A stretch of 64,000 bases of DNA, from the NCBI GenBank assembly GCA_025558075.1, contig JAHLKF010000021.1, positions 248,001 through 312,000 on the forward strand, given 5' to 3'. The stretch comes from Gaertneriomyces semiglobifer. Taxonomy: Eukaryota; Chytridiomycota; Chytridiomycetes; Spizellomycetales; Spizellomycetaceae. Position numbers and translations under genes: made by a program. This document shows positions 1 through 64,000 of this stretch, one piece after another (positions within the stretch are counted from its first letter, which is position 1; each line of letters starts with the position of its first letter). The notes below the pieces were generated by a model. That model did not search any database, was not told where the DNA came from, and saw nothing but the letters and a program-made list of their open reading frames with translations.

Positions 1-2
1 AA

Positions 3-119
3 GCGAACATACCTGTTTGTCGAGGATACCATCGGTGCTTGACTTGTCATTTGAAAAATCAGCAGCCAGTCGAACAAGAGAAGTTCGACATCCTTAAGGA
101 CGATGTTGACAGCGACTAG
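3..119 (+). CDS. C-terminal 38 codons of an unidentified gene
   Basis: A reading frame open from the window edge ends at TAG 117-119. The visible tail has three cysteines and two histidines in a short span (pattern C-x4-H-x-C-x2-C-H), which could bind a metal, followed by an acidic end (DDVDSD). It is followed after only 63 bases by the ATG of the next small gene, as in a compact viral gene cluster. The family is not recognised. The start lies outside the window. Confidence 0.4.
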   Translation, partial: ANIPVCRGYHRCLTCHLKNQQPVEQEKFDILKDDVDSD

Positions 120-182
120 TTGCAAACGCACTTGTTGAATTATCAAGGTTTATTTTCCAAGCTTCTTATAAGGATCTCCTCC

Positions 183-461
183 ATGTATTTCATCACTGAT
201 TTATTTATTGTGCTTCTAATTACCATTGTCACCATTGGTTTTGGTGCTGTCCAATTGTTAGAGTGGCATTCAAGTAGAGAAGGGAATCTCTACCGTAGCG
301 CAGTTTACCATGTATCTCGTGCACTTGTACACGATGTTCAGAAAACATTGGACGATAGCCTTGACGACATCGCTGACGAAGTTCATTTCCAATTGAACAA
401 GAAGAGAGATGTAGAGACAGATGCAGAGGACACAGAGAATGAATGGAATGAAACTAAATAG
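183..461 (+). CDS. Small single-pass membrane protein, hypothetical
   Basis: The ATG at 183 gives a 92-residue protein. The same frame is open upstream to a TTG at 120, but 183 is the first ATG. Residues about 4-24 form one strongly hydrophobic segment (FIVLLITIVTIGFGAVQLL), a signal anchor or transmembrane helix. The rest is a charged helical tail ending in an acidic, lysine-containing stretch. Small membrane proteins next to fibre genes are common in DNA-virus clusters, and that context is the only functional clue. A short inverted repeat (GTTCGGC/GCCGAAC, about 533-549) lies downstream and could act in transcript ending. Function unknown. Confidence 0.5.
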   Translation: MYFITDLFIVLLITIVTIGFGAVQLLEWHSSREGNLYRSAVYHVSRALVHDVQKTLDDSLDDIADEVHFQLNKKRDVETDAEDTENEWNETK

Positions 462-574
462 ATGTAGCGTCTAGCGTGCTAAACGCCGCAAGGCAGCTAT
501 CCTTGAGTGACCCACAGCTTGTTCGCTACACGAACCGTTCGGCGGAGCCGAACAATGGAGCGCAAAAGTGCTGT

Positions 575-583
575 TATATAAAA
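575..583 (+). promoter_or_regulatory. TATA box upstream of the fibre gene
   Basis: TATATAAAA lies 30 bases before the ATG at 613. With a usual start about 30 bases downstream, the 5' leader would be nearly absent, which fits a compact viral promoter. Confidence 0.5.
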
Positions 584-612
584 TTCTCTCCATACCTAAG
601 TAAACGCACGTC

Positions 613-1491
613 ATGTCAGGCCTCAACTCTAGAACATTCAACGGTCTACGCGTTCCTGACAATACTAAACTACTATCGCCACTTGTGAGTGGTGAGTTAA
701 ATGGCAGTGGAGAGGCTAACATTGAAGGATTCGATTCAGCCGCTTTTAACCATGTCTCTAATCAGCATGGTGAACTATTAGTTAATAGTATTACTGCGCA
801 GGCGCCCCTTGAAAACAGGCTCGAAAACGGGCTTTCACACGTTTCCATAAAGATAGACGATTCGACGATGCTGATAAAGGAGGATGGCGCGCTTGCCTCG
901 AAACGTATGGAGGCAGAATTCCCTCTGGGTGTCCAGGAAAATGAAGAGGGGGAGGGTGTTCTCTCATTACAAACTGCTTATCCTTTGGGGGTGACGGAGG
1001 ACGGTCTGACATTGTTCACAGATGATTCGCTTGTTGTTACAAGCGAAGGAATTCTTTCTTCAGTTAGAGATTCGTTCGAAACTCCTTTGGAACGGAATGA
1101 AGCAAACCAGGTGCGTTTGAAATTCAAAGAGCCACTTGTTGTTGAGGATGACCAATTGACAGTTGATACCAAGGAGATTGCAAAAGGGGCTGGGGCTATC
1201 CGTATTTTTACGGCGAACGATATTGGTGGTATAGCACCTGATATGCCTGATTGGCTGGACATCGAGTTACCACTCGGACTGGATGATTATCTTCAAAACG
1301 GCATGTTGGTCAAACTCCAAGTCAGTGACGACTTTCAACAAACTGGAGGGCGGTTGGCTTTGAGGTCGAGTGGCTTATACCGTATCCCTTTCTACAGTGC
1401 TCTGTCAGGTTTCGACTCCGATGCGAATTTCACGTACAATAACACTCTGAATGTACTGACCGCTCCAACGATACATAGCAACATTGACTAA
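613..1491 (+). pseudogene. Viral fibre-like gene, N-terminal part (shaft repeats), ended by in-frame TAA
   Basis: The 292-residue open part contains repeated blocks of the form PL-x-V-x4-L-x-L...L-x-V (for example PLGVTEDGLTLFTDDSLVV and PLVVEDDQLTVDTK). These match the triple beta-spiral repeat known from adenovirus fibre shafts. The frame stops at TAA 1489-1491 and stays open in the same frame for another 2.5 kb, with no shift and no obvious intron. One nonsense change in an otherwise open gene is the simplest reading; stop readthrough in the live virus cannot be excluded. A fibre would act outside the particle in host attachment. The host is unknown. Only separate segments are described here. 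Confidence 0.6.
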
Positions 1492-4002
1492 AATATCACC
1501 GAGCCGAAGCAGTTAGTGACTTCAGCATATGCGCACCAGTTATATCAATCACAAGCCGGCTCTGCTATTGACATAAGTGACGTAGTCAACGGACGCAAGC
1601 ATGTAAAAGTCAACCATGATGATACTCTTGTAGTAGATGAAACCAATCGCCTCGGTGTCGATGTGTCGAATATTGTGGACAGCACTTCCGTCAAGGCGAT
1701 GAATGGCAAGTTGAGTGTGGATCCTTATCTACCGGGAGACGGTATTACAATCGCCGACAATGTGGTGTCCTCTACTTTGACATATGGAGGCTCTCTTAGA
1801 CGAGAAGGCGACCAAGTCATTGGCAAGACTGATGTTTCGGCAAGTAGCAACATCACTGTTGTCCAAACAAATCCTTTCAGTTACGAAGTGTCCGTGCTGA
1901 ATCCTCAGAGTCAGATCGACAACCTGGAGGACAAGGTGGATGATTTGAACGAAAAAACGGATCAGAACAAAGTGGAGACGGACAACAAACTGAATGACTT
2001 GGAGACTGAGGATGTTCGATTAGATGATAGGATAGATGGAGTGGAGTCACGTGTCCAACAGCAAGAAAACAAGACCGATCTTCTCTCTAACGACATCACC
2101 ACTAATCGTTCCAACATAACAGCACTTGACAACGCAAAAAACCAGATCCAGGGCGACCTCATTTCTTTGGCTGGAGACGTAACTGGGTTGACTGGAGTCG
2201 TAGATACAGTTAATACCGTAGCGACCGGGGTTCAAATTGCCCAGCAAGTCATGAGCGGAAATCTGACATCTCTTCAAGGCGTGGTCACTGGAATAGCAGG
2301 AGAAGTTACGGGATTATCATCAACAGTCGCTGCTATCCAAGCCATGCCGGTGGTGAGAGGAGTTATTGGTATCGGTGTAATCGCGGCTCAAGATCCCATT
2401 ACTGGCGTGGTAACGATTACTGCGAGCAGTCCTCTGATGGCGAAAAGCAAAGGCACTGCTCCTGTAGATCCAATTCTAAAGTCCGATGATTCTATATTAA
2501 AAGACAATGGGGGTCTCACCGAGACCGGCGAAACTGCTCCTCCTGTCGATCCTCCAATATTGCCTCCAAATCCGCCTCCACCACCCCCAGGTGGTGATAC
2601 CTTGAGGACTACAGGAGGGACAGACGGTAACAATTATCCTTGTCTTGATCCCATTCCACCTATTTTTGGTGGTAACGATGTTCGTACGAATGAGCAGACC
2701 TGGTTTAGAGACTCTTGGGGCAAGCGATGGCAATTGCCTACAATCGAAGTTGATGGTGTCCCGAAAACAGTTCTCGAATACGATGAGAACAATTTGCCTA
2801 TCGTTCCTCACGGACACATAGATATCGTGCATCGCAAAACAGAGGTGGATGACTTTTCTAGTGTTCTCTTGACACACGACCGGCACCTGCAGAGCGGCTA
2901 CCAGGGAGTTCGCCTTGAGTCGATGTTGCAAGTACCTAACCTTGCCATGCTCTTCGAAAGTTGGGATTTTTTCATGCAACCCTACGTAGAGTCATGTAAC
3001 TACATCGGTGTCGGACAAGGACTTGTCAAAACTGGTAATACATTGTCTTTAAGTGAAGATCTCTCGACGTTTGCAAAGACAAGCAGCATCAAAGCATTGG
3101 GATTCAAAGATACCTTGTCCTATTCAGAGTTAGCAGGACGCCCAACTGATCTCACAACAAAGACCTATGTTGACGGATTGTCCTATCTCACCGCTGGTAC
3201 TGGCATCACGAAAAGTGGAAGTTCGCTCTCTGTAAATTCAAGTGCGATCACTTCTGTAGGGACTTTGACTGGTTTAACCTCATCAGGTATAGTCACCATT
3301 TCCAATGCAACGGCGGCTATAAACAGCACAACAGGCGCATTGCGTGTTACAGGTGGTGCTAGTTTCGGTGGGAATCTTTTTGCCGTCGGAAACATTACTG
3401 CTGCTAGTCCAACTGCCACAGGACACCTTTGTACTAAATCGTATGTTGACGGATTGTCTTATATTGCCGTGGGAACAGGTTTGGTAAAATCAGGGAACAC
3501 AATCTCTCTGGGATCCGACTTGTCGACCTTTGCGTTGAAATCGGATTTGCAGTCCTTTGCTTATAAAAGTTCCCTGAGTTATGCAGAGGTGACCGGGAAA
3601 CCGGACTTGTCAATTTATGAAACTAAAACCACACTGAAAGGGCTAGCGTACAAGGACAAGGTTGATTATGCGACCGATGTAATTAATGCGCCGGTATCTG
3701 TAACTTATGGAAGCGGTTTGCTGTTCAGTGAAAACGCTCTTTCCTTGAATCCCGCACTGAATGTTGATTCTTTGGCGACTGTAGGAGGAATTTCAGTTGG
3801 AGGAAATCTGTCTGCAGTAGGAAACGTTTCCATAGGAGGTACCTTTACAGCAACGAAGAACGCCAACACTGCGTTCGCCCATGTGTTGAACAACCAGCGC
3901 TGGTCGAGGAGTATACGGAGGCGTGAGTGCCGGAACTCTACAAAATTATGCTGGGTCGTTACGGCTACTAACCAGGACGGAAACTGGGGGTGTTGTTATT
4001 GA
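1492..4002 (+). pseudogene. Viral fibre-like gene, middle part (coiled coil, proline hinge, tail-fibre-like repeats)
   Basis: This is the same frame as the upstream part. In order it shows more shaft-like repeats; a heptad-rich coiled coil (about 1915-2160, blocks such as LEDKVDDLNEKTDQ); a Gly/Val-rich stretch; a proline hinge (PPILPPNPPPPPPGG near 2550-2600); then repeats around TK(S/T)YVDGLSY with Gly/Ser-rich beta blocks (GGNLFAVGNI, GGNLSAVGNVSIGG) like those of phage and large-virus tail fibres. The true frame is lost near 3895-3910: the downstream coding signal continues in frame 2, while frame 1 ends in an arginine-rich tail at 4000-4002. A one-base indel explains this. Confidence 0.6.
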
Positions 4003-6406
4003 TGATGTGGGTGATGTGGATATTTCACAACGTCTCTCTATTGGGATGGGCAACGAATTTTTACCATTTCCTCCTGTCGATTTGTGGGCTAACACAGGTG
4101 TGGTTTCTGCCCAACCATACGGGAATGGTACCTACGTTGTGAGTAGCAGTAGTAAATTCAACAACTCTACCCAATATGATGCATGGCATGCGTTTACAGA
4201 TAATAGTGCATTATATCCTTGGTATCCCCTGACAGGAACATACAATGTTGATTCTCCATTTAACTATGTGGGGTCTATATCGACAACAGTTGATGGAGTT
4301 GAAGTTCTAGGTGAATGGATTCAATTACAACTGCCTTTACCGATCTTACTACAGTCCTTTGACATTGCAGTTCTGAATGTGACAACTAATTTTTACATCA
4401 AAGAGTTTGTTCTAGTGGGTTCCAATGATGATACCACTTTTACTCAGTTGATGACTTCTACATTCTCTTGGGGGGCGGCTGGAGCGCAAACATTGAACGT
4501 GCCGGTTCCAAATGTGACAAAGGGTTTCAAGACATATCGCCTCATTACTAAGTCGTTGCTAGGAAACCGGACGTATTGTCAAGTGAGTAGATTGATCTTT
4601 TATGGAAAACCGGTGTCCATGGAAATTCGGGGCGCCATTTCTGCAAAACAGATATTGACAGATGAACTAGTATGTTCGGGTGATGTGAAGATGGATGGTC
4701 TCGGTTTGCAAGATGACATCCCTACAACTTCCGTTTACCCTGACACTCCCATGACCGCCTCTACAACAGGACAATACACTGCTACTTCATCAAGTGTATA
4801 TTCGGGAACATGGACGGCTTGGAAGGTTTACAATCCTTACGCTTCAGATAACAACAATACTTGGTTTTCTGCTGCTGACGCTTATTCGACCACGGCACCC
4901 TTTTCTCATATCGGGACAGCCTCCACAACAGTGGACGGATCGGCAGTCAGTGGCGAATGGGTTCAATTGGACATGCAAACTGCTATTGCTCTGACGTCCT
5001 TCTATATCGCAGAACCAACTACAGGCGACTCTTATAATGTCAAAGACTTTATCATTGCAGGTAGTAGTGACGGTTCTTCATGGAAACAAGTAGTCTCTGG
5101 AACACTCGACTGGAGCACCGCACCAAGCAATGGTTCCATTCGTGAATTGAATGTCCCAGTAACTACTCGAGTCAGTCATAAGTCGTACAGGTTTATTACT
5201 AGATCCATTCAAGGCGAATCGGCTGGAAAGTATGCTCAGATCTATGCCCTGAAATATACGGGCGGTATTCCAAAGAAGGTTTTGAATGTTGAGAACCTGA
5301 AAGTTAACAAAATCTTTGGTGATCTGTCAATTGACAACAGTATCGATATCAAGGATGACATTGTCAGTCCATTAAGATATCCCCAAATACCCTTGACCGG
5401 TGGAACTACTCAAGGGTATATTGTGAATGCCAGCAGTAACTTGAATGGAACGTCCGCAGCCTGGAAGGCATTCACTAATTCATTGGAAATCAACGACTCT
5501 TATTGGTCTTCGTCGACATATTCAGGAGGCACGCAGAATCTGTACCAAGGCCAAGGTCAAACCACTGTAAATGGCATCAATTTCAAAGGTGAATATGTGG
5601 AACTTGAGATGCCTAACGCAATCGCTATTACAGCCTTTACATATGCTGGCCGGACACCAGAGATGCCGATGTTCCCAAAGGACTACACTATTTGCGCTTC
5701 CGATGACCGCAGCAATTGGACAGAACTTTCGAGTGGACCAATGACATACACGATGTATCAGAACTCAACTTCAGTAGATAGGTTTGTGCCCATCAAGAAC
5801 TACACTACGAAGAAGTTCAAAATCATTAGGTTCATCGTCCGTAACCTTGTTTCTTCTACATATGCCCATATTGGAAAATTGACATTTTACGGATCGACTA
5901 CCACACTAAAAAGCATAGATGCTCCATCTGCGAAAATTAACAATGTGGCTTTGACTGCTCCAGCATATGGAATGTTCCAGTTGCATTCCAGTCAAGCATT
6001 CTCTGTGAATGGTACTGCCTATCAGTTAATAACCAAATGGACACCCTCCTTTGGTATGGAAAGTGAGACAATTACTTGTTCACCGAATTCACAAGATATC
6101 GTGTTCTCCATGCCCGGTATATACAAGATTGAATTCGATCTTGATTGTCATCAATCCGCTTCTGGTGTAGTAAATTCCTACTTTGGTTTCATGGCACCTG
6201 GTAACCCTCAGTACTATGAGGATGGTTATCATGTTAGGAAAATTAGTATGATTGCCGGTCAAAGAGTCACAGGCTCATCTATATGCCGTGTGGTTGAAGC
6301 AGATACCAAGATGATACTTCGCTTCAATTCCGGATCTTCATCTGGTGCAATTACAGGTTCACCATCAAGTCGACTGATCGTCTATCGCATTGCGCCATTG
6401 GCCTAG
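3902..6406 (+). pseudogene. Viral fibre-like gene, C-terminal part: three discoidin-like repeats and a C1q/TNF-like end
   Basis: The frame-2 continuation of the fibre gene is open to TAG 6404-6406. Three repeats of about 170-190 residues each (roughly 4070-4620, 4740-5270 and 5380-5910) share W..F, a glycine turn, the signature GE(W/Y)(I/V)(Q/E)L then an alternating hydrophobic strand, a (V/I)GS(N/S)D element, and an end like Y(R/K)-(F/L)I. This layout matches F5/8 type C (discoidin) sugar- or lipid-binding domains. The last 140 residues (from about 5965) begin F-Q-L-H-S and run in short beta strands ending in L-I-V-Y, like a C1q/TNF-type trimeric knob. The domain calls are by eye. The arrangement suggests trimeric attachment with several binding modules. 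Confidence 0.6.
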
Positions 6407-6664
6407 ATAGAGAAGAGAGAGAAATTGTTCGTAAGCTGGAAGCCCTTTCTTTGTAGGTGGTGCTTATACCCGTCAGTTTCACATGCTTTGAGATCGGCGG
6501 TGCATCCTACTGACTAAAGGAAACCGTAAGCCCAGTCGCATACAAAACATACTAACCAATGTCCTGTGTACGTCGTCATCGTGGCCAGGGAAGTAAGGCG
6601 TCCTCTCACCTTACTTCCCCAACATGAGCTTGCAAATTTTTTTTGTGGAAACGAACTCTGCGTC
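6407..6664. other. Spacer between the fibre gene and a convergent small gene
   Basis: No convincing open frame or RNA gene was seen. The fibre gene ends at its left edge and the minus-strand gene at its right edge. Confidence 0.4.
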
Positions 6665-6988
6665 TCAACCTGTTTTCTTCGCTCTTGTTCTCTTCATTGG
6701 CAGCACCGGTTTCGAAACGTACTCTTTGTACTTGGTTTCGACAGTATCTAGTAAAACCATTCCTTTCAAAATACCAAGATGTGCATCAGACAATACGTGC
6801 TTACTTTCAACGTCATTTATGTACGCCTGTGTTTTATCATTCGGCAGCTCGGAACCAAATGCCATGCATCGTTCCAGTAGCATTTCTTCCCTGTCAGCCC
6901 AGAACGTCCTACCTTTCCATTCCATTTTACATGTAGCCTTAGAAATTCCTGGATGCAGCAGTGCGTTTGAACATGTCAAAGGTCTCAT
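6665..6988 (-). CDS. Hypothetical 107-residue protein, basic C-terminus
   Basis: It starts at ATG (6986-6988 on the minus strand), with a TAG in frame four codons upstream, and ends at 6665. The sequence is mixed helical with normal composition (AFGSELPNDKTQAYIND; LGILKGMVLLDTVETKYKEY) and a basic tail ending KRTRAKKTG, suggesting nucleic-acid contact or nuclear location. It is convergent with the fibre gene, 258 bases away, so it probably belongs to the viral block. No family was recognised. Overlapping plus-strand frames look like shadows. Confidence 0.45.
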   Translation of the reverse strand: MRPLTCSNALLHPGISKATCKMEWKGRTFWADREEMLLERCMAFGSELPNDKTQAYINDVESKHVLSDAHLGILKGMVLLDTVETKYKEYVSKPVLPMKRTRAKKTG

Positions 6989-7045
6989 CCAGGCGACCTA
7001 GAAGATGTTCGATCGTCGCCGAAACTCGCACGGGTCACAATCATA

Positions 7046-7120
7046 AAAAAGGTTGCAAGTCCTCAACAGTCGCAGATTCCTATAGTAGGCCTTCCACTGT
7101 TGAGGACTTGCAACCTTTTT
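7046..7120. repeat. Perfect 25-bp-arm hairpin, copy 1
   Basis: Arms 7046-7070 and 7096-7120 are exact reverse complements (arm core GGTTGCAAGTCCTCAACAGT), with a 25-base loop. A near-identical hairpin lies at 7399-7471. The flanks of the two copies are related but clearly more diverged than the arms. Confidence 0.85.
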
Positions 7121-7398
7121 CAAGGTGACTAGGCGTTTACTAGGTCGTTGTTTAAGGTGACGAAAGGGTCGCTAGATGATATGGAGGAGATACACTTAGG
7201 TGTCTAGGTCTGTTAGAGGGGAAAGTATGAGTTGACTTGAAGGCCGGCAATGGAGGGGAAGACGCGAGCTAATCACATTGTCATTCCTACTCAGAATCTA
7301 AACAAGACTCCATTGATATTCGCAAGCTAATGACTCGATAACCGAGACCTAGTTGATGTTCGGATCGTTGCTGAAAATCGAACGGGATTAGACGGCAA

Positions 7399-7471
7399 AA
7401 AAGGTTGCAAGTCCTCAACAGTCACAGATTCTTATAGTAGACCCCCCACTGTTGAGGACTTGCAACCTTTT
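7399..7471. repeat. Perfect 24-bp-arm hairpin, copy 2
   Basis: Arms 7399-7422 and 7448-7471 are exact reverse complements and share the core of the hairpin at 7046-7120; the loop is 25 bases with several differences. It sits in a diverged direct duplication of roughly 350-bp period (about 7003-7155 and 7355-7505). It could be a viral transcript-end hairpin, a folded-back regulatory RNA or a transposon relic. Confidence 0.8.
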
Positions 7472-8041
7472 CAAGGTGACTAGAGGGAGCACTAGGTCTT
7501 GGTTCTAATCAACTATGTTCCACTACGTCAATATGTAGGACATGCTACAATCCTCTTCAGCGGATGAGTCCCTTAACCTTTTGCGGTCCGCATATCGATA
7601 TACCATGAACTATATCGACGATACAGAACTATCGATAGTCACTGCGTGGTGAAGTTTGACGACATTGCGCTGCAAGGTGTCTCGACAATGGAGCAGACAT
7701 TCCAAACTTGTCAAGTGTTTCGTCCCTTGACATGGAATCTAAAGGTTGCCTAATGTCCCTTAATTCAGTCAGAAACGATTGACTTAATTAGTAACCAATG
7801 GTCGTTAATTGAGTCTATTTATGAGACTTAAGTCAAATAGTCAACTTAATTAATATCTACTAATTAAGTCATTGTCACAGTCCATATATAAGTCAATTTT
7901 TTGCATGCAAAAAATTGACTTATATATGGACTGTGACAAACGGGCTGCATTGATGGTAAGTGCCATTGTCAAGTGTTGCCCGAGGGATATCCATGACACT
8001 GACACCATTGACCACCGTCATAGAGGGCAGTGGTCGCCGCC
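7472..8041. other. Gene-free stretch with GACTTAAT-type motifs leading into a palindrome
   Basis: No supported gene. From about 7779 to 7920 the motif TTGACTTA and its complement TAAGTCAA, with close variants (TTAATTGAGTC, GTCAACTTAATTAA, TAATTAAGTCA), recur at least six times on both strands, ending in the 68-bp palindrome. Confidence 0.5.
7872..7939. repeat. 68-bp perfect palindrome without spacer
   Basis: Every base from 7872 to 7905 is the complement of its mirror in 7906-7939. The centre is TTGCATGCAA and the outer ends are TTGTCACAG/CTGTGACAA. The first mismatch is at 7871/7940. There is no loop, so it could extrude as a cruciform. Confidence 0.9.
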
Positions 8042-8372
8042 ATGGAGAGAGATTACGGCCAAGAAGAGTTCGGCCAGAGCTTCTGGAAGACCTTGGATAA
8101 CAGCATCAGGGGTTCTGACGACATGAGAACCGGCCAGGAGCTCGCTGAGTGGGTGGAGCGATCTTGAAACTGCATGCAAACCGGTTAACTGACATAGAGT
8201 TCAATAGGTATTTTGACCGGATTTTCCACAACGACAAGATCAAGTTCACCCGTGCACCTATGAGTTCCGAGAAGCCCAGGGAGGACCCGGATGAACTCGA
8301 TCTTGTCGTTGACACAGAGTCTGTGGAGTTCGTTTATTCGCACAATGTGCCCCCACCCGCTGATATCATGGA
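8042..8372 (+). pseudogene. 5' part of a gene for an acidic-tailed protein, split by a retroelement array
   Basis: ATG 8042 sits in a strong Kozak context (GCCGCCATGG) and opens a natural-looking frame (MERDYGQEEFGQSFWKTLDN). That frame reaches TGA near 8162. From about 8158 the coding signal continues in frame 1 (NRYFDRIFHNDKIKFTRAP), so a one-base indel is likely; a small intron is less likely. The frame is cut at 8372 by the LTR array. The rest of the gene lies at 10266-10403, after a direct repeat of ATGGA. No family was recognised; the C-terminal part is very acidic. Confidence 0.5.
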
Positions 8373-8577
8373 TGTTGTAATAGAATCCCGGTGGCATACA
8401 CGCCATTGGGGTTACCCCGTTATCGGTAACTGCTATGTCACCACTGCCCTAAGTCACATGATCTTTTCCGTCGGGAAGCGCTTAACGCAACCGTCAGTTT
8501 AGAACTTAGAACCTTAGACTTCAGAGATAACAGAGCTTCTAAGAAGGATAGGAGCATCAGCAGGTTCCTCTGCAACA
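8373..8577 (+). repeat. LTR 1 of the mini-copia array
   Basis: 205 bp, TG...CA ends, preceded by target copy ATGGA. It differs from the other two LTRs at only a few positions. Confidence 0.9.
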
Positions 8578-8673
8578 GGTTATGAGCCCCGGCATCGACA
8601 GCTGTTACCTGCTTATGCTCTGCCCCTCAGTCTCCGGGTGGATCTGCCCGTTATTGACAGTTTCCGCCTGCAC

Positions 8674-9009
8674 CGTTGATCCCCCTGCCTGCGATTAACA
8701 ACAACTGCTATTGAACACCCTGCCTGTGTTCAACTGCTTACACTCCCGGACCGTTGATCCCCCTGCTAGCGATTAACGACGCCCGACACTTATTGATCCC
8801 CCTGCCTGCGATCAACGACAACTGCTATTGAACACCCTGCCTGTGTTCAACTGCTTACACCCCCGGACCGTTGATCCCCCTGCCTGCGATTAACGACGCC
8901 CGACACTTATTGATCCCCCTGCCTGCGATCAACGACCACTGCTTATTGAACACCCTGCCTGTGTTCAACGACAACTGACCCTTATTGCACCTTGCCTGTG
9001 TATAACTCC
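8674..9009 (+). repeat. Leader stem-loop array of the first mini-copia unit
   Basis: A row of short inverted repeats with a common loop CCTGCCT and differing stems: TTGAACAC/GTGTTCAA, TTGATC/GATCAA, GTTGATC/GATTAAC (one G-T pair), and a last imperfect one with TTAT..CAC/GTGTATAA just before the gag ATG. See findings. Confidence 0.75.
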
Positions 9010-9017
9010 TTTTTTTG

Positions 9018-9275
9018 ATGGCCCGCTCGACCCGCAGTGCCAAGGAGGAATTCTCGGCCTCCGACAACCCTCCGTCACTGTTCGCTGAACGACTGCCAAA
9101 CCTGGAATCCGACGCCGTGTGCGTCACGTACATATGCGGCCTCAAACCGTCTGTTCGTGACCGCATTCGCAATCGAGTTGCCGCTGACAAGCAGACCCTT
9201 GACGTCTTACAAGCTGTCGCCGTGGAACTGGATGCATCCGTGTACCGAAATGTCGTGTATGCACCGAGGGGGGAG
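9018..9275 (+). pseudogene. Truncated copia gag relic, unit 1
   Basis: ATG 9018 opens the same N-terminus as the full copia gag (MARSTRSAKEEFS), then jumps from AERL to the segment L-P-N-L-E-S-D, losing about 125 residues that the full elements contain. It keeps the CGLKPSVRDRIRNRVAAD block, then runs into the 3' LTR. It cannot make working capsid. Confidence 0.8.
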
Positions 9276-9480
9276 TGTTGTAATAGAATCCCGGTGGCAT
9301 ACACGCCATTGGGGTTACCCCGTTATCGGTAACTGCTATGTCAGCACTGCCCTAAGTCACATGATCTTTTCCGTCGGGAAGCGCTTAACGCAACCGTCAG
9401 TTTAGAACTTAGAACCTTAGACTTGAGAGATAACAGAGCTTATAAGAAGGATAGGAGCATCAGCAGGTTCCTCTGCAACA
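9276..9480 (+). repeat. LTR 2 (shared, central) of the mini-copia array
   Basis: 205 bp. It serves as 3' LTR of unit 1 and 5' LTR of unit 2. The primer-binding site GGTTATGAGCCCC follows directly. Confidence 0.9.
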
Positions 9481-9802
9481 GGTTATGAGCCCCGGCATCG
9501 ACAGCTGTTACCTGCTTATGCTCCGCCCCTCAGTCTCCGGGTGGATCTGCCCGTTATTGACAGTTTCCGCCTGCACCGTTGATCCCCCTGCCTGCGATTA
9601 AGAACAACTGCTATTGAACACCCTGCCTGTGTTCAACTGCTTACACTCCCGGACCGTTGATCCCCCTGCCAGCGATTAACGACGCCCGACACTTATTGAT
9701 CCCCCTGCCTGCGATCAACGACAACTGCTATTGAACACCCTGCCTGTGTTCAACGACAACTGACCCTTATTGCACCTTGCCTGTGTATAACACCTTTTTT
9801 TG

Positions 9803-10060
9803 ATGGCCCGCTCGACCCGCAGTGCCAAGGAGGAATTCTCGGCCTCCGACAACCCTCCGTCACTGTTCGCTGAACGACTGCCAAACCTGGAATCCGACGC
9901 CGTGTGCGTCACGTACATATGCGGCCTCAAACCGTCTGTTCGTGACCGCATTCGCAATCGAGTTGCCGCTGACAAGCAGACCCTTGACGTCTTACAAGCT
10001 GTCGCCCTGGAACTGGATGCATCCGTGTACCGAAATGTCGTGTATGCACCGAGGGGGGAG
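9803..10060 (+). pseudogene. Truncated copia gag relic, unit 2
   Basis: Nearly identical to the relic at 9018-9275, with the same internal deletion, so both units derive from one deleted founder. It runs into LTR 3. Confidence 0.8.
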
Positions 10061-10265
10061 TGTTGTAATAGAATCCCGGTGGCATACACGCCATTGGGGT
10101 TACCCCGTTATCGGTAACTGCTATGTCAGCACTGCCCTAAGTCACATGATCTTTTCCGTCGGGAAGCGCTTAACGCAACCGTCAGTTTAGAACTTAGAAC
10201 CTTAGACTTGAGAGATAACAGAGCTTATAAGAAGGATAAGAGCATCAGCAGGTTCCTCTGCAACA
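10061..10265 (+). repeat. LTR 3 of the mini-copia array
   Basis: 205 bp, ends CTCTGCAACA, followed by target copy ATGGA (10266-10270). Confidence 0.9.
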
Positions 10266-10403
10266 ATGGAGACCGAGACCCAAGACATCACCGAAACCAC
10301 GTCCGAGGGTACTGAGGAAGGAGAAATAGAAGAAGAAGGTACCGCAGAGCCGATGGAGGGTTGGGAGGAAGTGGAAAGCAGCGATCCTGACGAGGAACCG
10401 TGA
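10266..10403 (+). pseudogene. 3' part of the split acidic-tailed gene
   Basis: After the second ATGGA copy the frame that was cut at 8372 resumes (METETQDITETTSEG) and runs to TGA 10401-10403 through a Glu/Asp-rich tail. The in-phase resumption across the target duplication is strong evidence that the array landed in an exon. Confidence 0.6.
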
Positions 10404-10892
10404 TCGAAATCAAACAGACAGTCATATAAACATTGCTGATGTATAATAATGCAATAGTATTTTCGGTTATAAGCAGCGTTCAGCGGTATACCCAATATGA
10501 GCTATCTGCAGGGAACCCCCTGCGAATGTCCTGGTAAAAGGTATCCGGGCACCCACGCACATCCACAGGATGTCCGCAGGAGCTCTGACGCTAAAAGCTG
10601 GATGTCTCACGGAGATCAAGGCCTTGGAGTGCTGACGGAGATCGAACTGAAAATGTCCGTCGGACGTCTGACGGTATGCCTTTTACATGCGCTCGGGCAT
10701 GTCCCGGGGGAGGGAAAAATGGAGGTGCGCTGGGAGTGCGGTAGGGTTAGGGGTGTAGCCTTGTGATTCCCATAGCAACAAATACATATCGATCACACAA
10801 TGTAACAAACAATCTGACCTCCAGACAGATGCGTTTTCGTACGGACTTGGCACGCACCCAGGAAATCGTTAGATACTATCAAAGCTCATCTT
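10404..10892. other. Intergenic, no supported gene
   Basis: It begins with the likely 3' UTR of the split gene. A plus-strand open frame at 10497-10766 has poor composition and is not called. The stretch just before the copia LTR (after a pyrimidine run and AG at about 10835) may be exon of the host gene resumed at 19513. Confidence 0.3.
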
Positions 10893-10992
10893 TGTTGCAG
10901 AGGATCCTGCTGAGGCTCTGGTCCTTCTAATAAGCTTGTGTGTATTCAAGTCTAAGGTTCTAAGAGTACAGTTGAATGCCCGGCATAAGAGA
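10893..10992 (-). repeat. Copia 1 3' LTR, outer part
   Basis: The first 100 bp of the LTR as read on the plus strand. The rest resumes at 14243 after the hAT. 100 + 177 = 277 bp, exactly the length of the other LTR. Confidence 0.9.
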
Positions 10993-11166
10993 TAGTGCTG
11001 TCAAATGGCTTGGCTTGGCTTGGCTCTGGCTCGGGCAGTCATTTTGAGCCATGGCTGTGGCTCGGACGTCAGGAGCCAGTCGGCTCGATGGCTAAATTAA
11101 ATTGTCACGTGATTTTGACATGACTGTGCCACCGAGAAGGAAAAAAGCGCAAGCGTACGTGTGCCC

Positions 11167-11173
11167 ATATAAG
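11167..11173 (+). promoter_or_regulatory. TATA box for the plus-strand genes of the hAT
   Basis: ATATAAG lies 55 bases before ATG 11228, between the subterminal repeats and the first gene. Confidence 0.4.
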
Positions 11174-11227
11174 TGGTTACACTTTTGACACCTTTATTGT
11201 GACATTTCAGTGCGTTGCAAGCATATC

Positions 11228-11650
11228 ATGCCTCAAACTTGTAACCAGACCTCCCCTGAGGTTCAGATAGAGAAGATCGATCATTCTACCCCTATTTGTG
11301 AGCTACCTGGTGTTGCCAGAGCAATTGAGAGAGCTCAGAGGCGCTTTTTACAAACCCTTCTCAGTATTCTCCCCCCTGAGAGGAATCTTTATACATACAA
11401 AGGCTCCCCATATTATTATTTTCGTCATATTCCATACAAATACCTGCATGGTGCAGAGGTTGTTGGTCTTATCAAAACCACAGTTCGATTGACACCTGGT
11501 TCTCGTCAACAAACTCGTGTCTGGTTGGTTCCAACTGAACATTTTGAAAATGCCCCCCAAGAAGAGCACCCCCAGGAGAGGTACAGTTCAGACAACAGTG
11601 ATAGTGAGTCAGAATGGGAACAATGCGACATCGTCGACTGCGACCCCTAG
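11228..11650 (+). CDS. Hypothetical 140-residue protein with acidic tail, inside the hAT
   Basis: The first ATG after the TATA box (11228; a GTG in frame lies at 11210). The middle has blocks such as [20 protein letters not shown] and [20 protein letters not shown], and the end is a Ser/Asp/Glu-rich tail ([15 protein letters not shown]). No family was recognised. Its last 101 bases (11550-11650) overlap exon 1 of the histone gene in another frame, so either this is a true two-frame overlap or the real gene ends differently by splicing. It would lie upstream on the same transcript as the histone frame. Confidence 0.45.
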
Positions 11651-12027
11651 GAGACAATATCGTTATCGTCCTGGCACTGGTATATTATTATGAATTGATA
11701 CAATATTATTACATACTAACACATCCATTGGTAGTTGCTTTGAGGGAAATTCGTCGTTATCAAAAGAGCACTGATTTGTTATTGAGGAAGTTACCATTTG
11801 CCCAACTTGTCAAGGAAATTATGCAAGAAGAACATATCCGAAGCAAGAAACCTCCTGGCGACGCCATCATGCGCATACGTAAGGATGCAATGGTTGCATT
11901 ACAAGAGGCTTCCGAAGCATATTTGGTGCATCTATTCGAGGATACCAATCTTGCAGCTATTCATGCCAAGCGAGTGACGATTCAACCCAAGGATATGCAG
12001 CTGGTGCGAAAACTTCGTAAAGAATAG
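11550..12027 (+). CDS. Histone H3-like protein (CenH3-like), two exons, carried by a hAT transposon
   Basis: Exon 1 (11550-11679) encodes a basic tail, [12 protein letters not shown] up to [11 protein letters not shown] 55-nt intron (11680-11734; GTATAT...GGTAG with a perfect TACTAAC at 11714-11720) splits a valine codon. Exon 2 (11735-12027) continues [21 protein letters not shown], the H3 alpha-N/alpha-1 region, and ends with the alpha-2/alpha-3 signature ([32 protein letters not shown]). The spliced product is 140 residues, close to normal H3. The tail lacks the usual ARTKQTARKS start, and the loop between alpha-1 and alpha-2 is about nine residues longer than in H3. A divergent tail and longer loop 1 are typical of CenH3. 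It should pack DNA with H4; a centromere role is inference. Confidence 0.88.
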
Positions 12028-12063
12028 TGATGTAATTAAAACTAAACACATTTGCGATAAATT

Positions 12064-14001
12064 TTAAACATGATTTACGGATTTGGTATTGAATTTAATA
12101 CCATACTCCATCCAAGACTTGACACATAGAATCGATGGAACGCTTTTGTCTTTTAAAGCATTACGTTTCTTTGTAACAACATCGCCGGCTTTTGAAAAGA
12201 CTTGTTCACTGGGTACTGAAGTGGCTTGAATACTTAGGTAATCTCTTGCTATGATAGCCAACTTGGGAAAACGTCCGGAATTAACTTGCCACCATTGGAG
12301 GGGAGTTGCATTGATGTCGGCCAGCACTTCTCGAAGATATATTTCAGTTTCGGTAAGTGATCCATTTGCGTTCTCTTTGGTACGCTTGTTAAATACTTCT
12401 TCCAAGTAAGAAGCTTTGCGTTTGTTGCCATTTCTATGGAAAGATTCCTCAACATCATCAGAATCCGATTGTTGAATTTCATTCTCATATATATCTGTCG
12501 TTTGTTGCATGACGCTAGCACAAGTACCAGCACGTAACAATTCCGGAAGTTGTGACTCTTTGAAACGTGGATCCAGAATCGCACCCATAAAAGATTGAGG
12601 TGTATACAGGTGTTGAACATAATTCGACAACTTTGGTCTCATCTGAGATGCTGCTTCCTGAAACCAGAAAGGCTTTGTCGTATCGCTCGCAGCCGATGCA
12701 ACAACCTCACTCAACTCCTCGATAAGCACGATAACTGAACCCAACGTAGTATACTTTTGTCCTGAAAGTAAGGTTGTTGTAGAGTAGAATGGCTTCAGAA
12801 ATTGTAAAATAATAATAATACTGTAATATTCATCTTCTTCCAGATGATACCGTTCCAGGCCATGATCAGTTGTTGTAATCAGCTGTTCGATTGCATATCG
12901 AGTTTTGCAATAACTTTCCAGCATGAGATACACACTGTTCCATCGGGTTGAAACATCTTTCGGAATGATTCCTCCTGTACGACTAGTTTCTGCATTCATA
13001 GCTTTGCGTAATTCTTGAGTAAATTTACTAGATCGGTGGGTTGCCAGAACAAAGTCACGTATTTTACTGATTGGACCAGCAATGGCAGCCAATCCACTAT
13101 TGACGACTAGATTGAGTATGTGTGCAACACATCGTTGAATAGTCAATGGACTTTCACCCAACTGCTCACGGCTTGCATTCAATAGATTTAGTCCCCGAAT
13201 TCCGTTTTCAACATTATCAACAGTGATTCCTAGCACTTTTCTTTGAATGCCAAATTCGTTCAAGATCAAATGAAGCGTTTCTGCAATAGTTTCACCATCG
13301 TGGGGATGAGGAACATTACAAATGTCCAAGAGAATTGATTTCATTTCCCAATCATCAGATATCCAATGAGCGGTAACAGCCATAAATGGTGTCTTAGATA
13401 CAGATGTCCAGAGATCCGTCGTAAGTGAAATTTTACTCTTGATTGAAAGCAGATGAGTCTGAAGTTCCTTTTTCATATTGCTATATGCGTTGTAAAGTTT
13501 GTTCCGAATAGTGTTCCGAGTTACGACAGTTGCAGTAACATTTAGATATGTCAGAATGTTCTTGAAAGCGGTACTGTTCACAGCAGAAAACAGTTGTGAT
13601 TCTTTTACAATCCATTGAGTATTGAGGTCTTGAAGATGTTTAAGTTGATCTTGACTCATCTCTTCTGCAACTGGAGGCGCAATGTTTGGAACAAAGTTCA
13701 ATTGCGGTTGTCGACCAGTGTGAATGTTTTCTTCTAACATTTCTTGCCAATTCGGATGTTTTGTTGTTAGATGACGGCCAAGATTTGCAGACGCTGTTGA
13801 TAATTCATACGTTTTACAACACCAAATACATGTTCGATTCTTACCTATAATTAGAAATGCAAGCAATGTCTTTTGTCTGTAAGTCGATGTAAGACTCATA
13901 TTTAATCTATTGTAGTAATCGAAAATGGTTACAATTTTGGTAGTGTTTATGTCTAACTTCGCTTCACAAGCGTGTTTATTAATGTTCAAAAGTGTAACCA
14001 C
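12064..14001 (-). CDS. hAT-family transposase with BED zinc finger
   Basis: One 645-residue frame. An N-terminal BED-type finger (CIWCCKT...HLTTKHPNW) is followed by the RNase H-like core with hAT catalytic features: first Asp in LTTDLWTS, second in TVDNVENG, Glu in PSEQVFS. It ends in the hAT dimerisation region (WWQVNSGRFPKLAIIARDYL ... SEQVFSKAGDVVTKKRNAL). The length fits the family. The first methionine in frame is at 14001; a later one (MSLTSTYRQ, about 13898) may be the real start. It is convergent with the histone gene, 36 bases apart, leaving almost no room for separate terminators. Confidence 0.93.
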   Translation of the reverse strand: MVTLLNINKHACEAKLDINTTKIVTIFDYYNRLNMSLTSTYRQKTLLAFLIIGKNRTCIWCCKTYELSTASANLGRHLTTKHPNWQEMLEENIHTGRQPQLNFVPNIAPPVAEEMSQDQLKHLQDLNTQWIVKESQLFSAVNSTAFKNILTYLNVTATVVTRNTIRNKLYNAYSNMKKELQTHLLSIKSKISLTTDLWTSVSKTPFMAVTAHWISDDWEMKSILLDICNVPHPHDGETIAETLHLILNEFGIQRKVLGITVDNVENGIRGLNLLNASREQLGESPLTIQRCVAHILNLVVNSGLAAIAGPISKIRDFVLATHRSSKFTQELRKAMNAETSRTGGIIPKDVSTRWNSVYLMLESYCKTRYAIEQLITTTDHGLERYHLEEDEYYSIIIILQFLKPFYSTTTLLSGQKYTTLGSVIVLIEELSEVVASAASDTTKPFWFQEAASQMRPKLSNYVQHLYTPQSFMGAILDPRFKESQLPELLRAGTCASVMQQTTDIYENEIQQSDSDDVEESFHRNGNKRKASYLEEVFNKRTKENANGSLTETEIYLREVLADINATPLQWWQVNSGRFPKLAIIARDYLSIQATSVPSEQVFSKAGDVVTKKRNALKDKSVPSILCVKSWMEYGIKFNTKSVNHV

Positions 14002-14242
14002 ATTTTGTTGTAAATGAAGTCATTGTATAACTCGAAGAAATTTTATGGTGCAAGCCACTCACATGACACGCATCGCTTATGTCATATATGTAGCCATGGA
14101 GCCGGCTCGATGGCTGGGTTGGCTGACCATACAATTTGAGCCATGGCTCGTGGCTCGGGATTTTCAGCGAGCCATGACGTGGCTAGGGTTGGCTGAGCGG
14201 GCTGGCAAGCCGGCTCAGCCATTTGACAGCACTAATAAGAGA

Positions 14243-14419
14243 ACCACCCGACGGAAAAGGTCACGTGTCGGGTGTTAGGGCACCCAGTCACATGGGTCAC
14301 GTGCTCACGGGCACATGACGCACGTGTATGCGCTGATATGGATAAGAACCCATGTCATAGCGCGCGCCCTGGTTAGGGTATCCCTATGACGTGTATGTCA
14401 CCGGGACCCCCTTACAACA
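14243..14419 (-). repeat. Copia 1 3' LTR, inner part
   Basis: The remaining 177 bp of the split LTR. It contains three CACGTG boxes (14262, 14298, 14321). The polypurine tract lies just beyond 14419 (CTCCCCCCTC on the plus strand). Confidence 0.9.
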
Positions 14420-14479
14420 CTCCCCCCTCGGTGCATGCACGACATTTCCTGCAAACTGCCCGACACCTTCAGCAACTGT

Positions 14480-17400
14480 TCAGTGCTTATTGTCAGTGTT
14501 CGACATCTTCAGCAGCTTGTCAGCAGTGTCAGGCATTGTCAGCAACCTGTCAGACACTGTCATCAGCTTGTCAGCAGTGTCGGACGCTGTCAGCAACCTG
14601 CCAGACACTGTCATCAGCTTGTCAGCAGTGTCGGACGCTGTCAGCAACTTGTCAGAAGCGTCGGACATATGGAGACCCATGCGCGGATGCATGCTGTTCA
14701 GAGCAGGAGCGGCTAGAGCCTTGGTAAGTCCATCAGCAAGCTGATTATTGATGGATACATAGCAGAGAGCGATTTCCTGGGTCTGATGAACCTTTTCGCG
14801 GATGAAGTGATGACGGAGATCGATGTGCTTAGTGCGGTTGTGATTGACTGGGTTGTTGACAAGTTTGATGGCTGCCTGGTTGTCCTCGTATACTGTTAGA
14901 GCACCATATGTGCCGGGTTCAGTGCCGGGAAGGATGGACTTGTAGGTGTTATTTCGTGGAAAGTGCTCAAGGAGCGCGATCATCAGTCGACGGAGCCATA
15001 CTGCCTCTTTGGTGGCCTCAGCTAATGCAATGTATTCCGCTTCTGCTGTAGATTGTGCTGTGCAGTTCTGGAGCTTAGATGCCCACGAAATAGCGCCTCC
15101 GTTCAGCAAGAAGAGGTACACCGACGTCGAACGTCGATTTTCAGCATTTGCCGCGAAATCAGCGTCGGAGTAACCATGTAGGGAGGATACTCCCCCGTCT
15201 CTAGGGCCATACAAGAGCTTGAGGTTGCGAGTGCCTTTTACATAGCGGAGGTCACAGCCAGCAGCACTCAGATGCTGTTCAGTTGGTTTCGACAAGAAGC
15301 GGGACAGTTTGGAGATTGCGAATGCGAGATCGGGCTGTGTAGCGATGGTAACATACATCAAACTGCCGATTATTGACTGATAAATTTTTTGATCAGCCAG
15401 GACGTCGTCGTCGGTGGCAGCGACAAGCGATAAGCTGGGCGACAGTGGAACAGTGACAGATGTGGCATCGGCAAGGCCATAGCGAAGGAGCATGTCATCA
15501 ATGTATTTGCCTTGGTTCAGTGTCAGTGTGTCAGCAGTGCGTGTGACTTCAATGCCCAGGATGTACGAAATCTCCCCCATGTCCTCCATCGCGAATCGCC
15601 GGGCAAGACCATCCTTAATGGACTGTATGCGGGCCGTCGTGGAGCAGATGGTGAGGTCATCAACGTACAGGGCGATGATGTCAGGTGTGCCGCCGGCAGC
15701 TGGACGAATGTACAGCGTGGTGTCGAGAACTGTGGGTTGAAAACCAACGGACTTCAGATAAGTGTCAAGCGTTTGATTCCATAAGCGGGGAGACTGTTTT
15801 AAACCATAGATCGAACGTAGGAGCTTAACGTACGACCCATCAGGGAGTTGCATATGAATGTCGGTGTCGATTACAGCGTTCAGGAATGCCGTGAGGACAT
15901 CCATTTGGTGGACGACAAGGCCGAAGAGCTGAGAGAGAGCCAATAGCAGGCGGAGCTTGCTGAACTTGACGACCGGGGCATAGGTTTCATTGAAATCGAG
16001 ACCCGGGCGCTGGGTAAACCCACGGGCAGCAAGGCGGGCCTTATACTTCTTGATGGACCCGTCCGGGTGATGTTTAATCTTGAAAACCCATTTAGAATCG
16101 ATGGCATAAGCGTCGGACGGCAAGGCGTCGACGGGCATCCACGTCTGATTGTCAAGTAAGGACTGGAGCTCTTTATCGATGGCCTGCTGCCAGGCATGAC
16201 GATCAGGTGAGCGCAACGCCTGCTTATAAGTGACGGGTTCCCGGGCACGGGGGCCGTGGAGAGCGGATGCTACTAATGCCTCGACTTTAGGTGCAATTTC
16301 CGGGGATTGGTGCTTACGAGCGAAATATTCATCAACAACGGGCAAGCCGTGTAAGTTGAACGCATCGTTCCATTCAGGTTCAGAATACCCGACTTGCTTA
16401 ACAAAATATTGATGCTCCCCCGTCGGTGCGATCCGTTCATCAACAATGTACTCGACTTCAAAAACTTCATCATCGGGAGCGTCGGGAGCGGGATCGACAT
16501 AGTTGGTTTCATCGAACGTGACGTCGCGGGACCGATGAATGCGCTGTGTCAGGGGATCGTAGAAACGGTAACCCGTGGAGTCAGTGTACCCGATCAGTTT
16601 CATGCGACGGGCCCGGGGTTCGAACTTTTTATTGGGACGGCGTTCGACGGGGATATGAACATAAGCGTCGGACCACAAGACCCGCAGGTTCGCCACGTCC
16701 GCGGGAGAACCGTGCCATTTTTCATATGGAGTTGCATTTCCGATGGCGCGGGACGGGGTGCGCTGACGGAGGTAGTTGACAGCAACGACGATTTCCCCCC
16801 ACAAGTGCTGAGGTATGTGACTCGACAGCATGACCGCCCGGGTTTGTGTCATTAACGTCTGATTATAACGCTCGGCAATGTCGTTTTGTGCGGGAGAGTA
16901 CGCGTGCGTGGGACAAACCCGGGTGCCGTGCTGCCGGAGATCGCCGACAAGGGCATGGCTCAGATATTTGCCACCGTTGTCGCATCGCAGTTCAAGGGTT
17001 TTGCATCCACGGAGGTTTTCAGTGTGTTGGCGAAAAGCGTGGAATTCAGCGGGGATGTCGTGTTTATTTTGGATGACGACGACATGTGCGTATCGAGTAA
17101 GTTCGTCGATGAACGTGACAAGGTACGGGCAGTCATCGAGGGTGTCATGCTCGACTGACTGCACGTCGTTGTGGATGCGACCAAGGACACGGGTTGCAGG
17201 TTGGGGGTTGTCATGATTGAATGGAGAGCGTCGGGACTTAGTGACACGACACCCAACGCAGGTCGCAAGGGTGCCGGGCGCGGAAATACCGTATGCGCGA
17301 AGCGCTAGTTGGAGATTAGCAGTGCTCGGATGACCGAAACGTAGGTGCCAGAGCTTAAGAGTAACAGAGTCAGCGGAACTAGGGGCAGGATCAGCGATAA

Positions 17401-18937
17401 CATGTGAAGTAGGCGGTATATCTTGTGAATAAACAGTGTCAGCAGCCGCAATCGCAGGTGTCGACGGTGTCGACTCGGTCGAATTGGTCGATTCTGGTGG
17501 ATTTGTCGGAAAGTGCTGTGCCACCGTGTGGAGCGCGTGAAGTTGCTGTGCCGTCGGAGGCGCAGTGACGGTAACCGGGGGCGCAGTCACGGACGGGGGG
17601 TCACGGGGGGCGACACGCGACGTACGATGCGCAATACGTGCGGACTTGCGGACATGGGTGGTAAAGGCCTCATATTCAGCCGGGGAGGCAGTGGTATACC
17701 TAGCAATAAAATAAAGTTTATTGTGACGTATGACATCAGCTACACGAGCACCCGACTTGCGATGAGTAATCCATCCGGCACTAAGATCAGCCGAGAAGTC
17801 TAAGGCATAACGAGACTGGGCCAATGATGCGAAGGAGAGCAGGTTCCGCGGACATTCGGGAGCATAGAGCACGTCAGTAAGCTTAAGTAAACCGTGACCT
17901 GTGTTGATGATTAAGGTTCCCTTGCCGTAAGCAGCGCACGTGCCGATGCCGGAGATTTGTCGGGCCGAGGGAAAAGCTTGAAATTCCGTCAGGAGAAAGC
18001 GGTCGCGAATGAGGCTATGCGTGGCGCCCGAGTCGAGAGCAATGGAGTGCGGCGCGTCACGGTCAGTCGATAACACAAGGAAGGCCTCGGGATCGGAGTC
18101 AGTGTCATCCGCGGGATCGGGCGAATCAGAGAGGTCGGCGTCGTCATGTTCAAGTTCAGCGGCATGTGCGGCCGGGCCGGACTGAGCGCGTTTCTTGGCG
18201 GCAATGACAAGGGGACAGTCACAAATGTAGTGGGTACCTTGGTTGCAGACGTCACAGGGACGGGTCGCCGGCGTGGGGCGACGGCGACGGTGCGTGGCGG
18301 CGGCGGCAGCGGCAAAGGCTTCAGGAGTGCCAGGAGTGCGAGGTTTCGTGTACACAGAAGCATCCAAGTCCAGGGCAGCAATTTGTAAGGCGTCAAGGGT
18401 CTGGGTGTCAGCGGCAACTCGATTGCGAATGCGGTCACGAACCGAGGGTTTGAGACCGCAAATGTAAGTAAGGGAGACGTCGTCAGAGTCCATGTTCGGC
18501 AGGGTTAAGCGAATTTTCTCGAAAGCAGAGTTGTATTCGCCGACGGTACCGGTTTGAGAGAGGTTTCGCGGGGCAAGGCGTTGGGAGTCCAGATATGCAG
18601 CAGGAATGAAGCGTTGATGGAGCGCACGACGGAGAGGAGTCCACTGAGTAATAGAATCACCTTTTCCAGCGGAGAGGTTCCAGTTTTCGAGCCATGTAAG
18701 AGCATAATCACGAAGGTTGCAGGTGGCGACTAAGAAAAGGTCCTCCTCAGTGAGATCGGGGCGTAAGGTGTGAATCATGTTGATGGAGCGGATGAAGGTC
18801 AACAGCCGGGGGGTGGCATCCTGGGGATTGCCGTCGAACGGGGTGATTTTCTTAAGCGTGTCTGTTAACAGTCGTTCAGCGAACGGTGACGGAGGGTTGT
18901 CGGGGGCCGAGAATTCCTCCTTGGCACTGCGGGTCAA
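14480..18937 (-). CDS. Ty1/copia gag-pol polyprotein 1, with a chromodomain-like insert
   Basis: A 1485-residue frame in copia order. Gag with a zinc knuckle CDVCNQGTHYICDC (CX2CX4HX4C); protease ALDSGATHSLI (near 18045); integrase with LWHLRFGHPS...CVGCRV, then Asp in IHNDVQS, Asp in LRCDNGG and Glu in IAERYNQ; a chromodomain-like module (about 16320-16470, EVEYIVDERIAPTGEHQYFV then GYSEPEWN); reverse transcriptase with ALYVDDLTICS; RNase H with YSDADFA and EDNQAAIKL; and a tail of repeats around SDTADKLLT. The gag ATG present in copia 2 is out of frame here (one base lost at about 18937-18945), so the frame now opens with TTG. The protein may therefore not be made, although the rest is open. 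Confidence 0.93.
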   Translation of the reverse strand: MTRSAKEEFSAPDNPPSPFAERLLTDTLKKITPFDGNPQDATPRLLTFIRSINMIHTLRPDLTEEDLFLVATCNLRDYALTWLENWNLSAGKGDSITQWTPLRRALHQRFIPAAYLDSQRLAPRNLSQTGTVGEYNSAFEKIRLTLPNMDSDDVSLTYICGLKPSVRDRIRNRVAADTQTLDALQIAALDLDASVYTKPRTPGTPEAFAAAAAATHRRRRPTPATRPCDVCNQGTHYICDCPLVIAAKKRAQSGPAAHAAELEHDDADLSDSPDPADDTDSDPEAFLVLSTDRDAPHSIALDSGATHSLIRDRFLLTEFQAFPSARQISGIGTCAAYGKGTLIINTGHGLLKLTDVLYAPECPRNLLSFASLAQSRYALDFSADLSAGWITHRKSGARVADVIRHNKLYFIARYTTASPAEYEAFTTHVRKSARIAHRTSRVAPRDPPSVTAPPVTVTAPPTAQQLHALHTVAQHFPTNPPESTNSTESTPSTPAIAAADTVYSQDIPPTSHVIADPAPSSADSVTLKLWHLRFGHPSTANLQLALRAYGISAPGTLATCVGCRVTKSRRSPFNHDNPQPATRVLGRIHNDVQSVEHDTLDDCPYLVTFIDELTRYAHVVVIQNKHDIPAEFHAFRQHTENLRGCKTLELRCDNGGKYLSHALVGDLRQHGTRVCPTHAYSPAQNDIAERYNQTLMTQTRAVMLSSHIPQHLWGEIVVAVNYLRQRTPSRAIGNATPYEKWHGSPADVANLRVLWSDAYVHIPVERRPNKKFEPRARRMKLIGYTDSTGYRFYDPLTQRIHRSRDVTFDETNYVDPAPDAPDDEVFEVEYIVDERIAPTGEHQYFVKQVGYSEPEWNDAFNLHGLPVVDEYFARKHQSPEIAPKVEALVASALHGPRAREPVTYKQALRSPDRHAWQQAIDKELQSLLDNQTWMPVDALPSDAYAIDSKWVFKIKHHPDGSIKKYKARLAARGFTQRPGLDFNETYAPVVKFSKLRLLLALSQLFGLVVHQMDVLTAFLNAVIDTDIHMQLPDGSYVKLLRSIYGLKQSPRLWNQTLDTYLKSVGFQPTVLDTTLYIRPAAGGTPDIIALYVDDLTICSTTARIQSIKDGLARRFAMEDMGEISYILGIEVTRTADTLTLNQGKYIDDMLLRYGLADATSVTVPLSPSLSLVAATDDDVLADQKIYQSIIGSLMYVTIATQPDLAFAISKLSRFLSKPTEQHLSAAGCDLRYVKGTRNLKLLYGPRDGGVSSLHGYSDADFAANAENRRSTSVYLFLLNGGAISWASKLQNCTAQSTAEAEYIALAEATKEAVWLRRLMIALLEHFPRNNTYKSILPGTEPGTYGALTVYEDNQAAIKLVNNPVNHNRTKHIDLRHHFIREKVHQTQEIALCYVSINNQLADGLTKALAAPALNSMHPRMGLHMSDASDKLLTASDTADKLMTVSGRLLTASDTADKLMTVSDRLLTMPDTADKLLKMSNTDNKH
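16320..16470 (-). other. Chromodomain-like module within copia pol
   Basis: The segment between integrase and reverse transcriptase reads VFEVEYIVDERIAPTGEHQY, FVKQVGYSEPEWN and DEYF. It aligns with the chromodomain pattern (aromatic-x-VE-x-I-x-D-x-R ... G-x2-x-Y-x-VK-x2-GY ... EW). The cage positions would be F, Q and Y here; copia 2 has F, Y and Y. Confidence 0.65.
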
Positions 18938-18957
18938 GGGGGCATCTAAAAAAAAGT

Positions 18958-19110
18958 GTTATACACAGGCAAGGTGCAATAAGGGCCAGTTGTCAGTGAA
19001 CACAGGCAGGGTGTTCAATAAGCAGTTGTCGTTGATCGCAGGCAGGGGGATCAATAAGTGTCGGACGTCGTTAATCGCTGGCAGGGGGATTAACGGTGTC
19101 GGGAGCGTCG
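18958..19110 (-). repeat. Leader stem-loops of copia 1
   Basis: Read on the plus strand: TGAACACAGGCAGGGTGTTCA, spelled here as arms TGAACAC and GTGTTCA, then arms TTGATC/GATCAA and TTAATC/GATTAA around GGCAGGG loops. They lie between the primer-binding site and gag. Confidence 0.7.
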
Positions 19111-19222
19111 TATGTCGGGAAAACAGCGTGATTGCTCGGGCAAGTGAGGAATCGTCGGTAACGGGCCGTTCCACCCGGAGACTGAAGGGCAGAGGATAAG
19201 CGGGTGACAGCTATCGATGCCA

Positions 19223-19235
19223 GGGGCTCATAACC
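19223..19235 (-). other. Primer-binding site of copia 1 (half-tRNA iMet type)
   Basis: Directly after the 5' LTR, the minus strand reads GGTTATGAGCCCC. This is complementary to the anticodon arm of initiator tRNA-Met (GGGCTCATAACC with anticodon CAT), not to a tRNA 3' end. Drosophila copia is known to use such an internal tRNA fragment. Confidence 0.75.
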
Positions 19236-19512
19236 TGTTGCAGAGGATCCTGCTGAGGCTCTGGTCCTTCTAATAAGCTTATGTGTATTCAAGTCTAAGG
19301 TTCTAAGAGTACAGTTGAATGCCCGGCATAAGAGAACCACCCGACGGAAAAGGTCACGTGTCGGGTATTAGGGCACCCAGTCACATGGGTCACGTGCTCA
19401 TGGACACATGACGCACGTGTATGCGCTGATATGGATAAGAACCCATGTCATAGCGCGCGCCCTGGTTAGGGTATCCCTATGACGTGTATGTCACCGGGAC
19501 CCCCTTACAACA
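19236..19512 (-). repeat. Copia 1 5' LTR
   Basis: 277 bp, TG...CA ends in the element's sense. CACGTG boxes are present. The host sequence resumes with target copy ATCTT. Confidence 0.95.
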
Positions 19513-19518
19513 ATCTTG

Positions 19519-20890
19519 ATGAAAGTTCCTCAGGTACCTGACATCCAAGCTGCCGCCGCAGAGGGTGGCACTTGGACAGCGTGGCGCGCACTTGTAGATA
19601 ACGCCAAAGCTGTTTTTGAGAGTTGGGACAAGCACCCTCTCAGCCGTTTGCAAAAAGAAATCTTGAACTCACGAAAGCAGCAGCTCGTGGATGCGGACAC
19701 AATGGTAAGCCTTTGAAGTTGAACCATTTGATGTTCTTCCTCATTCACTCATCAACTTTCTCAAAATGCACACCAGAGCTGATTACATGTCTCGTGTGGA
19801 CTCTTCCATGGTAGATAACCTTGTGAACAAGGTGATATCACTACAAAAGGACGTCGTCTCCAATCTCCTGAAGGTTACCAATTACCAAATCACAAACAAA
19901 CGTGCCTCTAATGGAGAGCTACCGTGCCCTCGGCATAGGAAGTTGGTGGCTGATAAACATCGGCCCTTGCAAGGAAACTCTGAAGAAGCGGAGAGTCCCG
20001 AAGATATTGTCGATGATGGTGAGCCTATGGACGACTCCACAGCAGCGTTTCTCGACAAATTACCCCCGCTAGTGGCGCCCATCTCCGGAGTTTGGATGGT
20101 AGCGGAAATAAATGTTGCACTAGCATTTTAGGAGTTTTAGGAGTACCAAAAATCTGCTATGCAAGAATTGGAACAAAAGCGACTCACGATGGAAGAACAT
20201 CCCGATCAGTTTTTGGCCTTATCATCTATATTGAGTCTACGTCCTAACCAGCATTTTGACGCTGTCGTTTCGCAGTTTGGAGCTGATGTTTTGGACCGTA
20301 TCACCGGCGAGGCACAAACAATGTGCATGGGTAACTTGACTGAGAAGGAAGCTGATCGCATCAAAGGCTTTGTTCGGGGAGTGCGCAACAAGATGGATGA
20401 AGTCATCTCAAAGTTCTCGCCCAGTGTTGGACCTGTTGAAAGAGCCATACTAGCCAGTGAAGTTGCCGCCTTTGTTTCAATCAATCTCTCAACAAATTCA
20501 GCAAGCTCAACATTGAAGGCATATCTCCATTGCGTGTCAGCAGTTGTTCAAGGATGGATTCACGCATTGCCTTTGACTGCGGTTCGTCCCTCGACTAAAG
20601 AGCTAAACGTGATTGAGAATGATTCCATTTGGCTTCGGCCATTGCTACAAGTGCCCGACCATTTTCATGTTGAGTGGACTAATACGATATCATCGTCGGC
20701 AAAGGTTTCAAAACTGTCAAGCAAGCAACGCCCAGATGGGGAAGGGGTATTTGTCTATCAGGCGCAACGTGCGGGTGTCGGCTTGCACCTGGAGGTGAAG
20801 CCACTTTCGTCCATGAATGACATACGTGCACTCAACTTGGATTTCGTCTGCTTGGGGACCTTTGGTAAAACGCAACAGACGATTTGCTGA
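19519..20890 (+). CDS. Intron-split host gene with PD-(D/E)XK nuclease-like end, possibly decayed
   Basis: ATG 19519 lies six bases after the copia insertion. Exon 1 (to 19704; QVPDIQAAAAEGGTWTAWRA) ends at GTAAGC. A second exon frame runs about 19778-20098 (ISLQKDVVSNLLKVTN, then an acidic part). A 42-nt GT-AG gap (20099-20140) joins in phase to a third exon (20141-20890). The latter ends SKQRPDGEGVFVYQ...LHLEVKP, with an Asp and an E-x-K like PD-(D/E)XK enzymes, followed by LGTFGK. I associate this style of domain with proteins of early-diverging fungi. Exons 1 and 2 do not join in frame with the GT-AG sites I can find, so a frameshift, a missed exon or decay is possible. Upstream exon(s) may lie before 10893. 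Confidence 0.45.
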
Positions 20891-21501
20891 AAAGAAAACA
20901 TTTAGATTGCACTCAATTTGGAGTGCAAATAGTCGGTAAGATCCTTATTTGCGTTTCACCATTGATTAACGTTTCGCGAATGTTTTGCCGCCTAATATAG
21001 GGCTCGAGGTCATTTTTTTCGCTCTCAAGTTACACTGGGAAGGATCTTTGTGCTAGTGGAGTGCTTCCACTGCAGATCACCTGATAATTTACATGACATC
21101 GCCCCTTTGCTACTAAAGCTAAACAATATATATATATTCAGAGTAAGTGGTCCAAGTATCCGATTCTTTGACTTACCGCATGAAATGAACTAATTTCTGC
21201 TCCAGAAGCGCATCATTCCTACTGCAAATGCTCTGCGTGAGTCGACCTGATCTAGCAAAGCGGGTGCCCCAATGTCTATTCCCAAGAGAGCATCCACACG
21301 GGGTACAATGGCTACACCGACCTTGCGTCAAGCACTGCAAGGACGCGACAGCAAACAGTGGAGTAGTATCATGTATAATCTTTGAATGTAATCATTATAT
21401 CTGTGCTTCATCATTAACTCGAACGTTAATGCAGAAGAATGCAGGGAATCACACATATTTGCCGAACACGGCATGAATTAGAAAAATGAATCCTGATCTC
21501 A

Positions 21502-21843
21502 ATGCGGATCGATGTGGGTCTATGTAAGATGAAACAAGAGCTTGTAGGCGACATGGATGCGATAGTGAATTCGGAAGCATCTGTAGCACATATGGAAAGC
21601 CTCATGACATCTCCGGATGACAATAGCTTCGACACTGTTACCGTGCCGCCTGCAAATGCAGATACGATCAGAGTGCATCCATCGTCTTTAGGGCACCCTT
21701 TGTACACGTTGTATGCCCACCAGGAAGAAGCAGCAGGCCAGTACGCAAAGGCAGCGGCTCAGGTGAAGAATTCAACGGCGCAAATGAGGGCCATTTTGAA
21801 GTCCGTAGAGGCGATACTTTTGAAGACGCTGGTGAAGGGCTGA
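21502..21843 (+). CDS. Exon-like open frame of a host gene
   Basis: It reads ELVGDMDAIVNSEASVAHME then a helical Ala/Gln-rich end (HQEEAAGQYAKAAAQVKNST). A second frame in the same DNA is open from about 21620 to 22047 and ends in an acidic, then basic, stretch. I cannot tell which is used. It is probably part of the gene whose final exons are at 21959-22534. A candidate donor (CTG|GTGAAG, 21832) and acceptor (ATTAG, 21958) would join it in phase to that exon. Confidence 0.35.
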   Translation: MRIDVGLCKMKQELVGDMDAIVNSEASVAHMESLMTSPDDNSFDTVTVPPANADTIRVHPSSLGHPLYTLYAHQEEAAGQYAKAAAQVKNSTAQMRAILKSVEAILLKTLVKG

Positions 21844-21958
21844 GTAATGTTGATCTTTGCCCGGCGGTTGTTTGGCATCTCTTTGACGAGGAAACGGGTG
21901 ATGGCGATGAACACGACGTTGATAGCCATGATGATGCTGATGAGAGGGGGCATATTAG

Positions 21959-22534
21959 CGACCTTTCCTTTCCAGAACCTTTTGGTGGGAAAAGCCAACG
22001 TACCGCCTTCCTAGGCTCGCCGAAACGCAACAAATGCGCATAGCGTTGCAGAAAGCACAGTTGAAAAATCCCAAGGAGCCACACGTACGCATGCTTTTCG
22101 CCAACTTCTCCACACCTTGTAGGAATAACTTGCCCAAGTTCGAGTGGCCACCCCCCGTTCCTCAACCCGAACCAGCAAACGTCAAGCACCTGCCGCCAAA
22201 ACGGCGCAGAACCAGGATAAAGACGTATCAGTTCGATCAGCAAAGTCGAGGTCCCGCAAGACAGTCATCCTTTAGGTCTGCCGTAAATCCCCAGCGCTCC
22301 AGCGGTAAACCCTCCACTCAAGATATGCATTCACCTCCTACAGCATCGAAACCAGTCACGGTTGCTATGGGTGAGGTTCATTCAGTATAGCTTTAAGCAT
22401 TGTGCACTCACGACCTGTTTTTAGAGAGCGCTGAGAACGGAGAGCCGGTGTTGTTTCGACAAGAAAGAATGGGAGCCGTTAAGAAGGCTCTAGAAGAAGG
22501 CTACAGGAGAGTGCCAGAACCCGTTCCGGAGTAG
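21959..22534 (+). CDS. 3' exons of a host gene (last intron 22371-22424)
   Basis: An exon opening near 21959 or, after the acceptor CTTTCCTTTCCAG, near 21976 runs to 22370 (ETQQMRIALQKAQLKNPKEP; LPKFEWPPPVPQPEP; PPKRRRTRIK). A 54-nt intron (22371-22424, GTGAGG...TTTTTAG) splits a Glu codon; the last exon ends KKALEEGYRRVPEPVPE and TAG 22532-22534. The protein has a proline-rich part and a basic nuclear-localisation-like cluster. The same frame stays open after the TAG, and coding-like sequence continues to 22823, so this stop may be a lesion. Confidence 0.5.
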
Positions 22535-22823
22535 ATTGACGACCATAGAACGCGTAGGAGATCACTGGGGGAAGCTTACATGCCTCCTTCGACTATGAGC
22601 TTTTCGACCAGTGGTTCTTCGGCGAATGTTGCCTCAGCAACACCTGGGATCTACTTCCGATATGAGAGCGTCCTCTAAGGGAAGCGCCAGGCTAAGAACT
22701 GCGCGAAGGCGCAATACACGTCTGGGAGATCTTGCGTGCATTCTTAATACAACTGCCGCGTATACGAAGGCCATCATTTCTCTGTCCAACTGGCTGGGTG
22801 GGTGTGGGAGCAACAGACGTTGA
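22535..22823 (+). pseudogene. Coding-like remnant beyond a TAG and a frameshift
   Basis: After TAG 22532 the frame continues (EAYMPPSTMSFSTSGSSANV) to about 22679. A different frame then carries on with RLGDLACILNTTAAYTKAII and ends at TGA about 22823. It looks like the disrupted C-terminal part of the preceding gene, with a helical segment of no known family. Confidence 0.4.
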
Positions 22824-23274
22824 TCGAAGTTATACTAGGCTCATTCTATTGCAATGAGGTTGATAACGGAGTGCACTGGATAAGACTGGTTTGAGTTCTT
22901 GTTTGTTGGGTGCATCTACAAGTGATTCACCAACCCACCCCCTCCAGCCTTTCCTGATGCCTTTTGACTGGCGAGCACAGCCCTGGGGAGAGCAGTCGAG
23001 ATGCACAACCTTGGGGGTAATGAACCCAACAAACGTAAAATGAGAAGTAGGTGATTAAGCCTCGAAAGGGTGGACTGCCTGTAAGGAAGAGTTGCGACTA
23101 ACTGCTATAGACTGCTACTGGGTGCTTTTGGGGTTTGCGGTGTTTTTAATTTTTGACTCAGTGGAGGCGTTCAACATTGTGGGAATTGGACAGATGATGT
23201 TGCCATCCGGCAACAAGAGTTCTGAGGTGCTTTTGGGAATGCACAAACGAGCGTACATCACGCTATTAGCACAC
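22824..23274. other. Intergenic, no supported gene
   Basis: A short frame at 23092-23301 starts with a hydrophobic segment but runs into the solo LTR and is not called. Nothing else was seen. Confidence 0.3.
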
Positions 23275-23732
23275 TGTAGAAGGATTATGATCGGACGGTA
23301 GGGTTTTCAATAGGATTACTCCGCTCCTAATGATCTCCTTTGTTAAGAGCCGGACGTCCACGAGTCCACCGACAGTATAATAGATGTGTTGTAGCCTGCA
23401 GGGCTGGGGATGAGAGGCGTCGGAGAACTTATAAGACTGCTGATTCTAAGGGAGCAGGATGATCAGTCACTGGCCTTAGAACTGCCGGATACCTTACTCA
23501 TTCAGTTGCAACAGGATTTATAGATATGCTTAGAACCTTGTATTCTCTCTAGCGATCTATGTCTGCCTGATCTTCGTCGCATAAGTCCGCGCGACCCTCT
23601 TATAGGCCCCGCTGACTTAAGCGACAACAGAAATTACATCACATGACTCAGCTGACTAAGATAGCTCTAACCTTAACACTAGCGTGTCTATATACTCCTA
23701 CATAATACTAGCGGAACTCTAAACCCGCTACA
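23275..23732 (-). repeat. Solo LTR of Ty3/gypsy family A
   Basis: 458 bp, exactly the length of the LTRs of the element at 25352-34403, in reverse orientation with TG...CA ends. No matching target duplication is seen (ACAC before, TGGT after). It cuts the end of the HAD-phosphatase fragment. Confidence 0.9.
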
Positions 23733-23975
23733 TGGTCGCCATTTTCCGGTTCTGACTAATAGGCCTAACATCCCGCACTGCATCGCACCGAGAGCAACGT
23801 CTCCAACATCATCCCCAATCATGGTGACTTGATCAGCAGGAAGTTGCAATTCATTCAAGGCCGACCGGAAGAAGGACAGTGAAGGCTTCCCAATGACCTC
23901 GGCAGTTCGCCCCGTCGCACATTCCAGTGCGCTCACAAATGCTCCTGGGTACACACTCCCGCCCAATCCTTTCAA
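23733..23975 (-). pseudogene. HAD-superfamily phosphatase fragment (LHPP/HDHD2-like C-terminal part)
   Basis: On the minus strand the frame reads PGAFVSALECATGRTAEVIG, then GKPS, then MIGDDVGDVALGAMQCGMLG and VRTGKWR. These are the motif III lysine (GKP) and motif IV (GDD...DV..GA) regions of LHPP/HDHD2-type phosphatases. Only the C-terminal third is present. It is joined in frame, upstream, to viral packaging-ATPase sequence and is cut downstream by the solo LTR. It is therefore a chimera and not a working enzyme. Confidence 0.75.
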
Positions 23976-24539
23976 GGTCTCGATCACTTCCAACTGCTGC
24001 TCCATCATGGTTGCCAGCATGGATTCGTCGTATTCCGTGAGAAAATGATCGTCCGGAATTTTCGGATCGAAATTGGTTGCCGGTTCGATGACTGTTTTGC
24101 GGCCGACCATGGGGCCATCGGTTTGACCTTTCTTTTCCAACCACATTTTCAACGCAATGTTTTCTGCTAAAAGCGCTTTGCGCCGTACGGTCTCCCATTT
24201 GTCATCCTAGTTGATGGTAGGTGAAAAAATCGTGATTGGGTGAAAAACACCCAGCGTAGAAACCCAGGAAGTTGCAAATCAGCGTGGTCTTTCCCGACCC
24301 TTTGGGGGCTATCAATCCAGCCGTAAACTCGTGTCGTGGTAAAACTTCGCACCCACAGGAATTGGTGGGTGCTGAGACGTCACAGGGACCGGAACCGGTC
24401 TAATTGTAAGTGGCTTCAATGAGTTTGTGACCTTTCCGTTTCTTCCTATCTCTGCTTTTTGTTCGTTGTAAACATACACACTAGTTGCATATAAAATGCA
24501 AGGGCGTGTCAGGTCCCCCTCCACTTTGTCGTTCTTCAT
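23976..24539 (-). pseudogene. Viral packaging ATPase remnant 1 (A32/FtsK-HerA type)
   Basis: From a possible ATG at 24539 the minus strand carries an N-terminal part, then a Walker A motif (GSGKTTLICN, about 24270-24300), a beta strand leading to FSPT, and a conserved block IPDDHFLTEYDES (about 24020-24060). The pieces lie in different frames: at least two frameshifts (before and after Walker A) and one in-frame TAG near 24210 break it. Such ATPases drive DNA into capsids of large and mid-size eukaryotic DNA viruses. No repaired version is given. Confidence 0.7.
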
Positions 24540-24555
24540 TGACTCATAGAAACAT

Positions 24556-25301
24556 TGTAACGGATTTTTCTTCGCTCGTGCTGTAATGCACCGAGCGAAA
24601 TAAGATATGATTGGCGCTTTTGGGATGACCGTGGGCTTTGTTTATGTTTAATTTGATCGTGACAGAGCACGTGGGACTTAGCATGTCTCAGTTGTGTAAA
24701 TGTGGGGATCCGTAACTAAATGCGGGGGCATGAGAGTGCTGATAGGTGAACCAAGGAGTGATGTTGAGCCAGATGGTCAGTCCGTTAACTGTGTCGCCGC
24801 CGGACATGGGAAAAGCGGGATGAGACCGGTCGGACGCCGTTACGTAGCGTGCGTGTCTTTTCTCACTGGAATTGTATAAAGTGATTTGTATGGCTGAGCT
24901 CGTGTATTGAACTAAAACTATCTGACTCTAAGTTTCTATTGTTTCTTGCCTTCCTTTCCACGACCGCTGCTACCTTCTTTTTATAGGAAGCTTTTTCTCG
25001 CATCCTTGCATTTTCATTTTGGGCATCATTTCTTCACCCTCAGAAATTGTGTTTCATTGTTCCGAACCTCGTGTGCGCGACTCCCAGACTCCTAGGGTTT
25101 CGGGTACAGGTGGGCATCGCTCCTTGGTGTTGGAACCCTTGCGATTATCTTCGTGGGGTCTATTTTTAGTTGTTCAACCTGCGGGTGTGTTTTGGAGGCG
25201 CGGGTTTCGTTTCTTTTTGTGTTTATTATGTCAGGGGTTGAGGCAGGGTCTCGGAGCTGTGGTACTGAGGTTCTAGGATCGTGGTCGTTGGATCCGCGAC
25301 A
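24556..25301 (-). repeat. LTR related to gypsy family B (truncated element B')
   Basis: 746 bp, clearly related to the 744-bp LTRs at 41231 and 50182 (by eye roughly 85% alike). TG...CA ends, minus orientation. Only about 50 bp of its internal side (25302-25351, with the purine tract) remains before the family A LTR begins. Confidence 0.85.
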
Positions 25302-25351
25302 ATCCTTTTCGAAAAAATAAGGTGCCCTAGTAACTGGTTCAGGGTACCATG

Positions 25352-25809
25352 TGTAGCGGGTTTAGAGTTCCGCTAATAATATGTAGAAGTATATAGACGC
25401 GCTAGTACCAGGGTTAGAGCTATCTTAGTCAGCCAAGTCATGTGATATATTTTCTGTTGTCGCTTAAGTCAACGGGGCCTATAAGAGGACCGCGCGGACT
25501 TATGCGACAAAGATCAGGCAGACATAGATCTAGGAAGAATACAAGAGGTTCTACTCAGATCTATAGGTCCCGTCGCATCTGAACGAGTGAGACATCCGGC
25601 AGTTCTAGGACCAGTGACTGATCATCCTGCCCCCTTAGAATCAGCAGTCTTATAAGTTCTCCGACGCCTCTCATCCCTAGCCCTGCAGGCATCAACACAT
25701 CTATTATACCGCCGGCGGACACTTAAACGTCCGGCTTTTAACAAAGGAGATCATTAGGAGCGGAGTAATCCTCTTGGAAACCCTACCGTCCGATCATAAT
25801 CCTTCTACA
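25352..25809 (+). repeat. Family A copy 1, 5' LTR
   Basis: Starts TGTAGCGGG and ends TTCTACA. The final A (25809) is also the first base of the gag ATG. Confidence 0.95.
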
Positions 25810-27651
25810 TGGTGGAGAATCGAGTTTGCACTGCACGTCAGGAACTCCTACAACTAATATACAACGGCGCCTCTGCACCAATGCAGAACCCTATAAACCC
25901 TCGGACCGATTCCGAGCACGGCAACAATAGCCGACTTGTACAAGAAGTGGGAAGCTTAGGAGTCGGTTGGAGTGGGTCGGTTCCCCATAGCTGTTGAAAG
26001 AGACCCTCTCGATCACCTGCATGCCGCGCATACACCGGCCGATCGATTCGGACCCGCGGCGCTGTATTCGAATTCCAGGCCTAGAAGCAATTCGTTACCT
26101 TCCAACGCCCGCATTCCCGGAGCATGGCGTCCTAATTGGAACAGGATGGGACCGGTCGATTCGGTCCGCAATCCCTTCAACGTCCGCACGAGCCATCAAT
26201 TCTATAGCGAAACAGATGAAAGCTCAAGGGATTCTTCTCTCGACCGCACAGGTCAGAGAGGTCGAGGTGCTCTCGACCCCCTCGGACAACGAGGCCCTCC
26301 TCGTGGCTTGCATCATCCGCAAGCATCAGTGCACTTTCAAGGTTTTCATGAACCGACTCGGGCCGAGCCTGAGGTCGTGCAACCAACTTATACGGCGCAG
26401 TCCTCGGCCAACGTACCGACCACCCACGAAGGCAGAGTTCTCGAGGCTCTACTAGCTCAGCTACAGGAGCAAGGGGAGGTCATCGCCAACATTAAGCGAG
26501 AAATAGCAGAGCTCCGACAACAGAGACACCAGTCCAGAGAGCCCTCCGTACCACAGAGTTACAGGAGCACCTATACGCCCAGCAACCCTGCATATCCACC
26601 GTCCACGGTTCCCGTGGAGCAGTATGGAACCTCCGCGGTCCCACGCCGGTACAAGGCAATTACCGAAGCGGACACCGGGCCGTTTAAAGGAGACGACAGT
26701 CCTTACATAGATGACTGGCTCGAGGAAGTGCTGGGCGCACAAGGTCGCTTCCTAGCAACAGACCAGGAGATGGTCATGCTTATTCCCGCTATCTTCCCAC
26801 CGAAGAGCCCAGCCAGAGTGTGGTTCCAACAACTACCAATGCAAGCAAAAGCCGAATGGACTTGGCACCAATGGCAAGCCGAGTTACAAGCGGAATTTGG
26901 GGACGAGACGCGTAGGAATCGCGCTAAGACAACTTACGAGCGCTGCACCCCGGATCCACAGGCGCACAGCTCTTTCTTAGCGTATATCGACCAGAAGTTG
27001 CTGCTCAGGGCTCAAGCATTCGGCAACGAAGCCGATTTACGAGCCCCGAAGGATCGACTCCTTCAGGACATGCTAGACTACCTCCCGGGGCGAGTTCAAT
27101 TAGCCGCCCTAAGTGCCGGGGTATGTGCTATACCGCAACTTAAATCCTTCCTCAAAAGGTATTTCTCCTCGCCTGAGGCCAAAAACGAGGACCCCTGTTA
27201 TAAGTCTCGACGGGCCGAAGAAGGGTCCAAGAGCCGAGACAAGCACAAGCCGAACAAGGACAAGGGCAAAGCCCAACCCCAGGCGGATGACTCCGCCAAC
27301 TACCCTCAGGGTAGAGGACCGGCAAACCAGGATTGGAAAGATCTGCCGAACCCGTGGAGGAAACCGCCGAACAACTGCCGAGAATGTGGCCACAGGCACT
27401 GGTTCAACTACTGCTTCAAGAACGCGAAGCGGGTCGATCCCGCTGACGGCGTCGGTGGCCCATACGGTAGACCGAAACCCAAGGACAAAGAGAAATCGTC
27501 CAGCCGCAAGGAAAAGACCTACTTAGTAAACGACGATGACTCGTCGAGCGAGCACACATATTTGGTGCTGGCGAACGCTCCCAAGGTATTCTCCCTGGCA
27601 GATGCCGAAGGTTTCTGCCCGACGGGGTATTTTCAGAGCGTGTCCCACTAG
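25809..27651 (+). pseudogene. Family A gag, copy 1 (frameshift near the start)
   Basis: It begins MVENRVCTARQELLQ at the LTR/PBS junction. Compared with copy 2 (60051), a 24-base block is replaced by 16 unrelated bases at about 25970-25985, shifting the frame; the downstream part is open from 25972. It has a coiled coil (LEALLAQLQEQGEVIANIKR), a retrotransposon gag capsid region (about 26690-27120) and a zinc knuckle CRECGHRHWFNYC with the unusual spacing CX2CX3HX4C. It ends at TAG 27649-27651. Pol lies in the -1 frame, open from 27540, so they overlap by 112 bases. Confidence 0.85.
25810..25829 (+). other. Primer-binding site overlapping the gag start codon (family A)
   Basis: TGGTGGAGAATCGAGTTTGC follows the LTR directly; TGG fits the CCA end of a tRNA. 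ATG is made of the LTR's last base and the first two bases of this site. The same layout occurs at 60051 and, in family B, at 50182. The tRNA was not identified. Confidence 0.65.
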
Positions 27652-30600
27652 AGGGGTTTAGCGGGACACAGCGAACAGCTTCAACCCCGCAAACTACGTG
27701 GCTGGACAACCACGTACTCCTAGCCGAGCTAAGAGAACTTGAACAAAAAGAGAGCGACTCTGCACCGACAGTTGAAGAGCTCCGCAAGGTCGCCACCGTC
27801 TGGGGCACCCCGGGCATCGACTTGTTCGGACCAAATCTGGAGGAATCACACCTTCACCAAATATTGACTGAACCCATCGCCTGGAGTTCCGGTCGAATCT
27901 ATTACACGTATGTCCCGCAGGGATACGCTGCGCCCTTTCTTGAACGAGTCAAGAAGGACGCTACTCGGTCCTTGATCCTCATCTCACACGTGCCTGAGAG
28001 GGATCGAGAGGCTTTCCTGCAGTGGAGCCAGGACCACCCGCTGATCGTCCGCGACGATCAGCACGGGCCCGGACTGGTTGCATTTCTGCTAACTGGCCTG
28101 CCAGCAGTGGCCGACTACTATGTCAGACGCCAATTCCCGCGTTACGTCAAGCTGGAAGAACACCCACGAGTGCTCGCCATGCAAGACCACCCTCAGGTCA
28201 CACACCTGTTGGCCCAGGACTCGGAGCCCTTGTCACGCCCAAGAATCCCATTCCGTCCCTTCCTTGACAGGGACGAAGCCTGTGCAACCACTTGGAGAGA
28301 GGTGCTTAAAAAAGGGTCGAGCCCGGCAACCTCCTCAATGCAGCACAGCACTGCGTTTACCATCACCTCGACGGTGGGGAAGCGTGTAACACTTAGCGAG
28401 GTTCCGGTTAACCCAGCTAGTCGCGTCAAGAAACAGCCGTGCTGGACGCTCACAATTATCAACAGTTTGTGGTTCCCAACCGTGTTGGCCACTGGAGCAA
28501 GCGTATCGCTCATTTCCGCCAACCTTAATGGGCCCGCTTACTCAGACAAGGACTTGCAGGCGGCCCCGGCCATGGATTTTTCCGGCATTGGAGGCCAGCT
28601 TAACTCGTCCTCGGTGGTATCGCTTCAGATGTCACTTAGAGGCGAATCAAGCGAGTACCTTACCTTTCGTGGCTACTTTCGGGTGATTGATTACCCCAAG
28701 CCACTTATCATCTTGGCGAACGATATCCTAGGACCTCTGCGAGTACAGACCCTAGTCCAGGACCCGCCACTCAAAACGTTTGCGGTCACCATGACCAACC
28801 CCGATATCATCGTTCCTTGCTCAGTCACGGCCGAACTGCCAACGACTCACATGTCCGGCGTTCGAGTACAAACAGCGTGGGGAATGTTCACAAAGGACTC
28901 TTCATTCAAGCAGAAGAAGAAAGCAGCATCAGTATCCGAGGTCTTCAAGGTCAAAGCAGTCGAGGCATCCTCGGACACCTTGACTCAGTTGATTGACCCA
29001 GAGGAGACGCTTACTCGAGACGAAGCCTTAGCGCTCAAGGCCAAGTGGGACATACCGAATGACTTGGCAGTAGCGCCCGATGACTTCGAGCAACAACTAC
29101 GCTCAGAGAAGTTCAAAGTGGAGTTGAGCCGAGACCGGATCATCATCTGGTTCCTCATCCAGCTTCTGCGCAAGTTCCATAAAGCGTTCGCTTACGAAGG
29201 CAATTTAATTGGGCATCACGACGAAATTCCTTTCGCGCCCAAGTTTATCGGACCACCTCCGCCACGCACAAAACCACGACACTTCTCACCGAAGGACAAG
29301 GAAGTGTTGGACAAGGAAACGCAAACCATGGTTGGCATCAACCGCTGGGAGCGCACCGACGACGCCATAGCCGTCAGCGACCGCGTTATAGTTCATTATG
29401 TGGACAAACCCCCGCGCATTGCATTTGACTTCCGCGAGGTCAACAAGCGCATGGAATGGGATCCATACCCTTTCCCAAACATGGCGGACATTCTACAGTG
29501 GCTCGTAGCCATTCCGTTCCGTTTTATTTCAGGTGGAGACGCCAATAAAGGCTTCCACCAAATTTTCATCGCCGATCCGCACGTGCGCAATTGCCTTTCG
29601 CTTCGTCTCCCAGACGGTATCTACCGCTTGCGCTACATGCCGTTCAGCCCACAGAATGCCCCCGCGCATTTCTGTCGGGTGATGGACCACGTACTGCGCG
29701 GCATCAAGTGGCAAGATGTTAATAACTTTGTCGACGATGTCCACGCCCGATCTACCACAGCCAAGGATGCCCTAGATGCCATAGCGCAATGGCTTAGTCG
29801 GTTCGTTGCCGCCGGCCTCACCCTGCGTCTGGACAAATGCAACTGGTTGTTCCGAGAGCTCGCAGCCTTGGGCTTCATTGCGTCGCAGGACGGGCTTAGG
29901 CCCGATCCAGCCAAGGTCGCAGCCATTACCCAATGGGATCTGCCGCTCTACGTCGGCGATCTCTGGGGCTTTGTGGGTTTGTTGGGGTTCTTCTGTCGCT
30001 TCATTGACAAGCACGCCGAACTCACCAAACCTTTGCATGAGGCAATCCTGGAAGGTGTCCAAGCTTATCACGTACACAAGGCTGCTAGAGACGAGCGCAA
30101 GGGGTCACGCCCCCAAGAATCCGCGGGTAAACCCCGGCAAGAAACCTTTGACGAAGCCCCGGTGTCCGCGCTAAACTCAACCGCCGACAACCTGGCCAAA
30201 GTCACTCTGCAACTCCCGTCAGTGCCATCCAAGGCGGTCAACATGCCCGCGGGTGTCATTGACCCTCTTTACCCAGGCCGCCTCAAACACAAGGCGCCTG
30301 GCCGGGCCATGAAGCGCTTCTTGGCCACCCAGCCGGTCGTCTCGAACGACGACCGAAAAAAGGCCTTCGCAGCCTGCAAGGTGGCCCTCACCTCTGCACC
30401 GGTGCTCGCGGCACCACGTCCGGGCTTCCCGATCACCATACACACGGATGCATGCGTGGAAGCCTTCAAAATTACGGTTGACCAACTGCAACCAGATACC
30501 ACGCATCGACCGCTAGCCTACTACTCTAGGCGAACTACAAAGACTGAGGCCAATGCGCCCCCGGTCGAACTAGAAGCCGGTTGCTTAATTTGGGGCCTCG

Positions 30601-31328
30601 ACAAAGCGCGCTGCTACCTCGAAGGCGCCCAGTTCACGGTAGTCATAGATCACCGTGCCCTCTTGTGGCTCAAGAACTACAAGGGAACCAACCGCAAACT
30701 ACAACGTTGGGCAGTCGAACTTGCCTATTGGGATCAGTGGATGACGATCGTTCACAAACCCGGCCGCTTCCACATAGTCGCGGATACGTTGTCACGGCTA
30801 GTAGCAGCCCCCACAGTCCCGCCAGACACCTCCATTCCCACTCAGAAGGTCGAGGAGGTCGAGGAGGCCAAGGACATCTACACCTTTTACACGTTCGAAA
30901 CGTATTACCAGCACATAGACTTAGAGCCAACGCTGGTGGCGCGCATTCGCGACGCTCAAAGGGCCGAGACGGACAGTCCTGCGACTGCCGCCCTCACCAT
31001 ATTAAGGGGCTCCAAACCACTTGCCGACTTGTCACGCGCCGAGCTCGCCCTTATTCGCGATTGGCGTCTTAACAACGAGATATTGGAACACCATTACGCT
31101 CACGCCGACAACTCCCCTTGGCGCACTTACGTGCCCGCCGACCTGCGCACCGAGGTGCTTGGCCTTATTCACGAGGGGGAGGGCACTTTGGCTTCACAAG
31201 GACGTTGGCGAAAGTGGCAGGCCAATTTTGGTGGCCGCACATGTCTCGGGAAGTACGCAACTTCTGTCGGGCGTGCGAAAAATGCCAGCAAACAAAGCCC
31301 GGACCCCGTCACACACCTGGGCTCCTAA
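27540..31328 (+). pseudogene. Family A pol, copy 1, main part (protease, RT, RNase H, start of integrase)
   Basis: This frame is open from 27540, just after a TGA, so pol is expected by -1 frameshift from gag or by an unseen route; no standard slippery heptamer was found in the overlap. The protease motif is VLATGASVSLIS, where copy 2 has VLDTGASVSLIS, so the catalytic Asp is lost. RT has FVDDVH in place of the usual YxDD, and a changed MPFSPQ where copy 2 has MPFGPQ. RNase H has IHTDACVEAF. At about 31180 a one-base loss in the integrase HHCC finger throws the frame off to a stop at 31328. Confidence 0.9.
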
Positions 31329-32230
31329 ACCCAATTGAAACACCTCTGAGACGGTGGGAATGTATCATGACAGACTTTCTCACCAAATTACCGTTGACGG
31401 CACGAGGCCACGACGGGTTCCACATCATATGCTGTAAGAAGACGCACCGGGTGCACATCTACGCGCATAACAATACGTGGAAAGCTGATCGCACAGCGCG
31501 TGTGCTCGTGGAGCGCTACTACCCGCTGCACGGCCTACCGCGCAAGATTATTTCGGACAGAGACACACGTTTCACCAGCCTGCTATGGAAAGAAGTCAAA
31601 CGGCAACTGAACATAGATCATCACCTAACCACGTCTTACCACCCGCAAGGCGACGGCCAATCAGAGCGTGAGAACCGCTTGGTTCTCCAAGTGCTCCGGA
31701 CGGTCGTCAATGCGCGACTGGATGACTGGGACCTGTGTCTACCGATGGTAGAGTTTGCCATCAATGACACATTACACGAGGGAATGCAGATGACTCAGTT
31801 TGAAGCCGATCTCGGATATTCCCCCTCGACTCCTTTGGGCGCGCTGTCCAAGGATCTAGAAAGCGTGCGCAACGCTACAGCAGCCGAGCTGCTCCAACGC
31901 CTGCAGGACATTGACGTCCTCACGAGAGAACTCATGTTCGAAGCGCAAGCGTTACAGAAAAAGTACTACGACAAATCGCACAGAGAAGTCACGTACAAGA
32001 AAGGGGACAAGGTGTACCTTAGCACCAAACACCTCAAAGGTTACGAAGGGAAACTGACCTCACGATGGGCCGGGCCCTTTGATGTAACTGCAGTGGAAAA
32101 ATACGACGTCTACAAGCTCAAATTGCCAGACACCATGAGTCGATTGTACCCCTACTTCCATGTCTCGAAACTAAAAGAGTACATCGAGCCTCAGCTGGGC
32201 CAGAAACGGTACGATAGCCCGGGCCCCTAG
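31118..32230 (+). pseudogene. Family A integrase, copy 1, after the frameshift
   Basis: Frame 2 continues the integrase: HFGFTRTLAKVAGQFWWPHM, the finger's CRACEKC, core Asp in MTDFLTKLP, Asp in IISDRDTRF, Glu in QGDGQSERENR, then the C-terminal module ending LYPYFHVSKLKEYIEPQ. It stops at TAG 32228-32230, straight before an in-frame chromodomain. Confidence 0.9.
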
Positions 32231-32452
32231 ATCGTCGATGACGAGGAAGAATGGGAAGTAGAAGCAGTTGTCGGACACAGAGACTTTGGACGGCGGAAAC
32301 AGCGGCAATACAAAGTCCGCTGGAAAGGATGGGCCGACTCGGAGGACACGTGGGAGCCCGAGTGGCAACTCACCAACTCCAAGGACGCCATTGAGGAGTA
32401 CTGGAAGGGGTTACCCCAAGTTCCAGACACCGCCTTTCTATTCCACTTATAG
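32231..32452 (+). pseudogene. Chromodomain of family A, separated from integrase by one TAG
   Basis: In the same frame as the integrase, after TAG 32228-32230, 73 codons read EEEWEVEAVVGHRDFGRRKQ, then QYKVRWKGWADSEDTWEPEW and EEYW: a full chromodomain with W-W aromatic positions. It ends at TAG 32450-32452. Such domains steer chromovirus integration to marked chromatin. Either the TAG is a lesion or it is read through. Confidence 0.85.
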
Positions 32453-32987
32453 ACACAGTCGATCATGATCGATTGTGCCGCTCCGCAATAGCCTCAATTG
32501 GCATCAGGAGTGTTCTAGGGGTAATCAAGCCACCCTACAAATGAAGCGAAAACATGGGAGTCCTTCGTCGCAATCACACTGACACGACAATCCCAGGAGT
32601 TCGTCTCCAAAAAAGGACTCATCCAGGCCGACCAGGACCCATCCAGATCGGTCTTTTCCGAGGCTCGTGCCCGGAATCAGCAAGCGGCAGCCACCACCAA
32701 CGAGGAACGGCTTGTCAGCTAGGAGAAAGCGCAGTGCTCGTTCAACAGCTGTCAAAATTACGTGTTCGCGTATGCTGCGGAGATTTGCTTACGTACAAGC
32801 TATTTATAGACGTGAACTGGCCCTACGCGCTTCACCTGTCAAGATCTGAACGACTTCCCAATAAACGGCAAACACACGATGGTCGGAGGGAAGGAGGTTG
32901 AAGACAGAGTATCAATAGGGGAAGTACTTTCCCGAAACGAAGAAGAAGAAAGAAGCACACGGATGCTGGCCATACATGCTCCTGGCG

Positions 32988-32995
32988 TATAAAAA
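32988..32995 (+). promoter_or_regulatory. Internal TATA box before the accessory frame of family A
   Basis: TATAAAAA lies 171 bases before ATG 33159 in a 700-base stretch without clear coding. It suggests that the downstream frame may have its own transcript. Confidence 0.4.
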
Positions 32996-33158
32996 GAGGG
33001 TGCACCGACGCTGTCAGGGGAAGGTTTGTATCGTCGTACAACATCACCAGTACTAGCAAACCGCCAAGCAGTCCAAGACCGTCTTGACCTCCTTGACCTC
33101 TTAATCGCTCCGTCAAACCTTCTAGTACCCTTCAACACCCCGATCAAAAGCACATGCC

Positions 33159-33902
33159 ATGGCCGCTCAACCTGCTCCCAACCAGATGGTCTGGGATACC
33201 CACAGTCCCTCCTTTATTGACGACACTGGTAAAGAGCATCTGGGTGCTCAAATCGCCGCCCAGGGCCTTGAAGCCGTCCACAACACAGCCGGCCCCCAAG
33301 CTGCCCAGCCGTTCAACTACACGCCCACAGGACTCCAGTTTTACTACAACGGTCCATCCCGCGCGGAAATTGGGACCGTACCGCATTTATTGTTGCTTAA
33401 TCCCAACTACGAAGCCCCATCCATCCTCAATGCCCGGATGGGATTGGTAAAGGACGTCAGTAAGACGGGCCAACATCAACGGCCTGCTCCTGCCGCCGGG
33501 TCCATCCGACAAGGCGAAGTTCAGTAACTTACCACGGGAGCTCAGCCAAACCAGTATGTCTACACTCCTTGGCCAACCGACATGATCCGGTTCACCAACC
33601 ATGTGCTGGTAACCGCCCGCAAGTGTATTGCCGCCTCCCACGCCTTTCACAGCGCTCTGGCTGCCAACTACCCCTTGGGGCACCTACGCCACGACATTCA
33701 CCACATCCGGTCGAACTTCGGCATCAAAGGTCACAGGACTCTGACTGCCGTCGCAGTCTTGGACCCCAATAGCACTGGACTCGCCGCCGACGACGCCATT
33801 TACTTCATCGGCTCTATTGGCGAACGATGGGTTGTCCTTTTCATCGTCAACTGGGATACAATAATCCCGCCCACTAACCAGCAAGGCTTACACCTGCTCT
33901 AG
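33159..33902 (+). CDS. Accessory coding region of family A between the chromodomain and the 3' LTR
   Basis: ATG 33159 opens MAAQPAPNQMVWDTHSPSF, with blocks such as AQPFNYTPTGLQFYYNGPS and ILNARMGLVKD. TAA 33525-33527 interrupts, and the same frame continues (PNQYVYTPWPTDMIRFTNHV; CIAASHAFHSALAANYPLGH; TLTAVAVLDPN) to TAG at 33902. There are no transmembrane segments or signal peptide, so it is not envelope-like. The last part resembles the end of the family B downstream region by eye (helix with AxxAxxA and a short aromatic core, then a V-L-D strand). Function unknown. Confidence 0.6.
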
Positions 33903-33945
33903 GAGCTCTAGCAGCCCTCGGCGTCGGCTTCTTTAGAAGGAGGGA

Positions 33946-34403
33946 TGTAGCGGGTTTAGACTTCCGCTAGTATTAAGTAGGAGTATATAGACGTGCTAGT
34001 GTTAAGGTTAGAGCTATCTTAGTCAGCTGAGTCATATGATGTAATTTCTGTTGTCGCTTAAGTCAGCGGGGCCTACAAGAGGGTCACGCGGACTTATGCG
34101 ACGAAGAACAGGCAGACATAGATTGCTAGAGAGAATACAAGGTTCTAAGCATATCTATAAGTCCTATTGCATCTGAACGAGTAGGACATCTGGTGGTTCT
34201 AAGACCAGTGACTGATCATCCTGCCCCATTAGAATCAGCAGTCTTATAAGTTCTCCGACACCTCTCATCCGTAGCCCTGCAGGCAACAACACATCTATTA
34301 TACCGCCGGCGGACTCTTGGACATCTGGCTCTGTATAGAAGAGATCATTAACAGCGAAGTAATCCTATTGGAAACCCTACCGTCGGACCATAATCCTTCT
34401 GCA
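33946..34403 (+). repeat. Family A copy 1, 3' LTR
   Basis: 458 bp, starts TGTAGCGGG, ends TTCTGCA. It carries many differences from the 5' LTR, more than the B element's pair shows, so the two LTRs are old or of different origin. Confidence 0.95.
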
Positions 34404-34718
34404 AAAACAACACTTATCTGCAATATCCTCAAATTCTATAAAGGCTATTTTCACGTCATCACTGTCTTCAGCCCAACGTTACACTGTGATAAAAAGTGGA
34501 AAACCGTCCTTTGTTTACCGTTTTTAACCGAAAATACGAAACTCATCAAGTTTCTGAAAACGAAAGGACAGAGTGAAAATCCTGTGGTGGGAACACCCAA
34601 CATCATCAATCAGGGTAACAAACCCTTCAATCCACATATCCCGGACAGTCATTTCATCAGCGAATACGATGAGTCAACGCTCGATGACATGCTTACAGAG
34701 CAACGAGCTGGTAATTAA
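34404..34718 (+). pseudogene. Viral packaging ATPase remnant 2
   Basis: Directly after the gypsy LTR the frame starts in the middle of a Walker A motif (KTTLICNILKFYKGYF), then VFSPTLHCDKKW and IPDSHFISEYDES, matching remnant 1 at 23976-24539 but clearly diverged. It stops at TAA 34716-34718. The N-terminal part is missing because the gypsy element abuts it; the C-terminal part is missing because of the stop and the copia insertion eight bases later. It derives from a related but different virus than remnant 1. Confidence 0.75.
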
Positions 34719-34726
34719 CTAATCCC

Positions 34727-35003
34727 TGTTGCAGAGGATCCTGCTGAGGCTCTGGTCCTTCTAATAAGCTTATGTGTATTCAAGTCTAAGGTTCTAAGAG
34801 TACAGTTGAATGCCCGGCATAAGAGAACCACCCGACGGAAAAGATCACGTGTCAGGTGTTAGGGCACCCAGTCACATGAGTCACGTGCTCATGGGCACAT
34901 GACGCACGGGTGTGTGCTGATATGGATAAGAACCCATGTCATAGCACGCGCCCTGGTTAGGGTATCCCTATGACGTGTATGTCACCGGGACCCCCTTACA
35001 ACA
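34727..35003 (-). repeat. Copia 2 3' LTR
   Basis: 277 bp, TG...CA, CACGTG-bearing. The purine tract abuts it at 35004. Confidence 0.95.
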
Positions 35004-35063
35004 CTCCCCCCTCGGTGCATGCACGACATTTCCTGCAAACTGCCCGACACCTTCAGCAACTGT

Positions 35064-38000
35064 TCAGTGCTTATTGTCAGTGGTCGACACCTTCAGCAGC
35101 TTGTCAGCAGTGTCAGGCATTGTCAGCAACCTGTCAGCAGTGTCGGACACCTTCAGCACCTTGTCAGACAGTGTCATCAGCTTGTCAGCAGTGTCGGACG
35201 CTGTCAACAACTTGTCAGAAGCGTCGAACGTGCGGAAACCCATGCGGGGAAGCATGCTGTTCAGAGCAGGTGCTGCTAGGGCCTTGGTAAGTCCGTCAGC
35301 AAGCTGATCATTGGTGGATACATAGCGGAGAGCGATTTCCTGGGTCTGATGGACCTTTTCGCGGATGAAGTGATGACGGAGATCGATGTGCTTAGTACGG
35401 TTGTGATTGACTGGGTTGTTGACAAGTTTGATGGCTGCCTGGTTGTCCTCGTACACTGTCAGAGCACCATATGTGCCGGGTTCAGTGCCGGGGAGGATGG
35501 ATCGTGTGGTGTCAGTGCGTGGAAAGTGCTCGAGGAGCGCGATCATCAGTCGACGGAGCCATACCGCTTCCTTAGCGGCCTCAGCTAACGCAATGTACTC
35601 TGCTTCTGCTGTAGATTGTGCCGTGCAGTTCTGGAGCTTGGATGCCCACGAAATAGCGCCCCCGTTTAGCAAGAAGAGGTACGCCGACGTCGAGCGTCGA
35701 TTTTCAGCATTCGCCGCGAAATCAGCGTCAGAATAACCATGTAGAGAGGATACTCCCCCGTCTTGATGGCCATACGAGAGTTTAAGTTTGCGAGTACCTT
35801 CTACATAGCGAAGGACACGGCGGGCAGCACTCAAGTGCTGTTCCGTTGGTTTCGATAAGAAGCGGGACAGCTTGGAGATTGCGAAGGCAAGATCGGGCCG
35901 CGTAGCGATGGTAAGATACATCAAGCTTCCAATTATTGACTGATAAAGCTTTTGATCGGCCAGGACGTCGGTTTCGGATGCAGCGACAAGCGATAAACTT
36001 GGCGACAGTGGAACAGTGACAGGTGCAGCGTCGACAAGGCCATAGCGGAGGAGCATGTCATCAATGTATTTGCCTTGATTCAGCGTCAAGGTGTTAGCGG
36101 TACGGGTGACCTCGATGCCCAGAATGTACGAAAACTCCCCCATGTCCTCCATCGCGAATCGCCGGGCAAGACCATCCTTAAGGGACGCTATGCGGGCCGT
36201 CGTGGAGCAGATGGTGAGGTCATCAACGTACAGGGCGATGATGTCAGGTGTGCCGCCGGCAGCTGGACCAATGTACAGCGCGGTGTCGAGAACTGTGGGT
36301 TGAAAACCATCGGACTTCAGATAAGTGTCAAGCGTTTGATTCCATAAGCGGGGAGACTGTTTTAAACCATAGATCGAACGTAGGAGCTTAACGTACGACC
36401 CATCAGGGAGTTGCATATGGATGTCGGTGTCGATGACCGCGTTGAGGAAGGCTGTCAGGACATCCATTTGATGAATAACGAGCCCGAACAGCTGAGAGAG
36501 GGCGAGGAGCAGGCGGAGGGTACTGAACTTGACGACAGGAGCATAGGTTTCGTCAAAATCGATGCCGGGACGCTGAGTGAAACCGCGTGCGACCAAGCGG
36601 GCCTTGTACTTTTTGACGGAGCCGTCGGGGTGATGCTTGATCTTGAAGACCCATTTGGAGTCGATGGCGTAAGCGTCGGACGGCAAGGCGTCGACGGGCA
36701 ACCTTGTCTGATTATCAAGCAGGGATTGGAGTTCCTTATCGATGGCCTGCTGCCAGGCATGACGATCGGGTGAGCGCAGCGCCTGCTTATAAGTGACGGG
36801 TTCCCGGGCACGGGGGCCGTCGAGAGCGGATGCTACTAATGCCTCGACTGCAGGTCCAATTTCCGGGGATTGGTGCTTACGAGCGAAATATTCATCAACA
36901 ACGGGCAAGCCGGGTAAGTTGAACGCGTCGTTCCATTCAGGTTCAGAATACCCGACGTACTTAACAAAATATTGATGCTCCCCTGTCGGTGCGATCCGTT
37001 CATCAACAATGTACTCGACTTCAAAAACTTCATCATCGGGAGCGTCGGGAGCGGGATCGACATAGTTGGTTTCATCGAACGTGACGTCGCGGGACCGATG
37101 GATGCGCTGTGTCAGTGGGTCATAGAACCGATAACCCGTGGAGTCAATGTACCCGATTAGTTTCATGCGACGAGCCCGGGGTTCGAGCTTTTTGTGAGGA
37201 CAGCGTTCGACGGGGATATGAACATAAGCGTCGGACCACAGGACCCGCAGGTTCGCCACGTCCGCGGGAGAACCATGCCATTTTTCATATGGAGTTGCAT
37301 TTCCGATGGCGCGGGACGGGGTGCGCTGACGGAGGTAGTTGACAGCACCGACGATTTCCCCCCACAAGTGCTGAGGTTTGTGACTCGACAGCATGACCGC
37401 CCAGGTTTGTGTCATTAACGTCTGATTATAACCCTCGGCAATGCCGTTTTGCGCGGGAGAGTATGCGTGGGTAGGACGAACCTGGGTGCCGTGCTGCCGG
37501 AGATCGCCGACAAGGGCATGACTCAGATATTCGCCGCCGTTGTCGCATCGCAGTTCAAGGATTTTGCAGCCATGGAGGTTTTCAGCATGTTGGCGGAAAC
37601 CGTGGAATTCAGCGGGGACATCATGGTTATTTTTGATGATGGCGACATGTGCATATCGAGTAAGTTCGTCGATGAACGTGACAAGGTACGGGCAGTGATC
37701 GAGTGTGTCATGCTCGACTGACTGTACGTCGCTGTGGATGCGACCAAAGACACGGGTTGCAGGTTGGGGGTTGTCATGATTGAATGGAGAGCGTCGGGAC
37801 TTAGCGACACGACACCCGACGCAGGTGGCAAGGGTGCCGGGCGCGGAAATGCCGTATGCGCGAAGCGCTAGTTGGAGATTAGCAGCGCTCGGATGACCCA
37901 GATGTAGATGCCAGAGCTTAAGAGTGACAGAGTCGGCAGGACTAGGAGCAGGGTCAGAGAGAGCATGTGAAGTAGGCGTTATATTTGGTGAATAAACAGT

Positions 38001-38399
38001 GTCATCGACAATCGCAGGTGTCGGAGGTGTCGGTGGTGTCGACGGTGTCGACTCGGTCGAATTGGTCGATTCTGGTCGATTTGTCGGAAAGTGCTGTGCC
38101 ACCGTGTCGGACGCGTGAAGTTGCTGTGCCATCGGAGGCGCAGTGACGGCAGCGGCGGGCGCAGTCACGGACGAATCGTGGGTGTACTGGGATGGGCGAC
38201 GCGCGGTACGTGCGGACCTGCGGCGGGGATGACTGGTGTAGGCTTCATATTCAGTTGGAGAGGTGGTTGTATACCCAGCAATAAAATAAAGTTTATTGTG
38301 ACGTATGACATCAGCTACACGCGCACCCGACTTGCGATGAGTAATCCACCCGGCACTAAGATCAGCCGAAAATTCTAAGGCATAACGCGACTGGGCCAA
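35064..38399 (-). pseudogene. Copia 2 pol (protease end to RNase H), after an in-frame TGA
   Basis: 1111 residues: integrase (LWHLHLGHPS, CVGCRVAKSRR, HSDVQS, LRCDNGGEYLSH, QNGIAEGYNQ), chromodomain-like module (about 36883-37035, FVKYVGYSEPEWN), RT (ALYVDDLTICS), RNase H (YSDADFA, EDNQAAIKL) and the SDTADKL repeat tail. It is preceded in frame by TGA 38400-38402, where copia 1 has a Ser codon. Integrase has GIAEG where the family has GIAER, a second possible defect. Confidence 0.9.
36883..37035 (-). other. Chromodomain-like module within copia 2 pol
   Basis: Same module as in copia 1. Here all three aromatic-cage positions are aromatic (F, Y, Y). Confidence 0.65.
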
Positions 38400-39515
38400 T
38401 CATGCGAAAGAGAGCAGATTCCGCGGACATTCGGGAGCATAGAGCACGTCAGTAAGGTTAAGTAAACCATGACGTGTGTTGATGATTAAGGTTCCCTTGC
38501 CGTAAGCGGCGCACGTGCCGATGCCGGAGATTTGTTGAGCCGAGGGAAAAGCTTGAAATTCCGTCAGAAGGAAGCGATCGCGAATGATGCTATGTGTGGC
38601 GCCCGAATCGAGAGCGATGGAGTGCGGCGCGTCACGGTAAGTCGATAAGACAAGGAAGGCCTCGGGATCAGAGTCAGCGTCGTCCGCGGGGTCGGGTGAA
38701 TCGGAGAGATCGGCGTCGTCACGGGCAAGTTCAGCGGCATGTGCGGCCGGGCCGGACTGAGCGTGTTTCTTGCCGTCAATGACAAAGGGACAGTCACGAA
38801 TGTAGTGGGTACCTTGGGTGCAGACGTCACAGGGACGGGCCGCCGGCGTGGGGCGGTGGCGGCGCATGGCGGCGGCAGCGGCAAAAGCTTCAGGAGTGCT
38901 GGGAGTTCGAGGTTTGGTGTACACAGAGGCATCCAAGTCCAGGGCAGCAATTTGTAAGGCGTCAAGGGTCTGGGTGTCAGCGGCAACTCGATTGCGAATG
39001 CGGTCACGAACCGAGGGTTTGAGACCGCAAATGTAAGTAAGGCAAACGTCGTCAGAGTCCATGTTCGGCAGGGTTAAGCGAATTTTCTCGAAAGCAGAGT
39101 TGTATTCGCCGACGGTACCGGTTTGAGAGAGGTTTCGCGGGGCAAGGCGTTGGGAGTCCAGATAAGCAGCGGGAATGAAGCGTTGATGGAGCGCACGACA
39201 GAGGGGGTTCCACTGAGTAATAACGGCGGCTTTTGCGGCAGAGCGGTTCCAGTCTTCCAGCCATGTAAGGGCATGGTCGCGGAGATTGCAGACAGGGACT
39301 AAGAAAAGGTCCTCCTCAGTTAGATCGGGGCGTAAGGTGTGAATCATGTTGATCGAGCGGATGAAGGTCAACAGCCGGGGGGCGGCATCCTGGGGATTGC
39401 CGTCGAACGGGGTGATTTTCTTAAGCGTGTCTGTTAACAGTCGTTCAGCGAACAGTGACGGAGGGTTGTCGGGGGCCGAGAATTCCTCCTTGGCACTGCG
39501 GGTCGAGCGGGCCAT
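38400..39515 (-). pseudogene. Copia 2 gag and protease, ended by TGA
   Basis: Starts MARSTRSAKEEFSAPDNPPS at 39515, 371 residues. It has a gag capsid region, a zinc knuckle CDVCTQGTHYIRDC and the protease motif ALDSGATHSII. It stops at TGA exactly where copia 1 reads S-L-A-Q-S. The frame is otherwise shared with the downstream part, so this is a single point lesion (C to G). Confidence 0.9.
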
Positions 39516-39528
39516 CTAAAAAAAAAGT

Positions 39529-39710
39529 GTTATACACAGGCAAGGTGCAATAAGGGTCAGTTGTCGTTGAACACAGGCAGGGTGTTCAATAAGCAGTTGT
39601 CGTTGATCGCAGGCAGGAGGATCAATGGCAGTCGTCGTTGATCGCAGGCAGGGGGATCAATAAGTGTCGGGCGTCGTTAATCGCTGGCAGGGGGATTAAC
39701 GGTGTCGGGA
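39529..39710 (-). repeat. Leader stem-loops of copia 2
   Basis: The same set as copia 1 plus one extra TTGATC-type unit (about 39612-39645): TTGAACAC/GTGTTCAA, TTGATC/GATCAA, TTAATC/GATTAA stems around GGCAGGG-type loops on the plus strand. Confidence 0.7.
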
Positions 39711-39841
39711 GCGTCGTATGTTGGGAAAACAGCGTGATCGCTCGGGCAAGCGAGGAATCATCGGTAACGGGCCGTTCCACCCGGAGACTGAAGGGCAGAG
39801 GATAAGCAGGTGACAGCTATCGATGCCAGGGGCTCATAACC

Positions 39842-40117
39842 TGTTGCAGAGGATCCTGCTGAGGCTCTGGTCCTTCTAATAAGCTTATGTGTATTCAAGT
39901 CTAAGGTTCTAAGAGTACAGTTGAATGCCCGGCATAAGAGAACCACCCGACGGAAAGATCACGTGTCCGGTGTTAGGGCACCCAGTCACATGGGTCACGT
40001 GCTCATGGGCACATGACGCACGTGTGTGTGCTGATATGGATAAGAACCCATGTCATAGCGCGCGCCCTGGTTAGGGTATCCCTATGACGTGTATGTCACC
40101 GGGACCCCCTTACAACA
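39842..40117 (-). repeat. Copia 2 5' LTR
   Basis: 276 bp. The primer-binding site GGTTATGAGCCCC follows on the minus strand (below 39842). Confidence 0.95.
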
Positions 40118-41230
40118 ATCCCAGCGTCCCCACGCTCCTTATCTGCTGGATAACTGGCTGGTGCTTCAACAGTCAACTGAAATACCTTCGAAGAAAAAGT
40201 TGTATCAAAGTGCCTCCGACTGTGCTGCTGAGCTTAATTGAGTGCAGTGTGCTTCCCATCTCAGCCAATGCGAAGGCATGGATATTTTCAAGAGAGATGA
40301 TAGGAAAGTTGTTGCGGTATGATGGGAGTTCAAGCCATTGCTCGGCAATCAACCAACCAAGCCCAAACCAAATCGGCATCTGCCATCATGACGGTGACGA
40401 CGACATCACAAAGAAGGACGGCCACATACATGGTGCCATGGCATGTCAGACTCTGCAGGGATGACTACTACTTGTACCAGCACAAGTATTGCATTGGACG
40501 TGCTGTTTTTCTCTGTCGCCAGCTAAGCTCTGCTGTGGCCAGCTTCATCGACGATTTGTTGCAAAGGATCACTCTGATATGTCCTTTTACGCAGAAGTCT
40601 GGAGTATATTGAAGACCCTAACACTGTCAAAACAAAGCCCTCTGCCAGAAACTGCGGCTTACATGTACACTGGCAAACAAAACAAAGGTAATATGTGGCA
40701 AATCAAAGATAAACCAGGACTTTGATTGATTTTTGACATTGATTGACATTGTATTGACTGTGGCAGTAGATCTAGATCTTGGAGAATGACCATCCACGCA
40801 TATATATATGTGACCTCCCAGAGGCATACTTGATTCGGAGTGCCTTCTCCAAAATATACAGAAGAATACAACATATAAATACTTCCTTTTTGATTGTCGT
40901 TGTTTTGCGGGCTTGGTACGTACGTACGTTTAACCGTGATACGTTGACCTTGTTTTAGACGTTGATCATCATTCGTCATGGCCGCTGTCATTTTCCCGCA
41001 CATCGTGATCACGAAACTGACAGAGGTTGTGTGGTCCGATGCTCGTCAGAGTCACGCAGTGGGTGGGGCGGCAGCATCGAGGCCTTTCCTTTGCAAGCGG
41101 CTCCAGATTTTATCGGATCTCCAACTTCTCAAAGGAGGAGTGCCGTGAATCGTCACTCGGAATGATGAGGCTCCAGAAATACTTTACATGTTAGGCATGG
41201 TAAGCTGGTCTTGGCGTCACCCAGGGACCC
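40118..41230. other. Interval between copia 2 and gypsy B; small open frames only
   Basis: An open frame at 40122-40241 (APYLLDNWLVLQQSTEIPSK) looks protein-like but has no visible start and no known family. ATG 40978 opens MAAVIFPHIVITKLTEVVWS to TGA 41152-41154; the same frame goes on (IVTRNDEAPEILYMLGM) to a GTAAGC that could be a donor site, 20 bases before the gypsy B insertion. These may be exons of a host gene cut by gypsy B. Nothing else is supported. Confidence 0.3.
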
Positions 41231-41974
41231 TGTAACGGATATTTCTTCGCTCGTGCTGTGATGCGCCGAGCGAAATAAGATAAGATTGGCGCTTCCGGGA
41301 TGACCGTGGGCTTTGTTTATGTTTAATTTGGTTGCGACAGAGCGCGTGGGACGCAGCGTGTCTCGGATCCGTAAATACGAGGATCCGTGATTAAATGCGA
41401 GGGCACGAGAGTGCTGATAGGTGAACCAAGGAGCGATGTTGAGCCGGATGATCAGTCCGTTAACTATGCCGCCGCCGAGCGTGGAAAAGAGGGATCAGAC
41501 CCGTGGGACGCGGTTACTTAGCGTGCGTGCCTTTTCTCACTGGGGTTGTATAGAGTGATTTGTATAGTTCAGCTCGTGTATTGAATTAGAACTATCTGAC
41601 TCTAAGTTTCTACTGTTTCTTGCCCTCCTTGCCTTCACCGCTGCAGCCTTCTATTTATAGGAGCTTTGCGTCGCCTGCTTGCGCTTTCTCTCGGGCGTTG
41701 TTTTATCGCTCTCGGAAATTCCCCTATGTACTTCCGAGCCTTGTGCGCGCCGCTCCTTGACTCCTAAGGTTTCGAGTGCCAGCGGGCGTCGCTCCTTAAC
41801 GTCAGAACCCTTGCGATGGTCTCCGTAGTATTTATTTTTAGCTATCAAACCTGTGGGTGTGTTTCGGAGGTGCAGATCTTGTTCTTGTCTTGTGTTTATT
41901 ATGCTAGGAGTTGAGGCACGGTCTCCGCACCGCTCCCTTGAGGTTCTGAGATTGCGGTCTTGGGATCCGCGACA
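41231..41974 (-). repeat. Family B 3' LTR
   Basis: 744 bp; in element sense starts TGTCGCGGATCC and ends CCGTTACA. Confidence 0.95.
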
Positions 41975-42010
41975 TCCCCCTTCGAAAAGAAGGGCCACCT
42001 TGATGCTGGT

Positions 42011-44158
42011 TCAAAGTATCAAGGGCCCGTTGACATTGGGATCGTCCCAGTCGGGTTCTCTGACTTGATGGTCGAGTACGGCCACTAACCTTGCAGCTCC
42101 CGCAGCGTCCTTGCACAAAACACCCACCCAGTCTCGAGTCGGATGTGCTACTCCTGTGACTCCAATTTGCGAGGTTCGGCTGCACAGAACGGGGACTAGG
42201 TTTGTGTAGGCCGCGTGCCAGGCTGCTCGAGCAAGACTGTAGCTGGCTTTGTAGGGATTGTGGGTCTCGGTGTTCCTCCAGAGGGTGTCCGCAGCCTTAT
42301 ATCGGGCCTCTAGCTTCTTGGCAATGGTGGCCACCCACTCTGTTATGACTGCTTGCACGTCATGATCTAGCACGTCTTTAATGCTGTAAACCGGGTCCTT
42401 GTTTGACTGGGATGGCCGGCCATTCTTGGGTTCGCTCAGTTGAACAAATCCCGCGTCGATGTACGCTCCCTCTCCCCAGTTGAATCCGCGCTTGGATTGT
42501 TGGTCTCGGGACTTCCGTACGTCGGTTCGCAAACCCAAAGTAGAGTGGAATGTGGCCTGAGACTGAGTGATATCTACAAACACCTCGTTGACCACTTTTC
42601 CGAGGATCGGGGGAACTCCACGCGGAGGCGGATACCAGTCCTTGAGGTGGTAAAGGTCCCACGCTATGTTAGCAGTGACCCTGCCATGAGTGGCAGTCTT
42701 AATTTGTTCGGAGAGATTGAACGAGATACTGCTTGCGACAGCGTCCGCGAAGACCTCCCAGATTTGCTCGTTCTGCCAGGGGGTGGTTACGGTACCCAGT
42801 TTTTCGGGGTGCGAGATGGCCATCCACGGGTCGTCCGGGTCTTCTCGAACATGGATTTCGGTCTCGTAACACTCTTCGGGGGGGTTCCAAGATCTTCGGC
42901 GGGCGCTCTGTTGCCGACGACGCTGTTGCTCTTGCTGCCGCCGTTGCTGTTCGTCCTGCTGTCGCTGTTGCTCTTCTAGCAGTTCCTGCTGCTGCCTCTG
43001 TTGCTCTAGCAGTTCTTGCTGCTGCCGCTGCTGTTCCAGCAGTTCTTGCTGTTGTTGCTGTTGCTCCTGCGCTCTCCTCCTTTGCCTCCGACGTTGCCTT
43101 TTGAGGCGACGGGTTTCTGCGGGGTCGGAATTCATGTCGTCGGGGTCCGAGCTATCTGATGACTCTGGCGAAGGAGTACTGGGCTGTCGTTGTTCGTGCA
43201 CTAAGGTTTTCCCACTGGGCCTGAGGCTGTGTATTTTGTCTCGGAGGTAATTTTCCAGGGGCTCGAGCGGCACACGCTTGTGTGGGAAACATGGAGACAC
43301 GCTCGCTGTATGTCTCCTTTTATGCTTGCCCGGTAGTAGTATGGAGGCGGATTTCTTCTCCTTATTGGCGAAAAAGATGGATCGGTCGACAACTGTCGGG
43401 GTAATCTCCTCATCATTTTGATGCATGTTGTTGACTCCGTAGTTTGAGCTGTCAAAGCGCGTGCCGAATTGCTCGCCTTCCTTAAATGCGGGTCCTGATC
43501 TATTTTTAGAAGGTCCGGCTCTGTTGCACCCGTAATTGGGGCGGTTGCACTCAGGTTTTGTTACTAAAAATGTCTCGTCCGTTATACGGGCGTTTGGTGC
43601 GCGAGACCGCCAGTATTCTTCGACGGCTCGGGCAGCATCCGTCAGCGATTCTGCGTATTCCCAAGTATCGTCGTGGGATGGGTACCCTTCCCACCGAATG
43701 CGGTATTGGAGTCTCTTTCTCAGGCGTCGGTGGTCAACTACTGCTTCTACCACGTAAACCTCTTCTCCGTCGTCGCTAGCCAGAGGGCCCGGGAGCTCAA
43801 CCGGTGAAGCTCCGGACACCCATTTCTTGAGCTTCGAGACGTGGAACCAAGGGTACAGGCGTCCAAGGAGTAATGGCAGAGCTAGCTTATAGTTGTCTCT
43901 GTATTTGTCAATGTCCACGACTTCTAAAGGCCCGACCCATTTTTTGGCTATTTTTGATTTGAAGCCCGACAAGTTCTTTGTGCTGAGGGCGACGTGCTGT
44001 CCGACCCGGAATTGGATGTGTCGGTGCTTGCCGTCGTAGTATCGCTTCTGCGTTTCCTGGGACTCCGCCATAAGGTCTCGTATGAGAACGCCGATGTCTG
44101 CTAGCTCTTCGACTAAGGTTTCGGCGTCCGCGTTGCGTGTTCGCGAGCTGCGCTGCAA
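42011..44158 (-). CDS. Family B: integrase end, chromodomain, Q-rich coiled coil and novel C-terminal region
   Basis: The same frame as gag-pol, after TAG 44177-44179. In order: integrase C-terminal module (LLGRLYPWFHVSKLKKW, about 43840); chromodomain (EEVYVVEAVVDHRRL then YRIRWEGYPSHDDTWEYAE, about 43600-43770); a basic region; a Gln/Glu/Arg-rich coiled coil of LLEQQRQQQE repeats (about 42900-43080); and about 280 further residues (WMAISHPEKLGTVTTPWQNE; WNPPEECYETEIHV; GVLCKDAAGAARLVAVLDHQ). The last 500 residues have no counterpart in ordinary Ty3/gypsy pol. No transmembrane segment was seen. Unknown role; compare 33159-33902. Confidence 0.8.
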   Translation of the reverse strand: MQRSSRTRNADAETLVEELADIGVLIRDLMAESQETQKRYYDGKHRHIQFRVGQHVALSTKNLSGFKSKIAKKWVGPLEVVDIDKYRDNYKLALPLLLGRLYPWFHVSKLKKWVSGASPVELPGPLASDDGEEVYVVEAVVDHRRLRKRLQYRIRWEGYPSHDDTWEYAESLTDAARAVEEYWRSRAPNARITDETFLVTKPECNRPNYGCNRAGPSKNRSGPAFKEGEQFGTRFDSSNYGVNNMHQNDEEITPTVVDRSIFFANKEKKSASILLPGKHKRRHTASVSPCFPHKRVPLEPLENYLRDKIHSLRPSGKTLVHEQRQPSTPSPESSDSSDPDDMNSDPAETRRLKRQRRRQRRRAQEQQQQQQELLEQQRQQQELLEQQRQQQELLEEQQRQQDEQQRRQQEQQRRRQQSARRRSWNPPEECYETEIHVREDPDDPWMAISHPEKLGTVTTPWQNEQIWEVFADAVASSISFNLSEQIKTATHGRVTANIAWDLYHLKDWYPPPRGVPPILGKVVNEVFVDITQSQATFHSTLGLRTDVRKSRDQQSKRGFNWGEGAYIDAGFVQLSEPKNGRPSQSNKDPVYSIKDVLDHDVQAVITEWVATIAKKLEARYKAADTLWRNTETHNPYKASYSLARAAWHAAYTNLVPVLCSRTSQIGVTGVAHPTRDWVGVLCKDAAGAARLVAVLDHQVREPDWDDPNVNGPLIL

Positions 44159-44176
44159 AAGTTGCGAAAGTGGATT

Positions 44177-47100
44177 CTAGGGTTCGTAACCCAAATCCAT
44201 TTTGAACCGGGTCATTTTGGTAGATTCGACTACCGTATCATTAATGATGAGCTCGGCGACCGGAAGTAGCTCGTCCCAGTTATCTAGATTTGTGTTCACC
44301 ATGGCCGTGAGGACCTGCAAAACAGTGGCATTCTCTCGTTCTGCCTGGCCGTCCGCTTGGGGATGGTAAGCCGTAGTAAGCGAGGTTTCCGTCTTGAGGA
44401 TCCGGCACACTTCTTGCCAGAAGCGACTAGTGAACTTAGAGTCCCGGTCTGAAATAATAGTTCGCGGTACTCCGTGAAGCGGGACGTAACGCCGGACAAA
44501 CAAACGTGCAAACTGGACTGCCGTGGTGTCAGATCTGTATGGCCAGACATGAATCCTTTTGCTATGGCCCTTATCTACTATGAGCCAGAAGCCGTCCATT
44601 CCGTTCTGCGTTGGAGGCAGGTTTGTCACGAAGTCCATGGCGATAGTTTCCCACCGGCCCTGTTTGGAGGGGATCGGATGTAGGAGCCCGCCGGGAAGCT
44701 GGGGGTTGCGTTTCGACAGTTGACACGTCGGGCACTCCGCACACAGTTTCCGAACATCCTTTGCCATCTTTGGCCACCACACTTGTGATGCAGCTTTGGC
44801 GTACGTCCTTTCAAAGCCAAAGTGCCCTCCCCCTTCGTGAAAAAGACGGGCGAGCTGAGGCACACAATTGGGAGGCACGTAGAGTCTCCAGGATGGAGTG
44901 GACGTAGGCAAGTGGTGCCAGAGGAGGCCGTCGGCTAGGTGCCAGCGCTGAAGGAGAGGAAGATGGTGGGGCGAGTACTGTGTGGGGTCTGAAGGTAATT
45001 GTAAAATTTCGAGGGCTTCAAAATGCAGGTCGGAACTGCTGGGGGTGAGAGCCCGGCGAATGTCCTCGCAGAGAGCAGGATGCAATGTAAGAGAAAAGAC
45101 CGAGCGACCGAGAGAGGCCTCCGGACCAGAAGTTGTGGGGTCGGAGGGTTCGTCGGGAGGCACGTCGGTGGTGGGGTGATCCGTAGCGGCTCGTTGAGAC
45201 CGCGTTGTGGCCATAAAAATCGTACCGGAGGGACGAGCACGTCGAGGGGCTCGTGGAGAGGGAGCTGCCTGACAGAACAGTGTCTCGGCTCCGATCAGTC
45301 TGGAAAGCGTGTCCGGCACCAGATGGAAGCGGCCGGGTTTGTGGACAATGGTCATCCAGTCTTTCCAGTATTCGAGGGCGAGGGCCCAGCGTTGAAGCTT
45401 GCGGTTGTCGCCGCGATATTGGTTAAGCCAGAGGAGAGGCCGGTGATCGACGACTAAGGAGAAAGGGGTGCCCTCGAGGTAATGCCGTACCTTGCCGAGG
45501 CCCCAGATGACGCATCCGGCTTCTAGTTCGACCGGCGGGGCCCGTTTCTCGGTCGCTGTTGTGCGACGCGAGTAATAGCACACAGGTTTCTTGCGACCGT
45601 CTGGTTGCAGTTGTTCCAGCGTGACGTTGAAGGCTTCGTAAGACGCGTCGGTTAATACAAAATAGGGAAAGTCTTTGCGCGGGGGGGCAAGAACGGGCTC
45701 GGAGGAAAGGGCCTCCTTGGCCTGCTGAAAGGCGCGTTCGCGGGTCGGATCCCAGCGGACTGGGGTCTGGGCCAGGAAGCGGCGTAGGCCAAGATCGGGC
45801 CTCTTGCGGGCCATGCGACCCACGCAAAACGGGTCAATTGGTTCATCTGAGACACCTGGATTAATGACCGGGAGCTCGGAAACCGATTTGGGCTGTCGGG
45901 AGACAGCAGATGTTGGTTTGGCCATGGTGATTGATTCAGCCGTGGCGCCGTCGGAGATAGATGGAGCTGCTGCCTTAGCGAGTTTGGAAGCAGAATATTT
46001 AGGCTTGGATGCCTTTTTCTTTTCACGGTAGGTCGCAACACCTTCGTGGATAGCGTCCTGGAGGGGTCCCACCAGTAACGAGTGATTTTTGATAAATTGG
46101 GAGTAAAATCCCACTAATCCAACGAACGACCAGAGGTCTGCAATGTGCCTGGGCCGTCCCCAGTCTTGGATGACGGAGACCTTGGCCGGGTCGGTTCGGA
46201 GACCGGAAGAAGCGAGAACGAAGCCCAATGCGCGTACTTGGCGGAATAACCATTGGCACTTATCCAAGCGAAGCGTGAGCTTATATTGCACAAAGCGCTG
46301 GAGCCAACCCGCGATGGCCTGGAGAGCGCCGTATGCGGTTTCGGAGCGAGTGTGCACGTCATCGACGAAATTGTTGACATCTTTCCATTTGAGGCCAGTG
46401 AGGACGTGGTCTAATACGCGGCAAAAGTGTTGGGGTGCTGTTTTAGGGCCGAAGGGCATGTACACGCATTGATAAAGTCCGTCCGGAAGTCGAAGCGTGA
46501 ACCATGGGCGAACTTCACGGTGGATCCGGATCTGATAAAAGCCTTTGTTAGCGTCTCCTCCTGAGGCATACCTGAATGGGACGGAAACCATCCAGTTAAC
46601 AATGTCGAGCATGTTGGGGAACGGGTACGGGTCCCATGCCATGCAGTCGTTAATCGGTCGGAAGTCGAACGCAATGCGGGGAGGCTTATTAGCATAGTGG
46701 ATGACGACCGGGTCACAGCATGTGGGGGCTTCGGACACCTTTTCCCAGCGTCCGAGGCTGGTCATCGTGTCTTTTTCCTTGGAGAGGATGTCGCGTTCTA
46801 GTGGAGAGAACGGACGAGGTTTTCGGATTGGCGGGGCCGGCCGAATGAACCTTGGAGTATACGGAAGCTCGTCGTGATCACCTATGAGGTGGCCCTCGTA
46901 GCTGAAGGCTTCGTGAAACCGTCTGAGGATGCACAGCAGTGCGAATGTCACGGGTTTAGCCCTATCGAGGTCGATGATCATGAACTCCGGATCCAGGAAC
47001 TGCGTTTCTAGGGCCTCGGGTGCCCGAAAGTTGGGGTCAAGGCTCCATTCTTTGACTAAACGTTCCCACTCGTCCTTTGACAAGTTCTCGTCGTGCCAAT

Positions 47101-50100
47101 CCATGGGTTGGAGGTTTTCCGAACCTTGTTCTTCGGGTTCGGAGGTACGCGCGATTGCTGGCGTAGTGCTGTCCATTGCCTCTTGGATCGAGAGTGGGGT
47201 GTCGTGCAGATAAAGATACTTAGTGGCACCGTTATTAGTCATGGCCAGACGTTGATGCGGACGTTCTGGGTGCTTTCCTTGAGAGGGTGTGTCCTTCATG
47301 AACTGTCCCAGGTTGGTGGTGACGGGGACTCCACTGAGGTGGTCCGTGCTAAGCTCACTGGTCACGGAGCATGGTATGGAAATGTCCGGGTTCGTGAGCG
47401 TGATTGCAAAGCTTGGATGAGGCGGTTTTTGCACCAAGGTCTGCATTTTGAGGGCTCCGAGCACGTCGTTGGCCAGGAGCACTAAGGGGCGGTTATGTTG
47501 GATTATGCGAAAATGAGCCCGAAAGGTGAGATATTCACCGGCTCGTCCTCGTAGCGCGACCGAAAGGCAAACCGAGGAATCGGAGGTCGCGTGTCCCCCT
47601 ATCCCCTTGAAATCGGTCGGTTCACAGGCCACCGTTTGGTGCGGCTCATACAGGAGGCCGAGGTACGAGCTGGAAATCAAGGATTCCGATGCCCCGGTGT
47701 CTAATACAACTGGTACCCATAGTTCCTGGATGACAGCTACTATCCAACATGGTTGGGTTGGCTCGGCGCGTCCTTCAACTGTTAGCAGACCCAGGTCTAT
47801 GCTGAGGAGTGCTTCCTGTTGTCGTTGCGTTTCCAGATGTGGCACCACTTCCTTCTCCGACGCGGTGACTAGCTCTTGCAAGCTCGTGAATTTAGGGCAC
47901 GGAGCCCGTCTTTTCGGGTTCGTTGGTGACTTGTTGGGCTGCGTTAGCATAGCTAGAGCCCGAAAAACGTCTCGACTCCGGGAGTCTTGTGAAGCTTGTT
48001 GGAGACTAGGGTGTGCACCTATGGCTACAATTTTTGGGTTTCCGCGCCTCCAATAATAGTCAGCGCGGACGACGTTTCCTGTGAGCAGGAAAGCCATGGT
48101 AACTTTCGCTGCGTGCTCTCGGGACACCAAAAGAGCATCTTCGGAGCTCCATTTCTGGTATTCCTCGATGTCAGCCGTGTCGAGGGAGGTGACTAAGATA
48201 AGTCGAGGCGTCCCATCCTTCTGGACTTTGAGGAGGAACTTAGCGGCCTCAGTGCTGGGCACGTGAGCATAATAGAGGTGATGGGAGGTCCACCCCACAG
48301 AGAACGGGTCTGTCCCCAGATGTCCGGCCTTGCGTCCGGGATCTGAACTAAAGAAAGATAGGGTCCGAGGGTTTCTGCCGGGTTCACTGAGCGAGACCTG
48401 AGGTTTTCCCCAGATAGTACATATTTGCCTCCAGAGCAAATCCTCGTTGATTTCCCCACTGTGTTCGTCGGCACTCGGGGGAGGTATTCCTGGATGTATC
48501 CGCGTTGGTCCATCCCTATCTGCTAGCAGAATGCGGGCTTCGGAACTGCCTGATGCAACGTCGAAGAATCCTACTGTGTGGAATCCTTCCCTGGCTGCCA
48601 GGTTCACTTCCGCCTGGCTGGGTTTATCCTCCGGCCCAAATTTTGCAGGGTCGGAGTTGGAAAAATGGACTCCCTTTTCAGAGCGTGGCTTCCAGCCGTC
48701 TGGCCTTGGCGCTCCATAAGGGCCCTTCGCTCCTGGGGCTTCATATTTGGGATTTTGCCAGCAGAATTTGCGCCAGTGGTTTCCGTTGCAGATGTCGCAA
48801 TTGCTGGGAGGTTTAACGTTCACATCTGGGCGTTTTCGCTCCTTGTTGTCAGCTCCGCGACCCAGAGACTTGGGTGTCGGAGCCTTATCCTTTTTGCTTT
48901 GTTTGTCCTTTGGGGTGTTGGAATCCCGTTGAGACTGGTCCCGGTCTCGTTTGAAGCACGGGTCACGATGCTTGGTTTCCGGGGACCCGAAGTAATGTTT
49001 GACGAAGTCCTTGAGCCTTGGAATGGTCGAAATTCCTGAGTTTCTGGCTAGGATACCGACGTCGGGGGGTAAATGCTTGTGAATTTGCCGGTAATGAAAG
49101 TCTCGCGGAGCCATCATTTCCGCTCGTCGCCCGTAAGCAAGGGTTCGCAGCCGATCCTTTTCATCTATGAACGCTACAAAATTGCGGTGCTTTTTGGGGT
49201 CCGGCGAGCAATTGTAGTATTGGTCTTCCAAGGCCTCGGCGGCCATAGGGTTACTGTACTCCCTTTGTAACTCCTTCATCCATTTGTTCCACGACCACGT
49301 CTCCACGTCCTCGACGTTCAATGAATCGAACCAGCTCTCCGCCGGGGAGCCGACTTCCAATAGAAGAGGGAGGAGCTGCACCATGCGGGTGTCCGAGACT
49401 TGGTTTAAACGTTGTCGGAGCGAGACTTTTTTGATCCAATCTTCCACTGGGTCGTTCAGTCGTCCTGAGAACTTAGGTAGATCCTCCGGGCGCAACTGGT
49501 ACTTGCGCGTCGCGTGAACGGGCTCCGGAACCGTTTCTGTTGGGCCGGGGCCTTCTTCTTCCTCTTCGACGCTGTCTGCCCAGCGGAACGGAGACCTGAG
49601 GCCTTGACTGGTACCGTAAAAGTCTTCCTGAATGCTGCTGTTTTTTGGAAAAAGGGTTTTATGAGTTTTTTGTTCAGAAAAGCGAACTTGCGGCTTAACT
49701 AAGGATGGTGTGGGAGTCATCATGTCGGGGGTCGCTGCCTTCTGTGGCCGGGCCTGAACTTTGATATATTCAAAGAGTTCATTCATGCGGGCGTCGATGC
49801 CCTCAAGCCATTGATGTGTGTGTGCCTGGGCGAGTAGTGCTTGGTCTGTTGCCTGGGCCGTTGATCCTTCCAGCGCACATAGGCGCTCATGGAGATCCTG
49901 GAGGGAGTCAACCGTCAATGGCTTTGGTCCCTGAGTTTCGGTGTCGGAGACTGTTAACTCGTATTCGTCGGGTCCGTAATAAATCGTTTCATCCGCCGCT
50001 TCAGCTGGACGCGGCGTTTGGGAAATGTTGTCGGAAGACATTTTTGCTGGTACTGGAACCTGTCCTTTTTTCAGCAGTAATTCTTGGAAGAATTGTGAAA

Positions 50101-50182
50101 GAGGGCTCTGATCCGCAATCTCGGGAATCGGTGCCTTTGGAGTTGAAGTGTAAATGGGTTCACCTTTGGGTTTCTCCACCAT
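44177..50182 (-). CDS. Family B gag-pol fusion, 2001 residues, ended by TAG inside integrase
   Basis: Starts MVEKPKGEP at the LTR/PBS junction. Gag capsid region with zinc knuckle CDICNGNHWRKFC (CX2CX3HX4C); protease VVLDTGASESLI (about residue 827); RT with FVDDVH (about 1272); RNase H (VLTDASYEAF, about 1510); integrase finger (HEGGGHFGFERTYAKAASQ ... CAECPTC), core Asp in IAMDFVTNLP, Asp in IISDRDSKF and Glu in ADGQAERENA. Gag and pol share one frame, unlike family A. The TAG after DLGYEP falls where family A has a Ser codon; the frame continues unbroken beyond it. All catalytic residues are present. Confidence 0.93.
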   Translation of the reverse strand: MVEKPKGEPIYTSTPKAPIPEIADQSPLSQFFQELLLKKGQVPVPAKMSSDNISQTPRPAEAADETIYYGPDEYELTVSDTETQGPKPLTVDSLQDLHERLCALEGSTAQATDQALLAQAHTHQWLEGIDARMNELFEYIKVQARPQKAATPDMMTPTPSLVKPQVRFSEQKTHKTLFPKNSSIQEDFYGTSQGLRSPFRWADSVEEEEEGPGPTETVPEPVHATRKYQLRPEDLPKFSGRLNDPVEDWIKKVSLRQRLNQVSDTRMVQLLPLLLEVGSPAESWFDSLNVEDVETWSWNKWMKELQREYSNPMAAEALEDQYYNCSPDPKKHRNFVAFIDEKDRLRTLAYGRRAEMMAPRDFHYRQIHKHLPPDVGILARNSGISTIPRLKDFVKHYFGSPETKHRDPCFKRDRDQSQRDSNTPKDKQSKKDKAPTPKSLGRGADNKERKRPDVNVKPPSNCDICNGNHWRKFCWQNPKYEAPGAKGPYGAPRPDGWKPRSEKGVHFSNSDPAKFGPEDKPSQAEVNLAAREGFHTVGFFDVASGSSEARILLADRDGPTRIHPGIPPPSADEHSGEINEDLLWRQICTIWGKPQVSLSEPGRNPRTLSFFSSDPGRKAGHLGTDPFSVGWTSHHLYYAHVPSTEAAKFLLKVQKDGTPRLILVTSLDTADIEEYQKWSSEDALLVSREHAAKVTMAFLLTGNVVRADYYWRRGNPKIVAIGAHPSLQQASQDSRSRDVFRALAMLTQPNKSPTNPKRRAPCPKFTSLQELVTASEKEVVPHLETQRQQEALLSIDLGLLTVEGRAEPTQPCWIVAVIQELWVPVVLDTGASESLISSSYLGLLYEPHQTVACEPTDFKGIGGHATSDSSVCLSVALRGRAGEYLTFRAHFRIIQHNRPLVLLANDVLGALKMQTLVQKPPHPSFAITLTNPDISIPCSVTSELSTDHLSGVPVTTNLGQFMKDTPSQGKHPERPHQRLAMTNNGATKYLYLHDTPLSIQEAMDSTTPAIARTSEPEEQGSENLQPMDWHDENLSKDEWERLVKEWSLDPNFRAPEALETQFLDPEFMIIDLDRAKPVTFALLCILRRFHEAFSYEGHLIGDHDELPYTPRFIRPAPPIRKPRPFSPLERDILSKEKDTMTSLGRWEKVSEAPTCCDPVVIHYANKPPRIAFDFRPINDCMAWDPYPFPNMLDIVNWMVSVPFRYASGGDANKGFYQIRIHREVRPWFTLRLPDGLYQCVYMPFGPKTAPQHFCRVLDHVLTGLKWKDVNNFVDDVHTRSETAYGALQAIAGWLQRFVQYKLTLRLDKCQWLFRQVRALGFVLASSGLRTDPAKVSVIQDWGRPRHIADLWSFVGLVGFYSQFIKNHSLLVGPLQDAIHEGVATYREKKKASKPKYSASKLAKAAAPSISDGATAESITMAKPTSAVSRQPKSVSELPVINPGVSDEPIDPFCVGRMARKRPDLGLRRFLAQTPVRWDPTRERAFQQAKEALSSEPVLAPPRKDFPYFVLTDASYEAFNVTLEQLQPDGRKKPVCYYSRRTTATEKRAPPVELEAGCVIWGLGKVRHYLEGTPFSLVVDHRPLLWLNQYRGDNRKLQRWALALEYWKDWMTIVHKPGRFHLVPDTLSRLIGAETLFCQAAPSPRAPRRARPSGTIFMATTRSQRAATDHPTTDVPPDEPSDPTTSGPEASLGRSVFSLTLHPALCEDIRRALTPSSSDLHFEALEILQLPSDPTQYSPHHLPLLQRWHLADGLLWHHLPTSTPSWRLYVPPNCVPQLARLFHEGGGHFGFERTYAKAASQVWWPKMAKDVRKLCAECPTCQLSKRNPQLPGGLLHPIPSKQGRWETIAMDFVTNLPPTQNGMDGFWLIVDKGHSKRIHVWPYRSDTTAVQFARLFVRRYVPLHGVPRTIISDRDSKFTSRFWQEVCRILKTETSLTTAYHPQADGQAERENATVLQVLTAMVNTNLDNWDELLPVAELIINDTVVESTKMTRFKMDLGYEP
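50163..50181 (-). other. Primer-binding site of family B, overlapping the gag start codon
   Basis: On the minus strand TGGTGGAGAAACCCAAAGG follows the LTR end ...TTACA directly. The first ten bases equal the family A site. ATG spans the junction. Confidence 0.65.
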
Positions 50183-50925
50183 GTAACGGATATTTCTTCG
50201 CTCGTGCTGTGATGCGCCGAGCGAAACAAGATAAGATTGGCGCTTCCGGGATGACCGTGGGCTTTGTTTATGTTTAATTTGGTTGCGACAGAGCGCGTGG
50301 GACGCAGCGTGTCTCGGATCCGTAAATACGAGGATCCGTGATTAAATGCGAGGGCACGAGAGTGCTGATAGGTGAACCAAGGAGCGATGTTGAGCCGGAT
50401 GATCAGTCCGTTAACTATGCCGCCGCCGAGCGTGGAAAAGAGGGATCGGACCCGTGGGACGCGGTTACTTAGCGTGCGTGCCTTTTCTCACTGGGGTTGT
50501 ATAGAGTGATTTGTATAGTTCAGCTCGTGTATTGAATTAGAACTATCTGACTCTAAGTTTCTACTGTTTCTTGCCCTCCTTGCCTTCACCGCTGCAGCCT
50601 TCTATTTATAGGAGCTTTCCGTCGCCTGCTTGCGCTTTCTCTCGGGCGTTGTTTTATCGCTCTCGGAAATTCCCCTATGTACTTCCGAGCCTTGTGCGCG
50701 CCGCTCCTTGACTCCTAAGGTTTCGAGTGCCAGCGGGCGTCGCTCCTTAACGTCAGAACCCTTGCGATGGTCTCCGTAGTATTTATTTTTAGCTATCAAA
50801 CCTGCGGGTGTGTTTCGGAGGTGCAGATCTTGTTCTTGTCTTGTGTTTATTATGCTAGGAGTTGAGGCACGGTCTCCGCACCGCTCCCTTGAGGTTCTGA
50901 GATTGCGGTCTTGGGATCCGCGACA
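50182..50925 (-). repeat. Family B 5' LTR
   Basis: 744 bp. About four differences from the other LTR were noticed by eye. Confidence 0.95.
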
Positions 50926-51155
50926 ACCCTACTTGGAGTTGTTAACTAAAACGATCCATTTTTGGGTTCAACCGGCTCATATAAGGGCCTTCAACGTCTA
51001 ATTTCTCATCAATGGAAATTACTCCGTCGCATCATCTACAGAAACCATCAGTGCCTTGACAAAAGCATCCTGAAGGACAAAGAAAATGAAGTCCCTCAAT
51101 CCAAAACATACTCTTCACCTTCCGACTCCGGCGGAGCATTGTTCTGGGTCAGATC

Positions 51156-51431
51156 CTAGTCATGAATCAGCACGGGGTGATACTTCAGATCGCGAAGGCG
51201 CTTGTGACCTTCGGCGGCGAGTGCCGTGGCGTTGAATGTATTTCGGATGGTAGGCGCAGGAGGTATATTAATTTGATCAAGTGAGAAAGCCGTGGTTGGA
51301 CTTGGGCCTGCAAGCTCAGGAGGATAGACGATGTACCCCAAGTAGAGGTAGAATTGATTCGGCTGCAATATAGTCAGTGGTCCTACCGATGACTTCGACC
51401 CATTAAGGGAAAATACATTATTGCATTTCAC
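51156..51431 (-). CDS. Hypothetical protein or exon, 91 codons
   Basis: It reads MKCNNVFSLNGSKSSVGPLT, then YLGYIVYPPELAGPSPTTAF and LRDLKYHPVLIHD. Composition is natural and it starts at the first ATG, but upstream minus-strand exons may exist. No family was recognised. It lies next to the family B insertion and may be interrupted by it. Confidence 0.4.
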   Translation of the reverse strand: MKCNNVFSLNGSKSSVGPLTILQPNQFYLYLGYIVYPPELAGPSPTTAFSLDQINIPPAPTIRNTFNATALAAEGHKRLRDLKYHPVLIHD

Positions 51432-52695
51432 ATTTTCCCATGAACAGCCTTACCATTCCCGCACATCCCGGCCGCGGAGGCAAAAAAAAAACATCAAATT
51501 AGATGCATCCGAGCGCATTTTGATGCTGGTATTAGCCATCAGATTTTGGTTGATGACATTCCTTGTACGTCGTTTGTCTCCTCAGCTGCAACGCGTTGAT
51601 TCATTTGCCACCCCTGCTTCTTGCCACAGCATCCTCCATATTCATTCCGCTGCGTGCAAACCTCTCGGATCTCAGTCACATCGGCAATATTCATCCACCC
51701 CTCGGCGAGTTCAACTGTCAGCGTCAGGTAAGCGCCTTCATCAATTGATCAGCGCAACCTCCAAAACATTGATTGCGAGGTACGGTGTTCGAGTTTCGCA
51801 GAACTCGGGTGCATGTACTTATTTTTTTACCATTGTACCTAGTCCGTGACGTAGTGACGGATGTGGAAGTCTTGCCCGACCCCGAAGTCCCGGCGCCTGA
51901 AGACATCCTTGATAGTAAAGGATGGCAATCGCCGAATCCTGAAAACCAGAGGGAAAAGAGGTGAAAGACAGTAAGCGCCAATTTGGAACCAGTATACCGT
52001 CGCCATCAATATCAGATTTGGCAGCACTATTACACCGCTGACGAACCATCCATAAATCTACTTCTCTGATACCAGACCCCAGCCAATTTTGATTCACCAT
52101 GTATCCCATGATGCAGATAAAGAGCGAACGCCCATCACATGCTTTCGGCAACCTACTTTAACCTATCATCAAAGAGATTCCAATCTTGAACCGAATCGGT
52201 CTAAGGGTCATGCACACGAAGTCCCCTGTCCTGCTGTGTTTTGCCACAGACGCACTAAGTGAACCATATGGGCTCCTGTTAAAAGCTTATCCAACAACGA
52301 TCGTGGGCCCATTTGAATATGACAGCTGATTGTCTTGTGTGATTTCGGAAGCAAGGATGCTATCATGCAGCTTCATGCTGAAGACCAGTTCTCCACAGAT
52401 CTACTAACAAGGGCCCCACGTCCTTTTCTTTCTGTTTCCTATGAGAGGCGTTCATTCTGGAGACGGCTCGCCACTTAACACGCTTGCCACAAACAACACT
52501 ACCAGTTGCCAACATTCATACCCGACATGCAGCAGCAATCAACATACTCCTTGCAATTTCGACATCCCCGAAACTAGACGTTGTCGTGATCTGCTCCTGG
52601 ATACTATACTGCTGAGTATGCGGTAAACCGCTAATCACGATTACCGTTAAGTAGTGGGAAAAAGCTCATAGGCTCGACTTCGGTTCCAGCCGCAG

Positions 52696-52741
52696 GATCC
52701 ACTGTCATATCATACGTACTGTACTGATATGACAGTGGATC
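52696..52741. repeat. Hairpin with 17-bp perfect arms
   Basis: Arms GATCCACTGTCATATCA (52696-52712) and its exact complement (52725-52741), with a 12-base loop. Confidence 0.85.
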
Positions 52742-52862
52742 GTGCACCCTTGCCATCACCAGGAGTACCAATGTATACATACCCAGTGGAATCACCCACT
52801 GAAAAATCCTCCACTTCCTCTATCTCTCATATTGAAAGTTCGGCCGTATTCGCTTGCTGAGA

Positions 52863-52904
52863 TTCACCCCTGGAGATATACATGTATATATATCCAGGGG
52901 TGAA
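52863..52904. repeat. Hairpin with 12-bp arms and self-complementary centre
   Basis: Arms TTCACCCCTGGA (52863-52874) and TCCAGGGGTGAA (52893-52904) enclose TATACATGTATA, itself palindromic. Confidence 0.8.
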
Positions 52905-53140
52905 CCTTACAACCGACGGTCATACGCTGTCTATGGATCTCGCATATTCCCGATTCCATCCGGCCATTAGCTGCTGAATCTGCGGCCTGCCGTTTGCCAT
53001 ATGAGATATTGCGGTCACCAATTTGCCTCGCCATTTGGATTGGATGCGTTACACGAATAGTCGTGTCGGATTGATCCCGGTGGCGAGCGATGGCATCGCA
53101 TCTGAAAGAAAAATATTGGCCGTATGGCGCCAGCCGGGAA

Positions 53141-53148
53141 TATAAAAA
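53141..53148 (+). promoter_or_regulatory. TATA box of the three-exon gene
   Basis: TATAAAAA lies 89 bases before ATG 53230. Confidence 0.55.
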
Positions 53149-53229
53149 AGCACTCACCCCATAGCCTTCCCAGTTTCCACATCACTCATTCTGTATGGCA
53201 ATCATATTAATATTCATAACAACATCAGA

Positions 53230-54071
53230 ATGAGCGACGCAGAGATTCCATGCGAACAACTTCTGGGCCGCCAGGTCGAGTATCCCCTGGCTCACAACCT
53301 CAACCTTTTCGAAGAGCTGCCGGGATCCCAGCATGCAATGTGGAGTACGGTTGTTGACGATATCCTCGCCCATCCCGAGGAATACATGGTGACGAGAGGA
53401 TGCCGGTGCGAGCGATCGCACATGACTGTGATTGATCCCGACCGATGCGCCACCCATGTCAGGAGGGTCTTAGAGATAAGGATTCCGGATGTCGCCTGGA
53501 ACAGGCACTCCGTGCCGGCTATTGTCGCAGCCAGGTACGTACATCAGAGTGCTCGTCCTGTTGCTGTCATCATACAATGCTGACATTCAACTTGCAGGTT
53601 GCTGGCGACGTCGCACGGCCTGGGTGGGGCCGTCGTGGCCTACGATGCAAGTGCCCGCAACACTAACACCGTCAGGTTAGCATCACTCACTTCAAATTAC
53701 TCGTACCCACCGGTTTCATATCATCTAACCGGAAATCACATAGGGTTACCTGGCACTGGGCCAACCACGGCCGGGCGGACGAATGGTACCGAACGGTGAA
53801 AAACGATCGTGGTTCCTTTGGGAGGCGCTCGGTGTTTTTTCAAACGAGCCCATGGATAGCGCCCCCAGCATCCCTCCCAGCACCCCTCCCCGCACCGGCG
53901 CCTGCGTCCAACCAAGTGGCCGCTAGGCGACCAGAAGAAGTCGCCCGTGTTGTGGGCGCCAATTTCGCCCAAGTGCCGCCGGTCCTACTCCGAATGTTGG
54001 CGGAAGGCATGCTGGACGTTGGAGAAGACGTCTGCAAGGAAATGGTGCAAAATCTGTTCCCGAGAGGCTAG
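53230..54071 (+). CDS. Three-exon hypothetical protein, 236 residues
   Basis: Exons 53230-53534, 53598-53675 and 53744-54071 join exactly in frame (711 nt). Introns are 63 nt (GTACGT...TTGCAG) and 68 nt (GTTAGC...CATAG, with CTAAC before the acceptor), both in phase 2. The product starts MSDAEIPCEQLLGRQVEYPL, has a middle block VTRGCRCERSHMTVIDPDRC and VVAYDASARNTNTV, a W-H-W-A-N-H core, a Pro/Ala linker (APPASLPAPLPAPAPA) and a helical end (ARVVGANFAQVPPVLLRMLA). No signal peptide or membrane segment. Family not recognised. A TATA box lies 89 bases upstream. This is the best intact host gene in the window. Confidence 0.8.
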
Positions 54072-54700
54072 GGTGGTGCCGGTGGGTGTCGGTGGTGTCG
54101 CTTGGGTGATGGGTGATGGTGTAGTTAGGGTGGTTTCGGTGTCTGTTTCTGTGCATGCATGTGCAATGAGGGTAATATCATGGGTGTGCAAAAAAACCAA
54201 GTGACAACAACCTGCCTGTCATATCCCAAATAGGCTCCCATCGCATATCCTGATGCAGCAGCTGAGGATATCTTGCAGGTGTCCTCAAAAGCCAATACTG
54301 CCGATATCCCAGTCATATTGGAGCTGAGGATACACGGCCTAGGTTCGGACACTTTCGCGACCTCTGCCTGACCGCGTCAGAATGCAAAAGCATAAAAGCG
54401 CCGTCATATCACGGAAACGTGCTTTGGGGAAGTGGAGCGTCATAGGGCCCTGTGACGGCTACAGAAGTCATCCCCACGAAGTTGTGCGGAAGCCTCAGCG
54501 AAGTAAGCTACTAGACTATCCTGCAAAACACCCGTGTGCGCAGTTCCATTAACTCAGTATGGCAGCCCAGAACTTCTCCATGTCAGTTTAGTGCTCCACG
54601 CGTAGTATACCCTGACCCCTGAACTGATTATGTAATACAAGGGCGTAGGTGTCAAATTCCAATCGGTGGCACAGTAGCAATTTCATGGGGTTAGGGTGCA
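54072..54700. other. Intergenic, no supported gene
   Basis: G/T-rich 3' flank of the three-exon gene, then unremarkable sequence. Confidence 0.35.
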
Positions 54701-54710
54701 ATCGCTGGAA

Positions 54711-54718
54711 TATAAAGG
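54711..54718 (+). promoter_or_regulatory. TATA box before a repeat-bearing transcript
   Basis: TATAAAGG 59 bases before ATG 54770. The frame from that ATG is only ten codons, so the transcript's coding content is unclear. Confidence 0.3.
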
Positions 54719-54844
54719 GAGGCCCCCCTCGCGCTTCCCCTCGCATCCGCGATACATTTCTCACATCTCATGGCGACCTATCCGCAACGGCTTTCTTCTT
54801 GAGGTGGGTGCAGCTACTGTTCGGTTCGATGTGTGCCCGCGAAC

Positions 54845-55364
54845 TGCTGGGGCCGGTACTGGTGGTCTCTTCTCTAACTTGGTGCGTCCTGCGGTACGCC
54901 GTGAATGGGCGTCTCGCTTGTGATGGGGACTCACTGGTGACGGTATCTCTCGGGGGAGTGGGAACTGTCTGTGGCTCTGCTGGGGCTGGCCCTGGTGGTC
55001 TCTTCTCTAACTTGTTGCGTCCTGCGGTACGCCGTGAATGGGCGTCTCGCTTGTGATGGGGATTCACTGGTGACGGTATCTCTCGGGAGCTGCAGATGGG
55101 CTTACGATTTTTGTGCCTGCTGGGGCTGGTACTGGTGGTCTCTTCTCTAACTTGGTGCGTCCTGCGGTACGCCGTGAACGGGCGTCTCGCTTGTGATGGG
55201 GACTCACTAGTGACGGTATCTCTCGGGGCATGAAGATTGCGCAATGGTTGCTTGCTGGGGCTGGCACTGGTGGTCTCTTCTCTAACTTGGTGCGTCCTGC
55301 GGTACGCCGTGAATGGGCGTCTCGCTTGTGATGGGGATTCACTGGTGACGGTATCTCTCGGGGC
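54845..55364. repeat. Tandem array of four units, about 110-135 bp
   Basis: Units beginning near 54847, 54979, 55117 and 55251 share GGTGGTCTCTTCTCTAACTT, then CCTGCGGTACGCCGTGAA and GGTGACGGTATCTCTCGGG, with variable linkers between units. The minus strand stays open through most of the array in two overlapping frames, with S/T/R/P-rich low-complexity translation (ESPSQARRPFTAYRRTHQVR). Whether it is coding is doubtful. Confidence 0.8.
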
Positions 55365-55628
55365 GACTGTTGCGGATTCATTGTCTCTGGTACACTATTC
55401 TGACTCCCACTTTCTTTAGCAGGTTGGTTTGGCTTCAAAGAATTTGTACTTTTAGTTGACGGAGTCTGTACTTTACTTGATAATACAATTGTTCTGTTGC
55501 AGAACCGATGTTCAGTCGAATATAATTTAACAAGCGTGCGAGGTATAAATATGACAGAAATGTGCGAGAACACTTCGTCGGCGAGCGCTCTTTATATATA
55601 TAACACGCCCCGTCTTCAGTTCACCCGC

Positions 55629-56216
55629 ATGTTTGGGTCTGGTGACATACACGCCGCAACAGACGATTTCCCCGACGGCGACAAGCGGATCACTGATCCT
55701 CTTCCCTCGGTTCACTTAACGGTCTCAGGATGCAACTATTGCAGCCGCGAGTTAACCCAACCTTATACCCTACGAACACGCGCTCCGCTAGCGGCTTCGT
55801 TCCAAGAGTGCGCGATCCAATCTTTCGTTCGTTACAACAGCGAGCACAGTGGTCCGCAACTCTTCCATCTTCTGCCCCTCCTAGACTCTCTTTGTAATCA
55901 AGCAAGCCAGCCTGTTCCAGCCACATGTCGCATTCAAAACCGTAGTCGCTGTTTGCCGCACTTTCCGTCTCCCACGGGTAACTCGGAGCTTACCAAAGTA
56001 CCAAAGAGGCTGCGAATAAGGTCGCCCCGCTTGTCCCGACACTTGTCGTCTGTTAGCTCACCGAGTGCCACTACCGACCTTTTCACCTACCATACGCAGG
56101 CCGATGATATTGTTGGTGCCGAACTTGCGCATGTACCATCGGCGTACGTCAATAAATGCTGCATCTTCCGCAACGCTCTGGTCATATCGAGTCCTAACGC
56201 TGTTCGGCAAGGATGA
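55629..56216 (+). CDS. Doubtful open frame after a TATA box
   Basis: A TTTATATATATAAC element (about 55590-55603) precedes ATG 55629 of a 195-residue frame ending at 56216. A second frame from ATG about 55730 (MQLLQPRVNPTLYPTNTR; FVPRVRDPIFRSLQQRAQ) has more protein-like composition but stops near 55895. One of them may be real; an intron or frameshift may connect them. No family. Confidence 0.25.
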   Translation: MFGSGDIHAATDDFPDGDKRITDPLPSVHLTVSGCNYCSRELTQPYTLRTRAPLAASFQECAIQSFVRYNSEHSGPQLFHLLPLLDSLCNQASQPVPATCRIQNRSRCLPHFPSPTGNSELTKVPKRLRIRSPRLSRHLSSVSSPSATTDLFTYHTQADDIVGAELAHVPSAYVNKCCIFRNALVISSPNAVRQG

Positions 56217-56572
56217 TGTGGGGTAGCGTTTCTTGGTTTTGCCAGTTGGGCACATGGCAGTTCGTCTTCGGTTGACTGCATGCGCCATGTTGACAACCAA
56301 CCCTTGTTCGGCTGGAGCAGTGGCGGGCCCAGGCGGTGGCCGGGGTTTTGAACTGAAAGAGGCGAGATATTGAGCCAAAAAACAAAAAAAAAACTGAAAT
56401 ACCAACAGTAGCAAAAAAATCATACATTCACGATGAAGGTGGCAATGACCTTGATCTCCTCTGCAATCGGTTGTCTGGATCGGCTGGGTAAGCGCTCCGC
56501 GGCTGACACAGTGGGGATAATTAGCTGTTCAGCTAATAATCCGCACTGCGTCAGTGACCTGCTTGACCCAAA

Positions 56573-56860
56573 CTAGGATTCGCTTGAGAGTTTTGATGCA
56601 AATAGGCTCCTCTCCGGTCTGAGAATTGCCTCTTCTCGCAAAAGCACCAGGTCGAACATGCCGGGTTTCATTTTTTTGAGGACATAAGCCTTGAGGGACT
56701 TTTCAATGCCATCATCCTCGCCGTCGGATTTCTCCGTCTCATCGTCGGGCATTCTGTACTTGTCGAAATCGTAATCCAACCGTGTCGACGAGGCATCGCC
56801 TGCACTACCCATGACGCCGGGCTCCACACCATCGACCATACGGTTAGCAGCAGCTAGCAT
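56573..56860 (-). CDS. Hypothetical acidic 95-residue protein
   Basis: The start is placed at MLAAANRMVDGVEPG (56860) because a TTTAAATA element lies about 70 bases upstream on the minus strand (56929-56936); the frame is open further up to 56968. An acidic middle (DDETEKSDGEDDG) is followed by a helical end (KSLKAYVLKKMKPGMFDLVL). No family. It ends at TAG, with no sign of splicing. Confidence 0.45.
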   Translation of the reverse strand: MLAAANRMVDGVEPGVMGSAGDASSTRLDYDFDKYRMPDDETEKSDGEDDGIEKSLKAYVLKKMKPGMFDLVLLREEAILRPERSLFASKLSSES

Positions 56861-57082
56861 TTTAGAACGGGATAACAGGACAAAACAGGACAAAATGAAA
56901 AAAGACTGATTGATGATAGGTGCCCAAATGTATTTAAACAGTGGCAAAACAGATTTCCATCCAGACATACCCCAGACACTTTATAGCATGACAAAAAATC
57001 CTTGTGGTCCTGCGATACAGCGGGTGATTAGAAAGAGTGCGCAAGAATGCCACGGATAGTCGTGCCATGAAACCCGCCGGTA

Positions 57083-57161
57083 CTGATCAGTCCCACTGAG
57101 TGGATAACCGCCAGCACGGACGAGTGCCCTCGGAAGGTCCAATCGCCTGAAGGGTGATGCA
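57083..57161. repeat. 79-bp direct repeat, copy 1
   Basis: CTGATCAGTCCCACTGAGTG through GAAGGGTGATGCA. A second copy at 57259-57337 has only a few changes. Confidence 0.85.
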
Positions 57162-57258
57162 GTGAAGCATTACGATCCCTCCAGTTTCTCACATATTTCG
57201 GGGTTAACTATATGAGAATACTGCAAACGGGCTTCATGACACACTGGTATGAGCAGTG

Positions 57259-57337
57259 CTGATCAGTCCCACTGAGTGGCTAACCGCCAGCACGGACGCG
57301 TGCCCTCGGAAGGTCCAATCGCCTGAAGGGGGATGCA
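57259..57337. repeat. 79-bp direct repeat, copy 2
   Basis: The same 79 bp as 57083-57161, 176 bp downstream. Its right end lies just before the stop of the minus-strand gene at 57357. Confidence 0.85.
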
Positions 57338-57356
57338 AAACATCGGTATCCTCCGT

Positions 57357-57620
57357 CTACCCCTGAGCTATAACCCATACCTGTTTCGCTGGATCGTTCC
57401 CACGTACCTGAAGGAGACGCTGAATTCTCGTGTGAAACTTGCAGATTTCTGCGTGAGTGTCGGCATCTTCCGCCGAGGCGGGAACATGGTCGTCCAGCTG
57501 CCGAAGAAAATTCTGATAGTCGCTGACCTTAGCGAAGGGATGTGACTGTAGAAAACCACCAGGGCCATTGATGGTGGGCAGCGTCAACTTCTTCTTCGGC
57601 CTACTACTGATGCTTTCCAT
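57357..57620 (-). CDS. Hypothetical 87-residue protein
   Basis: Starts MESISSRPKKKLTLPTINGP (57620; a longer form from 57653 is possible), continues FAKVSDYQNFLRQLDDHVPA and ends IQRLLQVRGNDPAKQVWVIA. A basic cluster near the start could be nuclear-targeting; the rest is helical. Natural composition, no family recognised. Same strand as the gene at 56573-56860. Confidence 0.5.
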   Translation of the reverse strand: MESISSRPKKKLTLPTINGPGGFLQSHPFAKVSDYQNFLRQLDDHVPASAEDADTHAEICKFHTRIQRLLQVRGNDPAKQVWVIAQG

Positions 57621-57994
57621 GTGGTTGGATGAGAGGTGAGGGGAGAGCACCACACGGGAGTGACCTCTGAACGGATGCGTCCGACTATATCAAAATCAAC
57701 ACCGACCTGTGCTGCAGAGGGTGACAGACCGGGCGAGCAGAAGGCTTCCTCTGCCTACTTATTCCTATGGGCAATTTTCGGAAAAAATCGGATTTTGAAT
57801 TTATGTAGAGCGATGTAGAGAGCTGGAGAGAGACCATAAAAACGACAACTTTGTAAACGTTGTGTTAAAAAACTAGATATGTTCTTTTCTTTAAAAAACC
57901 ACGCTTTGTTGCCTGTTGACTGGCTTATGTAGAGAGAGGAAATGATGGATTCCGTTGATAAGGAGGATGCGACTGTAGTAGCTCGCGCACTTAG

Positions 57995-58271
57995 TGTTGC
58001 AGAGGATCCTGCTGAGGCTCTGGTCCTTCTAATAAGCTTATGTGTATTCAAGTCTAAGGTTCTAAGAGTACAGTTGAATGCCCGGCATAAGAGAACCACC
58101 CGACGGAAAAGATCACGTGTCAGGTGTTAGGGCACCCAGTCACATGGGTCACGTGCTCATGGGCACATGACGCACGGGTGTGTGCTGATATGGATAAGAA
58201 CCCATGTCATAGCACGCGCCCTGGTTAGGGTATCCCTATGACGTGTATGTCACCGGGACCCCCTTACAACA
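57995..58271 (-). repeat. Copia 3 3' LTR
   Basis: 277 bp, nearly identical to the copia 2 LTR. Confidence 0.95.
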
Positions 58272-58331
58272 CTCCCCCCTCGGTGCATGCACGACATTTC
58301 CTGCAAACTGCCCGACACCTTCAGCAACTGT

Positions 58332-59593
58332 TCAGTGCTTATTGTCAGTGGTCGACACCTTCAGCAGCTTGTCAGCAGTGTCAGGCATTGTCAGCAACCT
58401 GTCAGCAGTGTCGGACACCTTCAGCACCTTGTCAGACAGTGTCATCAGCTTGTCAGCAGGGTCGGACACTGTCAACAACTTGTCAGAAGCGTCGAACGTG
58501 CGGAAACCCATGCGGGGAAGCATGCTGTTCAGAGCAGGTGCTGCTAGGGCCTTGGTAAGTCCGTCAGCAAGCTGATCATTGGTGGATACATAGCGGAGAG
58601 CGATTTCCTGGGTCTGATGGACCTTTTCGTGGATGAAGTGATGACGGAGATCGATGTGCTTAGTACGGTTGTGATTGACTGGGTTGTTGACAAGTTTGAT
58701 GGCTGCCTGGTTGTCCTCGTACACTGTCAGAGCACCATATGTGCCGGGTTCAGTGCCGGGGAGGATGGACCGTGTGGTGTCAGTGCGTGGAAAGTGCTCG
58801 AGGAGCGCAATCATCAGTCGACGGAGCCATACCGCTTCCTTAGCGGCCTCAGCTAACGCAATGTACTCTGCTTCTGCTGTAGATTGTGCCGTTCAGTTCT
58901 GGAGCTTAGATGCCCACGAAATAGCGCCTCCGCTTAGCAAGAAGAGGTACGCCGACGTCGAGCGTCGATTTTCAGCATTCGCCGCGAAATCAGCGTCAGA
59001 ATAGCCATGTAGAGAGGATACTCCCCCGTCTTGATGGCCATACGAGAGTTTAAGTTTGCGAGTACCTTATACATAGCGAAGGACACGGCGGGCAGCACTC
59101 AAGTGCTGTTCCGTTGGTTTCGATAAGAAGCGGGACAGTTTGGAGATTGCGAAGGCAAGATCGGGCCGCGTAGCGATGGTAAGATACATCAAGCTTCCAA
59201 TTATTGACTGATAAAGCTTTTGATCGGCCAGGACGTCGGTTTCGGATGCAGCGACAAGCGATAAACTTGGCGACAGTGGAACAGTGACAGGTGCAGCGTC
59301 GACAAGGCCATAGCGAAGGAGCATGTCATCAATGTATTTGCCTTGATTCAGCGTCAATGTGTTAGCGGTACGGGTGACCTCGATGCCCAGAATGTACGAA
59401 ATCTCCCCCATGTCCTCCATCGCGAATCGCCGGGCAAGACCATCCTTAAGGGACGCTATGCGGGCCGTCGTGGAGCAGATGGTGAGGTCATCAACGTACA
59501 GGGCGATGATGTCAGGTGTGCCGCCGGCAGCTGGACGAATGTACAGCGCGGTGTCGAGAACTGTGGGTTGAAAACCATCGGACTTCAGATAAG
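58332..59593 (-). pseudogene. Copia 3 pol 3' part (RT fragment, RNase H, repeat tail)
   Basis: Two nonsense changes relative to copia 2: Glu to TAA after RRVLRYV (about 59067-59069) and Cys to TGA in the Q-N-C-T-A-Q-S-T motif (about 58893). RNase H residues EDNQAAIKL and the SDTADKL tail remain. The RT part is truncated by the gypsy LTR. Confidence 0.9.
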
Positions 59594-60051
59594 TGTAGCG
59601 GGTTTAGACTTCCGCTAGTAATAAGTAGAAGTATGTAGACGCGCTAGTACCAGGGTTAGAGCTATCTTAGTCAGCCAAGTCATGTGATATAATTTCTGTT
59701 GTCGCTTAAGTCAGCGGGGCCTATAAGAGGACCGCGCGGACTTATGCGACGAAGATCAGGCAGACATAGATCTAGGAAGAATACAAGAGGTTCTACTCAG
59801 ATCTATAGGTCCCGTCGCATCTGAACGAGTGAGACATCCGGCAGTTCTAGGACCAGTGACTGATCATCCTGCCCCCTTAGAATCAGCAGTCTTATAAGTT
59901 CTCCGACGCCTCTCATCCCTAGCCCTGCAGGCATCAACACATCTATTATACCGCCGGCGGACACTTAAACGTCCGGCTTTTAACAAAGGAGATCATTAGG
60001 AGCGGAGTAATCCTCTTGGAAACCCTACCGTCCGATCATAATCCTTCTACA
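59594..60051 (+). repeat. Family A copy 2, 5' LTR
   Basis: 458 bp. Its last base is the A of the gag ATG; TGGTGGAGAATCGAG follows. Confidence 0.95.
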
Positions 60052-61901
60052 TGGTGGAGAATCGAGTTTGCACTGCACGTCAGGAACTCCTACAACTAAT
60101 ATACAACGGCGCCTCTGCACCAATGCAGAACCCTATAAACCCTCGGACCGATTCCGAGCACGGCAACAATAGCCGACTTGTACAAGAAGTGGGAAGCTTA
60201 GGAGTCGGTGATTCCGGCGTACGGTATCCCTCTCCCATAGCTGTTGAAAGAGACCCTCTCGATCACCTGCATGCCGCGCATACACCGGCCGATCGATTCG
60301 GACCCGCGGCGCTGTATTCGAATTCCAGGCCTAGAAGCAATTCGTTACCTTCCAACGCCCGCATTCCCGGAGCATGGCGTCCTAATTGGAACAGGATGGG
60401 ACCGGTCGATTCGGTCCGCAATCCCTTCAACGTCCGCACGAGCCATCAATTCTATAGCGAAACAGATGAAAGCTCAAGGGATTCTTCTCTCGACCGCACA
60501 GGTCAGAGAGGTCGAGGTGCTCTCGACCCCCTCGGACAACGAGGCCCTCCTCGTGGCTTGCATCATCCGCAAGCATCAGTGCACTTTCAAGGTTTTCATG
60601 AACCGACTCGGGCCGAGCCTGAGGTCGTGCAACCAACTTATACGGCGCAGTCCTCGGCCAACGTACCGACCACCCACGAAGGCAGAGTTCTCGAGGCTCT
60701 ACTAGCTCAGCTACAGGAGCAAGGGGAGGTCATCGCCAACATTAAGCGAGAAATAGCAGAGCTCCGACAACAGAGACACCAGTCCAGAGAGCCCTCCGTA
60801 CCACAGAGTTACAGGAGCACCTATACGCCCAGCAACCCTGCATATCCACCGTCCACGGTTCCCGTGGAGCAGTATGGAACCTCCGCGGTCCCACGCCGGT
60901 ACAAGGCAATTACCGAAGCGGACACCGGGCCGTTTAAAGGAGACGACAGTCCTTACATAGATGACTGGCTCGAGGAAGTGCTGGGCGCACAAGGTCGCTT
61001 CCTAGCAACAGACCAGGAGATGGTCATGCTTATTCCCGCTATCTTCCCACCGAAGAGCCCAGCCAGAGTGTGGTTCCAACAACTACCAATGCAAGCAAAA
61101 GCCGAATGGACTTGGCACCAATGGCAAGCCGAGTTACAAGCGGAATTTGGGGACGAGACGCGTAGGAATCGCGCTAAGACAACTTACGAGCGCTGCACCC
61201 CGGATCCACAGGCGCACAGCTCTTTCTTAGCGTATATCGACCAGAAGTTGCTGCTCAGGGCTCAAGCATTCGGCAACGAAGCCGATTTACGAGCCCCGAA
61301 GGATCGACTCTTTCAGGACATGCTAGACTACCTCCCAGGGCGAGTTCAATTAGCCGCCCAAAGTGCCGGGGTATGTGCTATACCGCAACTTAAATCCTTC
61401 CTCAAAAGGTATTTCTCCTCGCCAGAGGCCAAAAACGAGGACCCCTGTTACAAGTCCCGACGGACCAAAGAAGGGTCCAAGAGCCGAGACAAGCACAAGT
61501 CAAACAAGGACAAGGGCAAAGCCCAACCCCAGGCGGATGACTCCGCCAACTACCCTCAGGGTAGAGGACCGGCAAACCAGGATTGGAAAGGTCTGCCGAA
61601 CCCGTGGAGGAAACCGCCGAACAACTGCCGAGAATGTGGCCACAGGCACTGGTTCAACTACTGCTTCAAGAACGCGAAGCGGGTCGATCCCGCTGACGGC
61701 GTCGGTGGCCCATACGGTAGACCGAAACCCAAGGACAAAGAGAAATCGTCCAGCCGCAAGGAAAAGACCTATTTAGTGGACGACGATGACTCGTCGAGCG
61801 AGCACACATATTTGGTGCTGGCGAACGCTCCCAAGGTATTCTCCCTGGCAGATGGCGAAGGTTTCTGCCCGACGGGGTATTTTCAGAGCATGTCCCACTA
61901 G
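60051..61901 (+). CDS. Family A gag, copy 2 (intact)
   Basis: 616 residues from MVENRVCTARQELLQ to a TAG at 61899-61901. An N-terminal Ser/Arg/Pro-rich part is followed by a coiled coil (LEALLAQLQEQGEVIANIKR), a capsid region (PYIDDWLEEVLGAQGRFLAT through DYLPGRVQLA), a basic linker, the zinc knuckle CRECGHRHWFNYC (CX2CX3HX4C) and an acidic end. It forms virus-like particles and binds element RNA by analogy with Ty3 Gag. Pol overlaps in the -1 frame by 112 bases. Confidence 0.93.
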   Translation: MVENRVCTARQELLQLIYNGASAPMQNPINPRTDSEHGNNSRLVQEVGSLGVGDSGVRYPSPIAVERDPLDHLHAAHTPADRFGPAALYSNSRPRSNSLPSNARIPGAWRPNWNRMGPVDSVRNPFNVRTSHQFYSETDESSRDSSLDRTGQRGRGALDPLGQRGPPRGLHHPQASVHFQGFHEPTRAEPEVVQPTYTAQSSANVPTTHEGRVLEALLAQLQEQGEVIANIKREIAELRQQRHQSREPSVPQSYRSTYTPSNPAYPPSTVPVEQYGTSAVPRRYKAITEADTGPFKGDDSPYIDDWLEEVLGAQGRFLATDQEMVMLIPAIFPPKSPARVWFQQLPMQAKAEWTWHQWQAELQAEFGDETRRNRAKTTYERCTPDPQAHSSFLAYIDQKLLLRAQAFGNEADLRAPKDRLFQDMLDYLPGRVQLAAQSAGVCAIPQLKSFLKRYFSSPEAKNEDPCYKSRRTKEGSKSRDKHKSNKDKGKAQPQADDSANYPQGRGPANQDWKGLPNPWRKPPNNCRECGHRHWFNYCFKNAKRVDPADGVGGPYGRPKPKDKEKSSSRKEKTYLVDDDDSSSEHTYLVLANAPKVFSLADGEGFCPTGYFQSMSH

Positions 61902-64000
61902 AGGGGTTTAGCGGGACACAGCGAACAGCTTCAACCCCGCAAACTACGTGGCTGGACAACCACGTACTCCTAGCCGAGCTAAGAGAACTTGAACAAAAAG
62001 AGAGCGACTCTGCACCGACAGTTGAAGAGCTCCGCAAGGTCGCCACCGTCTGGGGCACCCCGGGCATCGACTTGTTCGGACCAAATCTGGAGGAATCACA
62101 CCTTCACCAAATATTGACTGAACCCATCGCATGGAGTTCCGGTCCAATATATTACGCGTGTGTCCCGCAGGCATACGCTGCGCCCGTTCTTGAACGAGTC
62201 AAGAAGGACGCTACTCGGTCCTTGATCCTCATCTCACACGTGCCTGAGAGGGATCGAGAGGCTTTCCTGCAGTGGAGCCAGGACCACCCGCTGATCGTCC
62301 GCGACGATCAGCACGGGCCCGGACTGGTTGCATTTCTGCTAACTGGCCACCCAGCAGTGGCCGATTACTATGTCAGACGTCAATTCCCACGTTACGTCAA
62401 GCTGGAAGAACACCCACGAGTGCTCGCCATGCAAGACCGTCCTCAGGTCAGACACCTGTTGGCTCAGGACTCGGAGCCCTTGTCACGCCCAAGAATCCCA
62501 GTCCGTCCCTTCCTTGACAGGGACGAAGCCTGTGCAGCAACTTGGAGAGAGGTGCTTAAAAAGGGGTCGAGCCCGGCAACCTCCTCAATGCAGCACAGCA
62601 CTGCGTTTACCATCACCTCGACGGTGGGGAAGCGTGTAACACTTAGCGAGGTTCCGGTTAACCCAGCTAGTCGCGTCAAGAAACAGCCGTGCTGGACGCT
62701 CACAATTATCAACAGTTTGTGGTTCCCAACCGTGTTGGACACTGGAGCAAGCGTATCGCTCATCTCAGCCAACCTTAAAGGGCCCGCTTACTCAGACAAG
62801 GACTTGCAGGCGGCCCCGGCCATGGATTTTTCCGGCATTGGAGGCCAGCTTAACTCGTCCTCAGTGGTATCGCTTCAGATGTCACTTAGAGGCGAATCAA
62901 GCGAGTACCTTACCTTTCGTGGCTACTTTCGGGTGATTGACTACCCCAAGCCACTTATCATCTTGGCGAACGATATCCTAGGACCTCTGCGAGTACAGAC
63001 CCTAGTCCAGGACCCGCCACTCAAAACGTTTGCGGTCACCATGACCAACCCCGATATCATCGTTCCTTGCTCGGTCACGGCCGAACTGCCAACGACTCAC
63101 ATGTCCGGCGTTCGAGTACAAACAGCGTGGGGAATGTTCACAAAGGACCCTTCATTCAAGCAGAAGAAGAAAGCCGCATCGGTATCCGAGGTCTTCAAGG
63201 TCGAAGCAGTCGAGGCATCCTCGGACACCTTGACTCAGTTGATTGACCCAGAGGAGACGCTTACTCGAGATGAAGCCTTAGAGCTTAAGGCCAAGTGGGA
63301 CATCCCGGATGACTTAGCAGTAGCACCCGATGACTTCGAGCAACAACTACGCTCAGAGAAGTTCAAGGTGGAGTTGAGCCGAGAGCGGATCGTCATCTGG
63401 TTCCTCATCCAGCTTCTGCGCAAGTTTCATAAAGCGTTCTCTTACGAAGGCAATTTGATTGGGCATCACGACGAAATTCCTTTCGCGCCCAAGTTTATCG
63501 GACCACCTCCGCCACGCACGAAACCACGACACTTCTCACCGAAGGACAAGGAAGTGTTGGACAAGGAAACGCAAACCATGGTTGGTATCAACCGCTGGGA
63601 GCGCACCGACGACGCCATAGCTGTCAGCGACCCCGTTATAGTTCATTATGTGGACAAACCCCCGCGCATTGCATTTGACTTCCGCGAGGTCAACAAGCGC
63701 ATGGAATGGGATCCATACCCGTTCCCAAACATGGGGAACATTCTACAGTGGCTCGTAGCCATTCCATTCCGTTTTATTTCAGGTGGAGATGCCAATAAAG
63801 GCTTCTACCAAATTTTCATCGCCGATCCGCACGTGCGCAATTGGCTTTCGCTTCGTCTCCCAGACGGTATCTACCGCTTGCGCTACATGCCGTTTGGCCC
63901 ACAGAATGCCCCCGCGCATTTCTGTCGGGTGATGGACCACGTACTGCGCGGCATCAAGTGGCAAGATGTTAATAACTTTGTCGACGATGTCCACGCCCAC
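61790..64000 (+). CDS. Family A pol, copy 2 (partial, open to window end)
   Basis: Open from 61790 in the -1 frame relative to gag, by alignment with copy 1. Protease VLDTGASVSLIS keeps its catalytic Asp (about 62735-62770). RT includes FDFREVNKRMEWDPYPFPNM, KGFYQIF and MPFGPQ, and the window ends in the FVDDVH active-site block. No stop was seen. RNase H, integrase, chromodomain and accessory region lie beyond the edge. Confidence 0.88.

Follow-up and report, generated by a model that had tools for sequence, protein, structure and literature searches.

We describe here a 3,242-bp hAT transposon from the chytrid Gaertneriomyces semiglobifer that, with near certainty, carries a transposase gene together with a divergent histone H3 frame, which we call H3L. 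The element lies at positions 10993-14234 of the window, by which we mean the whole 64,000-nucleotide stretch of contig C21 that was analysed (positions 248001-312000), and the genome that was searched comprises 20.86 Mb in 66 contigs. Several traits of the hAT superfamily are present: perfect 18-bp terminal inverted repeats (TIRs), TAGTGCTGTCAAATGGCT at the left end (10993..11010, plus strand) and its exact match at the right end (14217..14234, minus strand); 8-bp target site duplications, ATAAGAGA on both sides (10985..10992 and 14235..14242, no strand assigned); and an empty site against which the flanks can be compared. When the two flanks are joined they match an unbroken LTR at window 57995-58294 with 97.3% identity over 300 nt, and they also match the LTRs at window 34719, 19236 and 39842 (96.1-98.2%); as these LTRs run uninterrupted across the junction, the ends of the element are exact. 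Subterminal repeats on the plus strand at 11040-11056 and 11078-11093 recur near the right end at 14132-14148 and 14100-14115. A first-pass annotation, made from the letters of the window, had already pointed to the perfect ends, the 8-bp duplication and the H3-type frame adjoining the transposase, and each of these readings holds, with the frame now placed inside an exactly bounded element.

Other features of the window can be noted in passing. An 827-aa frame with F5/8 type C (discoidin) domains, whose first start codon is GTG, occupies 3923-6406, and a copia-type frame of 1485 aa occupies 14480-18937. By eye, tandem LTR-like blocks with repeated 'CCCTGCCTG' units can be seen at 8360-10270, as can small palindromic repeats at 7050-7480, where four copies of 'ttgcaagtcctcaacagt', two per sense, form two inverted pairs in a stretch of some 430 bases.

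H3L is predicted to be a two-exon gene on the plus strand. Exon 1 (11550..11679) opens with an ATG at 11550 and encodes a tail unlike that of H3 followed by RYRPGT, exon 2 (11735..12027) runs from the end of alpha-N to the stop codon and includes the enlarged loop 1, and the predicted 55-nt intron between them (11680..11734) reads GTATAT...TACTAAC...TAG, with the branch site TACTAAC at 11714. The joined frame of 140 codons plus stop agrees in all these respects with the first-pass model, and its match to the Pfam Histone family (E=4.8e-38) is strong enough to reject a chance frame or a chance match. An intron-like motif of the form GTA...TACTAAC...YAG is not rare in itself (one in the window, against 1.8 expected from 20 shuffles), and the predicted intron gains its support from the fact that splicing at 11680/11734 restores the sequence RYRPGT-VALREI exactly as in H3. 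A public gene model, P0014 ('histone H3.3 [Gaertneriomyces semiglobifer]', 107 aa), matches the same locus and drops the alpha-N segment because it uses a different donor, at 11581. The structure modelled from this 107-aa form has histone-like helices at a pLDDT of 62.7, too weak to carry weight as proof; the nearest solved structures to this low-confidence model are nucleosomal H3, with a TM score of about 0.43, and a sequence search of solved structures with H3L also placed H3 entries first (among the best 60 of 176).

On the opposite strand, the transposase is an open frame (12064..13899, minus strand, ATG at 13899) with a hAT dimerisation domain (PF05699, 81.7 bits against a cut-off of 21.4, E=3.4e-23); a zf-BED match of 19.2 bits (cut-off 20.6) and a hAT-like RNase-H region of 25.5 bits (cut-off 27) both fall below the Pfam cut-offs. 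No DUF659 match was found in the element at E up to 1. Close relatives of the transposase were not found either, the best 120 of 312 matches being at most 37% identical and including no chytrid among those that are named, and a search of viral contigs returned no relative of H3L or of the transposase. The genes for H3L and the transposase run towards each other to stop codons 36 bp apart (window 12027-12064), an arrangement in which overlapping transcripts could give double-stranded RNA. Before each gene, in the same sense, stands a copy of the 16-nt motif GTGGTTACACTTTTGA (11173..11188, plus strand, and 13986..14001, minus strand), the first of which adjoins a TATAAG (11168..11173, plus strand) that may be the TATA box of the H3L/ORF1 unit. 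The motif occurs at three sites in the genome with up to one mismatch, all of them within the two copies of this hAT. Counting palindromes, a repeat of at least 16 nt turns up by chance in 18 of 300 shuffles. The same promoter-proximal region would also serve ORF1 (11228..11650, plus strand), a frame of 140 aa with an acidic C-terminal end that overlaps H3L exon 1 in another frame and is a candidate gene. ORF1 may or may not be real: it has no homologue at E up to 10 (5 candidates) and no usable structure model (pLDDT 39.9), and as frames of at least 140 aa appear in 20 of 1000 shuffles, it may have arisen by chance.

The first-pass annotation regarded H3L as CenH3-like on account of its loop 1 and tail, and both observations are sound in themselves: the alignment gives a loop 1 nine residues longer than that of host H3, and the canonical ARTKQTARKS tail with its acceptor lysines is absent. 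If H3L did descend from a centromeric H3 and act at centromeres, or steer insertion towards them, one would point to the extended loop 1 and to D59, L62, A68 and H102, residues within alpha-1 and alpha-2 among them, that H3L shares with most fungal CenH3 (CENP-A/Cse4) rows. A longer loop 1 is, however, shared by rows outside CenH3, among them P0044, and the loop-1 tryptophan (RWQ) and hydrophobic C-terminal end of most fungal CenH3 rows are absent from H3L in the alignments. The C-terminus of CenH3 has a role in CENP-C binding. The H3L core is identical to host H3 at 70 of 93 positions; ahead of loop 1 it is equally close to both host proteins (30/34 for CenH3, 29/34 for H3), whereas the segment after loop 1 matches host H3 at 38 of 43 positions and host CenH3 at 30.

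When the broad H3 profile is the reference, H3L also lies apart from centromeric histones. Subtracting the broad H3 score from the CenH3 score gives H3L a margin of -3.1 bits, or -8.7 bits with loop 1 masked. In leave-one-out scoring, 19 of 19 fungal CenH3 rows lie at +19.4 to +46.7 and nine fungal H3 rows at -14.3 to -28.4. The broad H3 profile was built from 41 rows, of which these nine were tested; neither set of profile rows includes P0063 or P0118, which have the loop-1 RWQ yet fall among H3. When the nine-row fungal canonical H3 profile is the only H3 reference, H3L scores 8.0 bits higher with CenH3 (155.4 versus 147.4). In the H3/CenH3 phylogeny suggested in the first pass, the best tree puts H3L among the H3 rows, on a long branch (1.46) with bootstraps that are not settled, and both placements survive the AU test (p 0.31 for CenH3, 0.447 for fungal H3). 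The tree rows were taken from the 120 matches listed (single-domain, at most 200 aa, core of 85-115 residues), making 76 rows with four of our own and 63 after removal of identical cores. Both copies of the element sit in LTRs, which may or may not be centromeric. Tree, AU test, half-by-half identity and profiles together leave a CenH3 origin unsupported and, short of full exclusion, very improbable. As its margin falls between those of the CenH3 and H3 controls, and as the tree and AU test leave both placements standing, H3L is, judged by its sequence, a histone that fits neither group.

The host genome contains several other H3-like loci. Two closely similar open CenH3 genes (L001, C2:140560; L002, C6:365647) have identical cores and different tails. 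Distinct from these and from host H3 is an open, divergent H3-like frame at C11:555411-555671 (L044; Pfam Histone 2.5e-14), which keeps the loop-1 RWQ and has no normal alpha-3. At C9:357072-357338 (L008/L042) an H3-like frame, decayed and interrupted by two TAG codons, lies about 1 kb from a decayed zinc-ribbon fragment, which we take to resemble the zinc ribbon of TnpB/Fanzor, its PF07282 match being only 0.0078 and below the cut-off.

Recent capture of H3L from host H3 or CenH3 is ruled out by the 70/93 identity to H3, a third-codon identity of 0.30 and different intron positions, the intron of host H3 lying elsewhere and both host CenH3 genes reading as intron-less. A more general form of capture has to be weighed, in which an H3-type gene was acquired by accident through transduplication, is of no use to the hAT, and is intact because the copy is young or because its source was already divergent. 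Gene capture by DNA transposons is common, and we regard a functionless passenger of this kind as a possibility falling a little below the probable, about as likely as the anti-silencing role that we propose below. An open reading frame is weak evidence of selection here, as an H3 frame that has drifted this far stays free of stops in 36% of neutral simulations, before indels. The pattern of replacements is harder to reconcile with mere carriage. Over 93 aligned core codons H3L and host H3 differ at 23, of which 7 fall in the 59 conserved columns, these being defined from 28 fungal H3/CenH3 rows made up of hits to H3L itself and two host genes; neutral simulations of the same 23 differences placed a mean of 14.4 and a minimum of 8 in those columns, and 0 of 5000 were as low as 7. 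With the residues of the second copy substituted at two positions, 6 of 21 differences fall in conserved columns and 1 of 5000 neutral runs is as low. In the first form of the test, with 31 rows from the hit list, 4 of 23 did so against a neutral mean of 14.6, and the host CenH3 control gave 2 of 27 (host CenH3 being itself among the 28 rows). Because replacement changes avoid conserved histone columns, the H3L frame has diverged as a histone. Part of this constraint may nevertheless be older than the capture. No similar gene was seen in the host genome or among the 120 matches listed, which is itself awkward for an accidental passenger, and with no close source found the divergence may have taken place inside the transposon or before capture. 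At H3 position 69 all of the 31 comparison rows have R, and the complete copy has Q.

Copy number, by contrast with the column test, sits well with a passenger. When the left third of the element was used as a DNA query, the one complete copy was found together with one further copy on contig C6, a 1,650-bp 5' fragment of 98.1% identity (32 differences) in which the H3L frame is also present. In this fragment ORF1 is interrupted by two stops, most of the transposase is missing, and the donor and branch site of the predicted H3L intron are gone, while the alternative donor at 11581 is unchanged. Between the two copies H3L shows 4 replacement changes and 1 silent one, about the neutral ratio and no sign of selection; ORF1 shows 5 replacements, of which 2 are stops, and 2 silent changes, and the part of the transposase that can be compared shows 11 replacements and 0 silent changes. 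A dN/dS comparison between copies had been suggested in the first pass and can be made in this form, as counts of changes, but as an estimate of selection it is uninformative because the second copy is broken. In the suggested genome search for the 18-bp ends, the end occurs with up to two mismatches at 10 sites (1 for the reversed control), 3 of them in the two copies; beside the other 7, in 3-kb loci, there is only element end sequence or nothing, with one 77-bp pair. The H3L frame is thus present in the only other copy found, but full-length copies number one; apart from it there are the 5' fragment and ends that stand alone or are relics. The genome search returned two hAT dimerisation domains, both of this family, and amplification to the tens or hundreds of copies that is a trait of the published H3-carrying hATs is absent here, with two copies found, one of them partial. 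Relics without genes that share the end sequence occur at C28:866-1185 (L022) and on C9 (L018, 77 bp), so the 2% divergence between the two copies may understate how old the family is in this genome.

Our own proposal, which we offer tentatively and rate somewhat below probable, is that H3L is incorporated into nucleosomes and acts as an anti-silencing factor of the hAT element. The silencing marks H3K9 and H3K27 are written on tail lysines. The tail of host H3 has eight lysines and two ARKS motifs, whereas that of H3L has lysines at positions 3 and 4 only (H3-style numbering), no ARKS and no equivalent of K9 or K27; because such a tail cannot carry an H3K9 or H3K27 mark, the chromatin of the element would be hard to silence. 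On this proposal H3L would be transcribed, spliced and translated, probably together with the transposase through the shared 16-nt promoter-side motif; it would pair with H4 and enter nucleosomes, whether at the element or widely; and those nucleosomes would resist silencing by HP1 and RNAi. That the host has silencing machinery to evade is suggested by an HP1 with chromo and chromo-shadow domains and by Piwi-domain matches at five places, some of them in stretches with internal stops that are perhaps introns. There are 17 SET-domain matches in the genome; the Pre-SET model returned no match to an H3K9 methylase, which is uninformative, given that domains may be interrupted by introns and that the controls did not match either. 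Against a working H3L stand the single complete copy, the near-neutral differences between copies, the broken second copy, the Q at position 69 and the H3 copies reported as dead in the Mycosphaerellaceae described below.

Instead of giving protection from silencing, H3L nucleosomes might mark sites for the transposase and so aid insertion or excision. The compact arrangement of convergent H3L and transposase genes with a common promoter-side motif would suit such a targeting factor, as would the insertion of both copies in LTRs of a single retrotransposon family. Two insertions are too few to establish a preference, however, the LTRs of that family are frequent within the window, and we know of no contact between a hAT transposase and a histone; we consider this role quite improbable and retain anti-silencing as the preferred function.

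The first-pass annotation knew of no described case of a histone variant carried by a DNA transposon, but hATs carrying H3 have been published from two groups of fungi that infect plants (Manning et al., 2013, PMC3538342; Dhillon et al., 2019, PMC6710886). In Pyrenophora tritici-repentis, a 5.6-kb hAT is described that encodes, besides its transposase and a central frame without known function, an H3L. This H3L is present in 26 nearly identical copies, counting a 2.3-kb form, has ESTs and tail insertions, and is assigned by the authors neither to H3 nor to CenH3 (Manning et al., 2013, PMC3538342). Compared by these descriptions, the two elements are alike in having a transposase and an H3-like frame between TIRs, and in an H3L that fits neither H3 nor CenH3; the extra frame of unknown function may have its counterpart here in the candidate gene ORF1. 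They differ in size (5.6/2.3 kb versus 3.24 kb) and in number (26 H3L versus one complete and one broken copy), and where the Pyrenophora protein has tail insertions and ESTs, the one here has a loop-1 insertion, a chytrid host and a predicted gene.

The second report concerns H3-carrying hATs in six Mycosphaerellaceae of Pseudocercospora, Cercospora and Sphaerulina, where the element is about 9.5 kb in P. fijiensis, and where a DUF659 domain and an intron-less H3 retrocopy are described, with hundreds of H3-like copies reported as RIP-inactivated (Dhillon et al., 2019, PMC6710886). The 8-bp target duplication, the ends of 18 to 20 bp and the H3-like cargo are common to both, but a RIP-dead, intron-less H3 and DUF659 there correspond here to an open frame, a predicted intron and no DUF659 match. 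Inactivation of the captured H3, reported for the six species (PMC6710886), speaks for a passenger, whereas the recurrence of the same cargo in hATs of distant fungi speaks against one, and that recurrence in two other fungal lineages, with the ESTs of Pyrenophora H3L, counts for an anti-silencing function. The broader proposition, that fungal hATs have repeatedly turned a captured H3 into an unmarkable chromatin weapon, co-expressed with the transposase and packing the element beyond the reach of host silencing, we think rather unlikely.

For the mechanism proposed, a likeness can be seen in the VANC proteins of Arabidopsis VANDAL transposons, which, in the portions of the two papers available, counter silencing and bind DNA sequence-specifically (PMC5735166, PMC10398659). 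The likeness, with no claim of membership, is that in each case a transposon's own second protein would be set against silencing, although VANC proteins act through sequence-specific DNA binding whereas H3L would act as a histone. The available part of a further paper mentions no histone cargo (PMC8616336), and searches of the literature on histones or H3 and transposons and on Gaertneriomyces, with most subscription papers outside their coverage, found no H3-carrying hAT in a chytrid among the reports listed. Both earlier reports come from Dothideomycetes and leave the function of the H3 open. H3 cargo in a hAT is thus already known, and what is new here is the host phylum, the compact element with a predicted intron, and the nine-residue insertion in loop 1. 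As far as literature searches show, this is the third case of an H3-carrying hAT, in another phylum and with an open frame and predicted intron; an additional occurrence in a chytrid, combined with constraint of the histone type and with no close source seen in the host, makes pure accident a less comfortable explanation, and the 3.2-kb element offers a small system in which transposon histone variants can be tested against silencing.
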